Assembly (NCBI GenBank): GCA_016291595.1
Contig: JAEEXN010000006.1
Coordinates: 1 to 64,000 of the forward strand
Length of the DNA stretch: 64,000 nt
Origin: Prevotella sp.
GTDB taxonomy: Bacteria > Bacteroidota > Bacteroidia > Bacteroidales > Bacteroidaceae
Reading direction: 5' to 3'
Below the pieces are notes generated by a model. That model did no database searches and was not told where the DNA came from. It saw nothing but the letters and a program-made list of their open reading frames with translations. The position numbers and the translations under genes are program-made. Positions 1-64,000 of the stretch are shown piece by piece; positions within the stretch are counted from its first letter, which is position 1; the number at the start of each line of letters is the position of its first letter.

Positions 1-4
1 GCAC

Positions 5-2206
5 GTGAATATGGTATCAGGAACACCGTCGCGCTGGCAGACATGGCTTACCAGCGACGATTTCTGTGACGCTATCAGCAGGGTGAAGATCTGCCGTGCC
101 GGAGGAGAGAAATTCTCCGACCAGCTGCTTGCCCTGATGAGAAAGGTCACAAAAGCTCGTATCTTCAACTGCTACGGTCCGACGGAAATCACCGTGGCCT
201 CAAATAACAAAGAGCTCACGCACGCAAAGCTTGTCACCGTAGGCAAACCACAACTGAATGTCAAGGAGTTTATTGTAGACCAAGACGGCAATGAGTTGCC
301 GGTGGGTGTCGTAGGTGAATTGTATATCGGCGGACGCGGAGTTGCACGAGGCTATAACAACCTGGACGAGATGACCCGCGAGCGCTTTGTTGACTATCAC
401 GGCGAGCGTATCTACAAGTCTGGCGACTACGCAAAGTGGCTGCCCGACGGCGACGTGGTGATACTGGGACGTACTGACCATCAGATCAAGCTGCGCGGCT
501 TACGCATTGAGTTGGGCGAGATTGAGAATGTCATGCTAAAGGTTGAGGGCATGAAGAAAGTGGTTATCCTGATTCGGAAACTGAACGACAAAGAGCACCT
601 TTGCGCCTATTACACGGCCGACCGGGAGATTGCCCCTGACGCTCTCAAGGCAGAGATCTCGAAGAGCCTGACTCAGTATATGGTTCCGACCGCCTATCTG
701 CAACTTGCCGAGATGCCGATGACTCCTAACGGGAAGACTGACGTAAAGGCATTGCCCGAGCCGCAACTGGCCGTTACTTCAGCTTATGTGGCTCCGGCAA
801 ACGACACCGAGCGCACCTTCTGTGACATCTTTGCCGCCATCCTCCAGATGGACAAGGTGGGAGCCACCGACAATTTCTTCGAACTTGGAGGTACGTCGCT
901 GGTAGTAACCAGAATCATTATCGAGGCCGACAAGGCTGGCATGCATGTGGCTTACGGCGATGTATTTGCCAATCCCACACCACGCCAATTGGCGCGTCTC
1001 ATTACGGGAGAGAGTACGGAAACGGGTATCGACGAGGTGGCTGATTTTGACTATACAGCCATCAACAACTTGCTTCAGCACAACACGCTCAATTATTTCC
1101 GCAACGGAGAACGCCAGCAGCTGGGTAATGTGCTGCTAACGGGTGCCACGGGCTACTTAGGCATTCACATCCTGCGCGAGCTGATTGACTCGGATGCGCC
1201 GAACATCTATTGCCTGGTACGCGGAAAGAGCCTGGAGAAAGCCGAGAACCGTCTGCGCACCCTCCTGTTCTATTATTTTGCCAACGCCTACAAAGACTTG
1301 TTCGGCAAGCGCCTGCATGTGGTGCTGGGTGATGTCACAAGCGACTTTGGGGAGGACATTCAGGTAGACACGGTATTCAACTGCGCCGCCATCGTAAAGC
1401 ACTTCTCCGAGGGAACAGAGATTGAGGATGTGAACATCGGAGGCGCAAAACGCTGCGTGGAGTATTGCATCAAGAAGGGTGCGAAACTCATACATATATC
1501 TACAGCCAGCACGCGCGGCTTGTGGGTAGGAGAACCCAAAGACGAGACTTTCACCGAGCAACGTCTCTACATGGGACAGTATTTGGGCAACAAATACATT
1601 TACTCGAAGTATATGGCAGAACGGCTGATTCTCGACGCCGTAGCCCTACACGGTCTGCGGGCGAAAATCATGCGTGTGGGCAATCTGGCGGCCCGCTCTA
1701 CCGACGGTGAGTTCCAAGCCAATTTCTCCACCAACTCGTTTATGGGGCGCATCAGAGTTTACAACATGCTGGGCTGCTGTCCGTATGGTATGCGCAACAA
1801 ACGTGTGGAATTCTCTCCCATCAACGAGGTATCGCACGCTATTGTGCTGCTGGCTACCACACCAAAGGAGTGCGTTGTTTTCCATCCTTATAACATCCAC
1901 ACTCAGTTCCTTGGCGATGTGCTGACAGGACTCAGTACGGTGGGCGAAGGAATCCGCTTCGTAGAACAAGAGGAGTTTGCCGAGGCAATGGAAGCAGCGA
2001 AGAACGACCCGCAGAAGGCACGGCAGATGGCAAGTCTGCTGGCTTATCAGGATATGGCTCACGGGCAAAAGACTACCGACGTCAACCGTGATAACGACTA
2101 TACCACACAAGTTCTCTACCGTTTAGGCTTTGCCTGGTCACCCACCTCATGGGATTACGTGGAGCGCATGCTCACGGCCATTGGCGGATTCGGTTTCTTT
2201 GAATGA
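5..2206 (+). CDS. Non-ribosomal peptide synthetase, 3' part: adenylation C-terminal region, peptidyl carrier, thioester reductase (5' end outside window)
   Basis: Adenylation motifs (NCYGPTEIT, GELYIGGRGVARGY, YKSGDYAKWLPDGDVVILGRTDHQIKLRGLRIELGEIE), carrier motif FFELGGTSLV, reductase NAD(P)-binding motif NVLLTGATGYLGIHILREL. Confidence 0.93.
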   Translation: MNMVSGTPSRWQTWLTSDDFCDAISRVKICRAGGEKFSDQLLALMRKVTKARIFNCYGPTEITVASNNKELTHAKLVTVGKPQLNVKEFIVDQDGNELPVGVVGELYIGGRGVARGYNNLDEMTRERFVDYHGERIYKSGDYAKWLPDGDVVILGRTDHQIKLRGLRIELGEIENVMLKVEGMKKVVILIRKLNDKEHLCAYYTADREIAPDALKAEISKSLTQYMVPTAYLQLAEMPMTPNGKTDVKALPEPQLAVTSAYVAPANDTERTFCDIFAAILQMDKVGATDNFFELGGTSLVVTRIIIEADKAGMHVAYGDVFANPTPRQLARLITGESTETGIDEVADFDYTAINNLLQHNTLNYFRNGERQQLGNVLLTGATGYLGIHILRELIDSDAPNIYCLVRGKSLEKAENRLRTLLFYYFANAYKDLFGKRLHVVLGDVTSDFGEDIQVDTVFNCAAIVKHFSEGTEIEDVNIGGAKRCVEYCIKKGAKLIHISTASTRGLWVGEPKDETFTEQRLYMGQYLGNKYIYSKYMAERLILDAVALHGLRAKIMRVGNLAARSTDGEFQANFSTNSFMGRIRVYNMLGCCPYGMRNKRVEFSPINEVSHAIVLLATTPKECVVFHPYNIHTQFLGDVLTGLSTVGEGIRFVEQEEFAEAMEAAKNDPQKARQMASLLAYQDMAHGQKTTDVNRDNDYTTQVLYRLGFAWSPTSWDYVERMLTAIGGFGFFE

Positions 2207-2288
2207 TAATCTTTAGAATGCAGCGTATTCCGGACAGCCCGTTACCCGCATGGCCAGGAATTACCCAATAACAAAAAAACACTCCACA

Positions 2289-3635
2289 ATGAAAACAATA
2301 GAATTGGAAGAGGCCAGACGCCTCGTCGCTGAGGGTGGTCTGTTGCCCGATGCAGAACGTTATGAATTGCAGCAACAGCGTTTGCGCGAGTTGGTTGCTT
2401 ACGCTCGTGAGCACTCGCCCTATTTTGCCAAATTGTATGCCGACGTACCTGAAGATTTCAAACTGACCGACCTCCCGCCGACAGAGAAACCGACATTGCT
2501 GGCCAACTACGACGATTGGGTTACTGACCGCCGGCTGCACCTTCAGGATGTGCTCGACTATGTCAATCGTGACCCGACGAAGGACCAAAGCCGGCTGTTG
2601 GGCGATTATACAGCCTTGCGTACTTCGGGCTCTACAGGCAATCCGCTTCCTATGGTGCGCGACGATTATCACAACAAGATTCATGGCCAACTGGTGGCTC
2701 AGCGGCTGTTGGCTGGTGCCTGTACTGATGCTATGGACATCTCCAAACATCGCCGCGCATCGGTCATTCACCTTTCCAACGGTGCTTCCAGCTACGGTGC
2801 CTTCCTGCGCATGAAGGCAGCCCATCCCGAGCATGCCGACAATCTGTTGGGCATATCAGTTCTTGAGTCTGTTCAGACCATTGTGGACAAGCTCAACGAC
2901 TTCCAACCCGAGACGATGGCGGGCTATCCTTCGATGATGGTTCAGCTGGCGGTAGAGCAATTGCAGGGACGCCTGCATATCTCGCTAAAGCACTTGGCCA
3001 CGTCAGCCGAGATGCTCTCCGAGGAGAATTTCGACCTACTCAGAGAGGCCTTCCAGTGCCCGGTAGCCAACAACTATTGCATGACCGAAGGCGGCGAGAT
3101 TGCCATGACGCGCAACTGTCCCCATTTGCACATCAACGACGACTGGGTGATTGTGGAGCCTGTCGACAAGGACCTGAAGCCATTGGGTATGTCTGACGAG
3201 TGGTCAACGGGCATCCTCGTGACCGACCTCAGCAACTTCGTGCAACCGATTATACGGTATCATGTAGGTGACGTCATTCGCGTGCGCCCCTCTACATCCG
3301 ACTGCTGCCCGTTGCCTATCATGCAGATTCAGGGCCGCACTTTCGACAGCTATACCATATGCGGGTGCACCTTTAATGTCGTAGGCCTGTTCTCCAAGGC
3401 AGAAGTGTGGCCCGACTTGGTGCGTTTCCAGTTCGTGCAAACCGATGAGGAGACTATCGAGGTACGCGGCGTATGCAAGTCCGACCCACAGACGGTGCTC
3501 CCACCGCTCTGCAAACGCTTGAAGGAATTCCTCGCCCAGCAAGACTGTCCGGACGCCCGCTTCACGTGGTCCACCGAACCAGCCATCCCCAACAAGCGCG
3601 GTGGCAAAATACCCATTTTCGTAAAAAACTTCTGA
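2289..3635 (+). CDS. AMP-dependent ligase, phenylacetate-CoA ligase/CapK-like
   Basis: Adenylate-forming motif LRTSGSTGNPLPM and PaaK-like overall layout; start moved to the internal ATG at 2289. Confidence 0.75.
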   Translation: MKTIELEEARRLVAEGGLLPDAERYELQQQRLRELVAYAREHSPYFAKLYADVPEDFKLTDLPPTEKPTLLANYDDWVTDRRLHLQDVLDYVNRDPTKDQSRLLGDYTALRTSGSTGNPLPMVRDDYHNKIHGQLVAQRLLAGACTDAMDISKHRRASVIHLSNGASSYGAFLRMKAAHPEHADNLLGISVLESVQTIVDKLNDFQPETMAGYPSMMVQLAVEQLQGRLHISLKHLATSAEMLSEENFDLLREAFQCPVANNYCMTEGGEIAMTRNCPHLHINDDWVIVEPVDKDLKPLGMSDEWSTGILVTDLSNFVQPIIRYHVGDVIRVRPSTSDCCPLPIMQIQGRTFDSYTICGCTFNVVGLFSKAEVWPDLVRFQFVQTDEETIEVRGVCKSDPQTVLPPLCKRLKEFLAQQDCPDARFTWSTEPAIPNKRGGKIPIFVKNF

Positions 3636-3639
3636 ACCG

Positions 3640-4965
3640 ATGACCAACGACGAACGTAAAGAGCTGACCACCCATTTTTGGCGTTACCTTTGGTCGTCAA
3701 TCCTCATCACGCTGTCTGGCTGCCTGGGCAACGTGGTCGATGGTGTCATCGTGGGCAAACTTATAGGTGCCGATGGTGTAAGTGCCATCAACTATTCCAA
3801 GCCCGTGGTGCAGTTGATGATGACGCTAAGTCTGCTCCTGGCAGCCGGCGGCAGCATGCTCGTAGGTTTTGCTTTGGGCAAGAAGGATTTCGTGCGTATG
3901 CGCTATGTGTATACTCACTCCATGCTCAGCAACTTCCTCCTCAGTTTCGTGTTCACACTCATAGGCCTTATGATGCCGCTATCAGTGGCAAGCCTCCTGT
4001 GCGACAATGAGCACCTCTTGCAGCCCACGCTTGAGTACTTGCAGCCTATGCTTTATGGAGCACCGGCGTATATGATGATGTGGACCATCAGCCTTATGAT
4101 CAGCGTTGACGGTAGTCCGCGCCTGGCATCAGTGGCCATCGTTGTCGATAATGCCGTCAACCTCGGCCTCGACCTCGTGTTCATACAGCTTCTCAACTGG
4201 GGCATCGCCGGGTCATCCACGGCCACGGTTGTAGGCCATCTCGTAGGCATAGCCATCATGCTCATCCACTATCGTAAAGCCGATAACCAACTCCATTTCT
4301 CTTTCCGTCATGAAGCCCCTGAAGGCAAGAACATCATCTCGCAAGGCACTCCGTTGGCCCTTGCTTCCGTGTGCCTGACTCTGCTCCTTTTTTCTGCCAA
4401 CAGCATTGTCACCAATACTCTTGGACGTAGTGGTATCTTTGCGTTTGCCGTATGCATGAACCTGCTACAGGTGTATAACCTCTTCGTTGCGGGCACTTGC
4501 CGTACCCTACAGTCGCTGGGCGCCATCCAGGCGGGCAAGGGTGACAACGAGACCTTCAACCTGGTGCTACGCAAGTCTTTTGGTTTTATCACCTTATCCA
4601 TGGCCGTCACCTGCCTCCTGGTATGGCTCGACCCACAGCTGATAGCCAACCTCTTCGGCGCAAATGCACGAGGCTATACTGCCGAAACAGTTCCTGCCTT
4701 ACGTATCTTCGCCCTCAGTTTCATACCTTTCTGCTACATTTATGTACTGATGATAGTATACAAACTGTATGGCCAACACCGTATGGCTCTGTTCATCTCA
4801 TTGGCTTTGTCGCTTACGGTGATCCCAGTACTTTGGGCATTCTCCAAGTGGAGTCCCGACTGGTTATGGTACAGCTATCTGATTGCCTACTTCATTGAGA
4901 TTATATTCATTTACGTCATCCATAAAGCTACACACATTAGATTTGAGATAGTGGAAAAACACTAG
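3640..4965 (+). CDS. MATE family efflux transporter
   Basis: Polytopic membrane protein, MATE-like pattern (SSILITLSGCLGNVVDGVIVGKLIGADGVSAINYSKP). Confidence 0.85.
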   Translation: MTNDERKELTTHFWRYLWSSILITLSGCLGNVVDGVIVGKLIGADGVSAINYSKPVVQLMMTLSLLLAAGGSMLVGFALGKKDFVRMRYVYTHSMLSNFLLSFVFTLIGLMMPLSVASLLCDNEHLLQPTLEYLQPMLYGAPAYMMMWTISLMISVDGSPRLASVAIVVDNAVNLGLDLVFIQLLNWGIAGSSTATVVGHLVGIAIMLIHYRKADNQLHFSFRHEAPEGKNIISQGTPLALASVCLTLLLFSANSIVTNTLGRSGIFAFAVCMNLLQVYNLFVAGTCRTLQSLGAIQAGKGDNETFNLVLRKSFGFITLSMAVTCLLVWLDPQLIANLFGANARGYTAETVPALRIFALSFIPFCYIYVLMIVYKLYGQHRMALFISLALSLTVIPVLWAFSKWSPDWLWYSYLIAYFIEIIFIYVIHKATHIRFEIVEKH

Positions 4966-4975
4966 TAATGAAGAA

Positions 4976-5800
4976 ATGGATATGAGAATCGGTTTCAGAA
5001 TGTCTATTGTCTTAGTCTTAGCAGCTGTTTGGTTGCTCAGCTCATGTGGTGACATGTTCGAGACGCACCCTTATGATGTGAACTTCAAGGGCAAGAAAGA
5101 CATTAATGAACAGAATATCAAAGAGATTGAAAAAAGATTCTCAGACAAAGAAACCTTGCATATTGCTTTTATTAGTGACACACACGGCTGGTATAGTGAC
5201 ATGAGGGATGAGATTGCCCATATCAACAAAAGGCAGGACATCGACTTCGTGGTTCATTGCGGGGATTTGACGGATACCGGAACCTCTAAGGAATATGAGT
5301 GGACGCTGGACATCCTGAATGATTTGCGTTATCCGTATGTGGCCTTAATCGGCAATCACGACTTTCTCGGTACAGGCAATCAGGCGTATAGCGTATTGTT
5401 CGGTGACATGAACTTCTCGTTTATTGTCAGCCGGGTGAAGTTTATCTGCCTGAACACGAATGCAACAGAGTATGACTATATGGCAGCCGTGCCTGACTTC
5501 GACTACATGGAGGAAGTCATTGCAAAGGATACGGAAAAATTCGACCGGACCATCGTCATCATGCATGCACCACCTTATAGCGACCAGTTCAACAACAACG
5601 TATGCAAGGCATTCCGCCGTTATCTTGACTTCTTCCCGGGTTTGATGTTTTGTGTCTATGGCCATAATCACAACGACGTGGTCAGTGACATCTATGGCGA
5701 CGGACTTCTCTTCTATGGCATTGACTGTGCCGAGCACCGCAACTATCGCATACTTACTCTTACACCTGACGGCTATGAAATGGAACAAGTATTTTTTTAG
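4976..5800 (+). CDS. Metallophosphoesterase, putative lipoprotein
   Basis: Motifs FISDTHGW, HCGDLTDTG, GNHDF, GHNHND; signal peptide with LLSSC lipobox. Confidence 0.85.
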   Translation: MDMRIGFRMSIVLVLAAVWLLSSCGDMFETHPYDVNFKGKKDINEQNIKEIEKRFSDKETLHIAFISDTHGWYSDMRDEIAHINKRQDIDFVVHCGDLTDTGTSKEYEWTLDILNDLRYPYVALIGNHDFLGTGNQAYSVLFGDMNFSFIVSRVKFICLNTNATEYDYMAAVPDFDYMEEVIAKDTEKFDRTIVIMHAPPYSDQFNNNVCKAFRRYLDFFPGLMFCVYGHNHNDVVSDIYGDGLLFYGIDCAEHRNYRILTLTPDGYEMEQVFF

Positions 5801-6548
5801 TGCCGTTTTGCCGTTGCTTATATGGCAGAATGGACGGGCTGCCAGCATAGAGTGCGCGAATACCTGTTATGCGAGTATTGAACAGGTTGATAACGATGAG
5901 GTTGCTGATGACATCGTGGATGAAAATGCAATGATAGAAAACTCTGTTGCGGACAGCATCTACGTGGAAGACCGTCAGGAGAGCCGCTACGACAAGCGGG
6001 TACACCGCTATAGAAAGCATTGGGCAGCACTCATTCCCACCCAGTTCGTCATACAGAATGCCGGGAATATGGGCCTTTTGTCTGCAGGTATTGGATGGGA
6101 CTACGGCAAAAGGAAACAATGGGAGACTGATTTGCTAGTGGGTTTTATCCCTCAGCATCAGACGACACGAGGAAAACTGACGATGACACTGAAAGAGAAC
6201 TTCATCCCGTGGAGCTTTGACTTGAAACGCGGATGGAGTGTTGAGCCGCTGACTACAAGCGTGTACATGAATACTGTTTATGGGCATGAATTCTGGAAAT
6301 CGCAACCCAGGCGTTATCCCAGCAAGTATTATGAATTCATGTCCACCAAATTTCGTTTGAATGTAGCGCTTGGACAGCGCATTACCTGGCAGATACCCAG
6401 TCAGAAACGCTTCAACGCCCGTAGTATCAGTCTGTTCTACGAGATAAGCTCGTGCGATTTATATATCCGCACAAAGTTTATGGAGCATAGTGTGCCTCTG
6501 AAAGACATTCTTGGTTTGTCACTCGGAATCAAGTTACAAACATTGTGA
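5775..6548 (+). CDS. Hypothetical secreted/outer-membrane protein
   Basis: Internal ATG at 5775 gives a signal peptide (MKWNKYFFSAVLPLLIWQNGRA) and overlaps the previous stop by 26 bp. Confidence 0.6.
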   Translation: MKWNKYFFSAVLPLLIWQNGRAASIECANTCYASIEQVDNDEVADDIVDENAMIENSVADSIYVEDRQESRYDKRVHRYRKHWAALIPTQFVIQNAGNMGLLSAGIGWDYGKRKQWETDLLVGFIPQHQTTRGKLTMTLKENFIPWSFDLKRGWSVEPLTTSVYMNTVYGHEFWKSQPRRYPSKYYEFMSTKFRLNVALGQRITWQIPSQKRFNARSISLFYEISSCDLYIRTKFMEHSVPLKDILGLSLGIKLQTL

Positions 6549-6601
6549 ATAGCTCATTCCGGACGGCACACAAAAACGAACTGAAAACACTGGTATCCTA
6601 A

Positions 6602-7303
6602 CTATTCATAATCGTCGATGACGGCATTAATGAAGTCGTTCATCGGCTTAGCCACCTTGAACACCTTCACCATCTCGTCAAGCCAGCGGTCACCTTCGAA
6701 AAAGGTATTTGGAACGGCTTTCCAACAACAATAGTTCTTCATGCGCAGATAATCGATAAACTCGTAGTCGCGCGGAAAACCAGCCGGAGCAGTCTTCAAA
6801 AACTCCAGCCCAAAGCCCTTTGCAGATGAGTCAAAATCTCCATGGCAAGGTTTCCCGAAAAATCTCAGGAACTTCTCATTCTCAACACACTCCCTCCAAC
6901 GGTCAATGTTCGCCATTATCTCATTGCGACATGATGTCAGAATATCTGTTGGAAGCCAATAGCTTCCGCAAGCAAGCAGGCAATGGTCGGGCTCAAGATG
7001 AATGTAGTAGCCACCATGAAGCGCTTTTTTTCCATGGGCGGCAATATAGGCACCCATATGATTCTTATAAGGCGACTTATCGGGCGAGAAACGAGTATCT
7101 CGATAAAAACGGTAAGTGGCATCTTTCACCGTAATATGCGCAACAGAAGGGTCGAACTCGGCAATACGAAGAATAGCCTTTGCCGCACCTTCCTCGAAAT
7201 TTGCTTTCACGGCCAGATACTCATCCTTGTGTTCCTGAAACCAAGGACGATTGTTGTTTGCGCTCACATCGCGCAAGAATTGCAAGATTCGTTTTGCATC
7301 CAT
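6602..7303 (-). CDS. DUF2461 domain protein
   Basis: N-terminal pattern FLRDVSANNNRPWFQEHKDEY and RFSPDKSPYKNHMGAYI typical of the family. Confidence 0.8.
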   Translation of the reverse strand: MDAKRILQFLRDVSANNNRPWFQEHKDEYLAVKANFEEGAAKAILRIAEFDPSVAHITVKDATYRFYRDTRFSPDKSPYKNHMGAYIAAHGKKALHGGYYIHLEPDHCLLACGSYWLPTDILTSCRNEIMANIDRWRECVENEKFLRFFGKPCHGDFDSSAKGFGLEFLKTAPAGFPRDYEFIDYLRMKNYCCWKAVPNTFFEGDRWLDEMVKVFKVAKPMNDFINAVIDDYE

Positions 7304-7339
7304 TACCAGAACTATGAACTTTAAATGATGAATGACGCA

Positions 7340-7990
7340 CTACTCAAGCTTTGAGCCTTCCATGTTCTTCGGGCAGATAGCGTTGAAATCGCACTTTCCA
7401 CAATGAGGCGTACGACTGGTGCAGACATAGCGACCATGAAGCAACAGCCAATGGTGGGCCTTGGGAATGATATCCTCGGGGATATTCCTTATAAGCTCCA
7501 TTTCCACCTTATAAGGAGTGTCGGCCTTCTTAGACACCAACCCCAGACGGTGGCTCACGCGGAAGACATGCGTGTCTACGGCCATCGTAGACTTGCCATA
7601 AGCTACTGCCTGAATCACATTTGCCGTCTTCCTTCCTACTCCTGGCAACTTGACCAAATCGTCCAGACTCTGTGGCACCTCACCGTCGAAGTCACTCACG
7701 AGCATGCGCGACATCTCGACCAGATGGCGGGCCTTCGAGTTGGGATAAGACACACTCTTAATATAGTCCAAAACCTCATCGGGCTCCACCCCGGCCATTG
7801 AGCGCGCATCAGGGAAACGCCTGAACAACTCGGGGGTAACCTGATTGATGCGCTTGTCGGTGCATTGTGCGCTCAAGACAACAGCAACCAGAAGCTGGAA
7901 GACATTACCAAATTCAAGTTCGGTTGTTACTTCGGGCATCTGGTTGCGGAAATAGTCGAGAATGTATTGATAACGTTCTGTTTTCCTCAC
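7340..7990 (-). CDS. nth: Endonuclease III
   Basis: LPGVGRKTANVIQAVAYG helix-hairpin-helix; C-terminal cysteine cluster CTSRTPHCGKCDFNAIC. Confidence 0.95.
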   Translation of the reverse strand: MRKTERYQYILDYFRNQMPEVTTELEFGNVFQLLVAVVLSAQCTDKRINQVTPELFRRFPDARSMAGVEPDEVLDYIKSVSYPNSKARHLVEMSRMLVSDFDGEVPQSLDDLVKLPGVGRKTANVIQAVAYGKSTMAVDTHVFRVSHRLGLVSKKADTPYKVEMELIRNIPEDIIPKAHHWLLLHGRYVCTSRTPHCGKCDFNAICPKNMEGSKLE

Positions 7991-8035
7991 GACCGATTCA
8001 CTTTGCTGGCCTGACTGGCAGGCACATGAAACAAA

Positions 8036-8656
8036 TTATTTTTTCGTTTCCTCTTTCTTGGCGGCAGCTGCCTCTTTCTTGGCAGCGGCAGGCTTGTAAG
8101 CCTTGTTCAGACCTGCAACCACCTCGTTGGTGATATCGTAACCCTTGTCGGCATAGAGAATGTTGTCGCCAGCCTTACTCAGAATGAGGGCATACTTCTT
8201 ATCCTTATTATATTTGGCGAGGAAGTGCTGAATGCTGTCGCGAAGAGCACCGTTGAACTTATCAGTCTCAGCCTGGAACTCATTGCCCAAACGGGTTTGC
8301 AAAGCCTGTAGGTCGTTCTGCTGCTTAATCAAGTTGGCATTGATGGCCTCTGCCTGCTCACGGGTATACGCGTTCTGCTGAACTTTCTGCTGGAAATTGG
8401 CAGCAGCTGTCTGAAGAGCCTGTCCTTTCTGATTAATGGTGTTCTGAATGTTCTGGCCTTTCTTCTGAAGAATGAGGCTGTACTCCTTGCAGAACTGATA
8501 TTGCGACATGATTGAGTCGACCTCAATATAGGCAATCTTCAAGTCAGAACCACCTGTCTCAGCTGTTTGAGACTTCTCGTCAACCTTCGGGGCCGACTGA
8601 TTGCATGATGCAAACACGCATGCTGCCATAGCAGCCATAAAAAGAATTTTTTTCAT
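8036..8656 (-). CDS. OmpH/Skp-family periplasmic chaperone-like lipoprotein
   Basis: Lipobox VFASC; coiled-coil OmpH-like region. Confidence 0.75.
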   Translation of the reverse strand: MKKILFMAAMAACVFASCNQSAPKVDEKSQTAETGGSDLKIAYIEVDSIMSQYQFCKEYSLILQKKGQNIQNTINQKGQALQTAAANFQQKVQQNAYTREQAEAINANLIKQQNDLQALQTRLGNEFQAETDKFNGALRDSIQHFLAKYNKDKKYALILSKAGDNILYADKGYDITNEVVAGLNKAYKPAAAKKEAAAAKKEETKK

Positions 8657-8693
8657 TTGTTACTTTTTTATTTTAATTGTTTATTATTTCCTT

Positions 8694-8777
8694 TTTAACT
8701 CTCCGAATCAAGTTCATAACACATTGCTCCAACTTCGTAACTCATTACTCCAGCTCTGTAACTCATTGCTCTATACC
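8694..8777. repeat. 21-bp-period tandem repeat, about 4 degenerate units
   Basis: tttaactctccgaatcaagtt / cataacacattgctccaactt / cgtaactcattactccagctc / tgtaactcattgctctatacc. Confidence 0.8.
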
Positions 8778-8803
8778 AGCAAAACACATCACTGAAGTCA
8801 TGC

Positions 8804-8998
8804 TCAATATGCCTTTCCTTGCTCACGCGCCTCACGATCCTGATCCATGACACAATGAATGCCGCGGTCTTTCATCGCCTGACTATCGTGAATGTGCATT
8901 GATTTGAACTCACCATCCTTTCTGAAAATGAGCTTAATGCATAATAATGCTATTCCTATAGCAATTATTAACACGCTGATGAGGAGAGTTTCAATCAT
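8804..8998 (-). CDS. Small single-TM conserved-looking protein
   Basis: 64-aa ORF with N-terminal TM; promoter-like TATCTTTG upstream. Confidence 0.6.
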   Translation of the reverse strand: MIETLLISVLIIAIGIALLCIKLIFRKDGEFKSMHIHDSQAMKDRGIHCVMDQDREAREQGKAY

Positions 8999-9005
8999 TT
9001 TTTAT

Positions 9006-9026
9006 TAATTTTGCGGTGCAAAGATA
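9006..9026. promoter_or_regulatory. Divergent Bacteroidetes-type -7 elements (TAATTTTG on +, 9006-9013; TATCTTTG on -, 9019-9026)
   Basis: Matches to TAnnTTTG facing pepD and the 8804-8998 gene. Confidence 0.6.
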
Positions 9027-9065
9027 ATCAGAATTTACGAAATACCTATAAAAAATACATTAATA

Positions 9066-10520
9066 ATGAATAAAAGTGACTTAAAACCAGCTCGTGTGTT
9101 CGAGCAATTTGCAAAAATCAATGAAATTCCACGCCCCTCAAAGCGCGAGGAGAAGATGATTGAGTATCTAACTAATTGGGGGAAAAGCCATAACCTTGAG
9201 ACCGTAGTCGACGAAACTGGCAACGTTATCATCCGCAAGGGCGCCACACCAGGAATGGAGAACCGCAAAACCGTTATTTTGCAAAGCCACATGGACATGG
9301 TTTGCGAGAAGCTGGTCGACATTGAGTTCGACTTCGACAAAGATGCCATACAGACTTATGTAGACGGTGAGTGGCTTAAGGCTAAAGGTACAACATTGGG
9401 AGCTGACGACGGCATCGGATGTGCCATCGAACTGGCAATTCTCGACTCCGATGATATAGAGCACGGACCACTAGAGTGTGTATTTACGCGCGATGAGGAG
9501 ACTGGACTCACGGGTGCCGAGGGCATGAAGGCCGGATTCATGACGGGTGACATGCTTATCAACCTTGACTCTGAGGACGAGGGGCAGATATTTGTCTCTT
9601 GCGCTGGAGGTCGCAACACGACAGCCACCTTCCGTTTTGAGAAAGAAGACGCCCCCGAGGGCTTGTTCTTCTTGAAGATATCGCTGAAGGGCCTGATTGG
9701 CGGCCACTCGGGCGATGACATTAACAAGAAACGCGCCAACGCCCTGAAAGTACTTGCCCGCTTCCTCTATCAGACACAAGAGCGCTATGGCCTGAGATTG
9801 GCCTACTACAATGCCGGTAAGCTTCACAACGCCATTCCTCGCGACGGTGTGGCCTTGTTTGGCGTACCAGCCGACAAGAAAGAGGATGTCCGCGCCGATT
9901 GGAACGTATTCGCAAGCCAGATAGCTGAAGAATATCATGTAACAGAGAAGTCCATGCAGTTCAATATGGAGAGTGCCGAGCCCGAGAGAGTTATTCCTCT
10001 GGAAACCAGCACTCGCCTGGTTCAGGCATTGCAAGCTGCCGACAATGGTGTCTTCGCCATGTGCCAGGACGAGGAGTTGGCTTGGCTGGTAGAGACCTCC
10101 AACAACGTGGCCAGCATAGTAACGTTCGATGATCATGTGAAGATTGTATGTAGCCAGCGTAGTAACGTAATGAGCGCGCTCGACAATCAGGCGGCAACCA
10201 TCAAGGCCGTCTTCCAGTTAGCTGGTGCCGAGGTGGTACAAGGTGAGGGCTATCCCGCATGGCGCATGAATCCCGATAGCAAGCTCACTGCTCTGGCCGT
10301 AGCTTCCTATCGCAAGTTGTTCAACAAAGATCCGAAGGTGCTGGGTATCCACGCCGGATTGGAGTGTGGTCTGTTCTCCGAGAAGTATCCTAATCTCGAC
10401 ATGGTGTCGTTTGGCCCGACGCTCCGTGGTGTCCACTCCCCCGACGAGCGTCTGCACATTCCTACCGTTCAGATGGTTTGGGATCACTTGATTGAGATTC
10501 TGAAGAACATCCCCGCTTAA
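9066..10520 (+). CDS. pepD: Aminoacyl-histidine dipeptidase (PepD, M20 family)
   Basis: QSHMDMVCEK, LGADDGIG, RDEETGLTGAEG, GGHSGDDI. Confidence 0.93.
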   Translation: MNKSDLKPARVFEQFAKINEIPRPSKREEKMIEYLTNWGKSHNLETVVDETGNVIIRKGATPGMENRKTVILQSHMDMVCEKLVDIEFDFDKDAIQTYVDGEWLKAKGTTLGADDGIGCAIELAILDSDDIEHGPLECVFTRDEETGLTGAEGMKAGFMTGDMLINLDSEDEGQIFVSCAGGRNTTATFRFEKEDAPEGLFFLKISLKGLIGGHSGDDINKKRANALKVLARFLYQTQERYGLRLAYYNAGKLHNAIPRDGVALFGVPADKKEDVRADWNVFASQIAEEYHVTEKSMQFNMESAEPERVIPLETSTRLVQALQAADNGVFAMCQDEELAWLVETSNNVASIVTFDDHVKIVCSQRSNVMSALDNQAATIKAVFQLAGAEVVQGEGYPAWRMNPDSKLTALAVASYRKLFNKDPKVLGIHAGLECGLFSEKYPNLDMVSFGPTLRGVHSPDERLHIPTVQMVWDHLIEILKNIPA

Positions 10521-10541
10521 AGCGATATGACTCATAACTCA

Positions 10542-10904
10542 ATGAAAAAGTTCATCCTTTTGTTCACCGTAACTCTTTTAATGATGAGCTGCGGTGAACA
10601 ATATAAAGCCAAAGGTGTTGTAAAAGATTTTCTAAAAGAAAACCTTACTTCCACCGACTATTCCACCCAGCGTTTCAGCGATGTGGATTCTACGCGCAAC
10701 GTTACTCCCGAGCAAGTGGCTGCATTGCGCAAGATGGCGGGAGAATGGAAGGTTTTCAAAAAAGAAATCAGCTATCATGCATATGAACAGCGCGATGCAC
10801 TAAAATTTACACGCATGATGCTAAGAGTCAATGATGACACCTTGCAATGCACCTTCTATCTTGATAAGGAACTGAAGCAGGTTGTTGCTTTCAAGGCTTA
10901 TTAA
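10542..10904 (+). CDS. Small hypothetical lipoprotein
   Basis: Signal peptide plus lipobox LMMSC. Confidence 0.6.
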   Translation: MKKFILLFTVTLLMMSCGEQYKAKGVVKDFLKENLTSTDYSTQRFSDVDSTRNVTPEQVAALRKMAGEWKVFKKEISYHAYEQRDALKFTRMMLRVNDDTLQCTFYLDKELKQVVAFKAY

Positions 10905-10928
10905 GACCGTCTGAGCATTACGAAACAC

Positions 10929-10970
10929 TAACCCCGGCTTATGGAATGCCATAAGCCGGGGTTAACCTTA
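10929..10970. terminator. Bidirectional intrinsic terminator
   Basis: Perfect inverted repeat TAACCCCGGCTTAT...ATAAGCCGGGGTTA between convergent genes. Confidence 0.85.
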
Positions 10971-11006
10971 ATAAAACCCAATTTAGAAATACTGTATTGT
11001 CTTTTT

Positions 11007-11525
11007 CTAAGCAAGCATGCGCCTCATGTAATTCCTGATTTCCTTACGCGCGGAACCAAGACGGTGCTCCACACTCTTATATGGCAACGACAGACGCTCG
11101 GAAATCTCGCTTACCTGCAAGCCCTCGCTGATGTTCAGACGGTAGATTTCGCGCTGGGAACCACTAAGTCTCGCTATACCCTTTTCAAGCAACTCATTAA
11201 TCTCGACCGCAGAATAAACGGAGAGGGCATCAGAAGCCTCACCCGTTCTGCTCACCACATAATGCTCATATTCCTCGACAGTCTTCCTATGCCGCCAATA
11301 ATCAAAAATCAGGTTCCTGGCAACTGTGAAGACCAGACTGGGCATCGTCAATGGTGTAATCATCTTATTCGAGGAGAGCAGACGGACAAAAACATTCTGC
11401 ACTATGTCCTCTGTTTCGAGGGCATAGAGGGTATTCTTGGCTATGAATGCCTTTATCTCATCGTAATGTTCAGAGTAGTAATTGGCAATAATGCCAAACT
11501 TATCATTCTGCATATTCTTCAACAC
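11007..11525 (-). CDS. RNA polymerase ECF-type sigma factor
   Basis: Sigma region 2 (DIVQNVFVRLL) and region 4 (GLQVSEISERLSLPYKSVEHRLGSARKEIR). Confidence 0.88.
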   Translation of the reverse strand: MLKNMQNDKFGIIANYYSEHYDEIKAFIAKNTLYALETEDIVQNVFVRLLSSNKMITPLTMPSLVFTVARNLIFDYWRHRKTVEEYEHYVVSRTGEASDALSVYSAVEINELLEKGIARLSGSQREIYRLNISEGLQVSEISERLSLPYKSVEHRLGSARKEIRNYMRRMLA

Positions 11526-11671
11526 AGCTACATTGGATTTTGATATTGCAAATATAGTGTTTTTTTACGATACGAGTTTGTATTTTTTCCACAAAAAATG
11601 CCAAATGCAACATTTTCATATAATTTTGGTAATAAATAATATAGTTCATGCGAGACAACACGTCCAATTTT

Positions 11672-11687
11672 TGGCACGCAATTTGCA
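11672..11687 (+). promoter_or_regulatory. Candidate sigma-54 (-24/-12) promoter of htpG
   Basis: TGGCACGcaatTTGCA, GG-N10-GC spacing, about 40 nt before the htpG start. Confidence 0.6.
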
Positions 11688-11727
11688 ATAATTGCCGATA
11701 GAAAAAGAAACTTATAAACCAAAAAGT

Positions 11728-13785
11728 ATGCAAAAAGGTAATATCGGGGTTACAACTGAGAACATTTTCCCCGTCATCAAAAAGTTCTTGTATAGCGATC
11801 ATGAGATTTTCCTGCGCGAAATGGTGTCTAATGCCATCGACGCAACGCAAAAGATGAAAACTCTGGCTGAAAAAGGAGATTTCAAGGGCGACCTTGGCGA
11901 TCTAACCGTGCATGTCAGCCTTGATGAGAAGAATGGTACACTGACCATTTCAGACCGCGGTATTGGTATGACTGCCGAGGAAATTGACAAGTATATCAAC
12001 CAGATAGCATTCTCGGGCGTCACCGACTTCCTGGACAAATACAAGGATACAGCCAATGCTATCATCGGCCATTTCGGGCTTGGTTTCTACTCGGCATTCA
12101 TGGTGTCGAAAAAGGTGGAAATCGTTACACGCAGCTATCAGGAAGGCGCAAAAGCTGTGAAATGGACTTGTGACGGATCTCCTGAGTTTACCATCGATGA
12201 TGCAGAGCGCGACGCCCGCGGAAGCGATATAATTCTTTACATCGACGACGACTGTAAGGAGTTCCTTGAGAAGCATAAGATTCAAGAATTGCTCAACAAG
12301 TATTGCAAATTCCTGCCTGTTCCCGTATCCTTCGGAAAGAAAACCGAATGGAAGGAAGGCAAACAGGTAGAGACCGAGGAAGACAATATTATTAATAATG
12401 TGGAACCTCTTTGGACAAAGGCACCCAGCACCTTAAAGGACGAGGATTACAAGAGCTTCTATCGTACGCTCTACCCAATGCAAATGGAAGAGCCTCTGTT
12501 CTGGATTCACCTGAATGTTGATTATCCTTTCAACCTGACCGGTATCCTCTATTTCCCTCGAATCAAATCAAATATTGAGCTACAACGCAACAAGATACAG
12601 CTATACTGTAATCAAGTATTTGTCACAGACCAGGTAGAGGGTATCGTGCCAGACTTCCTCACACTTTTGCATGGCGTTATCGACTCACCCGATATCCCGC
12701 TGAACGTCAGCCGAAGCTATCTTCAGAGCGACCGCGACGTAAAGAAAATCTCTACATACATCACCAAGAAGGTAGCTGACCGACTGAACAGTATCTTCAA
12801 GGATAACCGCAAGGAGTATGAGGAGAAATGGGATGCTCTGAAACTCTTCATCAACTATGGCATGCTTACTCAGGAAGACTTCTACGAGCGCGCCAAGGAC
12901 TTCTCGCTGATGAAGGATGTAGATGGAAAATATTTTACATTCGAAGAATACAAAACTCTCATCAAAGACAACCAGACTGACAAGGACGGCAACTTGATAT
13001 ACCTCTATGCCAACAATAAGGAAGACCAGTACACATACATTGAAGCTGCCCGCAACAAGGGCTATAGTGTGCTGCTCCTCGATGGTGATCTCGACACACC
13101 TGTGGTTTCGATGCTTGAGCAGAAGTTCGAGAAGAGCCGTTTCACACGCGTTGACGGCGACATCATCGACCGTCTCATTGTGAAAGAAGACAATAAGAAA
13201 GAAGAGCTCGCAGAGGCTGAACGTGACAATTTGTCAGAGGTGTTCCGCTCACAAATGCCTAAACTTGAGAAGGCCGAATTCTATGTTGAGGTACAGTCAT
13301 TGGGTGAGCAGGCTCAGCCTGTTATTATTACCCAAAGCGAGTATATGCGCCGCATGAAGGACATGAGCCGTTTCCAGCCAGGCATGAGTTTCTATGGACA
13401 GATGCCCGACTCATACAATCTGGTGCTTAATAGCGACCATCCTCTTGTAAAGAAAATTCTGAATAACACCAATGCCAGTACAGCCGAGGCGCTGAAGCCT
13501 ATAGAGGCTGAGATCAAGGGGCAGGAGGCTCGCCTTGCTGCCATCAACCAGGCTCAGGACAAGAAGAAATACGACGAGTTGACGCAAGAGGAGAAGGACG
13601 AGAAGACGAATACGCAGAAGGCCATCGACGAACAACACCAGAAAAAGAATCAGGTGATTGCCGATTATGCCAAGAACGACAATATCGTTCACCAGCTTAT
13701 CGACTTGGCACTCCTACAAAATGGCATGCTCAAGGGCGCAGCTCTCGACGCATTCCTAAAGCGAAGTGTCGACCTGATTCAATAA
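11728..13785 (+). CDS. htpG: Molecular chaperone HtpG (Hsp90)
   Basis: EIFLREMVSNAIDA, DRGIGMTAEEI, IGHFGLGFYSAFMV. Confidence 0.97.
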   Translation: MQKGNIGVTTENIFPVIKKFLYSDHEIFLREMVSNAIDATQKMKTLAEKGDFKGDLGDLTVHVSLDEKNGTLTISDRGIGMTAEEIDKYINQIAFSGVTDFLDKYKDTANAIIGHFGLGFYSAFMVSKKVEIVTRSYQEGAKAVKWTCDGSPEFTIDDAERDARGSDIILYIDDDCKEFLEKHKIQELLNKYCKFLPVPVSFGKKTEWKEGKQVETEEDNIINNVEPLWTKAPSTLKDEDYKSFYRTLYPMQMEEPLFWIHLNVDYPFNLTGILYFPRIKSNIELQRNKIQLYCNQVFVTDQVEGIVPDFLTLLHGVIDSPDIPLNVSRSYLQSDRDVKKISTYITKKVADRLNSIFKDNRKEYEEKWDALKLFINYGMLTQEDFYERAKDFSLMKDVDGKYFTFEEYKTLIKDNQTDKDGNLIYLYANNKEDQYTYIEAARNKGYSVLLLDGDLDTPVVSMLEQKFEKSRFTRVDGDIIDRLIVKEDNKKEELAEAERDNLSEVFRSQMPKLEKAEFYVEVQSLGEQAQPVIITQSEYMRRMKDMSRFQPGMSFYGQMPDSYNLVLNSDHPLVKKILNNTNASTAEALKPIEAEIKGQEARLAAINQAQDKKKYDELTQEEKDEKTNTQKAIDEQHQKKNQVIADYAKNDNIVHQLIDLALLQNGMLKGAALDAFLKRSVDLIQ

Positions 13786-13825
13786 GTATTCCTATTTCTA
13801 CATCCTGAGTATCAGGCAATAGCAC

Positions 13826-13873
13826 AATGCCGCTTTCCTCATTCATATACTATTGGAGAGAGTGGCATTGTTG
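13826..13873 (+). terminator. Hairpin downstream of htpG (possible terminator)
   Basis: CAATGCCGCTTTCCTC...GAGAGAGTGGCATTG imperfect inverted repeat; weak T tract. Confidence 0.45.
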
Positions 13874-14176
13874 TATCCATCCATGATACGGGAAAAGACA
13901 TCGTGAAATCACAAAAGTGAACGAACAGTTTTGAACAGTTTTCTGTTCGCACGACATACCTGTCTAAAAAGTGAGAAGAATCAGAGAACACGGTTTATTC
14001 AGAGTGATTGGACTACTTTGAGTACTCTGATTCTTATGAGCAAATTTCCCTTGATTATACGTTTGCGTTTTTTAACAAACATCTTACTGGCTTTTAACGG
14101 TTTTTTGCGCTCTGCGATACTCCCATATTTGGTCGTCTCAAGTTTTAGCTGTACCTTTGTAGAAAAATAAAAGACA

Positions 14177-15400
14177 ATGAAAAACTCTATATTTCTCTTT
14201 CTCTCGGCCCTTTTGTTGCTCTCGGCTTGCGGCAATAAAACCACGAAAAAACAAAGCGACAATAGCGCAGGAGCCTTAGTTACCGACTCAGCCCTGCTCA
14301 TTAAGCCTGAGTTCGCAAAGGGCTTCACCGTGAAGTACATCGAGGATGGCGTACGCCTGGTGGACATCAGCGACCCGCAAAAAGGCGAGGATGACGAAGG
14401 CGCAATGGGAACCCATAAAAAACATGGCCAGAAAACAGCCGGGCGTGGCGAGAAGATGCAGAAGAGTTACCACTTCGCACTTATTCCACGCGGAACCAAG
14501 CCTGCCAACATCCCTGACGGGTATGTCACCGTTGAGGTGCCTATCAGACGCACCATCTGCATGACCACGCCGCAGCTCTCCAACTTTATTGCAATGGATG
14601 CCCTAGACTTTGTTAAGGGCATTACCAGCACCAAGAACCTTTATAATCAAGACGTAAAACAGCGTGTGAAAGACGGGCGCATCGTGAAGATTGGCATGGA
14701 GGGGAACTTCGACTCAGAGGTTATCATTGCTGCCAATCCAGATGTCATCTTTATCTCGCCATTCAAACGCGGTGGCTATGAGGCCATCAAAGAGACAGGT
14801 ATCACGCTGGTTCCACATCTCGGTTACAAGGAACTCGATCCGCTGGGACAGGCGGAATGGATGAAGTTCATTGGAATGTTTACAGGCATGGAGAAAGAAG
14901 CCAACGAGACGTTCCGCGGCATCAAAGAACGCTACAACGAGGTGAAAGCCCTGGCACAAAAGGCAACAACTTGCCCTACGGTGATGAGCGGGGAGATGCA
15001 TAATGGCAACTGGTTTGCCGTGGGCGGAAAGAACTATCTGGCACAGATGTTCCGCGATGCAGGCGCTGAGTACATATTGAAAGATGACACACACACCGGC
15101 GGCATTCCAATGGAATACGAGAAAATCTATTCGCTGGCCGCCAATGCTGACTACTGGCGGATTCTAAATAGTTTCCCTGGCGAATTCTCTTACGAGGCGC
15201 TGAAAGCCTCCGACCCGCGCAACGCCGATTTTAAGGCATGGAAGGAGCACCATGTGCTCTATTGCAACATGAAGAAGACCGCCTATTATGAGGCTGCAAC
15301 GGTACAGCCCGACGTTCTGCTCAAGGATTTCCTTTTCGCTTTCCATCCCGAGCTTATGCCCACCGACTATCAACCCACTTATTATCAAATGCTAAAATAA
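14177..15400 (+). CDS. ABC transporter substrate-binding lipoprotein (FecB/BtuF-like)
   Basis: Lipobox LLSAC, periplasmic-binding-protein pattern; TACCTTTG promoter upstream. Confidence 0.8.
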   Translation: MKNSIFLFLSALLLLSACGNKTTKKQSDNSAGALVTDSALLIKPEFAKGFTVKYIEDGVRLVDISDPQKGEDDEGAMGTHKKHGQKTAGRGEKMQKSYHFALIPRGTKPANIPDGYVTVEVPIRRTICMTTPQLSNFIAMDALDFVKGITSTKNLYNQDVKQRVKDGRIVKIGMEGNFDSEVIIAANPDVIFISPFKRGGYEAIKETGITLVPHLGYKELDPLGQAEWMKFIGMFTGMEKEANETFRGIKERYNEVKALAQKATTCPTVMSGEMHNGNWFAVGGKNYLAQMFRDAGAEYILKDDTHTGGIPMEYEKIYSLAANADYWRILNSFPGEFSYEALKASDPRNADFKAWKEHHVLYCNMKKTAYYEAATVQPDVLLKDFLFAFHPELMPTDYQPTYYQMLK

Positions 15401-15427
15401 AGCGGAAGCCCGGATAGCTTATAAAAA

Positions 15428-15454
15428 TCCGAGTAATCTGAGTAATCCGAAACC
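15428..15454. repeat. 9-bp-period repeat, 3 units
   Basis: tccgagtaa / tctgagtaa / tccgaaacc between btuF-like and btuC-like genes. Confidence 0.55.
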
Positions 15455-15463
15455 CATAAACTG

Positions 15464-16498
15464 ATGAAACGCCCTACCCTGCCCTGGATGCTTGCTTTGA
15501 TGGCGATGATTGCCGTGCTTTTCATCGTCAACTTGCTCATTGGCTCCGTAAAGATTCCCGTGGCCGACATCTGTCGCATTCTTACCGGTAGCCACGAGAA
15601 CGAAATCTGGCAGAACATCATCATGAAATCGCGCGTACCACAGGCACTTACCGCCGTGATGGCCGGGGCTGGCTTGGCCGTTAGCGGCTTGCAGATGCAG
15701 ACAGTTTTCCGCAACCCGCTGGCCGGTCCTTCTGTTCTTGGCATCAGCAACGGTGCGAGCCTTGGCGTGGCTTTAGTGGTGTTGCTCTCGGGCAATCTCG
15801 GAGGTGTGGCACTCAGTCAGCTTGGCTATTTGGGCGATGCCGCCATGTCGGTAGCTGCCATCATCGGTTCATTGGCCGTGATGGCACTCATCGTCTGGGT
15901 ATCTCAGAAGGTAAAAGGCAATGTAACCCTGCTCATCATCGGTGTCATGATTGGCTATCTGGCAACTGCCATCATCGGTGTGCTGAAATTCTTCAGTCCT
16001 GAAGAGGACGTGAAAGCATTTGTCGTGTGGGGACTGGGAAGTTTTTCACGCGTGTCGGGCGACCAGATGATACTGTTTGTTGTGCTAATGGCCATACTCC
16101 TGCCGTTGAACTGCCTGCTGGTCAAAACCATGAACCTGCTTTTGCTTGGCGACGGCTATGCCCGCAACCTTGGACTGAACATTCGCCGTTCCCGTCTTTT
16201 GGTGATTGGGGGCTCAGGCATTCTTGTAGCCATCGTCACCGCCTATTGCGGCCCGATTATGTTTATCGGCTTGGCCGTACCCCATCTCTGCCGTGCCATC
16301 TTCCGCACAAGCGACCACCGAGTGCTGATGCCTGGAACGGCGCTCACGGGTGCAGCCTTGGCCCTATTGTGCAATCTGATTGCCCGTATGCCGGGCTTCG
16401 AGGGAGCCTTGCCCGTGAATAGTGTAACGGCACTTGTAGGTGCCCCCGTCATTGCCAGCGTTCTTTTCCGCCGCCGAAAAGATGATTTCCAAGAATAA
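15464..16498 (+). CDS. FecCD/BtuC-family ABC transporter permease
   Basis: FRNPLAGPSVLGISNGASLG, YCGPIMFIGLAVPHLCRAIF. Confidence 0.92.
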   Translation: MKRPTLPWMLALMAMIAVLFIVNLLIGSVKIPVADICRILTGSHENEIWQNIIMKSRVPQALTAVMAGAGLAVSGLQMQTVFRNPLAGPSVLGISNGASLGVALVVLLSGNLGGVALSQLGYLGDAAMSVAAIIGSLAVMALIVWVSQKVKGNVTLLIIGVMIGYLATAIIGVLKFFSPEEDVKAFVVWGLGSFSRVSGDQMILFVVLMAILLPLNCLLVKTMNLLLLGDGYARNLGLNIRRSRLLVIGGSGILVAIVTAYCGPIMFIGLAVPHLCRAIFRTSDHRVLMPGTALTGAALALLCNLIARMPGFEGALPVNSVTALVGAPVIASVLFRRRKDDFQE

Positions 16499-16527
16499 AA
16501 CAACTGATATTAATTAAACTGAGGAAT

Positions 16528-16582
16528 TCCTAGAGAAATCTAGAATTTCTAGAGCATCTAGAATATCTGAATATCTAGAAGT
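16528..16582. repeat. 9-bp-period TCTAGAnnn tandem repeat
   Basis: tctagaatt/tctagagca/tctagaata/tctgaata/tctagaagt preceded by cctagagaaa. Confidence 0.75.
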
Positions 16583-16609
16583 CCAAGAAAGCCTATATTT
16601 CCAGCTTTT

Positions 16610-18457
16610 TTAAAACACTCTACCATCCTCGTTAATGAGCAGAATAGAGAGTTCGCCCTGGGGTAACAACGGAGCACAATGCTCAAGACACCGGTTCTTC
16701 ACAACACTTGCAAAACGCTCCAATTGGTACGCTGGCACTATCTCCCACAACTCACGTGCCAAAGTCATCAGGCGAGCCTTCTCCCTCACTTCCTCATTGC
16801 ATCCAGCCTCTTCAAGCATCGTATCAATGAAAACTTTGTCCATAACCGTCCGCCTGCTATGCGTGTCCAGATGCCCAGCGGCAAGTTTCACCGCCTTGCC
16901 CATCATCACTCCGAGCGATACACGCGAAATGGCCAACTCGTCCGCTATCTTGATGGTCGCGCCAATATAATTGCCGTATTCCACAAATACCTGCGGGGGA
17001 AAATCAGGAAAACTCGCCTTCACGAAGCGCTCGCTCTTGGCACCGCTATTAATCACCACATGATTGTATCCGGTCGCCTTTGCTACCTCCATGCATTTGC
17101 GAATTGAGTTCAGGAATCCTTCTTCTGAGAAAGGTTTGATGATTCCTGAAACGCCAACTATCGAGATGCCATCTACAATACCTAATCGAGGATTAAAAGT
17201 TTTTTTGGCAATCTCGCGACCTTCTGGAACGCTTATGGTCACACGCAGGCTAATATTGGACGATGCTTGCCGATGGTCGGGCATTGCCTTTTCTGAGGCA
17301 TGAATTGGATTGATATCAGTAATGATTTGCATGAGATTCTCGCGAATCATCTGCCGCGGAACCTTATTGATGGCGGGCTCGCCAGGGGGGTAATCGAATC
17401 CAGGGAGGGTTATCGTTCCAATACCCTCTCCACCTACTATATCAATCTGAGGTGTGTCACCTTGATTATTCACTCGAACAACACTTGCCTGAATCTCAAT
17501 GCCTTTGGTAATGTCGGGGTCATCGCCGCTATCCTTAATGGTATATGCACCGTTATCGTCATAGAATACGGGCACAGGGATATGCTCCCCATTAGGCAAA
17601 GTCACGAAGACCTCAGCAGGCGTCTCGCCCCGCAAAAGACGGATAGTACCAGCCAAGGCGCTGGCCGTCGCATATGTGCCCGTGGTCAGTCCGCTATGCA
17701 ACGGATAAAACTCTGGCAATAGTTTCTCCACCATCCGGCGCAACCCATGTTCACCATCAACACATTTGAACGTTCTTTGAGTTACTGGTCGTCTGATGGC
17801 AAACGCCCTGATGTTCAAAGCTTTTGCCGCTTCCACCTTTTCGCGGAAGCCACCGGTCAAACCACTCTCTTTCATCAAAACGGCATCGGGATGCAACTCT
17901 TCAAGCATTCGAAGCTCATCCTCTCCTTCGTGATAATAGCACAATTGCGTGTCACTTACACCCTGCCTTCTGGCCAAGGAAACAGAACTCTCGCGAGGAA
18001 GAATGCGATACATTATGCGCACGCCTTTTTCCTCCATCGCGCGAAGCTTGGCAATTGTCTGAACACCAGTCGTGGCCAACAAGAGTTTCCCTTGTAAGCC
18101 ATCCACCTCGCGCGTAAATTGCTCCAAGTTGTCGAACCATTCTATCGCCTCATCACTCTCGGGAAAGATGCGCTCGAAACGAATGGCAGGTATCCGTAGC
18201 CTTTCCGCCACTATGGCCACCGTCTGATGCAAACGCTCGGCAAAAGGATGAGCGGCGTCAACAAGCAGTCGGATATGATGTTCCTGGCAGAACTGTTCCA
18301 TCGAATGGTCGTCCATGGCGCCATCAACACGCACACCATGGTGGAGCGTCACTTGTTGATCGCCCGTCTTGGTGCTATAGAAGTAGGTGTTGCCAGCCTC
18401 TTCCAATTCTTTGATGGCCTTACGCCCTTCGGTGGTTCCGCCAAAAACAAGAATCAT
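16610..18457 (-). CDS. Fused precorrin-6A reductase (CbiJ/CobK) - cobalt-precorrin-5B C1-methyltransferase (CbiD)
   Basis: N-term MILVFGGTTEGRKA (CobK/CbiJ); C-term SGLTTGTYATASALAG (CbiD). Confidence 0.9.
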   Translation of the reverse strand: MILVFGGTTEGRKAIKELEEAGNTYFYSTKTGDQQVTLHHGVRVDGAMDDHSMEQFCQEHHIRLLVDAAHPFAERLHQTVAIVAERLRIPAIRFERIFPESDEAIEWFDNLEQFTREVDGLQGKLLLATTGVQTIAKLRAMEEKGVRIMYRILPRESSVSLARRQGVSDTQLCYYHEGEDELRMLEELHPDAVLMKESGLTGGFREKVEAAKALNIRAFAIRRPVTQRTFKCVDGEHGLRRMVEKLLPEFYPLHSGLTTGTYATASALAGTIRLLRGETPAEVFVTLPNGEHIPVPVFYDDNGAYTIKDSGDDPDITKGIEIQASVVRVNNQGDTPQIDIVGGEGIGTITLPGFDYPPGEPAINKVPRQMIRENLMQIITDINPIHASEKAMPDHRQASSNISLRVTISVPEGREIAKKTFNPRLGIVDGISIVGVSGIIKPFSEEGFLNSIRKCMEVAKATGYNHVVINSGAKSERFVKASFPDFPPQVFVEYGNYIGATIKIADELAISRVSLGVMMGKAVKLAAGHLDTHSRRTVMDKVFIDTMLEEAGCNEEVREKARLMTLARELWEIVPAYQLERFASVVKNRCLEHCAPLLPQGELSILLINEDGRVF

Positions 18458-20226
18458 TCCTTTGCCTTTCTGAACATGTGGGTAAAATGACTTGAATAGA
18501 GTTCGGAGAGTCCCTTGCGATTATCAATTGACTCGCCGACGACGAGCATTGTCGTGAGCGTCAGGTTGTTATCGTGAACTATCTTTGCCAAATCCCTCAA
18601 CTTTCCCCGGTAGATGCGCTGGTCGGGCCATGTGAGATGATAGCAGGCGGCAACTGGCGTATCCTCTGGGTATTCCATCAACAACTCGCTTTGCACATCA
18701 TCGACAATGGCAGCACTGAGGAAGATGCACATCGTACTCTGACTTCTGGCAAGCAGATGCAACTTCTCTTTCTCAGGCATGGGTGTGCGACCTTCGCCAC
18801 GGGTGAGGATAATCGTCTGTGTACGCTCGGGAATGGTAAACTGACTTCTGAGTTCGGCGGCGGCGGCAAGGAATGATGAGATGCCTGGCGTAATATGGTA
18901 ATCCATCTTGTGAGCATCGAAGAAAGCCATCTGCTCCTGAATGGCCCCGAAGATACATGGGTCGCCGGTATGCAAACGGACAATGTTCTTGCCTTTATCG
19001 TAGAACTCCTTCATCAGCTCGCATTGTTCTTCAAGGGCCATCGACGCCGACGAGCGCACCACAGCACCAGGCTTATGACACATTGTAAGCTCGCGAGGAA
19101 CCAGACTTCCGGCATAGAGAATCAAGTCGGCCTGCTCGAGCAATCTACGGCCACGCACGGAAACCAAATCAGGATCACCAGGGCCTGCCCCGACTATCTC
19201 GATGTGCCCTTTTCGCAAGCGCAAATACTTCTTGTCGATAGCCAAGGCTGCCGTATAATTGGCACCTTTCACTTTTTCGATAATCAACTCGCCATGATTG
19301 GAACCCAGGATTGCTGCCGCCTCGCATACGCTTGCCGTACCAACATGGTTTTTCACCACATCGCTTGGATTTGGCACTTTTACCGAGGCCAACTCCTCGG
19401 ATGTGAAAAACTGGACATTCTCGTCATTATCCCTCAGCACATCTATAAAGGGCTCATCGGCCTTCAAGTCAATAGTGCAATACTTGCTGGCACAAGGCAA
19501 GACTCCTCTTTTCGAGAAAGCCTCGTCGATAGCATCGTAGATTTCCTCTGCCGGCTCTGCCTGATGAGCTAATCCGAACCCAATCGTCCCCACCATAGGC
19601 ACGAAATGCAACACAAGCATTCCTTCAGGATAGTCGAGAATGTAGGGAGATACGGCTATGAGCAGCTCAAATCTGCCAGACGGTATCTCGCCAATATCAC
19701 TTATCAGGGAAACATGCTCCGGAAGAGTACGCTCCAAATAGTCGGTTCCCTCATCGCGGACATCGAGCAGAAGGGCCGTCGGACGTTTGTTGACAAAGGC
19801 AAAGATGCACTCGTTCATGTCGTCCTCGCTGGCTATCGGCCAATTAAAGCGCTCGCCAAGCGTGTCGAGCGCCCAAAGTCCGGCATTATCGCTTTGTGTG
19901 GTAATCACAGGCATTGCACCCAAAGCCGAGGCAACCTGATCCGTCAGTTCGTTAGCTCCCCCCACATGGCCAGAGAGCACAGAAATGGCGTTATGACCGA
20001 AAGAGTCGACGCAAATCACCGCGGGGTCCTCATGCTTGTCGTTGACCATCGGCGCGATCGTACGCACACAGATGCCCATTGCTCCGATGAACACAAACGC
20101 TTCGAAATTCTTCCATTCCTTCTGAACATCCTTCCTGTTGATGATGCGGGCATGGAACTCTTGTTGTAATGTCAGAGCCACCTGACGGCCTGCATCGCTC
20201 ACTTGTATGATTGCTATTTTCTGCAT
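18454..20226 (-). CDS. Fused CbiG - precorrin-4 C11-methyltransferase (CobM/CbiF)
   Basis: CbiG motifs (VLSGHVGGANELT, GFGLAHQAEPAEEI) followed by EIVGAGPGDPDLVSVRGRRLLEQADLILYAGSLVP. Confidence 0.92.
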   Translation of the reverse strand: MQKIAIIQVSDAGRQVALTLQQEFHARIINRKDVQKEWKNFEAFVFIGAMGICVRTIAPMVNDKHEDPAVICVDSFGHNAISVLSGHVGGANELTDQVASALGAMPVITTQSDNAGLWALDTLGERFNWPIASEDDMNECIFAFVNKRPTALLLDVRDEGTDYLERTLPEHVSLISDIGEIPSGRFELLIAVSPYILDYPEGMLVLHFVPMVGTIGFGLAHQAEPAEEIYDAIDEAFSKRGVLPCASKYCTIDLKADEPFIDVLRDNDENVQFFTSEELASVKVPNPSDVVKNHVGTASVCEAAAILGSNHGELIIEKVKGANYTAALAIDKKYLRLRKGHIEIVGAGPGDPDLVSVRGRRLLEQADLILYAGSLVPRELTMCHKPGAVVRSSASMALEEQCELMKEFYDKGKNIVRLHTGDPCIFGAIQEQMAFFDAHKMDYHITPGISSFLAAAAELRSQFTIPERTQTIILTRGEGRTPMPEKEKLHLLARSQSTMCIFLSAAIVDDVQSELLMEYPEDTPVAACYHLTWPDQRIYRGKLRDLAKIVHDNNLTLTTMLVVGESIDNRKGLSELYSSHFTHMFRKAKE

Positions 20227-21470
20227 TTTAATATCTCAATCGGATTAAATTCGTTTAATTTGATACGCGACGAAGGCTCTTGACGCAGGCCAAGCTCTGC
20301 ACATGCCTCCTTGAAAAGTAGTTTGCTATCAGGCCGGTCAGTAACTTTCCGCACACCGTCAGAAGTAACGCTGTTCATCACGATACAACCGCCATCGGCC
20401 AACACGGACCGAACTATTGTCATAATCTCTTTCAGGCAGCCGCCATGACCACCAATAAACACGGCATCGGGGCAAGGAATGGCCGACAAATCAGCTTCCA
20501 TGAAGTCGCCGATGTGCACTTGAATTCCAGGCGCTCCGAAACGATGGCTGTTCTGACACATCAAAGCCTCACATTCATTCCGAATCTCAAAGGCATGAAT
20601 AGTCAAATGAGGGAATTGCAGACGAGCCTCAATAGAGACACTTCCCGTGCAAAAACCAATATCCCAAAACACGCGCTTCGATTGAAGCTCTAGCGCCTGA
20701 AGGGTCAGTAGCCGAATCGGCATCTTCGTAATCATCTTCTCGCGGCCGTCAAGCAAAGCAAACTCATGGTCAGGTATTCCGAAGAGAGAAGGTCTGACAC
20801 CAGTCGAAAGCCGGGAGTTGTCGGCCTCAAGAATGATGCAATTGGGATAGTCGAAAGTAAGTTTCGCCGCTTCCTCTAACATCATCGATGAAACCTTCTC
20901 GAGCTCCGGGTTGCCCAAATGCTCACCCACATGAATCGTGTAGGAATTGTATCCATATTCCAACATTCTTGAGGAAATGGCCGCAGGAGTGTGCTCACGG
21001 TCGGTCAGCACGCCAATCATCTCCGCATGCTCAATCAACGCCTTGTCGAACTCCGGCCATGGCCTTCCTGTCAACGAGACGATTCGCATGTTATGGTAAG
21101 GCAACACAAGCCGGTGGGCCAGCATCTGCAACGAGTTGAATGACGGGTAGAGCACAATCTCGGCATCAGGCATCTTGCGCTTGATGGTGTTTGCGAAGCC
21201 AAAGAACAACGGGTCGCCCGAGGCAAAGACAATGACGGGCGACGAGCGATGGGCATCGTGTAATGAGAAATGCTCCTTATACCTCTCGAACACGGCATCT
21301 AACGGAACGGTAATGTCTATCCATTCGGCATCGTCCGGCAGAAATGGAGAAACTATCTCATGATGCCGTCTGCCTCCTGAGAAGACTTCACCGGAGCTGA
21401 TTGCCTCCATCACCTTTGGCGGGAAAAACGGTTTCGGATGGTCGGTGATTCCAATGACTATAAACTTCAT
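20214..21470 (-). CDS. Precorrin-6Y C5,15-methyltransferase (CbiE-CbiT/CobL)
   Basis: CbiE SAM-MT N-term plus CbiT region (VFWDIGFCTGSVSIEA, FIGGHGGCLKEIM). Confidence 0.9.
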   Translation of the reverse strand: MKFIVIGITDHPKPFFPPKVMEAISSGEVFSGGRRHHEIVSPFLPDDAEWIDITVPLDAVFERYKEHFSLHDAHRSSPVIVFASGDPLFFGFANTIKRKMPDAEIVLYPSFNSLQMLAHRLVLPYHNMRIVSLTGRPWPEFDKALIEHAEMIGVLTDREHTPAAISSRMLEYGYNSYTIHVGEHLGNPELEKVSSMMLEEAAKLTFDYPNCIILEADNSRLSTGVRPSLFGIPDHEFALLDGREKMITKMPIRLLTLQALELQSKRVFWDIGFCTGSVSIEARLQFPHLTIHAFEIRNECEALMCQNSHRFGAPGIQVHIGDFMEADLSAIPCPDAVFIGGHGGCLKEIMTIVRSVLADGGCIVMNSVTSDGVRKVTDRPDSKLLFKEACAELGLRQEPSSRIKLNEFNPIEILKCRK

Positions 21471-22888
21471 AAATCACGGCCAGGTTTTAGTTGTGCGGCA
21501 TCATCGAAACAAAGAATGGCATTACATAGCGTTGCCGCCAGATTGCTTCCGCCCTTGCGCCCTTCTACTATAATCTTCGGAATGTCAGCAAACGGCTTCA
21601 CCATGTGCTTCGACTCGCGTACATGCACGAATCCGACCGGGGCGGCAATAATGCCTGCCGGGCGGGCCTTGCCCTTCCGGATTAAATCGCAAAGCTCCAT
21701 CAGGGCCGTCGGTGCGTTTCCAAAAGCAAACAATGCGTCGGGATGCTCCTCAACAGCCAGGCGGATACCTGCTTGTGTTCGCGTAATATTCTTGTTTGCG
21801 GCCATCTCTGCCACACGCGCGTCGCCAAGATAGCATTTCGCCTCGATGCCGAGCCGGGCCAATGCTCCTTTCCGAATACCGCTTGTCACCATCGTCACAT
21901 CGCTGATGATTGTCTTCAGCTCACCATTTGCCACTTTCTCGTACAACCGCTCAACGGCGCCCTCATCCGTATAGAGAATATTCTCCATATCGAAGTCGGC
22001 CGTCGTGTGAATGGCATGAAGCAAAGCCCACTTGTGTCCGAGTGGCAGGTCTTTATTCCTCAGCTCGCCCTCAATGGTACGAAAACTCTCGATCATGATG
22101 TTCTGCCCGGGTTTTCTTCCTTCCTGGTCTGACAACCCCTCACGGTAATAGCCGCGTGGCGTAATCATCTTGTTGTTCCACGCATACGATTGGGAATTGC
22201 CGATGATGAGGACCGTGAACATATCGATATCCTCAGGATTCAACTCGGCCAGAGTGGTCAGGCTTACCTCCTGCTCTTCCCTGCCCGCCTGACGCACGTA
22301 GCCCACCGGGGTCTCAGGTGAGCGCCCCTCTTTCAGAAACAACTCTTTCAGACGGTACAGCTGCCAGTATCGCCCGACGCTCTTGGGATTGTATACGGCA
22401 GTAACGAAATCGGCCGTCGCCGCCGCCTTGATGCGGCGCTCAATCAAGTCCCACGGGGTCATCAGGTCGGAAAGCGAGATGACACAGAAGTCGTGCCCTA
22501 TGGGTGCGCCCAGCAACGAGGCTGCTTTCTGGAATGCCGATATTCCGGGGTAACTGACGACCTCGATGTCGGAGCCGCGCTCGCGACTCATCTCGTAGAT
22601 AAGCGGAGTCATTCCATAAATACCCGCATCGCCACTACTGATGACGGCCACCGTCTTTCCTTGCTCAGCCATCTCGAAAGCTTGAGCGGCACGATCGCGC
22701 TCACGTTTCATACCCGTATCGATACACTCCGCATCAGCACGAAGATATGGTTGCACGAACTGAAAATAGTATTTATATCCCACTACCACGTCGGCCTCCT
22801 TAACGGCCTTGATGACGGCAGGAGTAATATCCTCCCTGCTTCCAGGGCCAAGGCCAACGACATAGATTCTCGGTTTCTTCATGTTCAA
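21467..22888 (-). CDS. Fused precorrin-3B C17-methyltransferase (CbiH/CobJ) - precorrin-8X methylmutase (CbiC/CobH)
   Basis: IYVVGLGPGSREDITPAVIKA plus SSGDAGIYGM (CbiH); IISDVTMVTSGIRKG and AFGNAPTALMELCDLI...PVGFVHVRESK (CbiC). Confidence 0.92.
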   Translation of the reverse strand: MNMKKPRIYVVGLGPGSREDITPAVIKAVKEADVVVGYKYYFQFVQPYLRADAECIDTGMKRERDRAAQAFEMAEQGKTVAVISSGDAGIYGMTPLIYEMSRERGSDIEVVSYPGISAFQKAASLLGAPIGHDFCVISLSDLMTPWDLIERRIKAAATADFVTAVYNPKSVGRYWQLYRLKELFLKEGRSPETPVGYVRQAGREEQEVSLTTLAELNPEDIDMFTVLIIGNSQSYAWNNKMITPRGYYREGLSDQEGRKPGQNIMIESFRTIEGELRNKDLPLGHKWALLHAIHTTADFDMENILYTDEGAVERLYEKVANGELKTIISDVTMVTSGIRKGALARLGIEAKCYLGDARVAEMAANKNITRTQAGIRLAVEEHPDALFAFGNAPTALMELCDLIRKGKARPAGIIAAPVGFVHVRESKHMVKPFADIPKIIVEGRKGGSNLAATLCNAILCFDDAAQLKPGRDL

Positions 22889-22905
22889 TCAAATGTTTGT
22901 CGGCG

Positions 22906-22913
22906 CAAAGTTA
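22906..22913 (-). promoter_or_regulatory. -7 element TAACTTTG upstream of cbiHC
   Basis: TAnnTTTG match just upstream of the 22888 start. Confidence 0.45.
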
Positions 22914-23016
22914 ACAAATAAATTTGAATTATCTGTATGATAAAAAGAAATGTATGCCCCACCATTCCGGCAAAGACATACATTTCGAGAGAGAGAGAGT
23001 ATCTTTTTTCTCGTAG

Positions 23017-23079
23017 AGGGCTGCTCTACGATTTTTAATGAGCCCTCTGTGAAGCTAACTCATTACTCTGGGTTCTTTG
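23017..23079. repeat. 21-bp-period repeat, 3 units, containing the stop codon of the cbiK-like gene
   Basis: agggctgCTCTacgattttta / atgagccCTCTgtgaagctaa / ctcattaCTCTgggttctttg. Confidence 0.65.
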
Positions 23080-24154
23080 AGTGATAATAGTCAACCACCT
23101 CGGCCTGACGGGTGTGGTTCATCCATATCTGGCGGATGTTGTCGTACTCGAGCAAGCCTTTGGTCAGCATGGTGTTATCGTCGCAAGTGTAGCCGGCGCC
23201 AGCGATACCGAAATAGTTCTTCCAACTGGTGTCCTCTACCTCGCCTTCGCTATTCACCTCGAAGTCGGAGAACTTGGTTACGCCCTCTGCCAAATCGTCA
23301 CCGGCCATATCGTTATGAGCATGGTCACCAGCAATCGACATCAGCGGAGCGCAGAACACCTTACCACTCTTAATACCGGCTGCCTGCATGCGGCCACGTA
23401 CCTGCACCTTGAAGTTGTCGGCCATGTCAACTGTACCGACGAAGTAGTTCTTGTTAATCTTCTGGAGTGCCTCTTCCAACTGAGTGTAGCGGATGTTTGC
23501 CTTATAAGTGTCATACTCGTCAGGGTTACCGTGTCCCATGAATGCGACCACGCCCTGAGCGGCATTGCTCTTGAAGTTTGCGTCTAGCGCAAGAGCTACA
23601 TTGTTCACGTCTGTCTCGGCATCAGCGAGCAACGGAAGACCAATCTTCAAGGTCACCTTCGAGAGATACTCATCGTCAATGTCACCATTGGCATTGTTGG
23701 CAAAGTCCTTTACGGCATTCACTACACGTCCGTACTCCTCACCTGGGATTACCTGCAAGGACTGAACGATGATTTCCTGATACTTCACGCGGCCGAAAGC
23801 CTCCAGCCAATACTGGGGAGCATAGAAGTTGCGTGGGGCAACATTCTCACCGGCGGCGGCACGGTTGATACAAATGGCTGATGAGAACGAGAGGTAGACA
23901 TCATAGCCTGAGAACTGGCTCTCGTAAGCTCTCTTGGTAGCGTCGAAGGCATCGTAAGCCTGCTGCCATGTTGAGCCGAAAGCAACCAGCAGGATAACCT
24001 TGTTGTTCTTCTTGTTAGCCTTCACATTCTCGTCGACGGCACGCTGATAGCGCTCCGTGTTAGAAATGTCGTCGTCATCGTCGCTACAAGCAACGAAACC
24101 CACACTGGCAATAATTGCCATCATGGCAATCATCAGAAATTTAATCTTCTTCAT
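23063..24154 (-). CDS. CbiK-like sirohydrochlorin cobaltochelatase/haem-binding lipoprotein
   Basis: NKVILLVAFGSTWQQAYDAF, VQSLQVIPGEEY, FMGHGNPDEYD; signal peptide and lipobox GFVACSDDDDD. Confidence 0.88.
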   Translation of the reverse strand: MKKIKFLMIAMMAIIASVGFVACSDDDDDISNTERYQRAVDENVKANKKNNKVILLVAFGSTWQQAYDAFDATKRAYESQFSGYDVYLSFSSAICINRAAAGENVAPRNFYAPQYWLEAFGRVKYQEIIVQSLQVIPGEEYGRVVNAVKDFANNANGDIDDEYLSKVTLKIGLPLLADAETDVNNVALALDANFKSNAAQGVVAFMGHGNPDEYDTYKANIRYTQLEEALQKINKNYFVGTVDMADNFKVQVRGRMQAAGIKSGKVFCAPLMSIAGDHAHNDMAGDDLAEGVTKFSDFEVNSEGEVEDTSWKNYFGIAGAGYTCDDNTMLTKGLLEYDNIRQIWMNHTRQAEVVDYYHSKNPE

Positions 24155-26270
24155 TTTTGTAATTCTGGTTTACGTTAGACTTATAATTGTTCTTTAATTT
24201 CTTTCCTTGTGCGAAACTCACTGATACCGACACGTAAACGGTTCTTCCCGGGCTGGTCGTACCAAGATGGAGGCCGTGGGGAGTGCGGTCGCAATAGTTG
24301 AAGATGTTGTCCACGCCAGCCTCCAGGCGGTATGTGAAGTTCCGGTGTTGTCCGAGGTTGTGAGTCGTTGTGAGTCTCCACAACTGATATCCTTTTCCGT
24401 CGCCATTAATCTGATAGTAGCGCTTGCTCGAGAAGCGTCCGTAAAGGCCTACACCAAGCTTATACGAAGGCGAGAACACATGGTTCCAAGTGGCAAACAG
24501 ATTCCCCTTATGGTTAGCCGTTCCATCGATGACCACCTTCCTCATCTTGTCGTGCGTGGAGTCGTATTGGTTGGCATCAGTATCGAGATAACTATAACTC
24601 AATCCTGCCGAGATTTCCTTCCAAACATAGCGCAAAGAGACATCAACGCCCTTCGTACGAGCATCCTCAATATTCTGATACTCACGCACTTTGACCGGGT
24701 CGTACATCACAATCATATCAGCCGGAGCCTGCGTGCGGGGAATGGTAACAAGCGTTATCATGTCGCTTACCTTATTATAATAAGTCGTAGCCGTCAGAGT
24801 TAGTCCGCCAATCGTGTATTCTCCGTTCAGCGACCAATAGTCGGATGTTTGGGGTGTCAAATCGGTATTGCCCAGATAGAGATAAATGCCGTTCATGTCT
24901 CTTACATAGCGGTAATGCAGTTCCTTGGGCGTGGGCGCTTTGAATCCCTGGCTCCATGTGGCCCTGAGCCTGAAATCGCCGAGGCTAAGCATCGCCGAGA
25001 GCTTTGGCGTGAGTTTCCATCCGAACTGCTCATTCCGGTTCAGACGAAGGCCGGCCGTTATCTGCAAAGGATTGAGCAAGGCGAACTCATCTTGAACGTA
25101 GACGGCACCGGTGTTGTCTTTTGCCTTACCACCGTTCACTCTCATCGGAGCATGCAACCAGTCGTAGCGCCATTCAAGGCCAGTGCTCAGACGGTTCTCA
25201 TAAGGAAGCTGGAACACTCCTTTGAGATGAGCCATCGTGCGTTGCTGGTCGCTTTGCAAGTCCTGTTGGCCGGGGAAATAAGGATAATAAGGTGTGTATT
25301 TCCCGTCCACATAACCTTCAACAAGCGTGGTGTCGGTGAACGTATAGTAATAAGCGTGCTTGTTCCAGTCAACATCGAGCGTCAACAAGTCCGTCTTATT
25401 GAGTTTCCAGCTACCTCCGGCACTAAGCGAGGCATTATGGTACTCGAGGTCGTAGGTTTTCACGTCAACGCTAGAATATTTTCCGCATGGGCGGTAGATG
25501 CGTTTCCAATAGAGGCTTCCGCTGGCGTAGAGCTCCATACCTTTCATCGGCGTGTAGGAAATGCGCTCACTCACCTGCCAGTTAGTATGGCGGTTTACCG
25601 TTTTGTTGCGCGAGTCGTAGATGGGAAACTCCGTCTGCTTCGGGTCTTCAGTAGCCGTGTTCTGCCAGCCGTCGCTATGTTGCACTTGGAAATTAGTCCA
25701 GCTGCTCCACTTTCCCCAGTTCAAACCAATGCCGTTATGTTGGCGCACATCTCCATAACTGCCCACTCGCGTTGTGTTCTCGACCAGCAGGCCTTCCTCG
25801 ATATGCTTCTTGGTGATGATATTGACGACTCCCGCAATAGCGTCACTTCCATAGAGTGCGCTGGAGGCTCCTTTCACTATTTCGATGCGCTCAATGTTGT
25901 GCGGGTCGATTAGCCCGAGGTCGTTCTGGCCGCCCACATCGCCGTGAAGGCGCTTGCCGTCAATCATAATCAGGATGTAGCCATTGCCAAGACCATTCAG
26001 TTGCATCTGGGCGCCCATGTCGTCCTCGCTGAAGGCAAACGAGCTGCTCAGCATACCGAGTATTTCCTCGATACTCTTGCCAGCAAAATTACGGAGCATG
26101 CGTCCGCTGATCACCTCCGTCTGCACAGGGGCATCCTTGAGCAGATGCTGCGTACCCGTACCCGTCACCACCACTTCGGGCAGAGAGCCGGTCATTTCCT
26201 TTTTGTCTTGTGCAACGGCAGACACAACCATCATCATGGCTGTCAGCACCAATATAAATCTTTGCTTCAT
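24141..26270 (-). CDS. TonB-dependent outer membrane receptor (vitamin B12/haem-type)
   Basis: Plug motif (VVTGTGTQHLLKDAPVQTEVI...GYILIMIDGKRLHGDVGG...VKGASSALYGSDAIAGVVNIITK); start at the internal Met gives a signal peptide. Confidence 0.9.
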   Translation of the reverse strand: MKQRFILVLTAMMMVVSAVAQDKKEMTGSLPEVVVTGTGTQHLLKDAPVQTEVISGRMLRNFAGKSIEEILGMLSSSFAFSEDDMGAQMQLNGLGNGYILIMIDGKRLHGDVGGQNDLGLIDPHNIERIEIVKGASSALYGSDAIAGVVNIITKKHIEEGLLVENTTRVGSYGDVRQHNGIGLNWGKWSSWTNFQVQHSDGWQNTATEDPKQTEFPIYDSRNKTVNRHTNWQVSERISYTPMKGMELYASGSLYWKRIYRPCGKYSSVDVKTYDLEYHNASLSAGGSWKLNKTDLLTLDVDWNKHAYYYTFTDTTLVEGYVDGKYTPYYPYFPGQQDLQSDQQRTMAHLKGVFQLPYENRLSTGLEWRYDWLHAPMRVNGGKAKDNTGAVYVQDEFALLNPLQITAGLRLNRNEQFGWKLTPKLSAMLSLGDFRLRATWSQGFKAPTPKELHYRYVRDMNGIYLYLGNTDLTPQTSDYWSLNGEYTIGGLTLTATTYYNKVSDMITLVTIPRTQAPADMIVMYDPVKVREYQNIEDARTKGVDVSLRYVWKEISAGLSYSYLDTDANQYDSTHDKMRKVVIDGTANHKGNLFATWNHVFSPSYKLGVGLYGRFSSKRYYQINGDGKGYQLWRLTTTHNLGQHRNFTYRLEAGVDNIFNYCDRTPHGLHLGTTSPGRTVYVSVSVSFAQGKKLKNNYKSNVNQNYKNEED

Positions 26271-26309
26271 TTGTTCATATAGCCCCAAATCCTGGGGGCA
26301 AGATGCATT

Positions 26310-26500
26310 GTTGAATGCGAACGTGGCAGGTCTTCTGGCTCTCCCCTGTTCGTCGGCCTTCCCGCTTTAGAGCATTTCTGAAGCAGTGGCTTTACAGACG
26401 AACGTTTCGGCAAGGGGGATTACAGCTGCAGGAACAGCTCCGGATTCTCACTCGGATTCCCTTTCGTCGACAGGCATCTGCCTGCCGCATACCATATTCG
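26310..26500 (-). ncRNA. Cobalamin riboswitch
   Basis: On -: GGGAATCCGAGTGAGAATCCGGAGCTGTTCCTGCAGCTGTAATCCCCC, B12 box GCCACTG, GGGAAGGCCGACGAACAGGGGAGAGCCAGAAGACCTGCC. Confidence 0.92.
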
Positions 26501-26504
26501 CTTG

Positions 26505-26512
26505 CAAAAGTA
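26505..26512 (-). promoter_or_regulatory. -7 element TACTTTTG for the riboswitch/TonB receptor transcript
   Basis: TAnnTTTG match just upstream of the riboswitch 5' end. Confidence 0.5.
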
Positions 26513-26802
26513 ATAGAAAAAATCTGAACCGCAAAGTGTTTTGCATAAAAAAAAGAAAAATACACATTGCGCGTATCAACAAAAGGAGTTCGTCTTCACA
26601 GACAAACTCCTCAGGAAAATGATAAATATAGATTAAAATTACTAGTCTGCCATAATCGATTGATTATGACAATGCAAATATACGATTATTTTCTATGATA
26701 TGAATACAATTATACTATTTTAACTTGAAAAGCGCGAAGATGCTGATGCTCGTACTACTGAGAAAGCAATAAAACGCCTTATTACATGGAAATCGCAAAG
26801 GA

Positions 26803-27372
26803 TTAAAAACGCTGCATTTCGGCATAAATGCGCTGAACGGGCAACCCCATCACATTGAAATAGCTGCCCTCGAGCGAAGTGACGCCGATATAGCCAATCC
26901 ACTCCTGAATGCCGTAAGCACCTGCCTTGTCGAATGGCTGATACTTATCCACGTAGTATGAGATTTCCGCCTCTGTCAAGGCTTTGAATGTCACATTCGT
27001 AATCACTTCGAAACAATGTTGTTTCTTCAACGTTGTGAGGCAAACGCCCGTAATCACCTGGTGTTTCTTTCCGCTCAGCTTGCGAAGCATGGCAACAGCC
27101 TCGTCGCGATTAGCAGGTTTGCCCAGCACCTCATGGTCGAGCACAACCACCGTATCGGCCGTAATCACCAGCTCGTCGTCTGCAATGGCTTTGAGGTATG
27201 CCTCCGCTTTTTTGCGTGAGATGTATTGAGGAATCTCCTTCACGGGCAAATCATCAGGGTACGACTCGTCGATGTCAGGCATTACCCGCACGCTGAAATC
27301 AATATCCAGCCCCGCCAGAAGTTCTTTTCTACGAGGTGAGTTGCTGGAAAGAATCACTTTGTATTTCATCAT
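26803..27372 (-). CDS. maf: Maf family nucleotide pyrophosphatase
   Basis: ILSSNSPRRKELLAGL, ITADTVVVLDHEVLGKP. Confidence 0.94.
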   Translation of the reverse strand: MMKYKVILSSNSPRRKELLAGLDIDFSVRVMPDIDESYPDDLPVKEIPQYISRKKAEAYLKAIADDELVITADTVVVLDHEVLGKPANRDEAVAMLRKLSGKKHQVITGVCLTTLKKQHCFEVITNVTFKALTEAEISYYVDKYQPFDKAGAYGIQEWIGYIGVTSLEGSYFNVMGLPVQRIYAEMQRF

Positions 27373-27394
27373 AATAGAGGTTAATTAATTTGAT

Positions 27395-27447
27395 TCTAGA
27401 AATCTAGAATATCTCGAGGATCTAGAGTTTCTAGAACTTCTAAAAAA
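27395..27447. repeat. 9-bp-period TCTAGAnnn tandem repeat (second locus)
   Basis: tctagaaa/tctagaata/tctcgagga/tctagagtt/tctagaact/tctaaaaaa. Confidence 0.75.
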
Positions 27448-27453
27448 ATCTTT

Positions 27454-27972
27454 CTACCACCCAAAGGCTTTCTCGGAGCGCAGCCATTTGCCTTGAGCGC
27501 GCATCACCTGCTCGATGACATCCCTGGCGCATCCGTAGCCGCCTTTCTTATTGCTCACGTAGAGCGAGATTTCTTTTATATCAGGGCAGGCGTCGGCCGG
27601 ACAACAAGGGCAGCCACAGACGCTCATTATCTCGTAGTCGGGCACATCATCGCCCATATACATAATCTCATCGTCGGCAAAGCCGTATTTGCGCTTGAAC
27701 TCATCGTAGGTCTTGATTTTCACGGCACAACCCATGAAGATATCCTCCACACCCAGCCGCGAGTAACGCATGCGTATACTCTCGTTGGTTCCGCCGGTAA
27801 GGATGACGATGCGCAATCCCTCTTTCTGCGCCAGCTGAATGGCATAGCCGTCTTTGATGTTTACCGTACGCAAAGGCTCGCCGTCGGCATGCATCGAAAC
27901 AGTTTCCGCGCTCAACACGCCATCGATGTCGAAGATAATGGCGCGGATCTTGCTTAAATCATAGTTTATCAT
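27454..27972 (-). CDS. kdsC: KdsC-like HAD phosphatase (3-deoxy-D-manno-octulosonate 8-phosphate phosphatase)
   Basis: [37 protein letters not shown]. Confidence 0.88.
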
Positions 27973-28039
27973 GAATGCTCTTGCTTAATACTTTCTTTCC
28001 GAATGCTACTGGTTAATGTTTATCATGAATGCTCTTGCT
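27964..28039. repeat. Pair of 22-bp direct repeats GTTTATCATGAATGCTCTTGCT (27964-27985, 28018-28039)
   Basis: Identical copies across the junction of two co-directional genes. Confidence 0.85.
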
Positions 28040-28783
28040 CAGCAACTCGTAGATCTCACGGGTCAACGGGTCATCAATCATAACTGCCTGGGCGTCTATC
28101 ACATTCCTGTCGTATCGCACGGCTGGTCCCGTCTGAGCCTCACGTGGCGTCAGCTGGTGCACTTTGCGGGCTGTCTCGTCTATGATAGGCAACATGACGT
28201 CGAAAGGTATTCCCCGTTGCCCCAAGATTTCAGAAGCGAGCGCATAACAATGGTTCGCAAAATTACAGGCAAAGACAGCGGCAAGATGCAGATAGCGGCG
28301 GTCTGCCGAGTTCATCCGGCTCACTCTCCGGCTCACCGCAGCCAGTTGCCGAATAACGCTCATCGCATATTCGTCAGAAGCTTCTACGAAACAAGGTATC
28401 TCGTTAAAGTCCACTTCTTTGCTTTTCGAGAACGTCTGCATGGGATAAAAAACTCCGTAATGCTTTGCCTTGCCCTCGAACAAGGTCATGGGCATGCTAC
28501 CGGCAGTATGGACGAAGACAGCCTCTTCCCTGCCCTGACAGACAGCTGTGACCACTTGCTCAAGCACTTTGTCCTTCACACTCACCACATAGGCATCGGC
28601 ATCGCAATCCACCTCATCCAAATCGCAAACGGCACGGCAACCAAGCTGACCCGCCAGCAACTCAGCCGATTGGATAGTACGCGAGAACACTTGCACGACA
28701 CTCACGTCGCCTCTCCGCACAAGCGCCTTCCCCAAGTTCGTAGCCAGATTACCGGCTCCAACCAATACAACCTTCATCCTCAA
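28013..28783 (-). CDS. Rossmann-like/DUF2520 domain oxidoreductase-like protein
   Basis: VVLVGAGNLATNLGKAL, HTAGSMPMTLFEG, YPMQTFSK. Confidence 0.82.
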   Translation of the reverse strand: MRMKVVLVGAGNLATNLGKALVRRGDVSVVQVFSRTIQSAELLAGQLGCRAVCDLDEVDCDADAYVVSVKDKVLEQVVTAVCQGREEAVFVHTAGSMPMTLFEGKAKHYGVFYPMQTFSKSKEVDFNEIPCFVEASDEYAMSVIRQLAAVSRRVSRMNSADRRYLHLAAVFACNFANHCYALASEILGQRGIPFDVMLPIIDETARKVHQLTPREAQTGPAVRYDRNVIDAQAVMIDDPLTREIYELLSKSIHDKH

Positions 28784-28822
28784 CTATTTTTTAAGGGTAG
28801 CTCCCAACAACACGCGCCATCA

Positions 28823-29350
28823 CTAGAATTTCCCCACATGAACGTTCTCCCATTTCAGGCGCTCCTCGTTCTGCGGCTTGCGCTCCTCTGCCTTATGGCC
28901 AAAGGCAACCACGCAAAGCACGCGCATGTTCTCAGGAATATCGAGAATGCCGCGAATCACATCCTCCGACGCCGTTCCGTCAGACAGATAATTGTTCTTC
29001 ATCTGCGCCCAGCATGAGCCCAGCCCAAGGTCTTCTGCCTGCAATTGCATGCTGATGGCGGCTATCGAACCATCCTCCACCCAGCACTCGTTCTCCTGCG
29101 GGTCACCCGTCACGACAATGGCCAGTGGCGCACCCTTCACAAATTGCGCGAACTTCTCCTTCGCATCGGCCAGCTTCCCCAGGTCGGCCTTGTCGTCTAC
29201 CACGATGAAGTGCCATGCCCTGCGCCCTTTTGACGTCGGCGACATCAGGGCTGCACGTAATATCAGCTGGACCTGCTCCTCGGTCAGTTCCTCATCCGTA
29301 AACTTGCGATAACTACGGCGCATCTGCACCAAATCTTTAAAACTTTCCAT
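28823..29350 (-). CDS. Nitroreductase family protein
   Basis: MRRSYRKFTDEELTEEQVQLILRAALMSPTSKGRRAWHFIVV. Confidence 0.9.
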   Translation of the reverse strand: MESFKDLVQMRRSYRKFTDEELTEEQVQLILRAALMSPTSKGRRAWHFIVVDDKADLGKLADAKEKFAQFVKGAPLAIVVTGDPQENECWVEDGSIAAISMQLQAEDLGLGSCWAQMKNNYLSDGTASEDVIRGILDIPENMRVLCVVAFGHKAEERKPQNEERLKWENVHVGKF

Positions 29351-29675
29351 ATGAACTCCGTTTATTATATTTTCTGCAAATGTACGAAAAAGGGCTGACT
29401 CCCGCAAATATTTTCCGCTAAAAAGGTTCCGTCAGCATATTTCACGGTAAGACCTCGCAGGGTTTTCAGGCGTAGTCATTCTATCAAAGAGCACTCGGAA
29501 AATGAATCCTGCGCATCGACTCATTTCTCATTGCAAATATACAAAAAATTGGGCACACGACCAAACGCCACTCCGCTCAGCGTAAAAAACTATTGACAAA
29601 CGATCATTAATTTGTTAAAAATTGCAAATTTAGTAATCGGAGGCAAGGAGCCAATCAGGGCGTTTTTCGCCTTTG

Positions 29676-29857
29676 CGTCCCATCGTCCCATCGTCCCATC
29701 GTCCCATTAAGCAGCTACCACATATGGAAAAGTGGGGGTATTTAAATTTATTATTATATATAATTATAATTATATATAATAATAACATACTACTCTCTCT
29801 TTATTTGCATGCTTGAACCACCTTAATGGGACGTTGGGACGATGGGACGTTGGGACG
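29676..29857. repeat. Nested inverted repeat: 36-bp arms made of four 8-bp units, with a central 38-bp perfect AT palindrome
   Basis: Left (CGTCCCAT)x4+TAAG 29676-29711; right CTTA+ATGGGACG/TTGGGACG/ATGGGACG/TTGGGACG 29822-29857; palindrome 29748-29785. Confidence 0.95.
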
Positions 29858-30039
29858 TTCCCGTGTCTTTCCCTGTATAGTGTTGACTCCTTTTGGACCT
29901 AGATGTTATATTTGCCTATCCATACGGAAAAGGTTGACTCGTTCTACCGGAACCAGCTGACCACCTTCGCTGAAGTGATTGACTCTTTTCCTAAGAATGT
30001 GGACTTTTGGACGGATATTGTTGATAATCATACGAAAAT

Positions 30040-30144
30040 GCCGCAAACTCTCCGCAACCGCCTAAGCTTCCCTCTGTGTCGCCCCAATATCCCTCCGCCC
30101 CGCCCAAGTTTCCCTCCAGCAAGCCCGATTATCCCTCCAGCACG
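30040..30144. repeat. 21-bp-period repeat, 5 units
   Basis: gccgcaaactctccgcaaccg / cctaagcttccctctgtgtcg / ccccaatatccctccgccccg / cccaagtttccctccagcaag / cccgattatccctccagcacg. Confidence 0.8.
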
Positions 30145-30221
30145 TCCGAGTCGTCGTTTTATTTTTTTAAGAAATCATCGTGTGTATTTAACAGGTTTTT
30201 GCCCACACAGACACCCCTAAA

Positions 30222-30253
30222 TTTGGAGTTACAAAAAGAATTTTGTAAATTTG
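30222..30253 (+). promoter_or_regulatory. Bacteroidetes promoter TTTG-N20-TAAATTTG, 4 nt before the ATG of the 30258 gene
   Basis: -33 TTTG at 30222-30225 and -7 TAAATTTG at 30246-30253. Confidence 0.65.
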
Positions 30254-30257
30254 CACT

Positions 30258-31235
30258 ATGAAAGAAGACCTCAGCATTCAGATCATCACACGGAGCGAGG
30301 AAATGCCTGAAATGACGTCGGCCAGGTTTTTCCACAGCCCCCAGCTGTTCCGCATTGTGGAGCAGACTCCTGGGCAGTCTCCCTATATGGTGGTGGCGAT
30401 GCAGAGCGGCAAGGTTGTAGCCCACCTGCTGGCTATCCTCAGGCGTAGGGGCTCGCTCATCCCGCCCTACCTCTTCACCCAGGGGCGCGTGTACGGGGAG
30501 GGTGAGTACGACGAGGGCGTAAACCGTGAGGAGGTTTTCTCACTGATGCTCGAGGCTATCACCCGTAAGCTGCGCCGGAAACTGTGCTTCTACATCGAGT
30601 TCAGCGATCTCACGGCCAAGATGTTTGCCTACCGCCATTTCAGGGCAAACAACTACTTTCCCGTGCATTGGCTGGAGATTCACAATTCGCTCCACTCGAT
30701 GCCTCCCGAGGACCGCCTGAGCGAGAAGACCATCGCCCGCATCGAGCACGGAAAGTTGTGCGGCGTGGTAACCAAAGAGGTGGAGAGCGACGGGGAATTC
30801 GAGGATTACTATCACATGCTACGCAGGTTTTTCTCGTTCAAGGTCAGAAGATATCTGCCGCCCGAGCAAATGTTCCGCCAGCTGAAAGACGACAGGTGTT
30901 GCAAGTTGTACGCCACGCTTTACAAAGAGAAAGTGATCGGAGGCTGCGCCGTGGTCGTCAGCGAGGGCAACGCCTATCTGTGGTATATGGCGTCGCTTAG
31001 GAAAAGCCATCATTATCTGCACCCGGGCACGATGACGGTGTGGCACGCACTCGAGGAAGCTTACGCCATAGGGCTCCGCCACTTCTATTTCATGGACGTG
31101 GGACTGCCCTTCCGCAAAGACCCGCGGCGTGAGTTTATCCTGCGCTTTGGGGGCAAGCCCGTGGGCACCTACCGCTGGTTCCGCTTCACGTTGCCCTGGA
31201 TGAACAAGTTTGCCGGCTGGTTCTATAAGGAATAG
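30258..31235 (+). CDS. GNAT/FemAB-like acyltransferase family protein
   Basis: Overall pattern (VIGGCAVVVSEGNAYLWYMASLRKSHHYLHPGTMTVWHALEEA). Confidence 0.6.
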   Translation: MKEDLSIQIITRSEEMPEMTSARFFHSPQLFRIVEQTPGQSPYMVVAMQSGKVVAHLLAILRRRGSLIPPYLFTQGRVYGEGEYDEGVNREEVFSLMLEAITRKLRRKLCFYIEFSDLTAKMFAYRHFRANNYFPVHWLEIHNSLHSMPPEDRLSEKTIARIEHGKLCGVVTKEVESDGEFEDYYHMLRRFFSFKVRRYLPPEQMFRQLKDDRCCKLYATLYKEKVIGGCAVVVSEGNAYLWYMASLRKSHHYLHPGTMTVWHALEEAYAIGLRHFYFMDVGLPFRKDPRREFILRFGGKPVGTYRWFRFTLPWMNKFAGWFYKE

Positions 31236-31311
31236 CTACCCGGAACGGACAATGGCAAAGAACACACGCTCTAAGGATAATAAAACGCGAACTCTTGCGT
31301 TATCAATGTTA

Positions 31312-33687
31312 ATGAAACGGTTTCAACTCTTTATCCTATGCTTCTGGCTGGCACTTATGAGTGCAAGCGCCCAGTCGTTCACCTTGAAGGGCAAGGTGAT
31401 GGACGGAGACATGCAACCGCTCGAGCTGGCTACTGTCAGTTGCGTGCAACAGGGCAAGGTGACGATGACGAACCTCAAGGGCGAGTTCAGCCTGCAATTG
31501 CAAAGCGCCGATAGCGTAGTGGTGCGATTCACCATGATCGGCTACAAGGGCAAAACGCGTGTGCTCCGCCGGCCACGCGGCACGCAGACCATCCAAATAC
31601 AACTCATCGATGAGAGCCGGCAACTGGACGAGGTAACCGTGACTGAGCAGCGACGGCAGACAGGCTCAACCCAGCAGCTGAATACGAAAGACCTGCGCCA
31701 GACGCCTTCAGCTACCGGCAACGCCGTCGAGGAGCTCATCCAGCAACAGGCTGGCGTCTCCACTCATAATGAGTTGTCGTCGCAATACAACGTGCGCGGA
31801 GGCTCGTTCGACGAGAACTGTGTTTACATTAATAAGGTGGAGGTTTACCGCCCATTCCTGGTCAGAAGCGGTCAACAGGAGGGACTCTCGGTCATCAACC
31901 CCGACATGGTTGAGAAAATAGGATTTTCTACGGGCGGTTTTGAGGCTCGGTTCGGCGACCGCATGTCATCGGCGCTCGACATTACCTACCGCAAGCCAAA
32001 ACGGTTTGAGGGAACTGCCTCGGTCAGCCTTTTAGGCGCAAGCGCTTACATCGGACTAGCTAGCAAAAAACTTTCATGGAGCAACGCTATTCGCTATAAA
32101 ACAACACGTTATTTACTTGGTTCACTTGAGACAAAAGGCGAATACCGACCCAATTTCCTCGACTATCAGACTTACCTGAGTTACCAGCCTAACAAGCGAT
32201 GGACCATCGACCTAATTGGCAACATCTCGGAGAATCATTACAACTTCATCCCCAAGGACCGTGAGACAAAATTCGGAACGATGGAGAATGTGAAAGACTT
32301 CCGTGTATACTTCGACGGACAGGAAAAGGACGTCTTCAGAACCTATTTCGGCACTCTCAACATCACCCGCCACCTGTCTGAGCGACTCTTATTATCGGCC
32401 ATAGCCAGCGCATTTTACACCAAAGAGCAGGAGCGCTACGATATTCAGGGACAATACTGGCTCACACAAACCGAGACGAGCGAGAACCTGGGTGTGGGAA
32501 CCTATATGGAGCATGCCCGCAACTATCTGGAAGCCGACGTGGAGAGCTTTAAACTCATGCTGAACAACAAATCAGGGAAGCATGAGACCGAGGCCGCCGT
32601 GGCATACAGGATGGAGCATATCAGCGAGCAAAGCCGTGAGTACGAGATGCGCGACTCGGCTGGATATAGTGTCCCGCACACAGGCAAGGACCTCTATCTT
32701 ATCTACAGTTTAAACGCCAGGAACAAATTGAACGCCAATAGAATAGAGGCATACGTGCAAGACACATACAAGTTCACTTCGGCCAGCGAGGAAACATTCT
32801 ACACATTGAATTACGGCGTGCGCTTCGCTCATTGGAACTTCAACCGTGAGACCCTGCTCTCACCACGTGCCTCGCTCGGCATCGTGCCCGCTTTCAACCA
32901 CGACGTAACCTTCCGCCTGGCAGCTGGTCTCTACTACCAGGCTCCTTTCTACAAAGAGCTACGCGACACCATCACCACGGGCGGAATCACCACAGCATCG
33001 TTAAATAGCAACATCAAAAGCCCGCGAAGCATTCATTTCATCGTCGGCTACGACTACCGATTCCGCATGAACGAACGCCCATTCAAATTCACGGCTGAAG
33101 CCTATTTCAAAGCACTCTCAAGGCTCATACCTTATAGTGTGAACAACGTGAAGATTGTCTATTACGGCGACAATAGCGCCACCGGACACACGGCGGGCAT
33201 CGACCTGAAACTATATGGTGAGTTTGTACCAGGAACCGACTCGTGGATCAGCCTCTCGCTGATGAACACGAAAATGAAGTTGAACGGACGCTCCATGCCG
33301 CTCCCTACCGACCAGCGCTTCGCCATGAACCTCTTCTTCACCGACTATTTCCCCGGAACGACAAGATGGAAAATGTCGCTCAAACTGGCCTATGCCGACG
33401 GACTCCCCTTCGGTCCGCCACACCGTGAGACCGACATGCAGGCTTTCAGGGCACCGGCTTACAAGCGTGCCGACATCGGCATGAGTTTCCGCGCGCTCAA
33501 CAACGAGGACAGGCATAGCAGAAGCCCCATACGCAACATATGGCTCAGCCTTGATTGTCTGAATCTGCTTGGCATTCACAACGTAAATTCATATTATTGG
33601 ATTACTGACGTAACCAGTCAACAATACGCTGTCCCCAACTATCTGACAGGGCGACAACTTAATTTCCGCGTGCAAGTAGAGTTTTAG
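31312..33687 (+). CDS. TonB-dependent receptor with N-terminal carboxypeptidase-regulatory-like domain
   Basis: Signal peptide, FTLKGKVMDGDMQPLELATV, plug motif SSQYNVRGGSFDENCVYINKVEVYRP. Confidence 0.9.
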   Translation: MKRFQLFILCFWLALMSASAQSFTLKGKVMDGDMQPLELATVSCVQQGKVTMTNLKGEFSLQLQSADSVVVRFTMIGYKGKTRVLRRPRGTQTIQIQLIDESRQLDEVTVTEQRRQTGSTQQLNTKDLRQTPSATGNAVEELIQQQAGVSTHNELSSQYNVRGGSFDENCVYINKVEVYRPFLVRSGQQEGLSVINPDMVEKIGFSTGGFEARFGDRMSSALDITYRKPKRFEGTASVSLLGASAYIGLASKKLSWSNAIRYKTTRYLLGSLETKGEYRPNFLDYQTYLSYQPNKRWTIDLIGNISENHYNFIPKDRETKFGTMENVKDFRVYFDGQEKDVFRTYFGTLNITRHLSERLLLSAIASAFYTKEQERYDIQGQYWLTQTETSENLGVGTYMEHARNYLEADVESFKLMLNNKSGKHETEAAVAYRMEHISEQSREYEMRDSAGYSVPHTGKDLYLIYSLNARNKLNANRIEAYVQDTYKFTSASEETFYTLNYGVRFAHWNFNRETLLSPRASLGIVPAFNHDVTFRLAAGLYYQAPFYKELRDTITTGGITTASLNSNIKSPRSIHFIVGYDYRFRMNERPFKFTAEAYFKALSRLIPYSVNNVKIVYYGDNSATGHTAGIDLKLYGEFVPGTDSWISLSLMNTKMKLNGRSMPLPTDQRFAMNLFFTDYFPGTTRWKMSLKLAYADGLPFGPPHRETDMQAFRAPAYKRADIGMSFRALNNEDRHSRSPIRNIWLSLDCLNLLGIHNVNSYYWITDVTSQQYAVPNYLTGRQLNFRVQVEF

Positions 33688-33779
33688 AAAAAAAACATCT
33701 AAAATACTTAGGTGTTCTCAAATAATTATTGTATCTTTGCGCCCGTATTGTTTATACAAACCATTAAAATTCAAATAAT

Positions 33780-34184
33780 ATGAAGATTTCACACATCGAA
33801 CACTTAGGAATTGCTGTTCCTAGCATCGAAGAGGCACTGCCTTATTTCAAAAACGTTCTCGGTCTCGACTGCTATGCCATTGAGGAAGTAGCTGATCAGA
33901 AAGTAAAAACTGCATTCTTGAAGTGCGGAGAAGTAAAACTTGAGTTACTTGAACCAACATCACCTGAGAGCACCATTCAAAAATGGCTTGACAAAGGCAA
34001 CAAGGGCGTTCACCATGTTGCTTTCTGCATCGAGGACGGCGTTGCCGAGGCTCTGGCAGAGTGCGACGGAAAGGGCATCCGCCTGATCGACAAGGCTCCA
34101 CGTAAGGGTGCTGAGAACCTGAACATCGCTTTCCTGCATCCGAAAGACACCTGCGGCATTCTGACCGAACTTTGTGAACACTAA
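33780..34184 (+). CDS. mce: Methylmalonyl-CoA epimerase
   Basis: HIEHLGIAVPSIEEALPYFKNVLG, GVHHVAFCI, VOC fold. Confidence 0.95.
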   Translation: MKISHIEHLGIAVPSIEEALPYFKNVLGLDCYAIEEVADQKVKTAFLKCGEVKLELLEPTSPESTIQKWLDKGNKGVHHVAFCIEDGVAEALAECDGKGIRLIDKAPRKGAENLNIAFLHPKDTCGILTELCEH

Positions 34185-34238
34185 AATAAATTATCAATAA
34201 AGAGTCTAATAAGACAAAACAGTCACATTAGAAAAGCA

Positions 34239-35804
34239 ATGAGCAAACAATTAGAAAAGATTAAGGCGCTGATCGCCAAGCGCGAACAGGCACGTCTGGG
34301 TGGTGGAGAGAAAGCCATCGAAAAACAGCACGCACGTGGTAAGTATACAGCTCGCGAGCGCATCGACATGCTGCTCGACGAAGGCAGCTTCGAAGAGGTT
34401 GACATGTTCAAGCTTCATCGTTGCACAAACTTCGGAATGGAGAAGAAGCAGTATCTGGGCGACGGTGTCGTAGCTGGTTCTGGAACCGTTGACGGCCGTT
34501 TGGTATATGTTTTCGCACAAGACTTCACCGTGAACGCCGGTTCTCTCTCTGAGACCATGTCGCAGAAGATTTGCAAGGTGATGGACCTCGGTATGAAGAT
34601 GGGTGCTCCTGTCATCGGTATCAACGACTCAGGCGGTGCACGTATTCAGGAAGGTATTAATGCACTGGCAGGATACGCAGAGATTTTCGAGCGTAATATC
34701 CTCGCCTCTGGTGTCATTCCTCAGATCAGCGGTATTTTCGGCCCCTGCGCAGGCGGTGCCGTATATTCTCCTGCCCTCACCGACTTCACCCTGATGATGG
34801 AGAACACGTCATACATGTTCCTCACAGGCCCGAAGGTGGTAAAGAGCGTTACCGGAGAGGACGTTGACCAGGAGTCTCTGGGAGGTGCTTCCGTTCACTC
34901 TACCAAGAGTGGTGTGACACACTTCACGGCTGCTACCGAGGAAGAGGCTATCGAGATGATCAAGACCCTGTTGAGCTATATTCCCAGCAACAACATGGAA
35001 GAGGCTCCGCGCAAGGAGTGCACCGACCCGATCAACCGCATGGAAGACATGCTGAACGAGATTCTTCCCGACGATCCCAACAAGGCTTACGACATGTACA
35101 AGGTTATTGCCGCTATTACCGATAACGGTGAGTTCTTCGAGGTACAGCCCAAGTTCGCTAGAAACATTATCGTCGGCTTCGCCCGTTTCAATGGTCAGAG
35201 CGTAGGTATCGTTGCCAACCAGCCAAGTTGCTATGCAGGTGTTCTCGATGTTAACGCTTCTCGTAAGGGTGCCCGTTTCGTCCGCTTCTGCGATGCGTTC
35301 AACATTCCTATCGTTACACTCGTCGACGTTCCGGGATTCCTCCCAGGCACAGGCCAGGAGTACAATGCCGTTATTCTGCACGGCGCCCAGCTACTCTACG
35401 CTTTCGGCGAGGCCACTGTTCCAAAGGTTACCGTCACTCTGCGTAAGAGCTACGGCGGAAGCCATATCGTGATGGGTTGCAAGCAACTCCGTACCGACAT
35501 CAACTACGCTTGGCCAAATGCCGAGATTGCCGTGATGGGTGCAAGCGGAGCAGCAGCCGTTCTCTATGCTCGTGAGGCAAAGGCTAAGAAAGATGCCGGT
35601 GAGGACGTTAAGGCCTTCATCGCTGAGAAGGAGGATGAGTACAACGAGCTCTTCGCAAATCCGTACCAGGCAGCTAAATACGGCTACATTGACGACGTGA
35701 TTGAGCCGAGGAACACTCGTTTCCGCATCTGCCGCGCCCTGGCTCAGCTCGCTACAAAGCGTGAGGGCCTGCCCGCTAAGAAACACGGAAACATTCCTAT
35801 GTAA
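34239..35804 (+). CDS. mmdA: Acyl-CoA carboxylase/methylmalonyl-CoA decarboxylase carboxyltransferase subunit
   Basis: [46 protein letters not shown]. Confidence 0.93.
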
Positions 35805-35881
35805 AATCAGGCTAGGGACAAGGGTGACTGCGCACCAGCACCAGTCGCCCACTACCCTTCCGCCCCATATAAGAATAGAGT

Positions 35882-36040
35882 ATGAAACAAAACGAAGTTT
35901 ATGCTGCCATTGCCCTAGCGCTGCATGAGTTTAAGGGTAACAACGTGCACGACAAGGAATCGGGCATTATTACCATTAAGCCTCGTCAGACAGAATGGAA
36001 CAGCAAGATGATCACTATGACCGATCATCCAAGATATTAA
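35882..36040 (+). CDS. 52-aa small protein, probable OadG/decarboxylase accessory-type (not in supplied ORF track)
   Basis: Reads MKQNEVYAAIALALHEFKGNNVHDKESGIITIKPRQTEWNSKMITMTDHPRY*, lying between the carboxyltransferase and biotin carrier genes. Confidence 0.75.
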   Translation: MKQNEVYAAIALALHEFKGNNVHDKESGIITIKPRQTEWNSKMITMTDHPRY

Positions 36041-36053
36041 TCCAAAACAAGCT

Positions 36054-36482
36054 ATGAAAGAATATAAGTATACCATTAATGGAACAAAATACGAGGTTGC
36101 TATCGGCGACATCGTAGAAAATATTGCAACCGTAACCGTAAACGGTGAGGAATATAAGGTTGAGATGGAGAAAGAGCAGGAGCCCGAGAAGAAGAAGGTT
36201 GTTGTGAAACCTGTTGCCGAGGCACCTAAGGCCGATGAGAAGAAGCCCGCTGCCGGTCCCGTCGACGCCAAGAATGCCATCAAGGCTCCGCTACCAGGCG
36301 TTATCATCGACATCAAAGTTGCCGTTGGCGACGAGGTGAAAGCTGGTGACACCGTGATTGTTCTCGAGGCAATGAAGATGGCCAACAACCTTACCGCCGA
36401 CCGTGCCGGAAAGGTGACTGCCGTTTGTGTTGGTGTTGGTGAGAGCGTAATGGAAGACACCCCGCTTGTAGTTATCGAGTAA
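36054..36482 (+). CDS. Biotin carboxyl carrier protein subunit
   Basis: Biotinylation motif EAMKM; Pro/Lys-rich linker. Confidence 0.93.
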   Translation: MKEYKYTINGTKYEVAIGDIVENIATVTVNGEEYKVEMEKEQEPEKKKVVVKPVAEAPKADEKKPAAGPVDAKNAIKAPLPGVIIDIKVAVGDEVKAGDTVIVLEAMKMANNLTADRAGKVTAVCVGVGESVMEDTPLVVIE

Positions 36483-36539
36483 GACTCCACGTCGATAGTT
36501 TGTAAGAAACAACAAGCAACACACGACAAACAATAGAAT

Positions 36540-36566
36540 AAGCCTCCTGCATTGCGGGAGGCTTAT
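36540..36566 (+). terminator. Intrinsic terminator of the mce-mmdA-biotin carrier operon
   Basis: AAGCCTCCTGC-ATT-GCGGGAGGCTT followed by ATTTTA. Confidence 0.75.
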
Positions 36567-36579
36567 TTTATGTTTACAG

Positions 36580-36684
36580 AGTAATGCTCTACGATTTGGG
36601 AGCAATGCTCTACGTTTCCAAAGTAATGCTCTACGTTTCCAAAGTTATACTCTGCGTTTCTGGGGTGCTGCTCTACTGATTTAT
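36580..36684. repeat. 21-bp-period tandem repeat, 5 units
   Basis: agtaatgctctacgatttggg / agcaatgctctacgtttccaa / agtaatgctctacgtttccaa / agttatactctgcgtttctgg / ggtgctgctctactgatttat. Confidence 0.92.
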
Positions 36685-37028
36685 TTGATTACCTTGTTAT
36701 TTTCAGGGAATACTACCGAAGGCTTGAAACTCTTTGCCTCCTCAAAGTCCATCATGGCAAATGACATGATAATCACCACGTCGCCTACCTCAACCTTACG
36801 GGCGGCGGCACCATTAAGACAAATACATCCGCTACCGCGCTCGCCTTTGATGATATAGGTGCAGAGACGCTCACCATTATTATTGTTGACGACAAGCACT
36901 TTCTCACCGGCAATCAAGTTTGCCGCATCCATCAAATCCTCGTCAATCGTAATACTACCAATATAATTCAAATTGGCCTCTGTCACCTTCACGCAATGCA
37001 GCTTGCTCTTCAGAACTTCTATTTGCAT
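36681..37028 (-). CDS. panD: Aspartate 1-decarboxylase
   Basis: [24 protein letters not shown]. Confidence 0.95.
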
Positions 37029-37039
37029 TCTACTACTGA

Positions 37040-37888
37040 TTAATTATAACGAATATGGTCAATCAAACGAATAGGAGTCTTGCCACAATAAACCGTAATG
37101 CACCCTACCACATAACCTGCATCTTCCCAATTGCTGACCGGAAGAAGTGTGTCGCCGTCTACAATCTCAAAATACTCAACCTCCATACCGTCAACAGCAT
37201 TGATTTTGTCAACGACATAGTCGTGAGTCTCTCCGACTGTATGCGACTTGGCGAAATCTAGGCTTTCCTTCAAAGTCTGATAAATGACAGGAGCTATAGC
37301 GCGCTCGTCAGGTGCCAGCAAGGTGTTGCGACTGCTCTTGGCAAGGCCATCGGCATCGCGCACGATTTCGCACTCCACAATCTGAATGTTCATGCCGATA
37401 TACTTCACCAATTGCTTAACTACTGCTATCTGCTGCCAGTCCTTTTCGCCGAAATAGGCGCGGTCGGGACGAACGATATAGAACAGACGGCTGACGACCT
37501 GACACACACCATTAAAGTGGCCGGGGCGCTTTGCGCCTTCCATAACCGTACTGACGGGAGGAAACTCAAAATGACGCGTATCAGGGACAGGATACATTTC
37601 CTCGACGGATGGAGCCAGCACATAATCGGCACCAACCGATTCAAGCAAGGCACAATCAGCCTCCAGTGTGCGAGGATAACGTTGTAAATCGCCCTGGTCA
37701 TTAAACTGAGTCGGATTGAGGAACACAGATACTACAGTTAGGTCATTCTCTGAAACACTTCTCCTCACCAATGAGGCATGCCCCTCATGCAAGGCTCCCA
37801 TCGTGGGCACAAGTCCTATTGTCTTACCTTCCTTGCGTGCATCAAACAACGCATTCTGAAGTTCAACTATCTTTTCGAATACTTTCAT
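37040..37888 (-). CDS. panC: Pantothenate synthetase
   Basis: [28 protein letters not shown]. Confidence 0.96.
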
Positions 37889-38041
37889 AACGGGGTGCAA
37901 AATAACAACTTTTTTCTTAAATAAGAAAGAAAAAAATTAAATAATTGCGAAGATTAAGATTATTTGAGTATTTAAATCCTTGAAATGGGGAAAATATCAT
38001 TTTTTTTTTGTACCTTTGCATTTAATTTAAACAAAAACCAA

Positions 38042-38848
38042 ATGGCTAAGAAAGTATTATTCATTAACCAGGAGATTGCTCCATTTGTTCCAGAAAGCGA
38101 AATGTCTGTCATGGGACGCGATTTGCCACAGGCGGTACAGGAACAAGGTTTCGAGATCCGCACCTTCATGCCCAAATGGGGAACTATTAACGAGCGCCGC
38201 GGGCAATTGCATGAGGTTATTCGTCTCTCTGGTATGAATCTTATCATCGACGACACAGACCACCCGCTCATCATTAAGGTGGCCTCGATTCCCACATCCA
38301 GAATCCAAGTGTATTTCATCGATAATGAGGATTACTTCATGAAGCGCCAGATGGAAGCTGATGAGAGCGGAGAAGAATATCCTGACAATGGAGAAAGAGC
38401 AATTTTCTTTGCGCGCGGCGTATTAGAAACTGTGAAAAAATTGCGCTGGACACCTGACATTATCCAATGCCAAGGCTGGATGGCTGGCGTGATTCCGTTC
38501 TACGTAAAAACAGCATACAAAGATGAGCCATCGTTCGCAGATACAAAGGTTGTTACCTCATTCTTTAACAGCACGCTGAAAGGTGACTTCGGCGATAATT
38601 TCAAGAAATGTGTTGATTACCGCGATGCTAAAGCCGAGCTCCTCAATAAATACAATGAGAAATTCGACTTTATGGAATTAGGAAAAATGGCCATTGATTA
38701 TTCTGATGGTATCGTTTTTGCCGCCGAGAACGTTAATCAGGACCTGCTCGAATACGCAACCCAAAGCCGCCTACCCTTGCTGAACTACCCGGGCGGAGAA
38801 GGCTATGGGGCTGCTTATAGTGAATTCTACAACAAGATTACAGAATAA
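38042..38848 (+). CDS. Glycogen/starch synthase N-terminal domain protein (short GT5-like)
   Basis: KVLFINQEIAPFVPESEMSVMGRDLPQAVQEQGFEIRTFMPKWG; TACCTTTG promoter upstream. Confidence 0.8.
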   Translation: MAKKVLFINQEIAPFVPESEMSVMGRDLPQAVQEQGFEIRTFMPKWGTINERRGQLHEVIRLSGMNLIIDDTDHPLIIKVASIPTSRIQVYFIDNEDYFMKRQMEADESGEEYPDNGERAIFFARGVLETVKKLRWTPDIIQCQGWMAGVIPFYVKTAYKDEPSFADTKVVTSFFNSTLKGDFGDNFKKCVDYRDAKAELLNKYNEKFDFMELGKMAIDYSDGIVFAAENVNQDLLEYATQSRLPLLNYPGGEGYGAAYSEFYNKITE

Positions 38849-40341
38849 TGAAATTAAGACTTCTGACAGGGCTTGCCTTCATCGCAATAGCTTTGTCGTC
38901 ATGCGATGACACTACAGAAACAATTGGTACATCGCTGACAAACGACATGGATTATCTGAAAATCTCAACAGATACCTTTATTGTTAGTACTCGCTCTATT
39001 GCTGCCGACTCGGTTTTGTCGCGTAGTGATATAGGTTATGTGGGAAAAATCAAAGATCCTGAAACCGGCTCTTATATTACTGGTGATTTCATGGTGCAAT
39101 TCCATACGCTGGAAGGCTTAAACAGCTCGCTCTTTCCTAAGAAGGACAGTATTGTAAGCCGCATCAATGGTGAAATCGTAGCCGACTCGTGTGATTTGCG
39201 ACTTTATTACACTACATACTACGGTGACTCACTTGCAACCATGACCCTGACTGCCCGTGAGATGAACAGGCCTATGGAGGATAATGTCAAATATTACTCT
39301 AATTTCAATCCTGTTGAGAAGAATTATATCCGCGAGAATGGTATTTCGAAACAGAAGACCTACACACTATCCGACCTTAGCATAAAAGATTCTCTCAGGA
39401 ACAGCAAGGATTATTGGAATAACATCCGAATCAAACTCGATGAGGAATATACTGATGCGGATGGTAACACCTATAATAATTATGGTACATATCTGATCCG
39501 GAAGTTTTTTGAGAACCCCAATAACTTCAACGATTCCTACTCCTTCATCCATAATATTTGCCCAGGATTCTTTTTCCAGAATACAGGCGGCTTAGGAAGT
39601 ATGGCATATATAAATGGAAGCAAACTGAATGTCTATTTCCGTTATCATCCAAACGACACGACAACCTCAGTAGGAGTGGTATCATTCGACGGAACAGAGG
39701 AGGTTCTGCAAACCACGCGCATATCGAATGACCGTGCGACGTTGGATAAGCTCATTAACGACAACTCATGTACATATATTAAGAGTCCTGCCGGTATTTT
39801 TACTGAAATGACCCTGCCTGTAGACGAGATTATCAACAACCATCAGAACGACACGCTGAGCACCGCAAAAATAGTGTTGTCGCGCATCAATAACGATAGC
39901 CACACAGGATACGAGCTTGAGGCTCCCACCTATTTGCTAATGGTGCAGAAAGACAGTTTGTACAGTTTCTTTGAGAAGAATAAGTTACACAACAACAAAA
40001 CGTCATTCTTGATTCCTCGTGACTCCTATACAGATCAGACAACCAGAAAGACTGTGTATTATAATTCATATACTTTCAGCAACATATCAAATCTCGTGAG
40101 AGCAATGGCTGAGGAGAAAGCTAAAGGTGGCTCATCTTATACTACACAGCATCCAAACTGGAACAAAGTAGTTTTGGTGCCTGTCAGCGTATCAACGACA
40201 CAGAGTTCCAGCAATTCTGTAGTATACAACAAGATTATCAATGATATGTCGCTAACTAGCACGAGGCTTATCGGAGGCTCAGCCAATCCTCATGAGCAGT
40301 TGAAGATTAGTGTTGTCTACAGTAAGTTTAATAAGGAATAA
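38848..40341 (+). CDS. DUF4270-type lipoprotein
   Basis: Lipobox ALSSCDD and TIGTSLTNDMDYLKISTDTF pattern; TAATG overlap with previous gene. Confidence 0.7.
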   Translation: MKLRLLTGLAFIAIALSSCDDTTETIGTSLTNDMDYLKISTDTFIVSTRSIAADSVLSRSDIGYVGKIKDPETGSYITGDFMVQFHTLEGLNSSLFPKKDSIVSRINGEIVADSCDLRLYYTTYYGDSLATMTLTAREMNRPMEDNVKYYSNFNPVEKNYIRENGISKQKTYTLSDLSIKDSLRNSKDYWNNIRIKLDEEYTDADGNTYNNYGTYLIRKFFENPNNFNDSYSFIHNICPGFFFQNTGGLGSMAYINGSKLNVYFRYHPNDTTTSVGVVSFDGTEEVLQTTRISNDRATLDKLINDNSCTYIKSPAGIFTEMTLPVDEIINNHQNDTLSTAKIVLSRINNDSHTGYELEAPTYLLMVQKDSLYSFFEKNKLHNNKTSFLIPRDSYTDQTTRKTVYYNSYTFSNISNLVRAMAEEKAKGGSSYTTQHPNWNKVVLVPVSVSTTQSSSNSVVYNKIINDMSLTSTRLIGGSANPHEQLKISVVYSKFNKE

Positions 40342-40347
40342 AGGAAT

Positions 40348-40476
40348 ATGGCTGACAATTTCCTTGAACGCCATCATGAGGAATACGAGAAGCGAAAAGC
40401 CTCATGGCTAAGAAAGAAAAAACATCTTCCGCCACTAGGCAGGACGGTTGAAAAGCCTGAGGACGAAGCTCTTTAA
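40348..40476 (+). CDS. 42-aa small protein (not in ORF track)
   Basis: Reads MADNFLERHHEEYEKRKASWLRKKKHLPPLGRTVEKPEDEAL*, directly after the DUF4270 gene and before a terminator. Confidence 0.6.
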   Translation: MADNFLERHHEEYEKRKASWLRKKKHLPPLGRTVEKPEDEAL

Positions 40477-40494
40477 CAGATAACAAGTTTTAAT

Positions 40495-40536
40495 AAAGAT
40501 GCCAGACATTGAGAAACATGCCTGGCATCTTTTGTA
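40495..40536. terminator. Intrinsic terminator
   Basis: AAAGATGCCAG...CTGGCATCTTTT perfect 11-bp stem between convergent genes. Confidence 0.85.
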
Positions 40537-40556
40537 TTATATAACAAGGATTTCTA

Positions 40557-42989
40557 TCATCCAATCACCTTGAAACGGGCAAACTTCAAAAGCAATTGTT
40601 TCGTTCCAGTATTACGGAACTGAACAGTAGCTTTCGTATTCTCCCCAGTTCCTTCAATCTTAACAACTTTGCCGACTCCAAAACGCTCGTGCTCAATAAC
40701 TGCGCCCTCACTAAGAGAGCCTCCTGAAGTATGTGGCGTACCAGTAGGAACTGTCCTGCTAACCACAGATGAGACTTTTCGCAGGTTTCCACCAGCAGAA
40801 ACAAGTTTACGCTTAAAACTATCGGTAAAAGGATCAGATGGGGTTTCCTCCTGATGCCCTACAATACGCTCTTTCGGATCAGCACGGAATTGACTGGCTA
40901 CAGGACGGCTGTTCTGAATACGTGAAGAACTGCCATACATCGTATCGCGGCCCATTCCACCAAAACTGTTACGTGTCTTCGCTCCGTAATAACGCCCGCT
41001 ATGGTCATCAATGCTCGTCTCAGACTCTATACGCAACAACATTGGATCTATATCGCTGATAAAACGGCTGGGTGTATCAAACTCCATTTTCCCAAAACGC
41101 CACCTGTTTTTCGCACAAGTCATAATACAATGCTTTTCTGCCCGCGTGATAGCTACATAAAGTAATCTTCGTTCCTCCTCAAGTTCACGCAGAGAGTTAG
41201 CACACAATGGACTCGGGAAAATATTCTCCTCCAAGCCAACAATAAATACAGTGGGAAACTCAAGTCCTTTCGCACTATGAATAGTCATCAGCGTCACACG
41301 ACTACCCTCTTCACCGTTATCACTATCTAAATCTGTCAATAAGGAAACCTCCTGTAAAAAGTCTGCTAACGAAACCTCATTTCCCAAACCTTCCTCTCTT
41401 CTACTCTCAACGAAGTCTTGCATTCCACTCAAGAACTCTTCCAAGTTCTCCTGTCTGGAAATGTTCTCAGGCGAACAATCTGAATAAAGGTCTGCACTGA
41501 TTCCACTTTGCTTGATAATATCATATCCGAGTGCATATGCGTCTTCTCTCGGAAAACGCTCAATAAAAGAACTTATAAGATTCTTAAAACTTCCGAGTTT
41601 ATTCAGTGTTCCATTATTAACATTCAGTCCATAACGCAATGGCTCCATTACAACACTCCATAAGCTCACGCCATATTGCATGGCAGCAGATGTTATCCTA
41701 CCGACAGTTGTATCGCCGATGCCACGTGAAGGATAATTAATAATTCGCTTAAATGCTTCCTCATCATCAGGATTAGCAACAAGCCTGAAATAAGCAATGA
41801 CATCCTTGATTTCTTTCCGTTGGTAGAAACTCAACCCGCCATAGATTCTGTATGGGATGTTTTGTTTCCGCATCGTTTCCTCAAACGAGCGACTTTGTGA
41901 GTTTGTTCGATATAAAATTGCGAAGTCGCCATAGTCGCACTTATCCTCGCGCTTAATTCGTAAGATATCATTACAGACGATAACAGCCTCCTCCTTATCG
42001 CTATAGGCATGCTTTAGAATCAATTTGTCGCCCTCTTCATTTCGGCTATATACATCCTTTGGAATCTGTCTTTGGTTCTTATGAATGAGAGAGTTGGCAG
42101 CCTGTACTATGCGTTGCGTACTACGATAATTCTGCTCTAGCTTGAATAGACGTGAATCGGTATAAAGTTGCTGGAAATTCAATATGTTATCAATATTCGC
42201 GCCTCGGAATCCATAGATACTCTGTGCATCATCACCAACAACACATACATGCTGATGCTCTTGTGTCAACTGCCATACTATTTGCTGTTGTACAGAGTTT
42301 GTGTCCTGATACTCATCAACAAGTACATACTGGTATTGATTGGCGTATTTCTTTCTTATATCCTCATGCTCACGAAACAAAACGAAAGTATTAACAAGCA
42401 AATCGTCAAAATCCATAGCATTTGCCTGTTGTAACCTCACACAATAAGCCAAGTAAATTTGGGAAATAGCAGGCATTCTGCTTTCACTGTCACGCTGAAG
42501 CGCATCACGCTCCTGTGCATATTGAGCTGGTAGAATCAGATGATTCTTAGCCATACTGATACGATTATGTACTGTGGCAGGTTTGTAAACTTTATCGTCA
42601 AGTTTCATTTCCTTTATGATACTCTTCACTAAGGAACGCGAGTCACTCTCATCATAAATCGTATAATTGCCATTGTAGCCAATTCTATCAGCCTCAACTC
42701 GAAGTATTCTGGAAAAGACAGAGTGGAACGTTCCCATATTAATGTGCCTGGCCTTATCCTCGCCAACAAGTTTTCCTATACGGTTCTTCATTTCTTTTGC
42801 CGCCTTGTTGGTAAATGTAAGTGCCAATATATTCCAAGGCATCACCCCATTCTCAAGCAACCATGCTATCTTATAGGTAAGCACACGTGTCTTTCCTGAG
42901 CCTGCACCGGCAATCACCAATGAAGGACCATCATTATAGGTAACAGCTTCTAACTGACTCTGATTCAGTTGATCCAGAAAACTCTTCAT
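40557..42989 (-). CDS. UvrD/PcrA-type ATP-dependent DNA helicase
   Basis: LNQSQLEAVTYNDGPSLVIAGAGSGKT, VDEYQDTN, SAKGLEFPTVFIVGLEE. Confidence 0.94.
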   Translation of the reverse strand: MKSFLDQLNQSQLEAVTYNDGPSLVIAGAGSGKTRVLTYKIAWLLENGVMPWNILALTFTNKAAKEMKNRIGKLVGEDKARHINMGTFHSVFSRILRVEADRIGYNGNYTIYDESDSRSLVKSIIKEMKLDDKVYKPATVHNRISMAKNHLILPAQYAQERDALQRDSESRMPAISQIYLAYCVRLQQANAMDFDDLLVNTFVLFREHEDIRKKYANQYQYVLVDEYQDTNSVQQQIVWQLTQEHQHVCVVGDDAQSIYGFRGANIDNILNFQQLYTDSRLFKLEQNYRSTQRIVQAANSLIHKNQRQIPKDVYSRNEEGDKLILKHAYSDKEEAVIVCNDILRIKREDKCDYGDFAILYRTNSQSRSFEETMRKQNIPYRIYGGLSFYQRKEIKDVIAYFRLVANPDDEEAFKRIINYPSRGIGDTTVGRITSAAMQYGVSLWSVVMEPLRYGLNVNNGTLNKLGSFKNLISSFIERFPREDAYALGYDIIKQSGISADLYSDCSPENISRQENLEEFLSGMQDFVESRREEGLGNEVSLADFLQEVSLLTDLDSDNGEEGSRVTLMTIHSAKGLEFPTVFIVGLEENIFPSPLCANSLRELEEERRLLYVAITRAEKHCIMTCAKNRWRFGKMEFDTPSRFISDIDPMLLRIESETSIDDHSGRYYGAKTRNSFGGMGRDTMYGSSSRIQNSRPVASQFRADPKERIVGHQEETPSDPFTDSFKRKLVSAGGNLRKVSSVVSRTVPTGTPHTSGGSLSEGAVIEHERFGVGKVVKIEGTGENTKATVQFRNTGTKQLLLKFARFKVIG

Positions 42990-43735
42990 TTCTTACTCTT
43001 ATAAACACCGCCGGTAACCGTTTTGGGATTAAAATCCTCACCCTCCTTAGGAAACGAGGGAACAAACTTCATTTCGTGTTGAATCTTTAACTGCCGCTTG
43101 CGAATATATGCACTTGGCGATTTCGATGAAAAGACACGAGGATTTGGCAACGTTACGGCTATTAACGCACATTCTGCTCGGCTTAATTCCTGGGAATTCT
43201 TGTTAAAATGATATTCAGCAACGGCATCGACACCATATATACCATTTCCCATTTCTATTGAGTTAAGATAAACTTCCATTATGCGCTGTTTGCTCCACAC
43301 AAGTTCAATTAGAGCTGTAAAGTATACCTCTAAACCTTTACGTACCCATGAGCGTCCTGGCCATAGGAACACATTCTTGGCTGTCTGCTGGGAAATGGTA
43401 CTGGCACCAAACTTATGCATTCCACGTTTTTTGTTTCGCTTTGCAGCATCCTCTATAGCATCATAGTCGAAGCCATGATGCAATAGGAATCGCACGTCCT
43501 CGCTTGCCATAACAGCAACGGGCATGTGGGGAGAAATACGTGATAATGGTACCCAATGATGATGCCATATAATACTTCCTCCATCCTTTATCTGCTCAAC
43601 ACTTCGGATGAACATCAAAGGAGTGACATAAACAGGAACAAAACGATACGCCACAACAGCGAGGATTGTCGAGCCAAAGAAGGCAGCCAATGTCCATCGG
43701 ATGATGTGGCGTATCTTTCTAATAATGTAGTTCAA
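42986..43735 (-). CDS. mtgA: Monofunctional biosynthetic peptidoglycan transglycosylase
   Basis: GT51 motifs (ASEDVRFLLHHGFD, GASTISQQTAKNVFLWPGRSW). Confidence 0.92.
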   Translation of the reverse strand: MNYIIRKIRHIIRWTLAAFFGSTILAVVAYRFVPVYVTPLMFIRSVEQIKDGGSIIWHHHWVPLSRISPHMPVAVMASEDVRFLLHHGFDYDAIEDAAKRNKKRGMHKFGASTISQQTAKNVFLWPGRSWVRKGLEVYFTALIELVWSKQRIMEVYLNSIEMGNGIYGVDAVAEYHFNKNSQELSRAECALIAVTLPNPRVFSSKSPSAYIRKRQLKIQHEMKFVPSFPKEGEDFNPKTVTGGVYKSKK

Positions 43736-43786
43736 TTGTTAATCTTCAATTCTGAATGATTATTGTCCAATTGTAAAATGTACGAA

Positions 43787-44461
43787 TTACTGAAGTGTAC
43801 CAGCATTAGCGGCGTCAATCATTGCCTGGCTAGCATACATATAAACCTCTACACGGCGGTTCTGCTGACGGCCGGCAGCTGTTGAGTTGTCTGCAACAGG
43901 ATTAGAAGAACCGAAACCTGTAACATTCTTGAACTGACTTGTTGGAACACCACACTGGGTCAGATATGTTGCAACAGACTGAGCACGGTTCTGGCTCAGA
44001 GGATTGTTGATAGCATCGTTACCTGTTGAGTCTGTGTATCCCTGAATGTCAACAGCCAGCTGAGGATCGCTCTTCAGTACGTTGGCAAAGTTCATCAACT
44101 CAGCCTTAGAAGAAGAGTTAAGAGTAGCTTTGTTTGTAGCGAAAAGAATACCGCTGTCGAAAGTAACCTTAACGGCCTTCAGACCATTAGCGTCGGTGAT
44201 TTCCTCAACCTTTGCATTCTCGAGAGCCTCTGCCTTAGCCTTAACCTTATCCATGTGCTTGCCAATCAAAGCACCAGCGCCTGCACCAACAGCACCACCA
44301 ACGGCAGCACCTACAGCAGTATTACCGGCAATCTTACCAATAATAGCACCAAGAAGAGCACCACCACCAGTTCCGATCAGCGCACCATTTTTCGTGGCAG
44401 AGCCACAACCTACGATCATTGCGAGACACATACCAAGTGTCATCAGTTTCATTTTCTTCAT
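43787..44461 (-). CDS. OmpA-family lipoprotein with glycine-zipper region
   Basis: Gly-rich zipper, OmpA C-term (VDIQGYTDSTGNDAINNPLSQNRAQSVATYL); lipobox MIVGC. Confidence 0.9.
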   Translation of the reverse strand: MKKMKLMTLGMCLAMIVGCGSATKNGALIGTGGGALLGAIIGKIAGNTAVGAAVGGAVGAGAGALIGKHMDKVKAKAEALENAKVEEITDANGLKAVKVTFDSGILFATNKATLNSSSKAELMNFANVLKSDPQLAVDIQGYTDSTGNDAINNPLSQNRAQSVATYLTQCGVPTSQFKNVTGFGSSNPVADNSTAAGRQQNRRVEVYMYASQAMIDAANAGTLQ

Positions 44462-44670
44462 AACTTTTTATTTTTAGTTTGGTAATTAAAAAATCATTCG
44501 TTGGTACAAAGGTAATCTTTTTTTCAACATATTAATCTTTTTCCCAACATTTTTTTGTAATTTTGCGGCAAAATTAGGCAAATATACCAATTTTAACAAC
44601 GGGATTTTCCTAAAACTCAATATGGATTTCCCTATATTTGACAAGAATTCAAAGAAAGTATAAGACATTT

Positions 44671-46149
44671 ATGGCAAAAGAACTTAAAGAAATGACCAAG
44701 CGTGCCGACAATTACAGTCAGTGGTATAACGACTTGGTAGTGAAGGCAGATTTGGCTGAGCAGTCGGCCGTACGTGGTTGTATGGTGATTAAACCATACG
44801 GCTATGCTATTTGGGAAAAAATGCAACATCAGCTTGACCTGATGTTCAAAGAAACAGGTGCTCAGAACGCTTACTTTCCGCTTCTTATTCCGAAATCGTT
44901 CCTCTCTCGTGAGGCCGAACATGTTGAAGGTTTCGCCAAAGAGTGTGCTGTAGTTACCCACTACCGTCTGCGCGCAAAAGAAGACAAGAGCGGCGTAGAG
45001 GTTGACCCAGCTGCAAAGTTGGAAGAAGAGTTGATTATACGTCCAACCAGTGAGACAATCATATGGAATACCTATAAGAACTGGATTCAATCCTGGCGTG
45101 ATCTGCCTCTTATGTGCAACCAATGGTGCAACGTTATGCGCTGGGAGATGCGTACACGCCCATTCTTGCGCACTTCAGAGTTCCTTTGGCAAGAAGGCCA
45201 CACTGCCCATGCAACTCGCGAAGAGGCAGAAGAAGAGGCAAAGAAGATGCTGAAAGTCTATGCCAAGTTTGCAGAAGAGTGGATGGCCGTTCCTGTTGTA
45301 CAAGGAGTTAAAAGTGAGACCGAGCGTTTTGCCGGAGCTCTTGATACCTACACCATCGAGGCTATGATGCAAGACGGAAAAGCCTTGCAGAGCGGAACAT
45401 CGCATTTCCTCGGTCAGAATTTCGCCAAGGCATTTGAGGTTACTTATTTGAATAAAGAGAACAAGCCTGAGTATGTATGGGCAACATCTTGGGGTGTTAG
45501 TACCCGTCTCATTGGTGCACTTATAATGACTCACTCTGATGATAACGGCCTCGTGCTTCCTCCGCGTCTTGCTCCTATTCAAGTTGTTATCGTGCCTATT
45601 TCGAAAGGCGATGACCTTCAGCGGATTACCGAGCGGCTTACACCAGTTATCAATGAGCTCCGCAAGGCTGGTATCAGCGTGAAATACGACGATGCAGATA
45701 ATAAGCGGCCAGGCTTCAAGTTTGCCGATTACGAGCTGAAGGGAGTTCCCGTCCGTCTGGTTATGGGAGCACGCGATTTAGAGAATGGTACCATTGAGGT
45801 TATGCGTCGCGACACACTCGAGAAAGAGACTCGCCCTGTAGAAGGAATTGTTGAATACGTTGAGCAGCTGCTCGAAGATATTCAGAAGAATATTTTCGAA
45901 AAAGCAAAAGCTTACCGTGATGCCCATATCTTCGAGTGCGACAATTATGAAGAGTTTAAGGAAAGAGTGAAAGACGGTGGTTTCTTCCTATGTCATTGGG
46001 ATGGTACTGCCGAGACGGAGGCTCAGATTAAGGAAGAGACTCAGGCTACTATTCGTTGCGTACCATTTGGTGTAGAGCAAACACCAGGAGTCGACATGGT
46101 TTCTGGCAAACCATCAAAGACCCGTGTCATTATAGCAAGAAGCTATTAA
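44671..46149 (+). CDS. proS: Prolyl-tRNA synthetase
   Basis: [57 protein letters not shown]. Confidence 0.97.
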
Positions 46150-46171
46150 GCGATTCTTATATAGTATAATG

Positions 46172-46205
46172 AAAAAGGACAGTCTAAACAGCTGTCCTTT
46201 TTTGT
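46172..46205 (+). terminator. Intrinsic terminator of proS
   Basis: AAAAAGGACAG...CTGTCCTTTTTT. Confidence 0.88.
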
Positions 46206-46278
46206 TGTTTATATTTAAGCCGTGATCATGAGGAGTGACGTAATGTTGTATTCCTATGGCATCATCACAACATTCATA

Positions 46279-46383
46279 GCCATTATTGGGCACTTCCATA
46301 AATGCAGAGGAACCTTCCACGAACACAGAGGAGCCTTCCACAGAAGCAGAGGAGCCTTCCACAAACGCAATGAGGATAAATAG
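46279..46383. repeat. 21-bp-period repeat, about 4-5 units
   Basis: aaatgcagaggaaccttccac / gaacacagaggagccttccac / agaagcagaggagccttccac / aaacgcaatgagg... Confidence 0.85.
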
Positions 46384-46395
46384 ATTTCCAGACAA

Positions 46396-47613
46396 CTACT
46401 TATTCTCATTAGAATTGCCCTGCATCCCCAACAACTCTTCCAACTCTTCTTGATGATTACCTTTCATGATAATATGGTGGTTGCCAATAGGATTTGTAAG
46501 GAAGTATTTAGCCTGCCGGGCATCATTCAACCGAATAACTTGTTGAGTGCGACAAAGGCCATTTTCTGCCTGATTGCGTATGAGCGTTCCTTGAGCAACA
46601 AACATGCGCGACAAGTCGCCAGCAAGTTTAAAAATAGTCATAGGTCCCTCTTCCACAAAACCACGAACACCTACCCCTATTCCCGACTCAAAATGGGTGT
46701 CAAGCTCATAACTATCTACCATATCCAGAGGGATTGTGCAATGCGCGAACAACAACTCTCCCGACTCGGGATTGATGCGCGCAGGATTCGCTTGGAAGCC
46801 TGAGCTGCCGGTTAACGAACGGGCAACCATCATAGAGAGCATGGATGGCACATCACCTTCGCATCCAGCTACAATCCCATCACCATTTAAACGTGCCAAT
46901 GCTAAACACCCTGTATTCTTTACCGCCGAGAGCAAATCGAAGCAGCGGATTGTAAAGCCCTGCAACTGATACTTTTGAACCAGATTACGCAAGGCTACAT
47001 ATATCTGCTCCGCCCCCGGTAATGCTTTCCGCACATCCTCTCGCAGAGTAACTTCGTTTGATACAGGCAGCGAACAATGGTTAACCTCATCAATTATTTC
47101 ATCAATACTAATATCAACTAAGTCTATGCCGAGAACGCTATTCAGTTTATCTGGATTATATATGCTTGAAATAAGCCAATCGGAAGGCCTTCCAATAACA
47201 CCCAGGCGACAACCGAATAGCTTTCTGCGAGCATGTTCTACACGCACCAACATACCTATACGTTGTCTTAAGTAGGCAGTATTGCCATGTAAGATTTCAC
47301 CGTCGGCACCTTGTTGGCGTAGATAGGAAAGAATTTCCATAGAAGCAGCCAACGAGTTGCTCTTACCAGAGGTTAACAGATAGAACTTCTTGCTTTGCTT
47401 GCGTAGAGTATTAAAACGGTCCTTAAAAATCCCCTCCGTTCCACCTGTTCGCACATAGATAAGATTCAACAAATACTTGCCGTACTCGTCGTAACTATCA
47501 TTTCTCAATTCATAATCTATTCCCAACTCAGCAAGAAAATGCTCAGTCTCATTAACCACTGATAAAGGATCGTGCAATGGCGATGTAAGCGTAAAAACAG
47601 CGATATCTGTCAT
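46396..47613 (-). CDS. Protein resembling sugar-isomerase (FucI/AraA-like) fold
   Basis: C-term GVRGFVEEGPMTIFKLAGDLSRMFVAQGTL...GNHHIIMKGNH suggests the fold; weak recognition. Confidence 0.45.
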   Translation of the reverse strand: MTDIAVFTLTSPLHDPLSVVNETEHFLAELGIDYELRNDSYDEYGKYLLNLIYVRTGGTEGIFKDRFNTLRKQSKKFYLLTSGKSNSLAASMEILSYLRQQGADGEILHGNTAYLRQRIGMLVRVEHARRKLFGCRLGVIGRPSDWLISSIYNPDKLNSVLGIDLVDISIDEIIDEVNHCSLPVSNEVTLREDVRKALPGAEQIYVALRNLVQKYQLQGFTIRCFDLLSAVKNTGCLALARLNGDGIVAGCEGDVPSMLSMMVARSLTGSSGFQANPARINPESGELLFAHCTIPLDMVDSYELDTHFESGIGVGVRGFVEEGPMTIFKLAGDLSRMFVAQGTLIRNQAENGLCRTQQVIRLNDARQAKYFLTNPIGNHHIIMKGNHQEELEELLGMQGNSNENK

Positions 47614-47765
47614 TTAAATACTACAATTAATTCTTTATTACTAAGTGTTTAGCTTTTTGCAAAGATAATAAAAAACGCGTAATAAATGCTTGTTTTACAA
47701 CAAAAATGATTATCTTTGTCCTAATTATTTGCCATCAAACAACGCATTGCCCTCAAGCATAGAAG

Positions 47766-48863
47766 ATGAAGAAGTCAAAGGAATTAGGCATTCGCAAGCT
47801 TATCGCATTGGAGTTGGCTGCTCACATAAGCAGCAACATCCGTAAAGAGCATCCACTCAGGCAATTGTTCTGGGAATGCACTTTGCGATGTAATGTAAGC
47901 TGCCGCCATTGCGGAAGCGATTGTAGGAAGCTTTCTGACATCAATGATATGCTGCGCGAGGACTTTTTCCGTGTACTCGACAATATTGCAACAAAAACAG
48001 ATCCTCATCGAGTATTTGTTACGATAACAGGAGGAGAACCTCTTCTTCGTGATGATTTGGAACTTTGTGGACAAGGCATTTTTGAACGCGGTTTTCCATG
48101 GGGAGTTGTTACAAACGGTCTTGTGCTGACCCCAAAGCGCTTTGAGTCACTTTGCATGTCTGGAATGCATAGTATTACCATTAGCCTTGACGGACTTGAA
48201 GAGAATCACAATTGGATGCGCCGCCATCCAAATAGTTTCCAGATGGTTGACCAAGCTCTCGACCTGCTTGTCAAGAATCCTCAAATTGCCTCTGATGTCG
48301 TTACATGCGTCAATCAGCGCAATTACGACCAGCTTCCAGCTATACGTGACTATCTTATTAACAAAGGAATCGGTTACTGGCGCATCTACTCCATTTTCCC
48401 AGTAGGACGAGCAGCAAAAGACCCCGTGATGCAAATCAGTAATGAACAATACCGGGGTATGCTCGACTTTATCCGGCAGACACGACATGAGGGCAGAATC
48501 AACGCTTCATATGGTTGCGAAGGATTTTTAGGGCGTTACGAAGGAGAGGTAAGAGATATGTTCTTCGACTGCCAGGCTGGTGTGACGGTAGGCTCCGTTA
48601 TGGCAGACGGATCAATTGCCGCCTGCGCAAGTATCCGTTCTAACTATAGCCAAGGTAATATCTACGAGGACGATTTCATGGACGTTTGGGAAAACCGCTA
48701 TACTCTTTATAGAAGGCGCGACTGGATGCGCAAAGATGAATGTAAAGATTGCCGGTATTGGCGGTACTGCAGGGGAAATGGAATGCATCTACGAGATGAT
48801 GATGGAAACCTGATCCTTTGCCATTTGAAAAGAATAAATGAGATGGATAATAGTGTTAAATAA
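47766..48863 (+). CDS. Radical SAM/SPASM enzyme (rSAM/lipoprotein system type, TIGR04133-like)
   Basis: CTLRCNVSCRHCGSDC radical SAM motif; C-terminal SPASM cysteines (CASIR...CKDCRYWRYCRGNGMHLR...C). Confidence 0.88.
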   Translation: MKKSKELGIRKLIALELAAHISSNIRKEHPLRQLFWECTLRCNVSCRHCGSDCRKLSDINDMLREDFFRVLDNIATKTDPHRVFVTITGGEPLLRDDLELCGQGIFERGFPWGVVTNGLVLTPKRFESLCMSGMHSITISLDGLEENHNWMRRHPNSFQMVDQALDLLVKNPQIASDVVTCVNQRNYDQLPAIRDYLINKGIGYWRIYSIFPVGRAAKDPVMQISNEQYRGMLDFIRQTRHEGRINASYGCEGFLGRYEGEVRDMFFDCQAGVTVGSVMADGSIAACASIRSNYSQGNIYEDDFMDVWENRYTLYRRRDWMRKDECKDCRYWRYCRGNGMHLRDDDGNLILCHLKRINEMDNSVK

Positions 48864-48924
48864 TCTATAAATAGTGTTTATTTCAGTATTAATCATTAAC
48901 TTAGCAACATAAAAGATTTTGACC

Positions 48925-49212
48925 ATGATTAAAAGAATTCGTTACACAATCAACACCGTCCTTTCTGCCCTCATCGTTGCATTGGGGTTCGGTTCTTGTG
49001 TGTCACAGAAGACATATGAGGCAGCAAAGCAGGAAATCAAGCAGTTGCAAGAGGAGAACGAGATGCTAAAAAATGACAATAACACTTTAAGCAATGATGT
49101 CAAAAGGCTGAAAAAGAGTATTGCGGAGTATCAGAAAAGGATGGAACAACGTAAAGTTGTCTATGGTCCACGACCAACAGATTATAAGAAAAACATCAAT
49201 AACAAAGAATGA
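48925..49212 (+). CDS. Small lipoprotein next to the radical SAM enzyme (candidate substrate)
   Basis: MIKRIRYTINTVLSALIVALGFGSC lipobox, coiled coil, C-terminal VYGPRPTDYKK. Confidence 0.75.
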   Translation: MIKRIRYTINTVLSALIVALGFGSCVSQKTYEAAKQEIKQLQEENEMLKNDNNTLSNDVKRLKKSIAEYQKRMEQRKVVYGPRPTDYKKNINNKE

Positions 49213-49323
49213 TGTTTAGATATTCATTCTTCGTTATTATTTCTATTTGCTTGTGCTTAATTGATTGCTCTGGAGATAGAGATTTATTGAGATGAAGAGG
49301 ACACAAAGTCTACACAACAAAAA

Positions 49324-49354
49324 ACAGGGTCTTAAGCAAAAGCTTAGACCCTGT
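49324..49354. terminator. Intrinsic terminator-like hairpin
   Basis: ACAGGGTCTTAAGC-AAAA-GCTTAGACCCTGT. Confidence 0.7.
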
Positions 49355-49385
49355 TAGGTATTACAGTTAATGTGGGAATGAGAAG

Positions 49386-49457
49386 AGGTGCCTGGCGGAT
49401 TCGAACCGCCGTAGACGGTTTTGCAGACCGTTGACTAAGCCACTCATCCAAGGCACC
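49386..49457 (-). tRNA. tRNA-Cys (GCA)
   Basis: - strand GGTGCCTTGGATGAGTGGCTTAGTCAACGGTCTGCAAAACCGTCTACGGCGGTTCGAATCCGCCAGGCACCT. Confidence 0.92.
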
Positions 49458-49489
49458 ATTTCTTGTTAGCGGATGCAAAGTTAATGCTT

Positions 49490-49660
49490 TTATTTCTTTC
49501 TGCCAAATTTTTCACAATCTTTTTTGTTTTTAATGTCGCGTAAGGCACATCCATCACAACCACGACAAGGATTATTGTCAGCATGGATAGCTTTATAGAC
49601 ACGCCAGACAATATAAGAAACAGACAAAGCAATAATAATATAAACAAAAATAATTTGCAT
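49490..49660 (-). CDS. 56-aa single-TM Cys-rich protein, FeoB-associated Cys-rich membrane protein type (not in ORF track)
   Basis: Reads MQIIFVYIIIALSVSYIVWRVYKAIHADNNPCRGCDGCALRDIKNKKDCEKFGRKK*. Confidence 0.8.
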   Translation of the reverse strand: MQIIFVYIIIALSVSYIVWRVYKAIHADNNPCRGCDGCALRDIKNKKDCEKFGRKK

Positions 49661-49785
49661 CAAAAATTCTAAAATTTGTGTGCAAATTTATTAGATTTGT
49701 CGATAAATCCAAAATAATTTTGGCAAAAATAAAAGAAATGTGTATCTTCGCGCCCAGTATTAACTTTAAAATTCTGCTATCATAT

Positions 49786-50175
49786 ATGGAATTGCCAGAT
49801 TTTATGAAATATGCCAACAAGTTCTCTCAAAGTGAATTTGTAGAAAAAATATCACGCATAGCCAAACGTGCGGGTGCAAAATTGGTCTATGCTGCCCTGA
49901 TTCTATATTACACGTTAGGTAGCGATAAGATTTCTGTGAAGGATAAAGCTGTTATTATAGGAGCTCTTGGCTATCTGATTAGCCCCCTTGATGTTATTCC
50001 TGATGCTATACCCATTGCAGGCTTAGGCGATGATTTGGCCGTACTTATATATGTATTACAGAAAGTATGGGGAGACGTGTCTGAAGAGATTAAACAGAAA
50101 GCCCGAGCTAAATTGAACAGTTGGTTTGATGAGGATGAGATAGAGGAGATCAACAATTTGTTTGATAAGGAATAG
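49786..50175 (+). CDS. YkvA/DUF1232 family membrane protein
   Basis: IGALGYLISPLDVIPDAIPIAGLGDDLAVL. Confidence 0.88.
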   Translation: MELPDFMKYANKFSQSEFVEKISRIAKRAGAKLVYAALILYYTLGSDKISVKDKAVIIGALGYLISPLDVIPDAIPIAGLGDDLAVLIYVLQKVWGDVSEEIKQKARAKLNSWFDEDEIEEINNLFDKE

Positions 50176-50288
50176 TTTTTGACGTTATTACAGAGATTTA
50201 GATGATTAATAGAGCTAAATATTATTTTGGTTCTACTTATTTTAATTGTATATAACCAAGAGTTTTTACGGTCAAAACACTTCACGTA

Positions 50289-51524
50289 TCAAAGATCTTT
50301 CAAAAGAATTCCGCGCAGGCTTTTGAGATATGCACGACGTGCTTGATATGCCTTGCCCCAATTTACACTAGCATGAGCACGCAAATTGACATCAAGTTTC
50401 CAACTGCCTTGTGCTTCAAGGCGATCAACCATTGCCCCAACACTTAAGTTCTCAAGTGACTCGGCAGGAAGAAACACCGGATCTTCTTCTTTTTCATCAA
50501 GGCCAACTGTTTCTAAGATCAGATGCGCTTTAGACATATCATAGAGCAATTCACTAGTTATACGAATAGGAATATTTGTGGCCAATTTCAATTCTAATGC
50601 GGTATATGGCTTTCCGCCTTCGGAAAATCTTTTGCAAATTAAGCTAAGTAAAAGCGCACTGAGCATCATACGATAGCGATAGCTCATACTCTTTGCATCA
50701 GACAAGAATGCTGATTCCTCAAGGTTTTGAATTGTATATGTAAGTTCTGCGCCAACTAAGCAAATGGTCCAAGAGAATTGCACCCAAAGCATAAACAGCG
50801 GCAAGGCGGCAAATGAGCCATAAATGGCATTGTAGCTGCTTACCCACAACTGAGAATGAATGTAGAAAAGCTGCAACCATTGCATAGCCGTTCCAGCTAG
50901 TATAGCTGGTAGAATTGCACTTTTCATATGTACCTTTGTATTGGGCATGAATACATAAAGAGCAAAAAAAGCTGCCGACATTAAAAGATATGGTGTCAAG
51001 TCTATCAGAAAGTGTGCAACAGAACCTATAACAACATATTGATCTAAGTTCTGGGCGATTGTTGCCATGAAAATAGAAACACCGGCCAAAATAACAATGA
51101 TGATAGGGACAAGAAACAGCATGGCAATATAATCGGTAATTGTGCGGAAAAGGCTGCGAGGTTTCTTCACCTGCCAGATATCATTGAAGGTTTTCTCAAT
51201 GTTACTAACCAACATGAGAACAGTAAAAAGCATAAACAACAATCCCAATCCTAAAATAATACCACTCTTCGTATGAACAAGATAGGAATTGACAAAACCA
51301 ATAATGATTTCTGCAGCTTGAGGCTGACTAGCCAACATGTCTCTAAACCACGTCTCTATATATTTTGAATAGCCAAAACCACGTGCAACAGCAAACACGA
51401 CAGCCATAATGGGAACGATTGCAAGCAGCGTTGAATAGGTCAGTGCAGCAGCCGAATCAAACACTCGCTTAGCAGTCAACTCACTAATCACCAATCGTAT
51501 GATGTCGTAGATTTTCCTAAACAT
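50289..51524 (-). CDS. YihY/BrkB family inner membrane protein
   Basis: DSAAALTYSTLLAIVPIMAVVFAVARGFG, FMLWVQFSWTICLVGAELTY. Confidence 0.9.
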   Translation of the reverse strand: MFRKIYDIIRLVISELTAKRVFDSAAALTYSTLLAIVPIMAVVFAVARGFGYSKYIETWFRDMLASQPQAAEIIIGFVNSYLVHTKSGIILGLGLLFMLFTVLMLVSNIEKTFNDIWQVKKPRSLFRTITDYIAMLFLVPIIIVILAGVSIFMATIAQNLDQYVVIGSVAHFLIDLTPYLLMSAAFFALYVFMPNTKVHMKSAILPAILAGTAMQWLQLFYIHSQLWVSSYNAIYGSFAALPLFMLWVQFSWTICLVGAELTYTIQNLEESAFLSDAKSMSYRYRMMLSALLLSLICKRFSEGGKPYTALELKLATNIPIRITSELLYDMSKAHLILETVGLDEKEEDPVFLPAESLENLSVGAMVDRLEAQGSWKLDVNLRAHASVNWGKAYQARRAYLKSLRGILLKDL

Positions 51525-51606
51525 AAACTATATATAGATGTATAACATAGAAAACTAAATGCTATGAGCAATAAAGTGTTCTTTAAAAAATCAACAAAAA
51601 AGAAAC

Positions 51607-52018
51607 AGTGCCCCTGTAAGCCGGGTTCTGTACTGCCATCACCTCTCAGTAAATAACAGTGCTTGTCATTTATCTAGTCCGCAAGTCACCCTACGGCTCA
51701 AGCGTTCTACCCTCCACCGTATCTGCACTCCTACATATCACAAGGTAAATGTAGAGAAACAGATTCGGGCGGGCAACCCTCAAACGGCGGTTTACATGAA
51801 CTTGCAGCCTCCAGCGGACACAGCCTGACGATCACCCGCCAGCTGGTGGTCTCTTACACCACCTTCTCACCCTTACCCCACCGAAGCAAGGCGGTTGTTT
51901 TCTTCTGCCCTTACCTACTGTCACCAATAGCTTCTACTTTCAGAAGTGGAGCGCCCTATGCTGCCCGGACTTTCCTCTCGCATCACCTGGGATACCAGCG
52001 ACAAGCCGGAACACTATT
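51607..52018 (-). ncRNA. rnpB: RNase P RNA (class A)
   Basis: - strand GAGGAAAGTCCGGGC near the 5' end and matching 3' AACCCGGCTTACAGGGGCACTG; TACTTTTG promoter at 52026-52033. Confidence 0.93.
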
Positions 52019-52054
52019 TCAGGTGCAAAAGTAATAAAATTATTTATTTTAACC

Positions 52055-52084
52055 ACAGATTAACAGAGATTTTCACAGATTAAT
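52055..52084. repeat. 10-bp-period direct repeat, 3 units, upstream of rnpB
   Basis: acagattaac / agagattttc / acagattaat. Confidence 0.6.
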
Positions 52085-52193
52085 CAATGTAAAATTGTCA
52101 GTTCTGCTCGTAAAATGCCGTTAAGAGTAGAAAATAAAGTGTTAAAAGACGACAAAAGATAAGACAAAATGACAGTTTTAACTTTTTTGCGCC

Positions 52194-52201
52194 TATATTT
52201 G
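52194..52201 (+). promoter_or_regulatory. -7 element TATATTTG upstream of the degP/htrA gene
   Basis: TAnnTTTG match 78 nt before the ATG. Confidence 0.5.
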
Positions 52202-52279
52202 CATGCTGCAAAACAAAGGGGACTTTAGCCTATTAAAATGTCCTATAGAAAAAGAAACAAATATTAAAACTTATAAGGT

Positions 52280-53758
52280 ATGAAAAAGATTTCAAATTAT
52301 GTAGTTTCGGCTCTCTGCATCATTGCAGTAGCCTTCTCGGCTGGTGCCTTCCTCAAGGCAAATGCCATCAAACCCTCTACAGCACTTTCTGCTCCTGCAG
52401 GACAACCCGTAGACTTAACTTATGCAGCAGAAAAAGCACTCCCGTCGGTCGTTCATATTTTAAGCACACAAAACAGCAAGACACAGACTATTGACGTTCA
52501 GACAAGAGACCCATTTGAGGATTTCTTCTCTGATCCGTTCGGATGGTTTGGCAATCCTAATCGTGGACAAGGTGGCACACAAAAACGTCAGGTGCAAACT
52601 CCGAAACGCCAAGGCTCTGGTTCGGGTGTCATCATTTCCACTGATGGATATATCGTGACAAATAACCACGTGGTAGAAGGTGCAGATGAGATTACTGTCA
52701 CACTGAACGATAATAAGGAATTCTCTGCTCGTATCATTGGTACTGACAAAACATCTGATTTGGCACTTATCAAGATTGACGTAAATGGTCTCACACCTAT
52801 TGCAATCGCCAATAGTGAAGACATTAAGGTCGGTGAATGGGTATTAGCTGTTGGTAATCCTTTTAATTTGACCAACACTGTCACAGCTGGAATTGTAAGT
52901 GCGAAAGCACGCACTATGGGTCAAAATGGCGTTGAGTCTTTCATTCAGACAGATGCTGCAATCAATCGTGGAAACTCAGGTGGTGCCCTAGTTAACGTAC
53001 GTGGCGAGCTTATTGGTATCAACGATATGCTATACAGCGAGACAGGATCATATGTTGGTTATGGTTTTGCTATTCCAACTTCTATCATGAATAAAGTAGT
53101 AGCAGACCTCAAACAATATGGAACTGTTCAACGTGCCTATATTGGAATTAAAGGTGGTGACGTAAAGAATCAGGTTGACGTTGAGAAAGAAAAAGGAAAC
53201 GATGTCGATTATGGAACGATGGAAGGTGTATACGTAAGTGAAGTAGTAGAAGGTGGTGCTGCCGAGGCTGCAGGTATCAAGTCTGGAGATGTCATTGTAA
53301 ATGTTGATGGTAAGAAAATCACCAAGTTTGGCGAACTGACAGCAATCATGGCAAACAAGAAACCAGGCGATAAACTTACTATTACATACTTGCATAACAA
53401 GCAGAAAGTTACAAAAACAGTGACCCTTAAGAACGAACAGGGCAACACAAACGTAGTAAAACAGGCAGATCTTGATGTCCTTGGCGCAAACTTCCGCGAA
53501 ATCACCGATGCCCAGAAGAAACAACTGAATATTGGTTACGGTCTTGAAGTCATCAAAGTGAATAGCGGAAAGATTAACAAGGCTGGTATCACCAAGGGAT
53601 TCATCATCCAGAATGTAAATAACACTCCCGTGAAAACAATCGACCAATTACAAGAAGTCGTAAAGAATGCATCTACAAGCAAAGAACCAGTGCTTTACAT
53701 ACAAGGTATTTATCCTACCGGTAAAAAAGCCTACTTCGCTATTGGTCTGCAAGATTAA
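52280..53758 (+). CDS. DegP/HtrA (Do family) serine protease with PDZ domains
   Basis: TNNHVVEGADEI, SDLALIKID, INRGNSGGALVN, PDZ region. Confidence 0.95.
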   Translation: MKKISNYVVSALCIIAVAFSAGAFLKANAIKPSTALSAPAGQPVDLTYAAEKALPSVVHILSTQNSKTQTIDVQTRDPFEDFFSDPFGWFGNPNRGQGGTQKRQVQTPKRQGSGSGVIISTDGYIVTNNHVVEGADEITVTLNDNKEFSARIIGTDKTSDLALIKIDVNGLTPIAIANSEDIKVGEWVLAVGNPFNLTNTVTAGIVSAKARTMGQNGVESFIQTDAAINRGNSGGALVNVRGELIGINDMLYSETGSYVGYGFAIPTSIMNKVVADLKQYGTVQRAYIGIKGGDVKNQVDVEKEKGNDVDYGTMEGVYVSEVVEGGAAEAAGIKSGDVIVNVDGKKITKFGELTAIMANKKPGDKLTITYLHNKQKVTKTVTLKNEQGNTNVVKQADLDVLGANFREITDAQKKQLNIGYGLEVIKVNSGKINKAGITKGFIIQNVNNTPVKTIDQLQEVVKNASTSKEPVLYIQGIYPTGKKAYFAIGLQD

Positions 53759-53769
53759 TTGACATATTA

Positions 53770-53819
53770 ATCCCGAAAAAGCAAAAAAAAATCCATTATT
53801 TTTGTTTTTTCGGGATTAT
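53770..53819. terminator. Intrinsic terminator
   Basis: AATCCCGAAAAAGCAAAAA...TTTTTGTTTTTTCGGGATT. Confidence 0.85.
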
Positions 53820-53856
53820 TGTATTATTTTTGCAGATGCTTTAAATTGCATGCTAT

Positions 53857-54720
53857 ATGAGACAACTCAAGATTACCAAATCTATTACCAACCGAGAGAG
53901 CGCATCTCTTGATAAATATCTTCAAGAAATCGGACACGAAGAGCTGATTTCAGTAGAAGAAGAAGTGGAACTAGCTCAGCGCATCAGGCAAGGCGACCGC
54001 AAAGCTCTTGAGAAACTGACAAAAGCAAACTTGAGATTTGTCGTATCAGTAGCAAAACAATATCAAAACCAAGGATTAAGCCTGCCTGATTTGATTAATG
54101 AAGGTAATTTAGGACTCATTAAGGCAGCTGAAAAGTTTGACGAGACGAGAGGATTTAAGTTCATTTCGTATGCTGTTTGGTGGATTCGGCAAAGTATTTT
54201 ACAAGCTATTGCTGAGCAGAGCCGTATTGTAAGGCTTCCTCTCAATCAAGTAGGATCAGTCAATAAAATTAATCGTCTGCTCAATAAGTTTGAGCAGGAA
54301 CATGAGCGCAGACCCAGTATTGAGGAGATTGCCGAGCATATAGACTTGCCACAAGACAAGATAGAAGATGCAATGAAGGTAAACACCCGTCATGTTTCTG
54401 TTGATGCCCCATTTGTCGATGGAGAGGAAAACAGCTTGCTCGACGTTCTTATCAATGACGACTCACCCATGGCCGACAAAACTCTTGTCATGGAATCGTT
54501 AAGAGAGGAAATCAACCGTGCTTTGCAACGTCTCAACGAACGGGAGCGCAATATTATTGAAGCTTTCTTTGGCATTAACCAACCGGAAATGACGTTAGAA
54601 GAAATCGGAGATAAATACGGCCTGACACGCGAACGCGTACGCCAGATTAAAGAGAAAGCAATACGCCGTTTACGTCATAGCACAAAAAACAAATTTTTGA
54701 AGTCATACTTAGGACAATGA
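53857..54720 (+). CDS. rpoD: Primary-type RNA polymerase sigma factor RpoD/SigA
   Basis: [37 protein letters not shown]; region 4 [28 protein letters not shown]. Confidence 0.96.
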
Positions 54721-55235
54721 AACATATTTGCTTTGTAGTAGCATTATTGTTTACAATGCTATTCTCTATCAATACTATAGCGAAAGCCCAAAACAGAAAC
54801 ATACAAAAAGTATTCATGTTCGGCTTTGCCCAATCATTCAACGATTCGACTGTATATTTTACTGACATACAAGTTGTTGACAGTGTATACATTGAGCAAA
54901 AGACGAAGTTTCTTATGGAACGCGAGAATTATTCCTATCAATTGAAGAATTATCTCGAAGGCACGGGTAAGAAAAATATGGCTTGTATTACTTCATTTGC
55001 TCTGACACGCAAAGATATAGAGAAGAAGTATCTGAAAATGAAACAACGCTATTCAACGCGTGGACATTATTCTATTCAATATATCAACGAAAACGAGATG
55101 AAGTTCACCTCTGTAAAACCTGACGTATTAGAGCGTGAAGAGCAATCATTAACAAAGGCGCAACTCAAGGCAAAAAAGAAAGCTGCTAAAAAAGAAAAGA
55201 AGGATGGACGTAAACCACCAAGAAAGAACTCATAA
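54717..55235 (+). CDS. Hypothetical secreted protein with Lys-rich tail
   Basis: Signal peptide; ATGA overlap with the rpoD stop. Confidence 0.65.
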
Positions 55236-55296
55236 TACTTTCCTAATAGCTGATCATCTCGTCAAGATTGTTTTCAAACAGTCCAAGAAGAACGAC

Positions 55297-56106
55297 ATGC
55301 ATCTAATCAGATCGTTCGAGCCATTTAGGACTGACAAGGAGAACAGTTCGTTATTTTTCCAACTTACAGTCGACGACCAACTCCCTCCCATCAAAGAAGG
55401 AAGGGAACGGATAGGTAGATTTGACACAGGAAACGGAGATACTGTTGTCGACCGTTTAGCAGATGGTGGATATCAGTATATAATTAAAGATATTCAAGGA
55501 AATGAATGTTGCCTGTTACAATCAAATAAAGACTTTTCCGACTGTCGTTGTGCTCTAAAAGGCAATTACGATATGCGCAGTTTTGGATTGAACAATGCGC
55601 TGATGCTTATATATGCTTTTGCGGGAAGCCGACATCAAACCTTACTTATTCATGCTTCGCTCGTACGGCACCGAGGTTATGGCTATGCATTTATAGCCAA
55701 AAGCGGAACTGGTAAAAGCACACAAGTAAGTTCATGGTTACGCTACATCGCAGATTGTGAGTTAATGAATGACGATAATCCCATTGTTCGTATTAATGAT
55801 GGTATCCCTTATATTTACGGCTCACCGTGGAGCGGGAAAACCCCTTGTTATCGGCAAGTAAAAGCTCCATTAGGAGCTATAACGCGAATTGACCGTGCAC
55901 AACAGAACAGTATCGAAAGGCTTAGTCCTGTAGAGGCTTTCGCTTCGTTTCTTCCCTCTTGTTCATCTATGAAATGGGATGAGGATATCTTCAATAATAT
56001 TTGTAATACTGTTACTAGAGTTGTAGAAACAACAGGTATATACACCCTACACTGCCTACCAGATCGAGACGCAGCTATTTTATGCAACAAGACCATTTGC
56101 AAATAA
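55297..56106 (+). CDS. HprK-like P-loop kinase family protein
   Basis: Walker A AKSGTGKSTQVSSWL, NDDNPIVRI, GSPWSGKTPCY. Confidence 0.72.
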   Translation: MHLIRSFEPFRTDKENSSLFFQLTVDDQLPPIKEGRERIGRFDTGNGDTVVDRLADGGYQYIIKDIQGNECCLLQSNKDFSDCRCALKGNYDMRSFGLNNALMLIYAFAGSRHQTLLIHASLVRHRGYGYAFIAKSGTGKSTQVSSWLRYIADCELMNDDNPIVRINDGIPYIYGSPWSGKTPCYRQVKAPLGAITRIDRAQQNSIERLSPVEAFASFLPSCSSMKWDEDIFNNICNTVTRVVETTGIYTLHCLPDRDAAILCNKTICK

Positions 56107-56117
56107 AGGAAATACAA

Positions 56118-56567
56118 ATGCCAAATGCCATGCTGCTTCCCGAAATCGTAAAGCTGCTTGACGAGGGCCACACAGTTACATTAAGGCTGCGTGGTTTTAG
56201 CATGCGCCCTTTTCTTGAAGACGGACGCGATAAAGCTTTGCTCACAAAGGCTGATAATCCTAAAGTCGGTGATCCAGTGTTAGCAGAAGTAGATCCTAAG
56301 CATTTTGTGCTTCATCGCATCATAAAAATCGATGGAGATCAGGTGATTCTAAGAGGTGACGGTAACCTGGCAGACGAACAATGCAGTATTCAGGATGTGA
56401 AAGGCGCTGTTATCGGCTTCTACAGAAAGGGACGTGAAACTATGGACCGTACTGATGGGTGGAAATGGCGCACTTATTCATGGATTTGGGTTCACCTCTA
56501 CCCTATCCGCCGATATCTTTTAGCATTTTATCGCCGTATCTGGTTGAAACTATTTAAACCCATATAA
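56118..56567 (+). CDS. S24/S26 (signal-peptidase-like) peptidase family protein
   Basis: RGFSMRPFLEDG (catalytic-Ser context), VLHRIIKIDGDQVILRGDGN (Lys/Arg region). Confidence 0.75.
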   Translation: MPNAMLLPEIVKLLDEGHTVTLRLRGFSMRPFLEDGRDKALLTKADNPKVGDPVLAEVDPKHFVLHRIIKIDGDQVILRGDGNLADEQCSIQDVKGAVIGFYRKGRETMDRTDGWKWRTYSWIWVHLYPIRRYLLAFYRRIWLKLFKPI

Positions 56568-56568
56568 A

Positions 56569-56841
56569 ATGAAAGCAAAAAAAGGATTTAACCTCCGCAA
56601 TGTGTGTGGACAACAGATAATAGTTGCTCAAGGAAAAGAGAATATTGACTTTAGCAATATCATTAGTATGAATGAAAGCTCAGCATGGCTTTGGGAACAA
56701 ATAACAAATAAAGGACTGGACTTTACTCCTGAGATGCTCGCACAAATGCTGACAGTGGAATATGAAGTAGATATTGAAACTGCCATTGAAGATTCAAAAG
56801 AGTTAATCAATCAGTGGTTAGAGGCTGGGATTATCGAATAA
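56569..56841 (+). CDS. PqqD-like protein (RRE-type fold)
   Basis: IISMNESSAWLWEQITNKG...VEYEVDIETAIEDSKELINQWLEAGIIE. Confidence 0.8.
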   Translation: MKAKKGFNLRNVCGQQIIVAQGKENIDFSNIISMNESSAWLWEQITNKGLDFTPEMLAQMLTVEYEVDIETAIEDSKELINQWLEAGIIE

Positions 56842-56889
56842 GTTGATTCGTTTTCTGCCATGTTGAAGTACAAGAACTGTTGCATCTAT

Positions 56890-57109
56890 AGTTGATGACT
56901 GTTTATCTTCGAATTAATGGCTAGTTATACTTCAATTAATGGCTAGTTATACTTCAATTAATGGCTAGTTATACTTCAATTAATGGCTAATTATACTTCA
57001 ATTAATGGCTAATTATACTTCAACTAATGACCAAGTACAAGGTATTTGATAACCAGTTACAACGTAATTGATGACTAATCAAGTTTTAATAAGAGGCTGA
57101 TTTGCGGTT
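56890..57109. repeat. 22-bp tandem repeat, 10 units (5 near-identical core, 5 decayed)
   Basis: Core aattaatggcta(g/a)ttatacttc at 56912-57021; decayed units 56890-56911 and 57022-57109 keep the 22-bp spacing. Confidence 0.95.
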
Positions 57110-57160
57110 AAAGGAGACCTATTAGGCAAATCCTAACTATTGAATTCAAACAATAGAACA

Positions 57161-57970
57161 CTAATCGGTTGCGCTTTTTAATGTCAGTTTCCCATTAAAA
57201 GAGACAAGCACTTCAACAACATAGCTGCTGGGACTATCTGGAATACCCAGCAAAGCGTTAAAATGTATACCTTCAGCATCGATTCCGCTGAAGATAAAGT
57301 CACTTAGCACACACTTTGTGAGGAAATCTGCTGGAACTTTACCTTTGAAGTCTTGTTTATAGAAATTGCTGGAGTACACTTTTGTTGTGCCTTTGAACAC
57401 CCCCATGTGGATAATATTGTCATAGTAGATATTCTCAACTTCAACACCATCATCGTTGTAAGAGGTCTTTATTACCTTATAAGTAGTTGGATTGACCTGC
57501 ACATAACAGTGAAAACGGTTGTTATCATAGACAACAACAGTATCACGTTTAATAAGCTGACGCTGATTAATCGGTTGAGGTTGCTTACCTTCAAAAGCAT
57601 AGGTATCATCAGGATTCTCGCTCTTCACCAATCGTACAGACTCACCATTTTGATTCTTGAACACAAACAGATGGGACGCCTGTTTTTCAATTGGATACTT
57701 CACCACATTAGCTCCCTGAAGGACCAAGGTATCACCAATTATCTTGAAACTGACAGGAACGCTGGTAGTATCGGGATAAAAGATACTATCACCTTTGGCC
57801 CGGAAAGCAATGTCCTCACTATCCTCATTAATCCATATTCCCTGCAGTAAAGACTTAGCTGTCTTGTTTTCTTTTTGGACAACAATCTCTTGGTTGTCCT
57901 TCTGACGTTTGCAGGAGAACAAGATTGCCGACAACAGCAACATCACCAATAAGACTCTTTGTCCTTTCAT
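57161..57970 (-). CDS. DUF4738-like lipoprotein
   Basis: Lipobox ILFSC; family resemblance. Confidence 0.6.
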   Translation of the reverse strand: MKGQRVLLVMLLLSAILFSCKRQKDNQEIVVQKENKTAKSLLQGIWINEDSEDIAFRAKGDSIFYPDTTSVPVSFKIIGDTLVLQGANVVKYPIEKQASHLFVFKNQNGESVRLVKSENPDDTYAFEGKQPQPINQRQLIKRDTVVVYDNNRFHCYVQVNPTTYKVIKTSYNDDGVEVENIYYDNIIHMGVFKGTTKVYSSNFYKQDFKGKVPADFLTKCVLSDFIFSGIDAEGIHFNALLGIPDSPSSYVVEVLVSFNGKLTLKSATD

Positions 57971-57992
57971 CTTTTATATATTATACTACAAC

Positions 57993-58541
57993 TTAATCAA
58001 ACAAAACTGCATCTGCTAAACCGAGAGCATTTAAGTCTTTTTCACTCATAATCAGATTCTCCTCACTAATTGGCCAATTAATGCCAAGAGCGGGATCATC
58101 GAAACGAATAGAGGCTTCCTGTTGAGGAGCATATATATTGTCTACTTGATAAGTAAAGACGGCCTCTTCACTCAAAACCAGGAATCCATGGGCAAAACCA
58201 CGGGGTATAAAAAACTGGAGTTTATTCTCGTCGCTTAATTCTATGGAAACATGCTGGCCAAAGGTTGGTGAGCTCTTTCGAAGGTCTACAGCCACATCGA
58301 GCACACGCCCTTTAATCACTCTCACTAACTTGGCCTGAGAATATTCGCCTTTCTGATAATGAAGGCCTCGCAATACACCATAACTTGATTTTGACTCATT
58401 CTCCTGAATGAAGTCTATCTGCCCCACATTCTGCTCAAATTCCTCTTTCTTAAAAGCCTCGAAAAAATAGCCACGCGCGTCATTAAAAACCTTGGGCTCT
58501 ATGATGACAACACCTTCTATTTTCGTATTAGAGTATTTCAT
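57993..58541 (-). CDS. rfbC: dTDP-4-dehydrorhamnose 3,5-epimerase
   Basis: FFEAFKKEEF, FIQENESKSSYGVLRGLHYQ, FIPRGFAHGFLVLS; start moved to the Met at 58541. Confidence 0.95.
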   Translation of the reverse strand: MKYSNTKIEGVVIIEPKVFNDARGYFFEAFKKEEFEQNVGQIDFIQENESKSSYGVLRGLHYQKGEYSQAKLVRVIKGRVLDVAVDLRKSSPTFGQHVSIELSDENKLQFFIPRGFAHGFLVLSEEAVFTYQVDNIYAPQQEASIRFDDPALGINWPISEENLIMSEKDLNALGLADAVLFD

Positions 58542-58545
58542 AGTG

Positions 58546-58553
58546 CAAATGTA
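58546..58553 (-). promoter_or_regulatory. -7 element TACATTTG, 4 nt before the rfbC ATG
   Basis: - strand TACATTTGCACTATG. Confidence 0.6.
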
Positions 58554-58612
58554 CGAATAATAATCGACACCAAAAAGGATTTTCACTTTTTTTCTTTTCT
58601 GAGAATAAAATA

Positions 58613-58644
58613 TTTGGATTATTCGGAAAAAACAAGTAAATTTG
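58613..58644 (+). promoter_or_regulatory. Promoter TTTG-N20-TAAATTTG for the HU/SPOR gene
   Basis: -33 TTTG 58613-58616, -7 TAAATTTG 58637-58644. Confidence 0.6.
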
Positions 58645-58649
58645 CACTC

Positions 58650-59654
58650 GTGATTGAATTAGAAAGACATATAGAAATACTTCTTCTCAACAACGATTGT
58701 GTGATAGTGCCGGGTTTAGGAGGCTTTATGACCAATCATGTTGAAGCGCGATACGATGACGAGGATCATTTGTTCTTGCCACCGCTTCGCACCCTTGGAT
58801 TCAATCCGAAGCTCAGACTGAATGACAGTTTACTGGCTCAATCCTATGTGGAGGCTTACGATATCAGTTATCCTGATGCGATTCACCGTATTGAGGACGA
58901 GGTGAATGAATTGCGCCAACACCTGGAAAACGAGGGCTTTTATGAGTTTAATGGCATTGGTGTTCTTTCTCTTAACGAAGAAGGTTGTTTTGAATTTGCA
59001 CCTTGCGAGGCAGGTATTCTCACTCCTTCCTTCTATGCATTGAGCAGTTTTGAGATGGATATGCTGACAAAAACAGTTGAAGTTAAAACAGAGCCACTCA
59101 CCAAGGCAACGGAAAAGCCAGAGACTCACCTCGTGGAGACCATGAGACTATCTGAAGCAAATGATAGTGAGCCTGAGGAACCACACACCATTCATATAAA
59201 GGTTAGCTTGCTCCGAAATCTAGCCGCAGCTGCCATTGTAGTATTTGCCTTCCTTCTGTTCAGCACTCCGTTAGGCACCAATAAGCAGACTGCATCGATA
59301 GACAGCCATGTGCTCAAACAAATTATGCCTAAAGAAGTTACCCTTGGCAATCAGGAAATCAAGAAAGTTGTTACCGAAAAGAAAATTGCCCTCAACCAAC
59401 AATCTACCGAAAAGAATAAAACTGTTGAGGACGTATTCACTATTGTATTGGCAAGCCATGTTTCGAAGGCTAATGCTGCCGAGTTCGTAAAACAACTGGC
59501 AAAGAAAGGTTTTCAGGCACAAGTGATAAGCAAGACAAGCACCAAGGTAATCTATGGACGTTATAAGACTGAAGGAGAAGCCTATAAGTCATTGGGTGAG
59601 CTACGCGATCTTGATGATTTCAAAGAAGCCTGGGTGCTGAAAGTCAGGCTATAG
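58650..59654 (+). CDS. CCDC81-like prokaryotic HU domain plus SPOR domain membrane protein
   Basis: IELERHIEILLLNNDCVIVPGLGGFM; single TM; C-terminal SPOR-like region; start re-assigned to GTG 58650. Confidence 0.78.
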   Translation: MIELERHIEILLLNNDCVIVPGLGGFMTNHVEARYDDEDHLFLPPLRTLGFNPKLRLNDSLLAQSYVEAYDISYPDAIHRIEDEVNELRQHLENEGFYEFNGIGVLSLNEEGCFEFAPCEAGILTPSFYALSSFEMDMLTKTVEVKTEPLTKATEKPETHLVETMRLSEANDSEPEEPHTIHIKVSLLRNLAAAAIVVFAFLLFSTPLGTNKQTASIDSHVLKQIMPKEVTLGNQEIKKVVTEKKIALNQQSTEKNKTVEDVFTIVLASHVSKANAAEFVKQLAKKGFQAQVISKTSTKVIYGRYKTEGEAYKSLGELRDLDDFKEAWVLKVRL

Positions 59655-59715
59655 TTATGCTCTACGACTCTATAGTTCATCTCTACGTTCATAGAGCATC
59701 CTTCTACATGTAGCA
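59653..59715. repeat. 21-bp-period repeat, 3 units, overlapping the stop codon of the SPOR gene
   Basis: agttatgctctacgactctat / agttcatctctacgttcatag / agcatccttctacatgtagca. Confidence 0.7.
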
Positions 59716-59767
59716 AAAGGCATATTTACAAACGTGTTTATTCTTACTAACATTCTATTATTTTATT

Positions 59768-60319
59768 TTGAAAAGAGTACGATGCCCCAAATGTGACTAT
59801 TATATCACATTCGATGAAACCCAATATCAGGCAGGACAATCACTGGTTTTCCAATGCCCTCAATGCAATAAGCAGTTTGGCATTCGAATAGGCATATCAA
59901 AACTCCGTTCTACCCAAAAAGAGGAGAACCAGCAAATGGCTTCCGATGAGCATATTGATGAAGCTGAATATGGTTCTATCATCGTTATTGAGAATGTTTT
60001 CCACTACAAGCAGATTATCCCTTTAAAGATGGGAGACAATATCATTGGACGATACATGAAGGGGAATCCAACATGCAACACCCCTATTGAAACGGTGGAC
60101 CCAAGTGTTGACCTATGTCATTGTGTAATCAACGTTAGCCGCGACAAAAAAGGGAAACTGAAATATGTGTTACGAGACGGACCTAGCAATACAGGAACCT
60201 TTGTAGACAATGAGATTTTGGGAGACCGCGAACGAAGAATCATCAATGACGGAACCCTTTTCACTATTGGGGCAACAAGCATTATTTTACATACTGCCGA
60301 CAGCAACGAAAATGCCTGA
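59768..60319 (+). CDS. Zinc-ribbon (MJ0042-type) plus FHA domain protein, TTG start
   Basis: RCPKCDYYITFDETQYQAGQSLVFQCPQCNKQFGIRI and C-terminal FHA pattern (SVDLCHCVINV...SNTGTFVDNE). Confidence 0.82.
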   Translation: MKRVRCPKCDYYITFDETQYQAGQSLVFQCPQCNKQFGIRIGISKLRSTQKEENQQMASDEHIDEAEYGSIIVIENVFHYKQIIPLKMGDNIIGRYMKGNPTCNTPIETVDPSVDLCHCVINVSRDKKGKLKYVLRDGPSNTGTFVDNEILGDRERRIINDGTLFTIGATSIILHTADSNENA

Positions 60320-60335
60320 CCGATATATTGAGACT

Positions 60336-61580
60336 ATGTTTAACTATCGACACATCCCTTTCCTTGTACTCATTTTGCTAATCTGTGGAATGAAATCTAA
60401 GGCACAGACCATCTATTCTTCAGAAGTCAGCACTTTGACCGCGATGGTTAACGGGAAATGGTTGAGTATGCCCGTCATGAGACTTAGAAGTGAGGATGTG
60501 CTGGAAATAGGATTCGATCAACTCTCGCATGAATATCATCGTTACAGATACCACATTCAGCATTGCGAGGCAGATGGCACTCCAAGTGAGGATATCTTTG
60601 AGAGTGACTTTTTAGAGGGATTTAATGACAATTATATTGAGGATTATGTAGAAAGCATCAATACAAACCAGCTTTACACACACTACTCCGTGAGAATCCC
60701 TAACGAACGTTGTCGTCTGAAAATGAGCGGTAATTATCTGCTCACCATCATGGATGAGGATAACGACGATGAACTCATTTTGGAATTACCGTTCTACATA
60801 GTGGAACCGCTGATGACGTTAGGAATGGAAGTCTTTACAAATACAGATGCTACCATTAACAAACATCACCAGCAAGTGAACATGCGGCTGAACTATGGTA
60901 GTCTGCGGGTTACAAACCCAGAGAGGCAGATTATGACAATAGTCAGGCAAAACGGGCTATGCACAAATTCCAGTTCCCGCAAAGGGGTGATACCAAACAT
61001 GGTGTTGGACAAAGGCCTGGAATGGATTCACAACAAGAATTTGGTTTTCGAGGCAGGAAACGAGTACAAGAAGTTTGAGATTCTGGACACAGACCACCCT
61101 TCAATGGGGGTTGAACGTATTTCATGGGACGGCAAACAGTTTAATGCCTGGGTATTCACTGATGAGATCTATACCAACTATCTTACTGACGAAGATGCCA
61201 ACGGCGCTTTCCTGATACGCAATAGCGACTATACTGAGATTGACTATACTTGCGAGTATATGCTTGTGCATTTTACGCTAAAGGCTCCGAAAAGCATTTC
61301 CACACCAGTCATTGACGGTGCCTGGACAACAGATGCCAACAGAACAAAATATATGATGGAATGGGACGGGAACTTGGGTTTATGGCATGTGGCCATTCCA
61401 CTGAAAATGGGGTATTATTCTTATCGCTATATCATTCCCGATATCAACGAGAATTTCTTTCAGACAGAGAACACATACCAGGGAATGGTTTATTATAAGG
61501 GAGTCAGCGACCGAACATGGCGCCTGGTAAGCTTCAATGAAGTAGCTTATCCATCTCGTCGAACTGTTTCCCCATATTAA
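60336..61580 (+). CDS. DUF5103 / type IX secretion system plug-like protein
   Basis: LEIGFDQLSHEYHRYRYHIQHCEADGTPSEDIFESDFLEGFNDNYIEDY. Confidence 0.85.
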   Translation: MFNYRHIPFLVLILLICGMKSKAQTIYSSEVSTLTAMVNGKWLSMPVMRLRSEDVLEIGFDQLSHEYHRYRYHIQHCEADGTPSEDIFESDFLEGFNDNYIEDYVESINTNQLYTHYSVRIPNERCRLKMSGNYLLTIMDEDNDDELILELPFYIVEPLMTLGMEVFTNTDATINKHHQQVNMRLNYGSLRVTNPERQIMTIVRQNGLCTNSSSRKGVIPNMVLDKGLEWIHNKNLVFEAGNEYKKFEILDTDHPSMGVERISWDGKQFNAWVFTDEIYTNYLTDEDANGAFLIRNSDYTEIDYTCEYMLVHFTLKAPKSISTPVIDGAWTTDANRTKYMMEWDGNLGLWHVAIPLKMGYYSYRYIIPDINENFFQTENTYQGMVYYKGVSDRTWRLVSFNEVAYPSRRTVSPY

Positions 61581-62727
61581 GATTCAAATATATATTGTAT
61601 AATACGGGTGCCCACTTGTCTTTCTGAGCAGGCATCATTTTCCGATACCGTTCCATATAAGGTAATGCACTCTTATAGAACGAAGTAATCTGGACACGCT
61701 TATTACGCGATTTCGAGACACGCTCTGTCTCAACGGCCAAATTGACGTACGAAAGCCCCATGTTCAGGTAAACCTCAGGCATAGAGTCATTTTTTGCTAA
61801 TAATGATTTGCAAATATCAATGCACTCTGCATATTTTCCCATATTCAAAAGCAAAGCACTCTTGGCAAACAAGTATATCTCTGCCGAATCATTCTTCTCC
61901 AAAAGGCGGTTTACTACACACATAGCCGAATCGAGATCACCTTTGCCACTATAATAATCAAGTAGCCTCGGATAGAAGAAAGGGAATTCGCAATCGTGTC
62001 TGAACCCAGCTTTCAATGTCTCCACATAGCAATTGGTATTACCTACCATCTTATAGGTCTCAGCCAGATATTGAAGTGTATAGTTGAGATGAGCCGAATC
62101 AGCAAGAGCCAGTTGCGAGTGCTTCAAGGTCTTTGCAGCATCTTGAGATTTGTAGCCGCACAATACAGCCCAATATGCCGCTACAGGCATACGGACATCT
62201 AAAGAATCATAACGGAACTTCGAGAACAAAGGCTTATGCGCACTGTCGATATACATATCAAAAAACTCATAAGCCTGAGCAAATTTCAGTTTGTTTGCAT
62301 GATACACACCACCATTGAAGATATTACGCCTATACTGATTCAAAAAATCCGAATGACGGTTACGATATTCAATGCGCACTCTGCCCTTTTTATCTGGGCG
62401 CGCTTCAATACTATCCAACTCCTCTAGTACGGTAAACATTTTCTTTGCTGAGACAAAGAGAGCCGCTGTATCGTATTGCTGTTTCAGATACAACTTCATA
62501 TTTCCCTGATCGTATTGCTGACGGATTGCCTCAAATAAAGTAAGGTATATCTTTTTGTTCTCCCTGTTAACCGAATCTTTCAGCAATTTCATCATCGTCT
62601 GCTCTACTTGTACCTGATTCTTTCCTTTTTTAAGGTCAGTCTCTGCTTGAGCTAATTCTTTTTTTTGGGCATGCCCAACAAGTGCAACCAATAAAGAGAA
62701 CAGCAGAACAACAAACAATCTTCTCAT
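61534..62727 (-). CDS. TPR-repeat secreted protein
   Basis: Signal peptide and TPR-like repeats (AECIDICKSLLAKNDSMPEVYLNMGLSYV). Confidence 0.7.
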   Translation of the reverse strand: MRRLFVVLLFSLLVALVGHAQKKELAQAETDLKKGKNQVQVEQTMMKLLKDSVNRENKKIYLTLFEAIRQQYDQGNMKLYLKQQYDTAALFVSAKKMFTVLEELDSIEARPDKKGRVRIEYRNRHSDFLNQYRRNIFNGGVYHANKLKFAQAYEFFDMYIDSAHKPLFSKFRYDSLDVRMPVAAYWAVLCGYKSQDAAKTLKHSQLALADSAHLNYTLQYLAETYKMVGNTNCYVETLKAGFRHDCEFPFFYPRLLDYYSGKGDLDSAMCVVNRLLEKNDSAEIYLFAKSALLLNMGKYAECIDICKSLLAKNDSMPEVYLNMGLSYVNLAVETERVSKSRNKRVQITSFYKSALPYMERYRKMMPAQKDKWAPVLYNIYLNLNMGKQFDEMDKLLH

Positions 62728-62884
62728 TTTACCTTCTGATTTTAGCTTTGTGTCGGCAAAGTTACGAAAAAACACCTGAAAAACCAAAAGAATAAGAGCT
62801 TTTCAATTTAAAGTTACTGAATTACCGGCTATTTTCGTTAAAACAAAGAGAAAGGAAAGACGTTTTGCAATTTTCACCAATGCT

Positions 62885-63970
62885 CTATTTTACCATAGGC
62901 AGCAACTCACGCGCTTTTTGCTCATCAGGCAACTCCTTATAAATAGTATATAGAGGTTGAGCCCAATCTACTTTTGCTCGCTCACCATCCAGTTGTCTGC
63001 ATTTTTCCAAATATGCTGCACTCTGGCTGAGTTCTCCTTTGGAATAGTAGCAGATTCCAATGTTGTAAATAACTTCTACAAATGCGGAGTCAATTACAAC
63101 AGCTTTTTTGTAAGCATCAATAGCACGATTCCATTGTTTTTCTCGCATTTCCAACTCACCAAGCATTGCCCATTTTTCCTTGCTTTTCTTGTCCAGAGCC
63201 ACTTCTTCTTCCATAAAACGCTTAAATTTGGAAGCATTGGCTGGAGAAGTATAATGTTCAACTAACATGCTAAAAAAAGAGTTATTGCTTGGATACTTCT
63301 GATGAGCCTCTGTTAATACCGATACATAGTGCAATGAGTCCTGCCAGTCACGTCGGTTATCGCGGAGCAATAGCACATGAACCAACGCAGCATCCTCCGC
63401 ATACTCAGAACATTGCAGCGCCCTGTCCATATAGCGGCTGGCAACATTTTTATCACCGTTCTTATACGCAGATTGTATCGCAAAGAAAGCACATTCGTTA
63501 TAATAGGAGTCGTGTTCTGGTTTACGGCCAACGAACAAACTGGTATTATACCTTTCCAAATAGAGTGTAAAACAATCTAATGCGCGTCTGTAGTCTTTAC
63601 GCCCATAAGCCTCAAGGCCGGCATCAATAACTTTCGGACACATTGCCGACACTCTGGCAATATTGCGCGCATGATAGCGTAAGCGGGCAGCTTTCCCCTC
63701 GCTTGCAAGGAAATCATATTGATCGCAAAGAATGGCAGACTTCAACGCTAACACCACATCGTCTGCACCTTTCCTTCTAAGCGCCGAGTCAACTACTAAA
63801 TTAAAGAATACTGCTTTATCGGCAACGCTCAAATTCGGCAAACCCACATAATTCAGGATACTCTCCGATGGCAGAGTTTGCTTGACTTTATAAGCTGCTT
63901 GATTTGTCTGCGACAAAGCTGACGCACAATTGAATAAGACAAGGAATAGAAAGATGCTTAGTTGCTGCAT
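62885..63970 (-). CDS. TPR-repeat secreted protein
   Basis: Signal peptide and TPR repeat (WNRAIDAYKKAVVIDSAFVEVIYNIGICYYSKGELSQSAAYLEKC). Confidence 0.7.
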   Translation of the reverse strand: MQQLSIFLFLVLFNCASALSQTNQAAYKVKQTLPSESILNYVGLPNLSVADKAVFFNLVVDSALRRKGADDVVLALKSAILCDQYDFLASEGKAARLRYHARNIARVSAMCPKVIDAGLEAYGRKDYRRALDCFTLYLERYNTSLFVGRKPEHDSYYNECAFFAIQSAYKNGDKNVASRYMDRALQCSEYAEDAALVHVLLLRDNRRDWQDSLHYVSVLTEAHQKYPSNNSFFSMLVEHYTSPANASKFKRFMEEEVALDKKSKEKWAMLGELEMREKQWNRAIDAYKKAVVIDSAFVEVIYNIGICYYSKGELSQSAAYLEKCRQLDGERAKVDWAQPLYTIYKELPDEQKARELLPMVK

Positions 63971-64000
63971 AGGCGTTATTAAGAACAAAAAACAATTCCC

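Follow-up and report, generated by a model that had tools for sequence, protein, structure and literature searches.

Does the radical SAM/SPASM enzyme encoded by one gene of this locus from a rumen-type Prevotella modify the small lipoprotein encoded just downstream, and if so, at which residues and by what chemistry? Such pairs are represented by TIGR04133/TIGR04134, until now a prediction from genome context alone with no chemistry attached. A sequence-only reading of the 64,000-nt stretch analysed here (the window) had placed the two genes in that system, with a TIGR04134-like partner carrying a C-terminal YGPRPTDY motif as its plausible modification site.

The window enzyme and its lipoprotein neighbour

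Both open reading frames described by the sequence-only reading are present, on the plus strand. The first (P0002, 47766-48863) encodes a 365-aa protein containing CTLRCNVSCRHCGSDC, which aligns to positions 2-349 of the 350 in the TIGR04133 HMM at 565 bits against a cut-off of 425, bearing out the family originally assigned; it is the one copy above cut-off in the window genome. Pfam Radical_SAM and SPASM also exceed their cut-offs, the SPASM domain (48570-48821) at 31.4 bits against 21.5. The CX3CX2C radical-SAM cluster with HCGS (CNVSCRHCGS, 47889-47918) is invariant across TIGR04133; the bridge between core and SPASM domain reads GFLGRYE (48522-48542), conforming to a signature, G[YF]xGxYE, that is present in 77 of 81 TIGR04133 enzymes; and each of the six SPASM cysteines (C269, C287, C326, C329, C335 and C352) is kept in at least 99% of aligned family members. 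An AlphaFold2 model of the enzyme (pLDDT 87.7) has as its nearest PDB folds the peptide maturases SuiB, SkfB and PqqE.

After a gap of 61 bp (48864-48924) follows the gene for a 95-aa coiled-coil lipoprotein, the proposed substrate (P0001, 48925-49212, ATG at 48925), which has 12-15 close homologues. Its signal peptide (48925-48999) ends in LGFGSC, within a ...VALGFGSC lipobox whose lipidated residue is Cys25; the form LG[FY]x(1-2)C is common among rSAM-adjacent lipoproteins. The motif VYGPRPTDY (49159-49185) contains the X-Y-G triplet V79-Y80-G81, where a motif logo and a PSSM match to splicease substrates mark the putative position of radical attack, at which tyramine would be excised from between V79 and G81. 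The VVYGPRPTDY stretch does lie near the C-terminus, as had been claimed, but not at its extreme end, as KKNINNKE comes after it.

The description of the partner as TIGR04134-like did not hold. TIGR04134, with a cut-off of 39.8 bits, is not among the families shown for the window lipoprotein, and a search of its own genome found zero copies above cut-off and none at the locus; membership is ruled out by HMM. What the window does have in common with the TIGR04133/TIGR04134 pair is a clear TIGR04133 enzyme and an adjacent lipoprotein whose shared traits are confined to an LGFxxC signal and XYGxP, whereas its partner is a coiled coil with the motif near the C-terminus and TIGR04134 proteins carry theirs just after the lipid anchor. 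No other family matches the lipoprotein above cut-off, and its weak matches are coiled-coil noise. Braun-type Lpp resembles it weakly in being short, helical and lipid-anchored with a distinct C-terminal tail; however, the score is far under any Lpp cut-off, the association is with a radical SAM partner rather than with peptidoglycan attachment, and an Lpp-type assignment was ruled out as merely weak coiled-coil similarity. Among the matches shown for the lipoprotein there is no Nif11/NHLP leader; it has a lipoprotein signal peptide instead. The window enzyme is, in short, an ordinary TIGR04133 member with an unmodelled lipoprotein partner.

In close relatives RKVVYGPRP is invariant and, together with the signal peptide, forms the best-conserved stretch of the lipoprotein. 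Indeed, the 16 copies of the motif among these relatives (class (a) below) are written in 15 distinct DNA sequences, and a motif that is invariant in protein yet variable in codons indicates selection at the protein level.

Several features surround the pair. On the minus strand, a strong hairpin (49323-49355, z -5.1) precedes a TTTTTTG run and adjoins a tRNA-Cys gene (49385-49457, minus strand); because the T-run is on that strand, the hairpin was ruled out as terminator of the rSAM/lipoprotein operon and probably ends tRNA-Cys transcription. A 28-aa hydrophobic ORF, MMFRYSFFVIISICLCLIDCSGDRDLLR (49209-49295), which begins with an ATG overlapping the stop codon of the lipoprotein gene, was set aside as a cassette member since it is not conserved in relatives. 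The divergent neighbour (46396-47613, minus strand) encodes a 405-aa sugar-isomerase-like protein with weak matches to the AraA central and fucose isomerase C-terminal domains, and a sigma-70 scan gave no signal above chance.

A YG-motif lipoprotein accompanies the enzyme family

We compared 81 TIGR04133 loci, namely the window and 80 relatives from one scan of genome contigs; the nearest relatives of the window locus are mostly ruminant Prevotella. Co-occurrence of enzyme and lipoprotein, run here as a refutation test of the pairing, held up: one or more small YG-motif lipoproteins adjoin the enzyme at 76 of the 81 loci (92 proteins in all). The five loci without an adjacent partner comprise two at contig ends (L061, L083), one without the gene (L029), and two in which it is displaced, 4.6 kb downstream in L015 and 28 kb away in L078. 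Linkage in the window's clade decays from 61 bp through 1 kb and 4.6 kb to 28 kb, with both genes still retained. Overall, rSAM-lipoprotein gaps have a median of 44 bp and are at most 100 bp in 65 of the 84 measured.

The partners belong to four unrelated architectures whose only common features are a signal peptide and an X-Y-G-x-P motif. Class (a), the clade to which the window belongs, consists of coiled coils with C-terminal VVYGPRP. Class (b) proteins are short and rich in Pro and bear YGxPP once or twice; in class (c), of TIGR04134 type, EYGTPxADY comes immediately behind the lipid anchor; and class (d) proteins are again coiled coils, but have YGGPN at an internal position. Across the enzyme phylogeny the partner architecture switches at least seven times, and XYG is retained throughout. 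Other lipoproteins of the same loci provide a built-in contrast: of the short lipobox ORFs, 66 of 102 close to the rSAM gene have a YGxP-type motif versus 2 of 89 elsewhere (Fisher p ~3e-22), and an LG[FY]x(1-2)C signal occurs in 79 of 92 rSAM-adjacent lipoproteins versus 3 of the 128 remaining lipobox ORFs; these three include the displaced L015 partner. Clustering of neighbours within 3 kb at the 81 loci returned no consistent third partner gene (RRE, protease or transporter), the next-best family reaching 16 of 81.

Some loci depart from the simple pair in other ways. At L027, L034, L039 and L064 there are partners that contain XYG two or three times, and some loci have two or three partner genes; a partner at L071:5648-5989 has two YG motifs and a signal-peptidase-I-like site (AMAQ) in place of the lipobox. 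In most close relatives (L012-L022) a gene starting MDKVSYALGLGIG, by appearance an FKBP/Mip-like prolyl isomerase, directly follows the lipoprotein; it stayed beside the lipoprotein when the enzyme separated (L015), and it is absent from the window.

Of 251 genomes sampled from the same family, 71 have TIGR04133, 29 have TIGR04134 and 27 have both (p ~6e-15); 44 of the 71 TIGR04133 genomes in the sampled family have no TIGR04134 match, and where the loci of such enzymes were read, the partner was a lipoprotein of an unmodelled kind. G296 and G367, with TIGR04134 and no TIGR04133, are exceptions, as is G355 (an assembly 84% complete), with class-a-like lipoproteins and no TIGR04133 above cut-off. 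In G452 a TIGR04134 copy (C1:1538470-1538856) is remote from the rSAM gene, and in G534 the match of a 65-aa frame (C2:183106-183264) is limited to positions 1-52, the first third of the TIGR04134 model. A wide sampling of the class shows TIGR04133 to be sparse (4 of 295). Outside the phylum, plasmid pTS1 of Treponema saccharophilum carries a TIGR04133 enzyme with a lipoprotein alongside, annotated as 'radical SAM-associated putative lipoprotein', that has SCYGMPENYY at its lipobox.

Composition of the X-Y-G motif

We derived a motif logo and PSSM from 109 YG sites in 83 dereplicated lipoproteins, dropping four signal-peptide YG sites for the PSSM. Residue X (position -1) is L in 42 of the 109 sites, V in 24, E in 21, M in 12, I in 3 and C in 2; in some partners (L038, L084 and Treponema) it is the lipidated Cys itself. 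Pro occupies position +3 in 75 sites and +4 in 54, and Tyr or Phe occupies +7 in 54. The second Tyr of YGPRPTDY was ruled out as a reactive partner, and is probably not the reactive residue, because close relatives have either Tyr or Phe at this position and many others lack it. Nor is the Gly absolute: YAGP in L080:5669-5974 and YAARP in L086:7065-7346 are possibly degenerate or tolerated sites.

That the motif is a plausible modification site, as originally suggested, gains strong support from this comparison across partner lipoproteins. Given that a partner is near-universal, that no consistent third gene is found, and that both genes were kept after linkage broke, XYG is very probably the enzyme's target.

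Resemblance to spliceases

We take IPR026482, the entry for PlpX, to be the same family as TIGR04103. The PlpXY splicease excises tyramine at X-Y-G, naturally at MYG and LYG, with loss of C8H9NO and a dispensable leader (PMC10533398); PlpX (IPR026482) works with the RRE protein PlpY (PMC11002830). A tblastn search of plasmids with the window enzyme recovered a Nostoc TIGR04103 locus (identity confirmed at 853 bits) in which a Nif11 precursor ends RGSIALYGLPPELF, with core SIALYGLPPELF, and the enzyme is followed by a protein of 71 aa. As in TIGR04133 partners, X-Y-G stands in the associated protein, in the form LYGxP(P) in both the Nostoc core and the PlpA2 tag. Scored with the PSSM built from TIGR04133 partners only, against a background of 627 YG sites taken from long ORFs, the Nostoc core falls within the top 0.5%, the published PlpA2 tag within the top 0.8% and PlpA3 within the top 5%, in a comparison that was made after the similarity to splicease motifs had been noticed and with a small splicease reference set. 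Misfits to the same PSSM are the DUF1843 partners of TIGR03913 enzymes (23-42%) and the Treponema lipoprotein, a poor fit at 12%.

The enzymes share features as well. HCGS and G[YF]xGxYE are common to TIGR04133 and to the radical SAM/SPASM enzymes of TIGR04103 and TIGR03913, taking the form GYYGPYE for the second in the Nostoc TIGR04103 and TIGR03913-type enzymes; both are absent from mycofactocin MftC, TIGR04053, TIGR04347, two Paenibacillus proteins, one from Subdoligranulum and one AhbD-like protein. The TIGR03913 GDL-motif maturases, with these same two signatures, are ~48% identical to TIGR04103, and several of their DUF1843 partners carry YG (PYGPAM, PYGAGI); unlike the partners studied here, however, DUF1843 proteins are small non-lipoproteins. 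At L160:3186-5389, L163:1787-3937 and L172:537-2931, TIGR03913-type enzymes have DUF1843 proteins as neighbours, and in several of these PYG occurs close to the N-terminus.

TIGR04133 is the third-best match (175 bits) of an Aureibacter TIGR03913-type enzyme, and the Nostoc TIGR04103 enzyme scores 152 bits on TIGR04133, level with AhbD; the window enzyme reaches 100.5 bits on TIGR04103, whose cut-off is 725, and scores at least as high on several other SPASM families. A 34-protein tree with a limited reference set puts TIGR04133 and the splicease/GDL group on the same side with a support of just 91/76. Because the TIGR04103 cut-off is missed and no RRE partner was found in the loci, we do not class the cassette as a splicease. 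It differs further from Nif11/NHLP spliceotide systems in that the TIGR04133 partners have no Nif11/NHLP leader, the proposed substrates being Sec-exported lipoproteins. From these likenesses of motif and enzyme, we put at even odds that splicease-type chemistry (tyramine excision, -135 Da, leaving a ketoamide) would act on exported lipoproteins. This link is new relative to the sequence-only reading, which named no chemistry. Neither TIGR04133 nor TIGR04134 is mentioned in the papers searched here; spliceases were reportedly surveyed widely by Scott et al. in 2022, and the splicease assignment may already have been published.

Proposed mechanism and alternatives

The best explanation, to which we assign a probability of roughly 50%, would be a two-gene protein-modification cassette that excises tyramine at the XYG of its lipoprotein. 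The enzyme family, its partner, the motif, the joint retention of the two genes and the sequence likeness to splicease enzymes and substrates are observed; the modification of the motif, its chemistry, its order relative to export and its biological role are what we infer. Specifically, the TIGR04133 enzyme would bind the precursor lipoprotein in the cytoplasm, before Sec export, with the LGFxxC signal segment perhaps doubling as a leader for cytosolic recognition. Radical attack on the X-Y-G-x-P site (V79-Y80-G81 in the window) would then excise tyramine between V79 and G81 to yield a ketoamide, after which export, lipidation and envelope display would present a tethered electrophile.

It is possible, if not our first choice, that the enzyme acts on the same XYG motif by another radical reaction, whether a Tyr crosslink (cyclophane or ether), epimerisation, hydroxylation or loss of the Tyr side chain. 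Many of these reactions are known for SPASM enzymes, the predicted structure most closely resembles the crosslinking maturases SuiB, SkfB and PqqE, and the motif is Pro-rich with a second aromatic often at +7. However, a Y-G-X cyclophane requires a beta carbon at X, and Gly stands at +2 in 16 of the 109 sites, so that a three-residue cyclophane is disfavoured by these YGG sites; the +7 position, being Tyr, Phe or something else, cannot be a required crosslink partner; and the motif has no conserved Cys for a thioether. An invariant Tyr-Gly behind a variable residue has, moreover, the look of a splicease site.

An unlikely reading moves the enzyme's substrate elsewhere, to a small molecule or another protein, and leaves the lipoprotein as an accessory or sensor with XYGxP as a binding motif. 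TIGR04133 is indeed about as near to the haem-pathway enzymes NirJ2 and AhbD as to the splicease family, yet no other gene is conserved in TIGR04133 loci, and four unrelated architectures with only a signal peptide and motif in common suit substrates better than an accessory fold. That an ordinary lipoprotein, its motif serving some envelope-binding role, merely happens to lie beside an unrelated rSAM gene is very improbable: coiled-coil lipoproteins are common in Bacteroidales, which counts in favour of chance, but this reading is already contradicted by the comparative data, in which the association is near-universal, the pair is kept after rearrangement, and other lipoproteins of the same loci contrast statistically with the partners.

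Implications for Bacteroidales

Returning to tyramine excision at XYG, protease inhibition has been reported for the ketoamides that spliceases produce (PMC11117315; PMC10373908). By analogy with these reports, the most plausible role for the displayed electrophile, though a doubtful one, would be to trap or inhibit proteases with P1 = X. More generally, we tentatively propose that TIGR04133 may be a second, RRE-independent splicease-like lineage working on Sec-exported lipoproteins, with anchored ketoamides, often as several warheads on one protein, acting as protease traps or protein crosslinkers.

The partner set now spans four architectures instead of one family, and the hypothesis predicts a specific mass change (-135 Da) on a specific motif peptide. 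In major bacteria of the gut and rumen, these membrane lipoproteins are a possible site of protein backbone splicing. If the hypothesis is true, the enzyme could be used for labelling without a separate RRE partner, and Bacteroidales, as well as at least one Treponema, would display membrane-anchored ketoamide proteins in gut and rumen, placing reported protease-inhibiting groups on bacterial envelopes.
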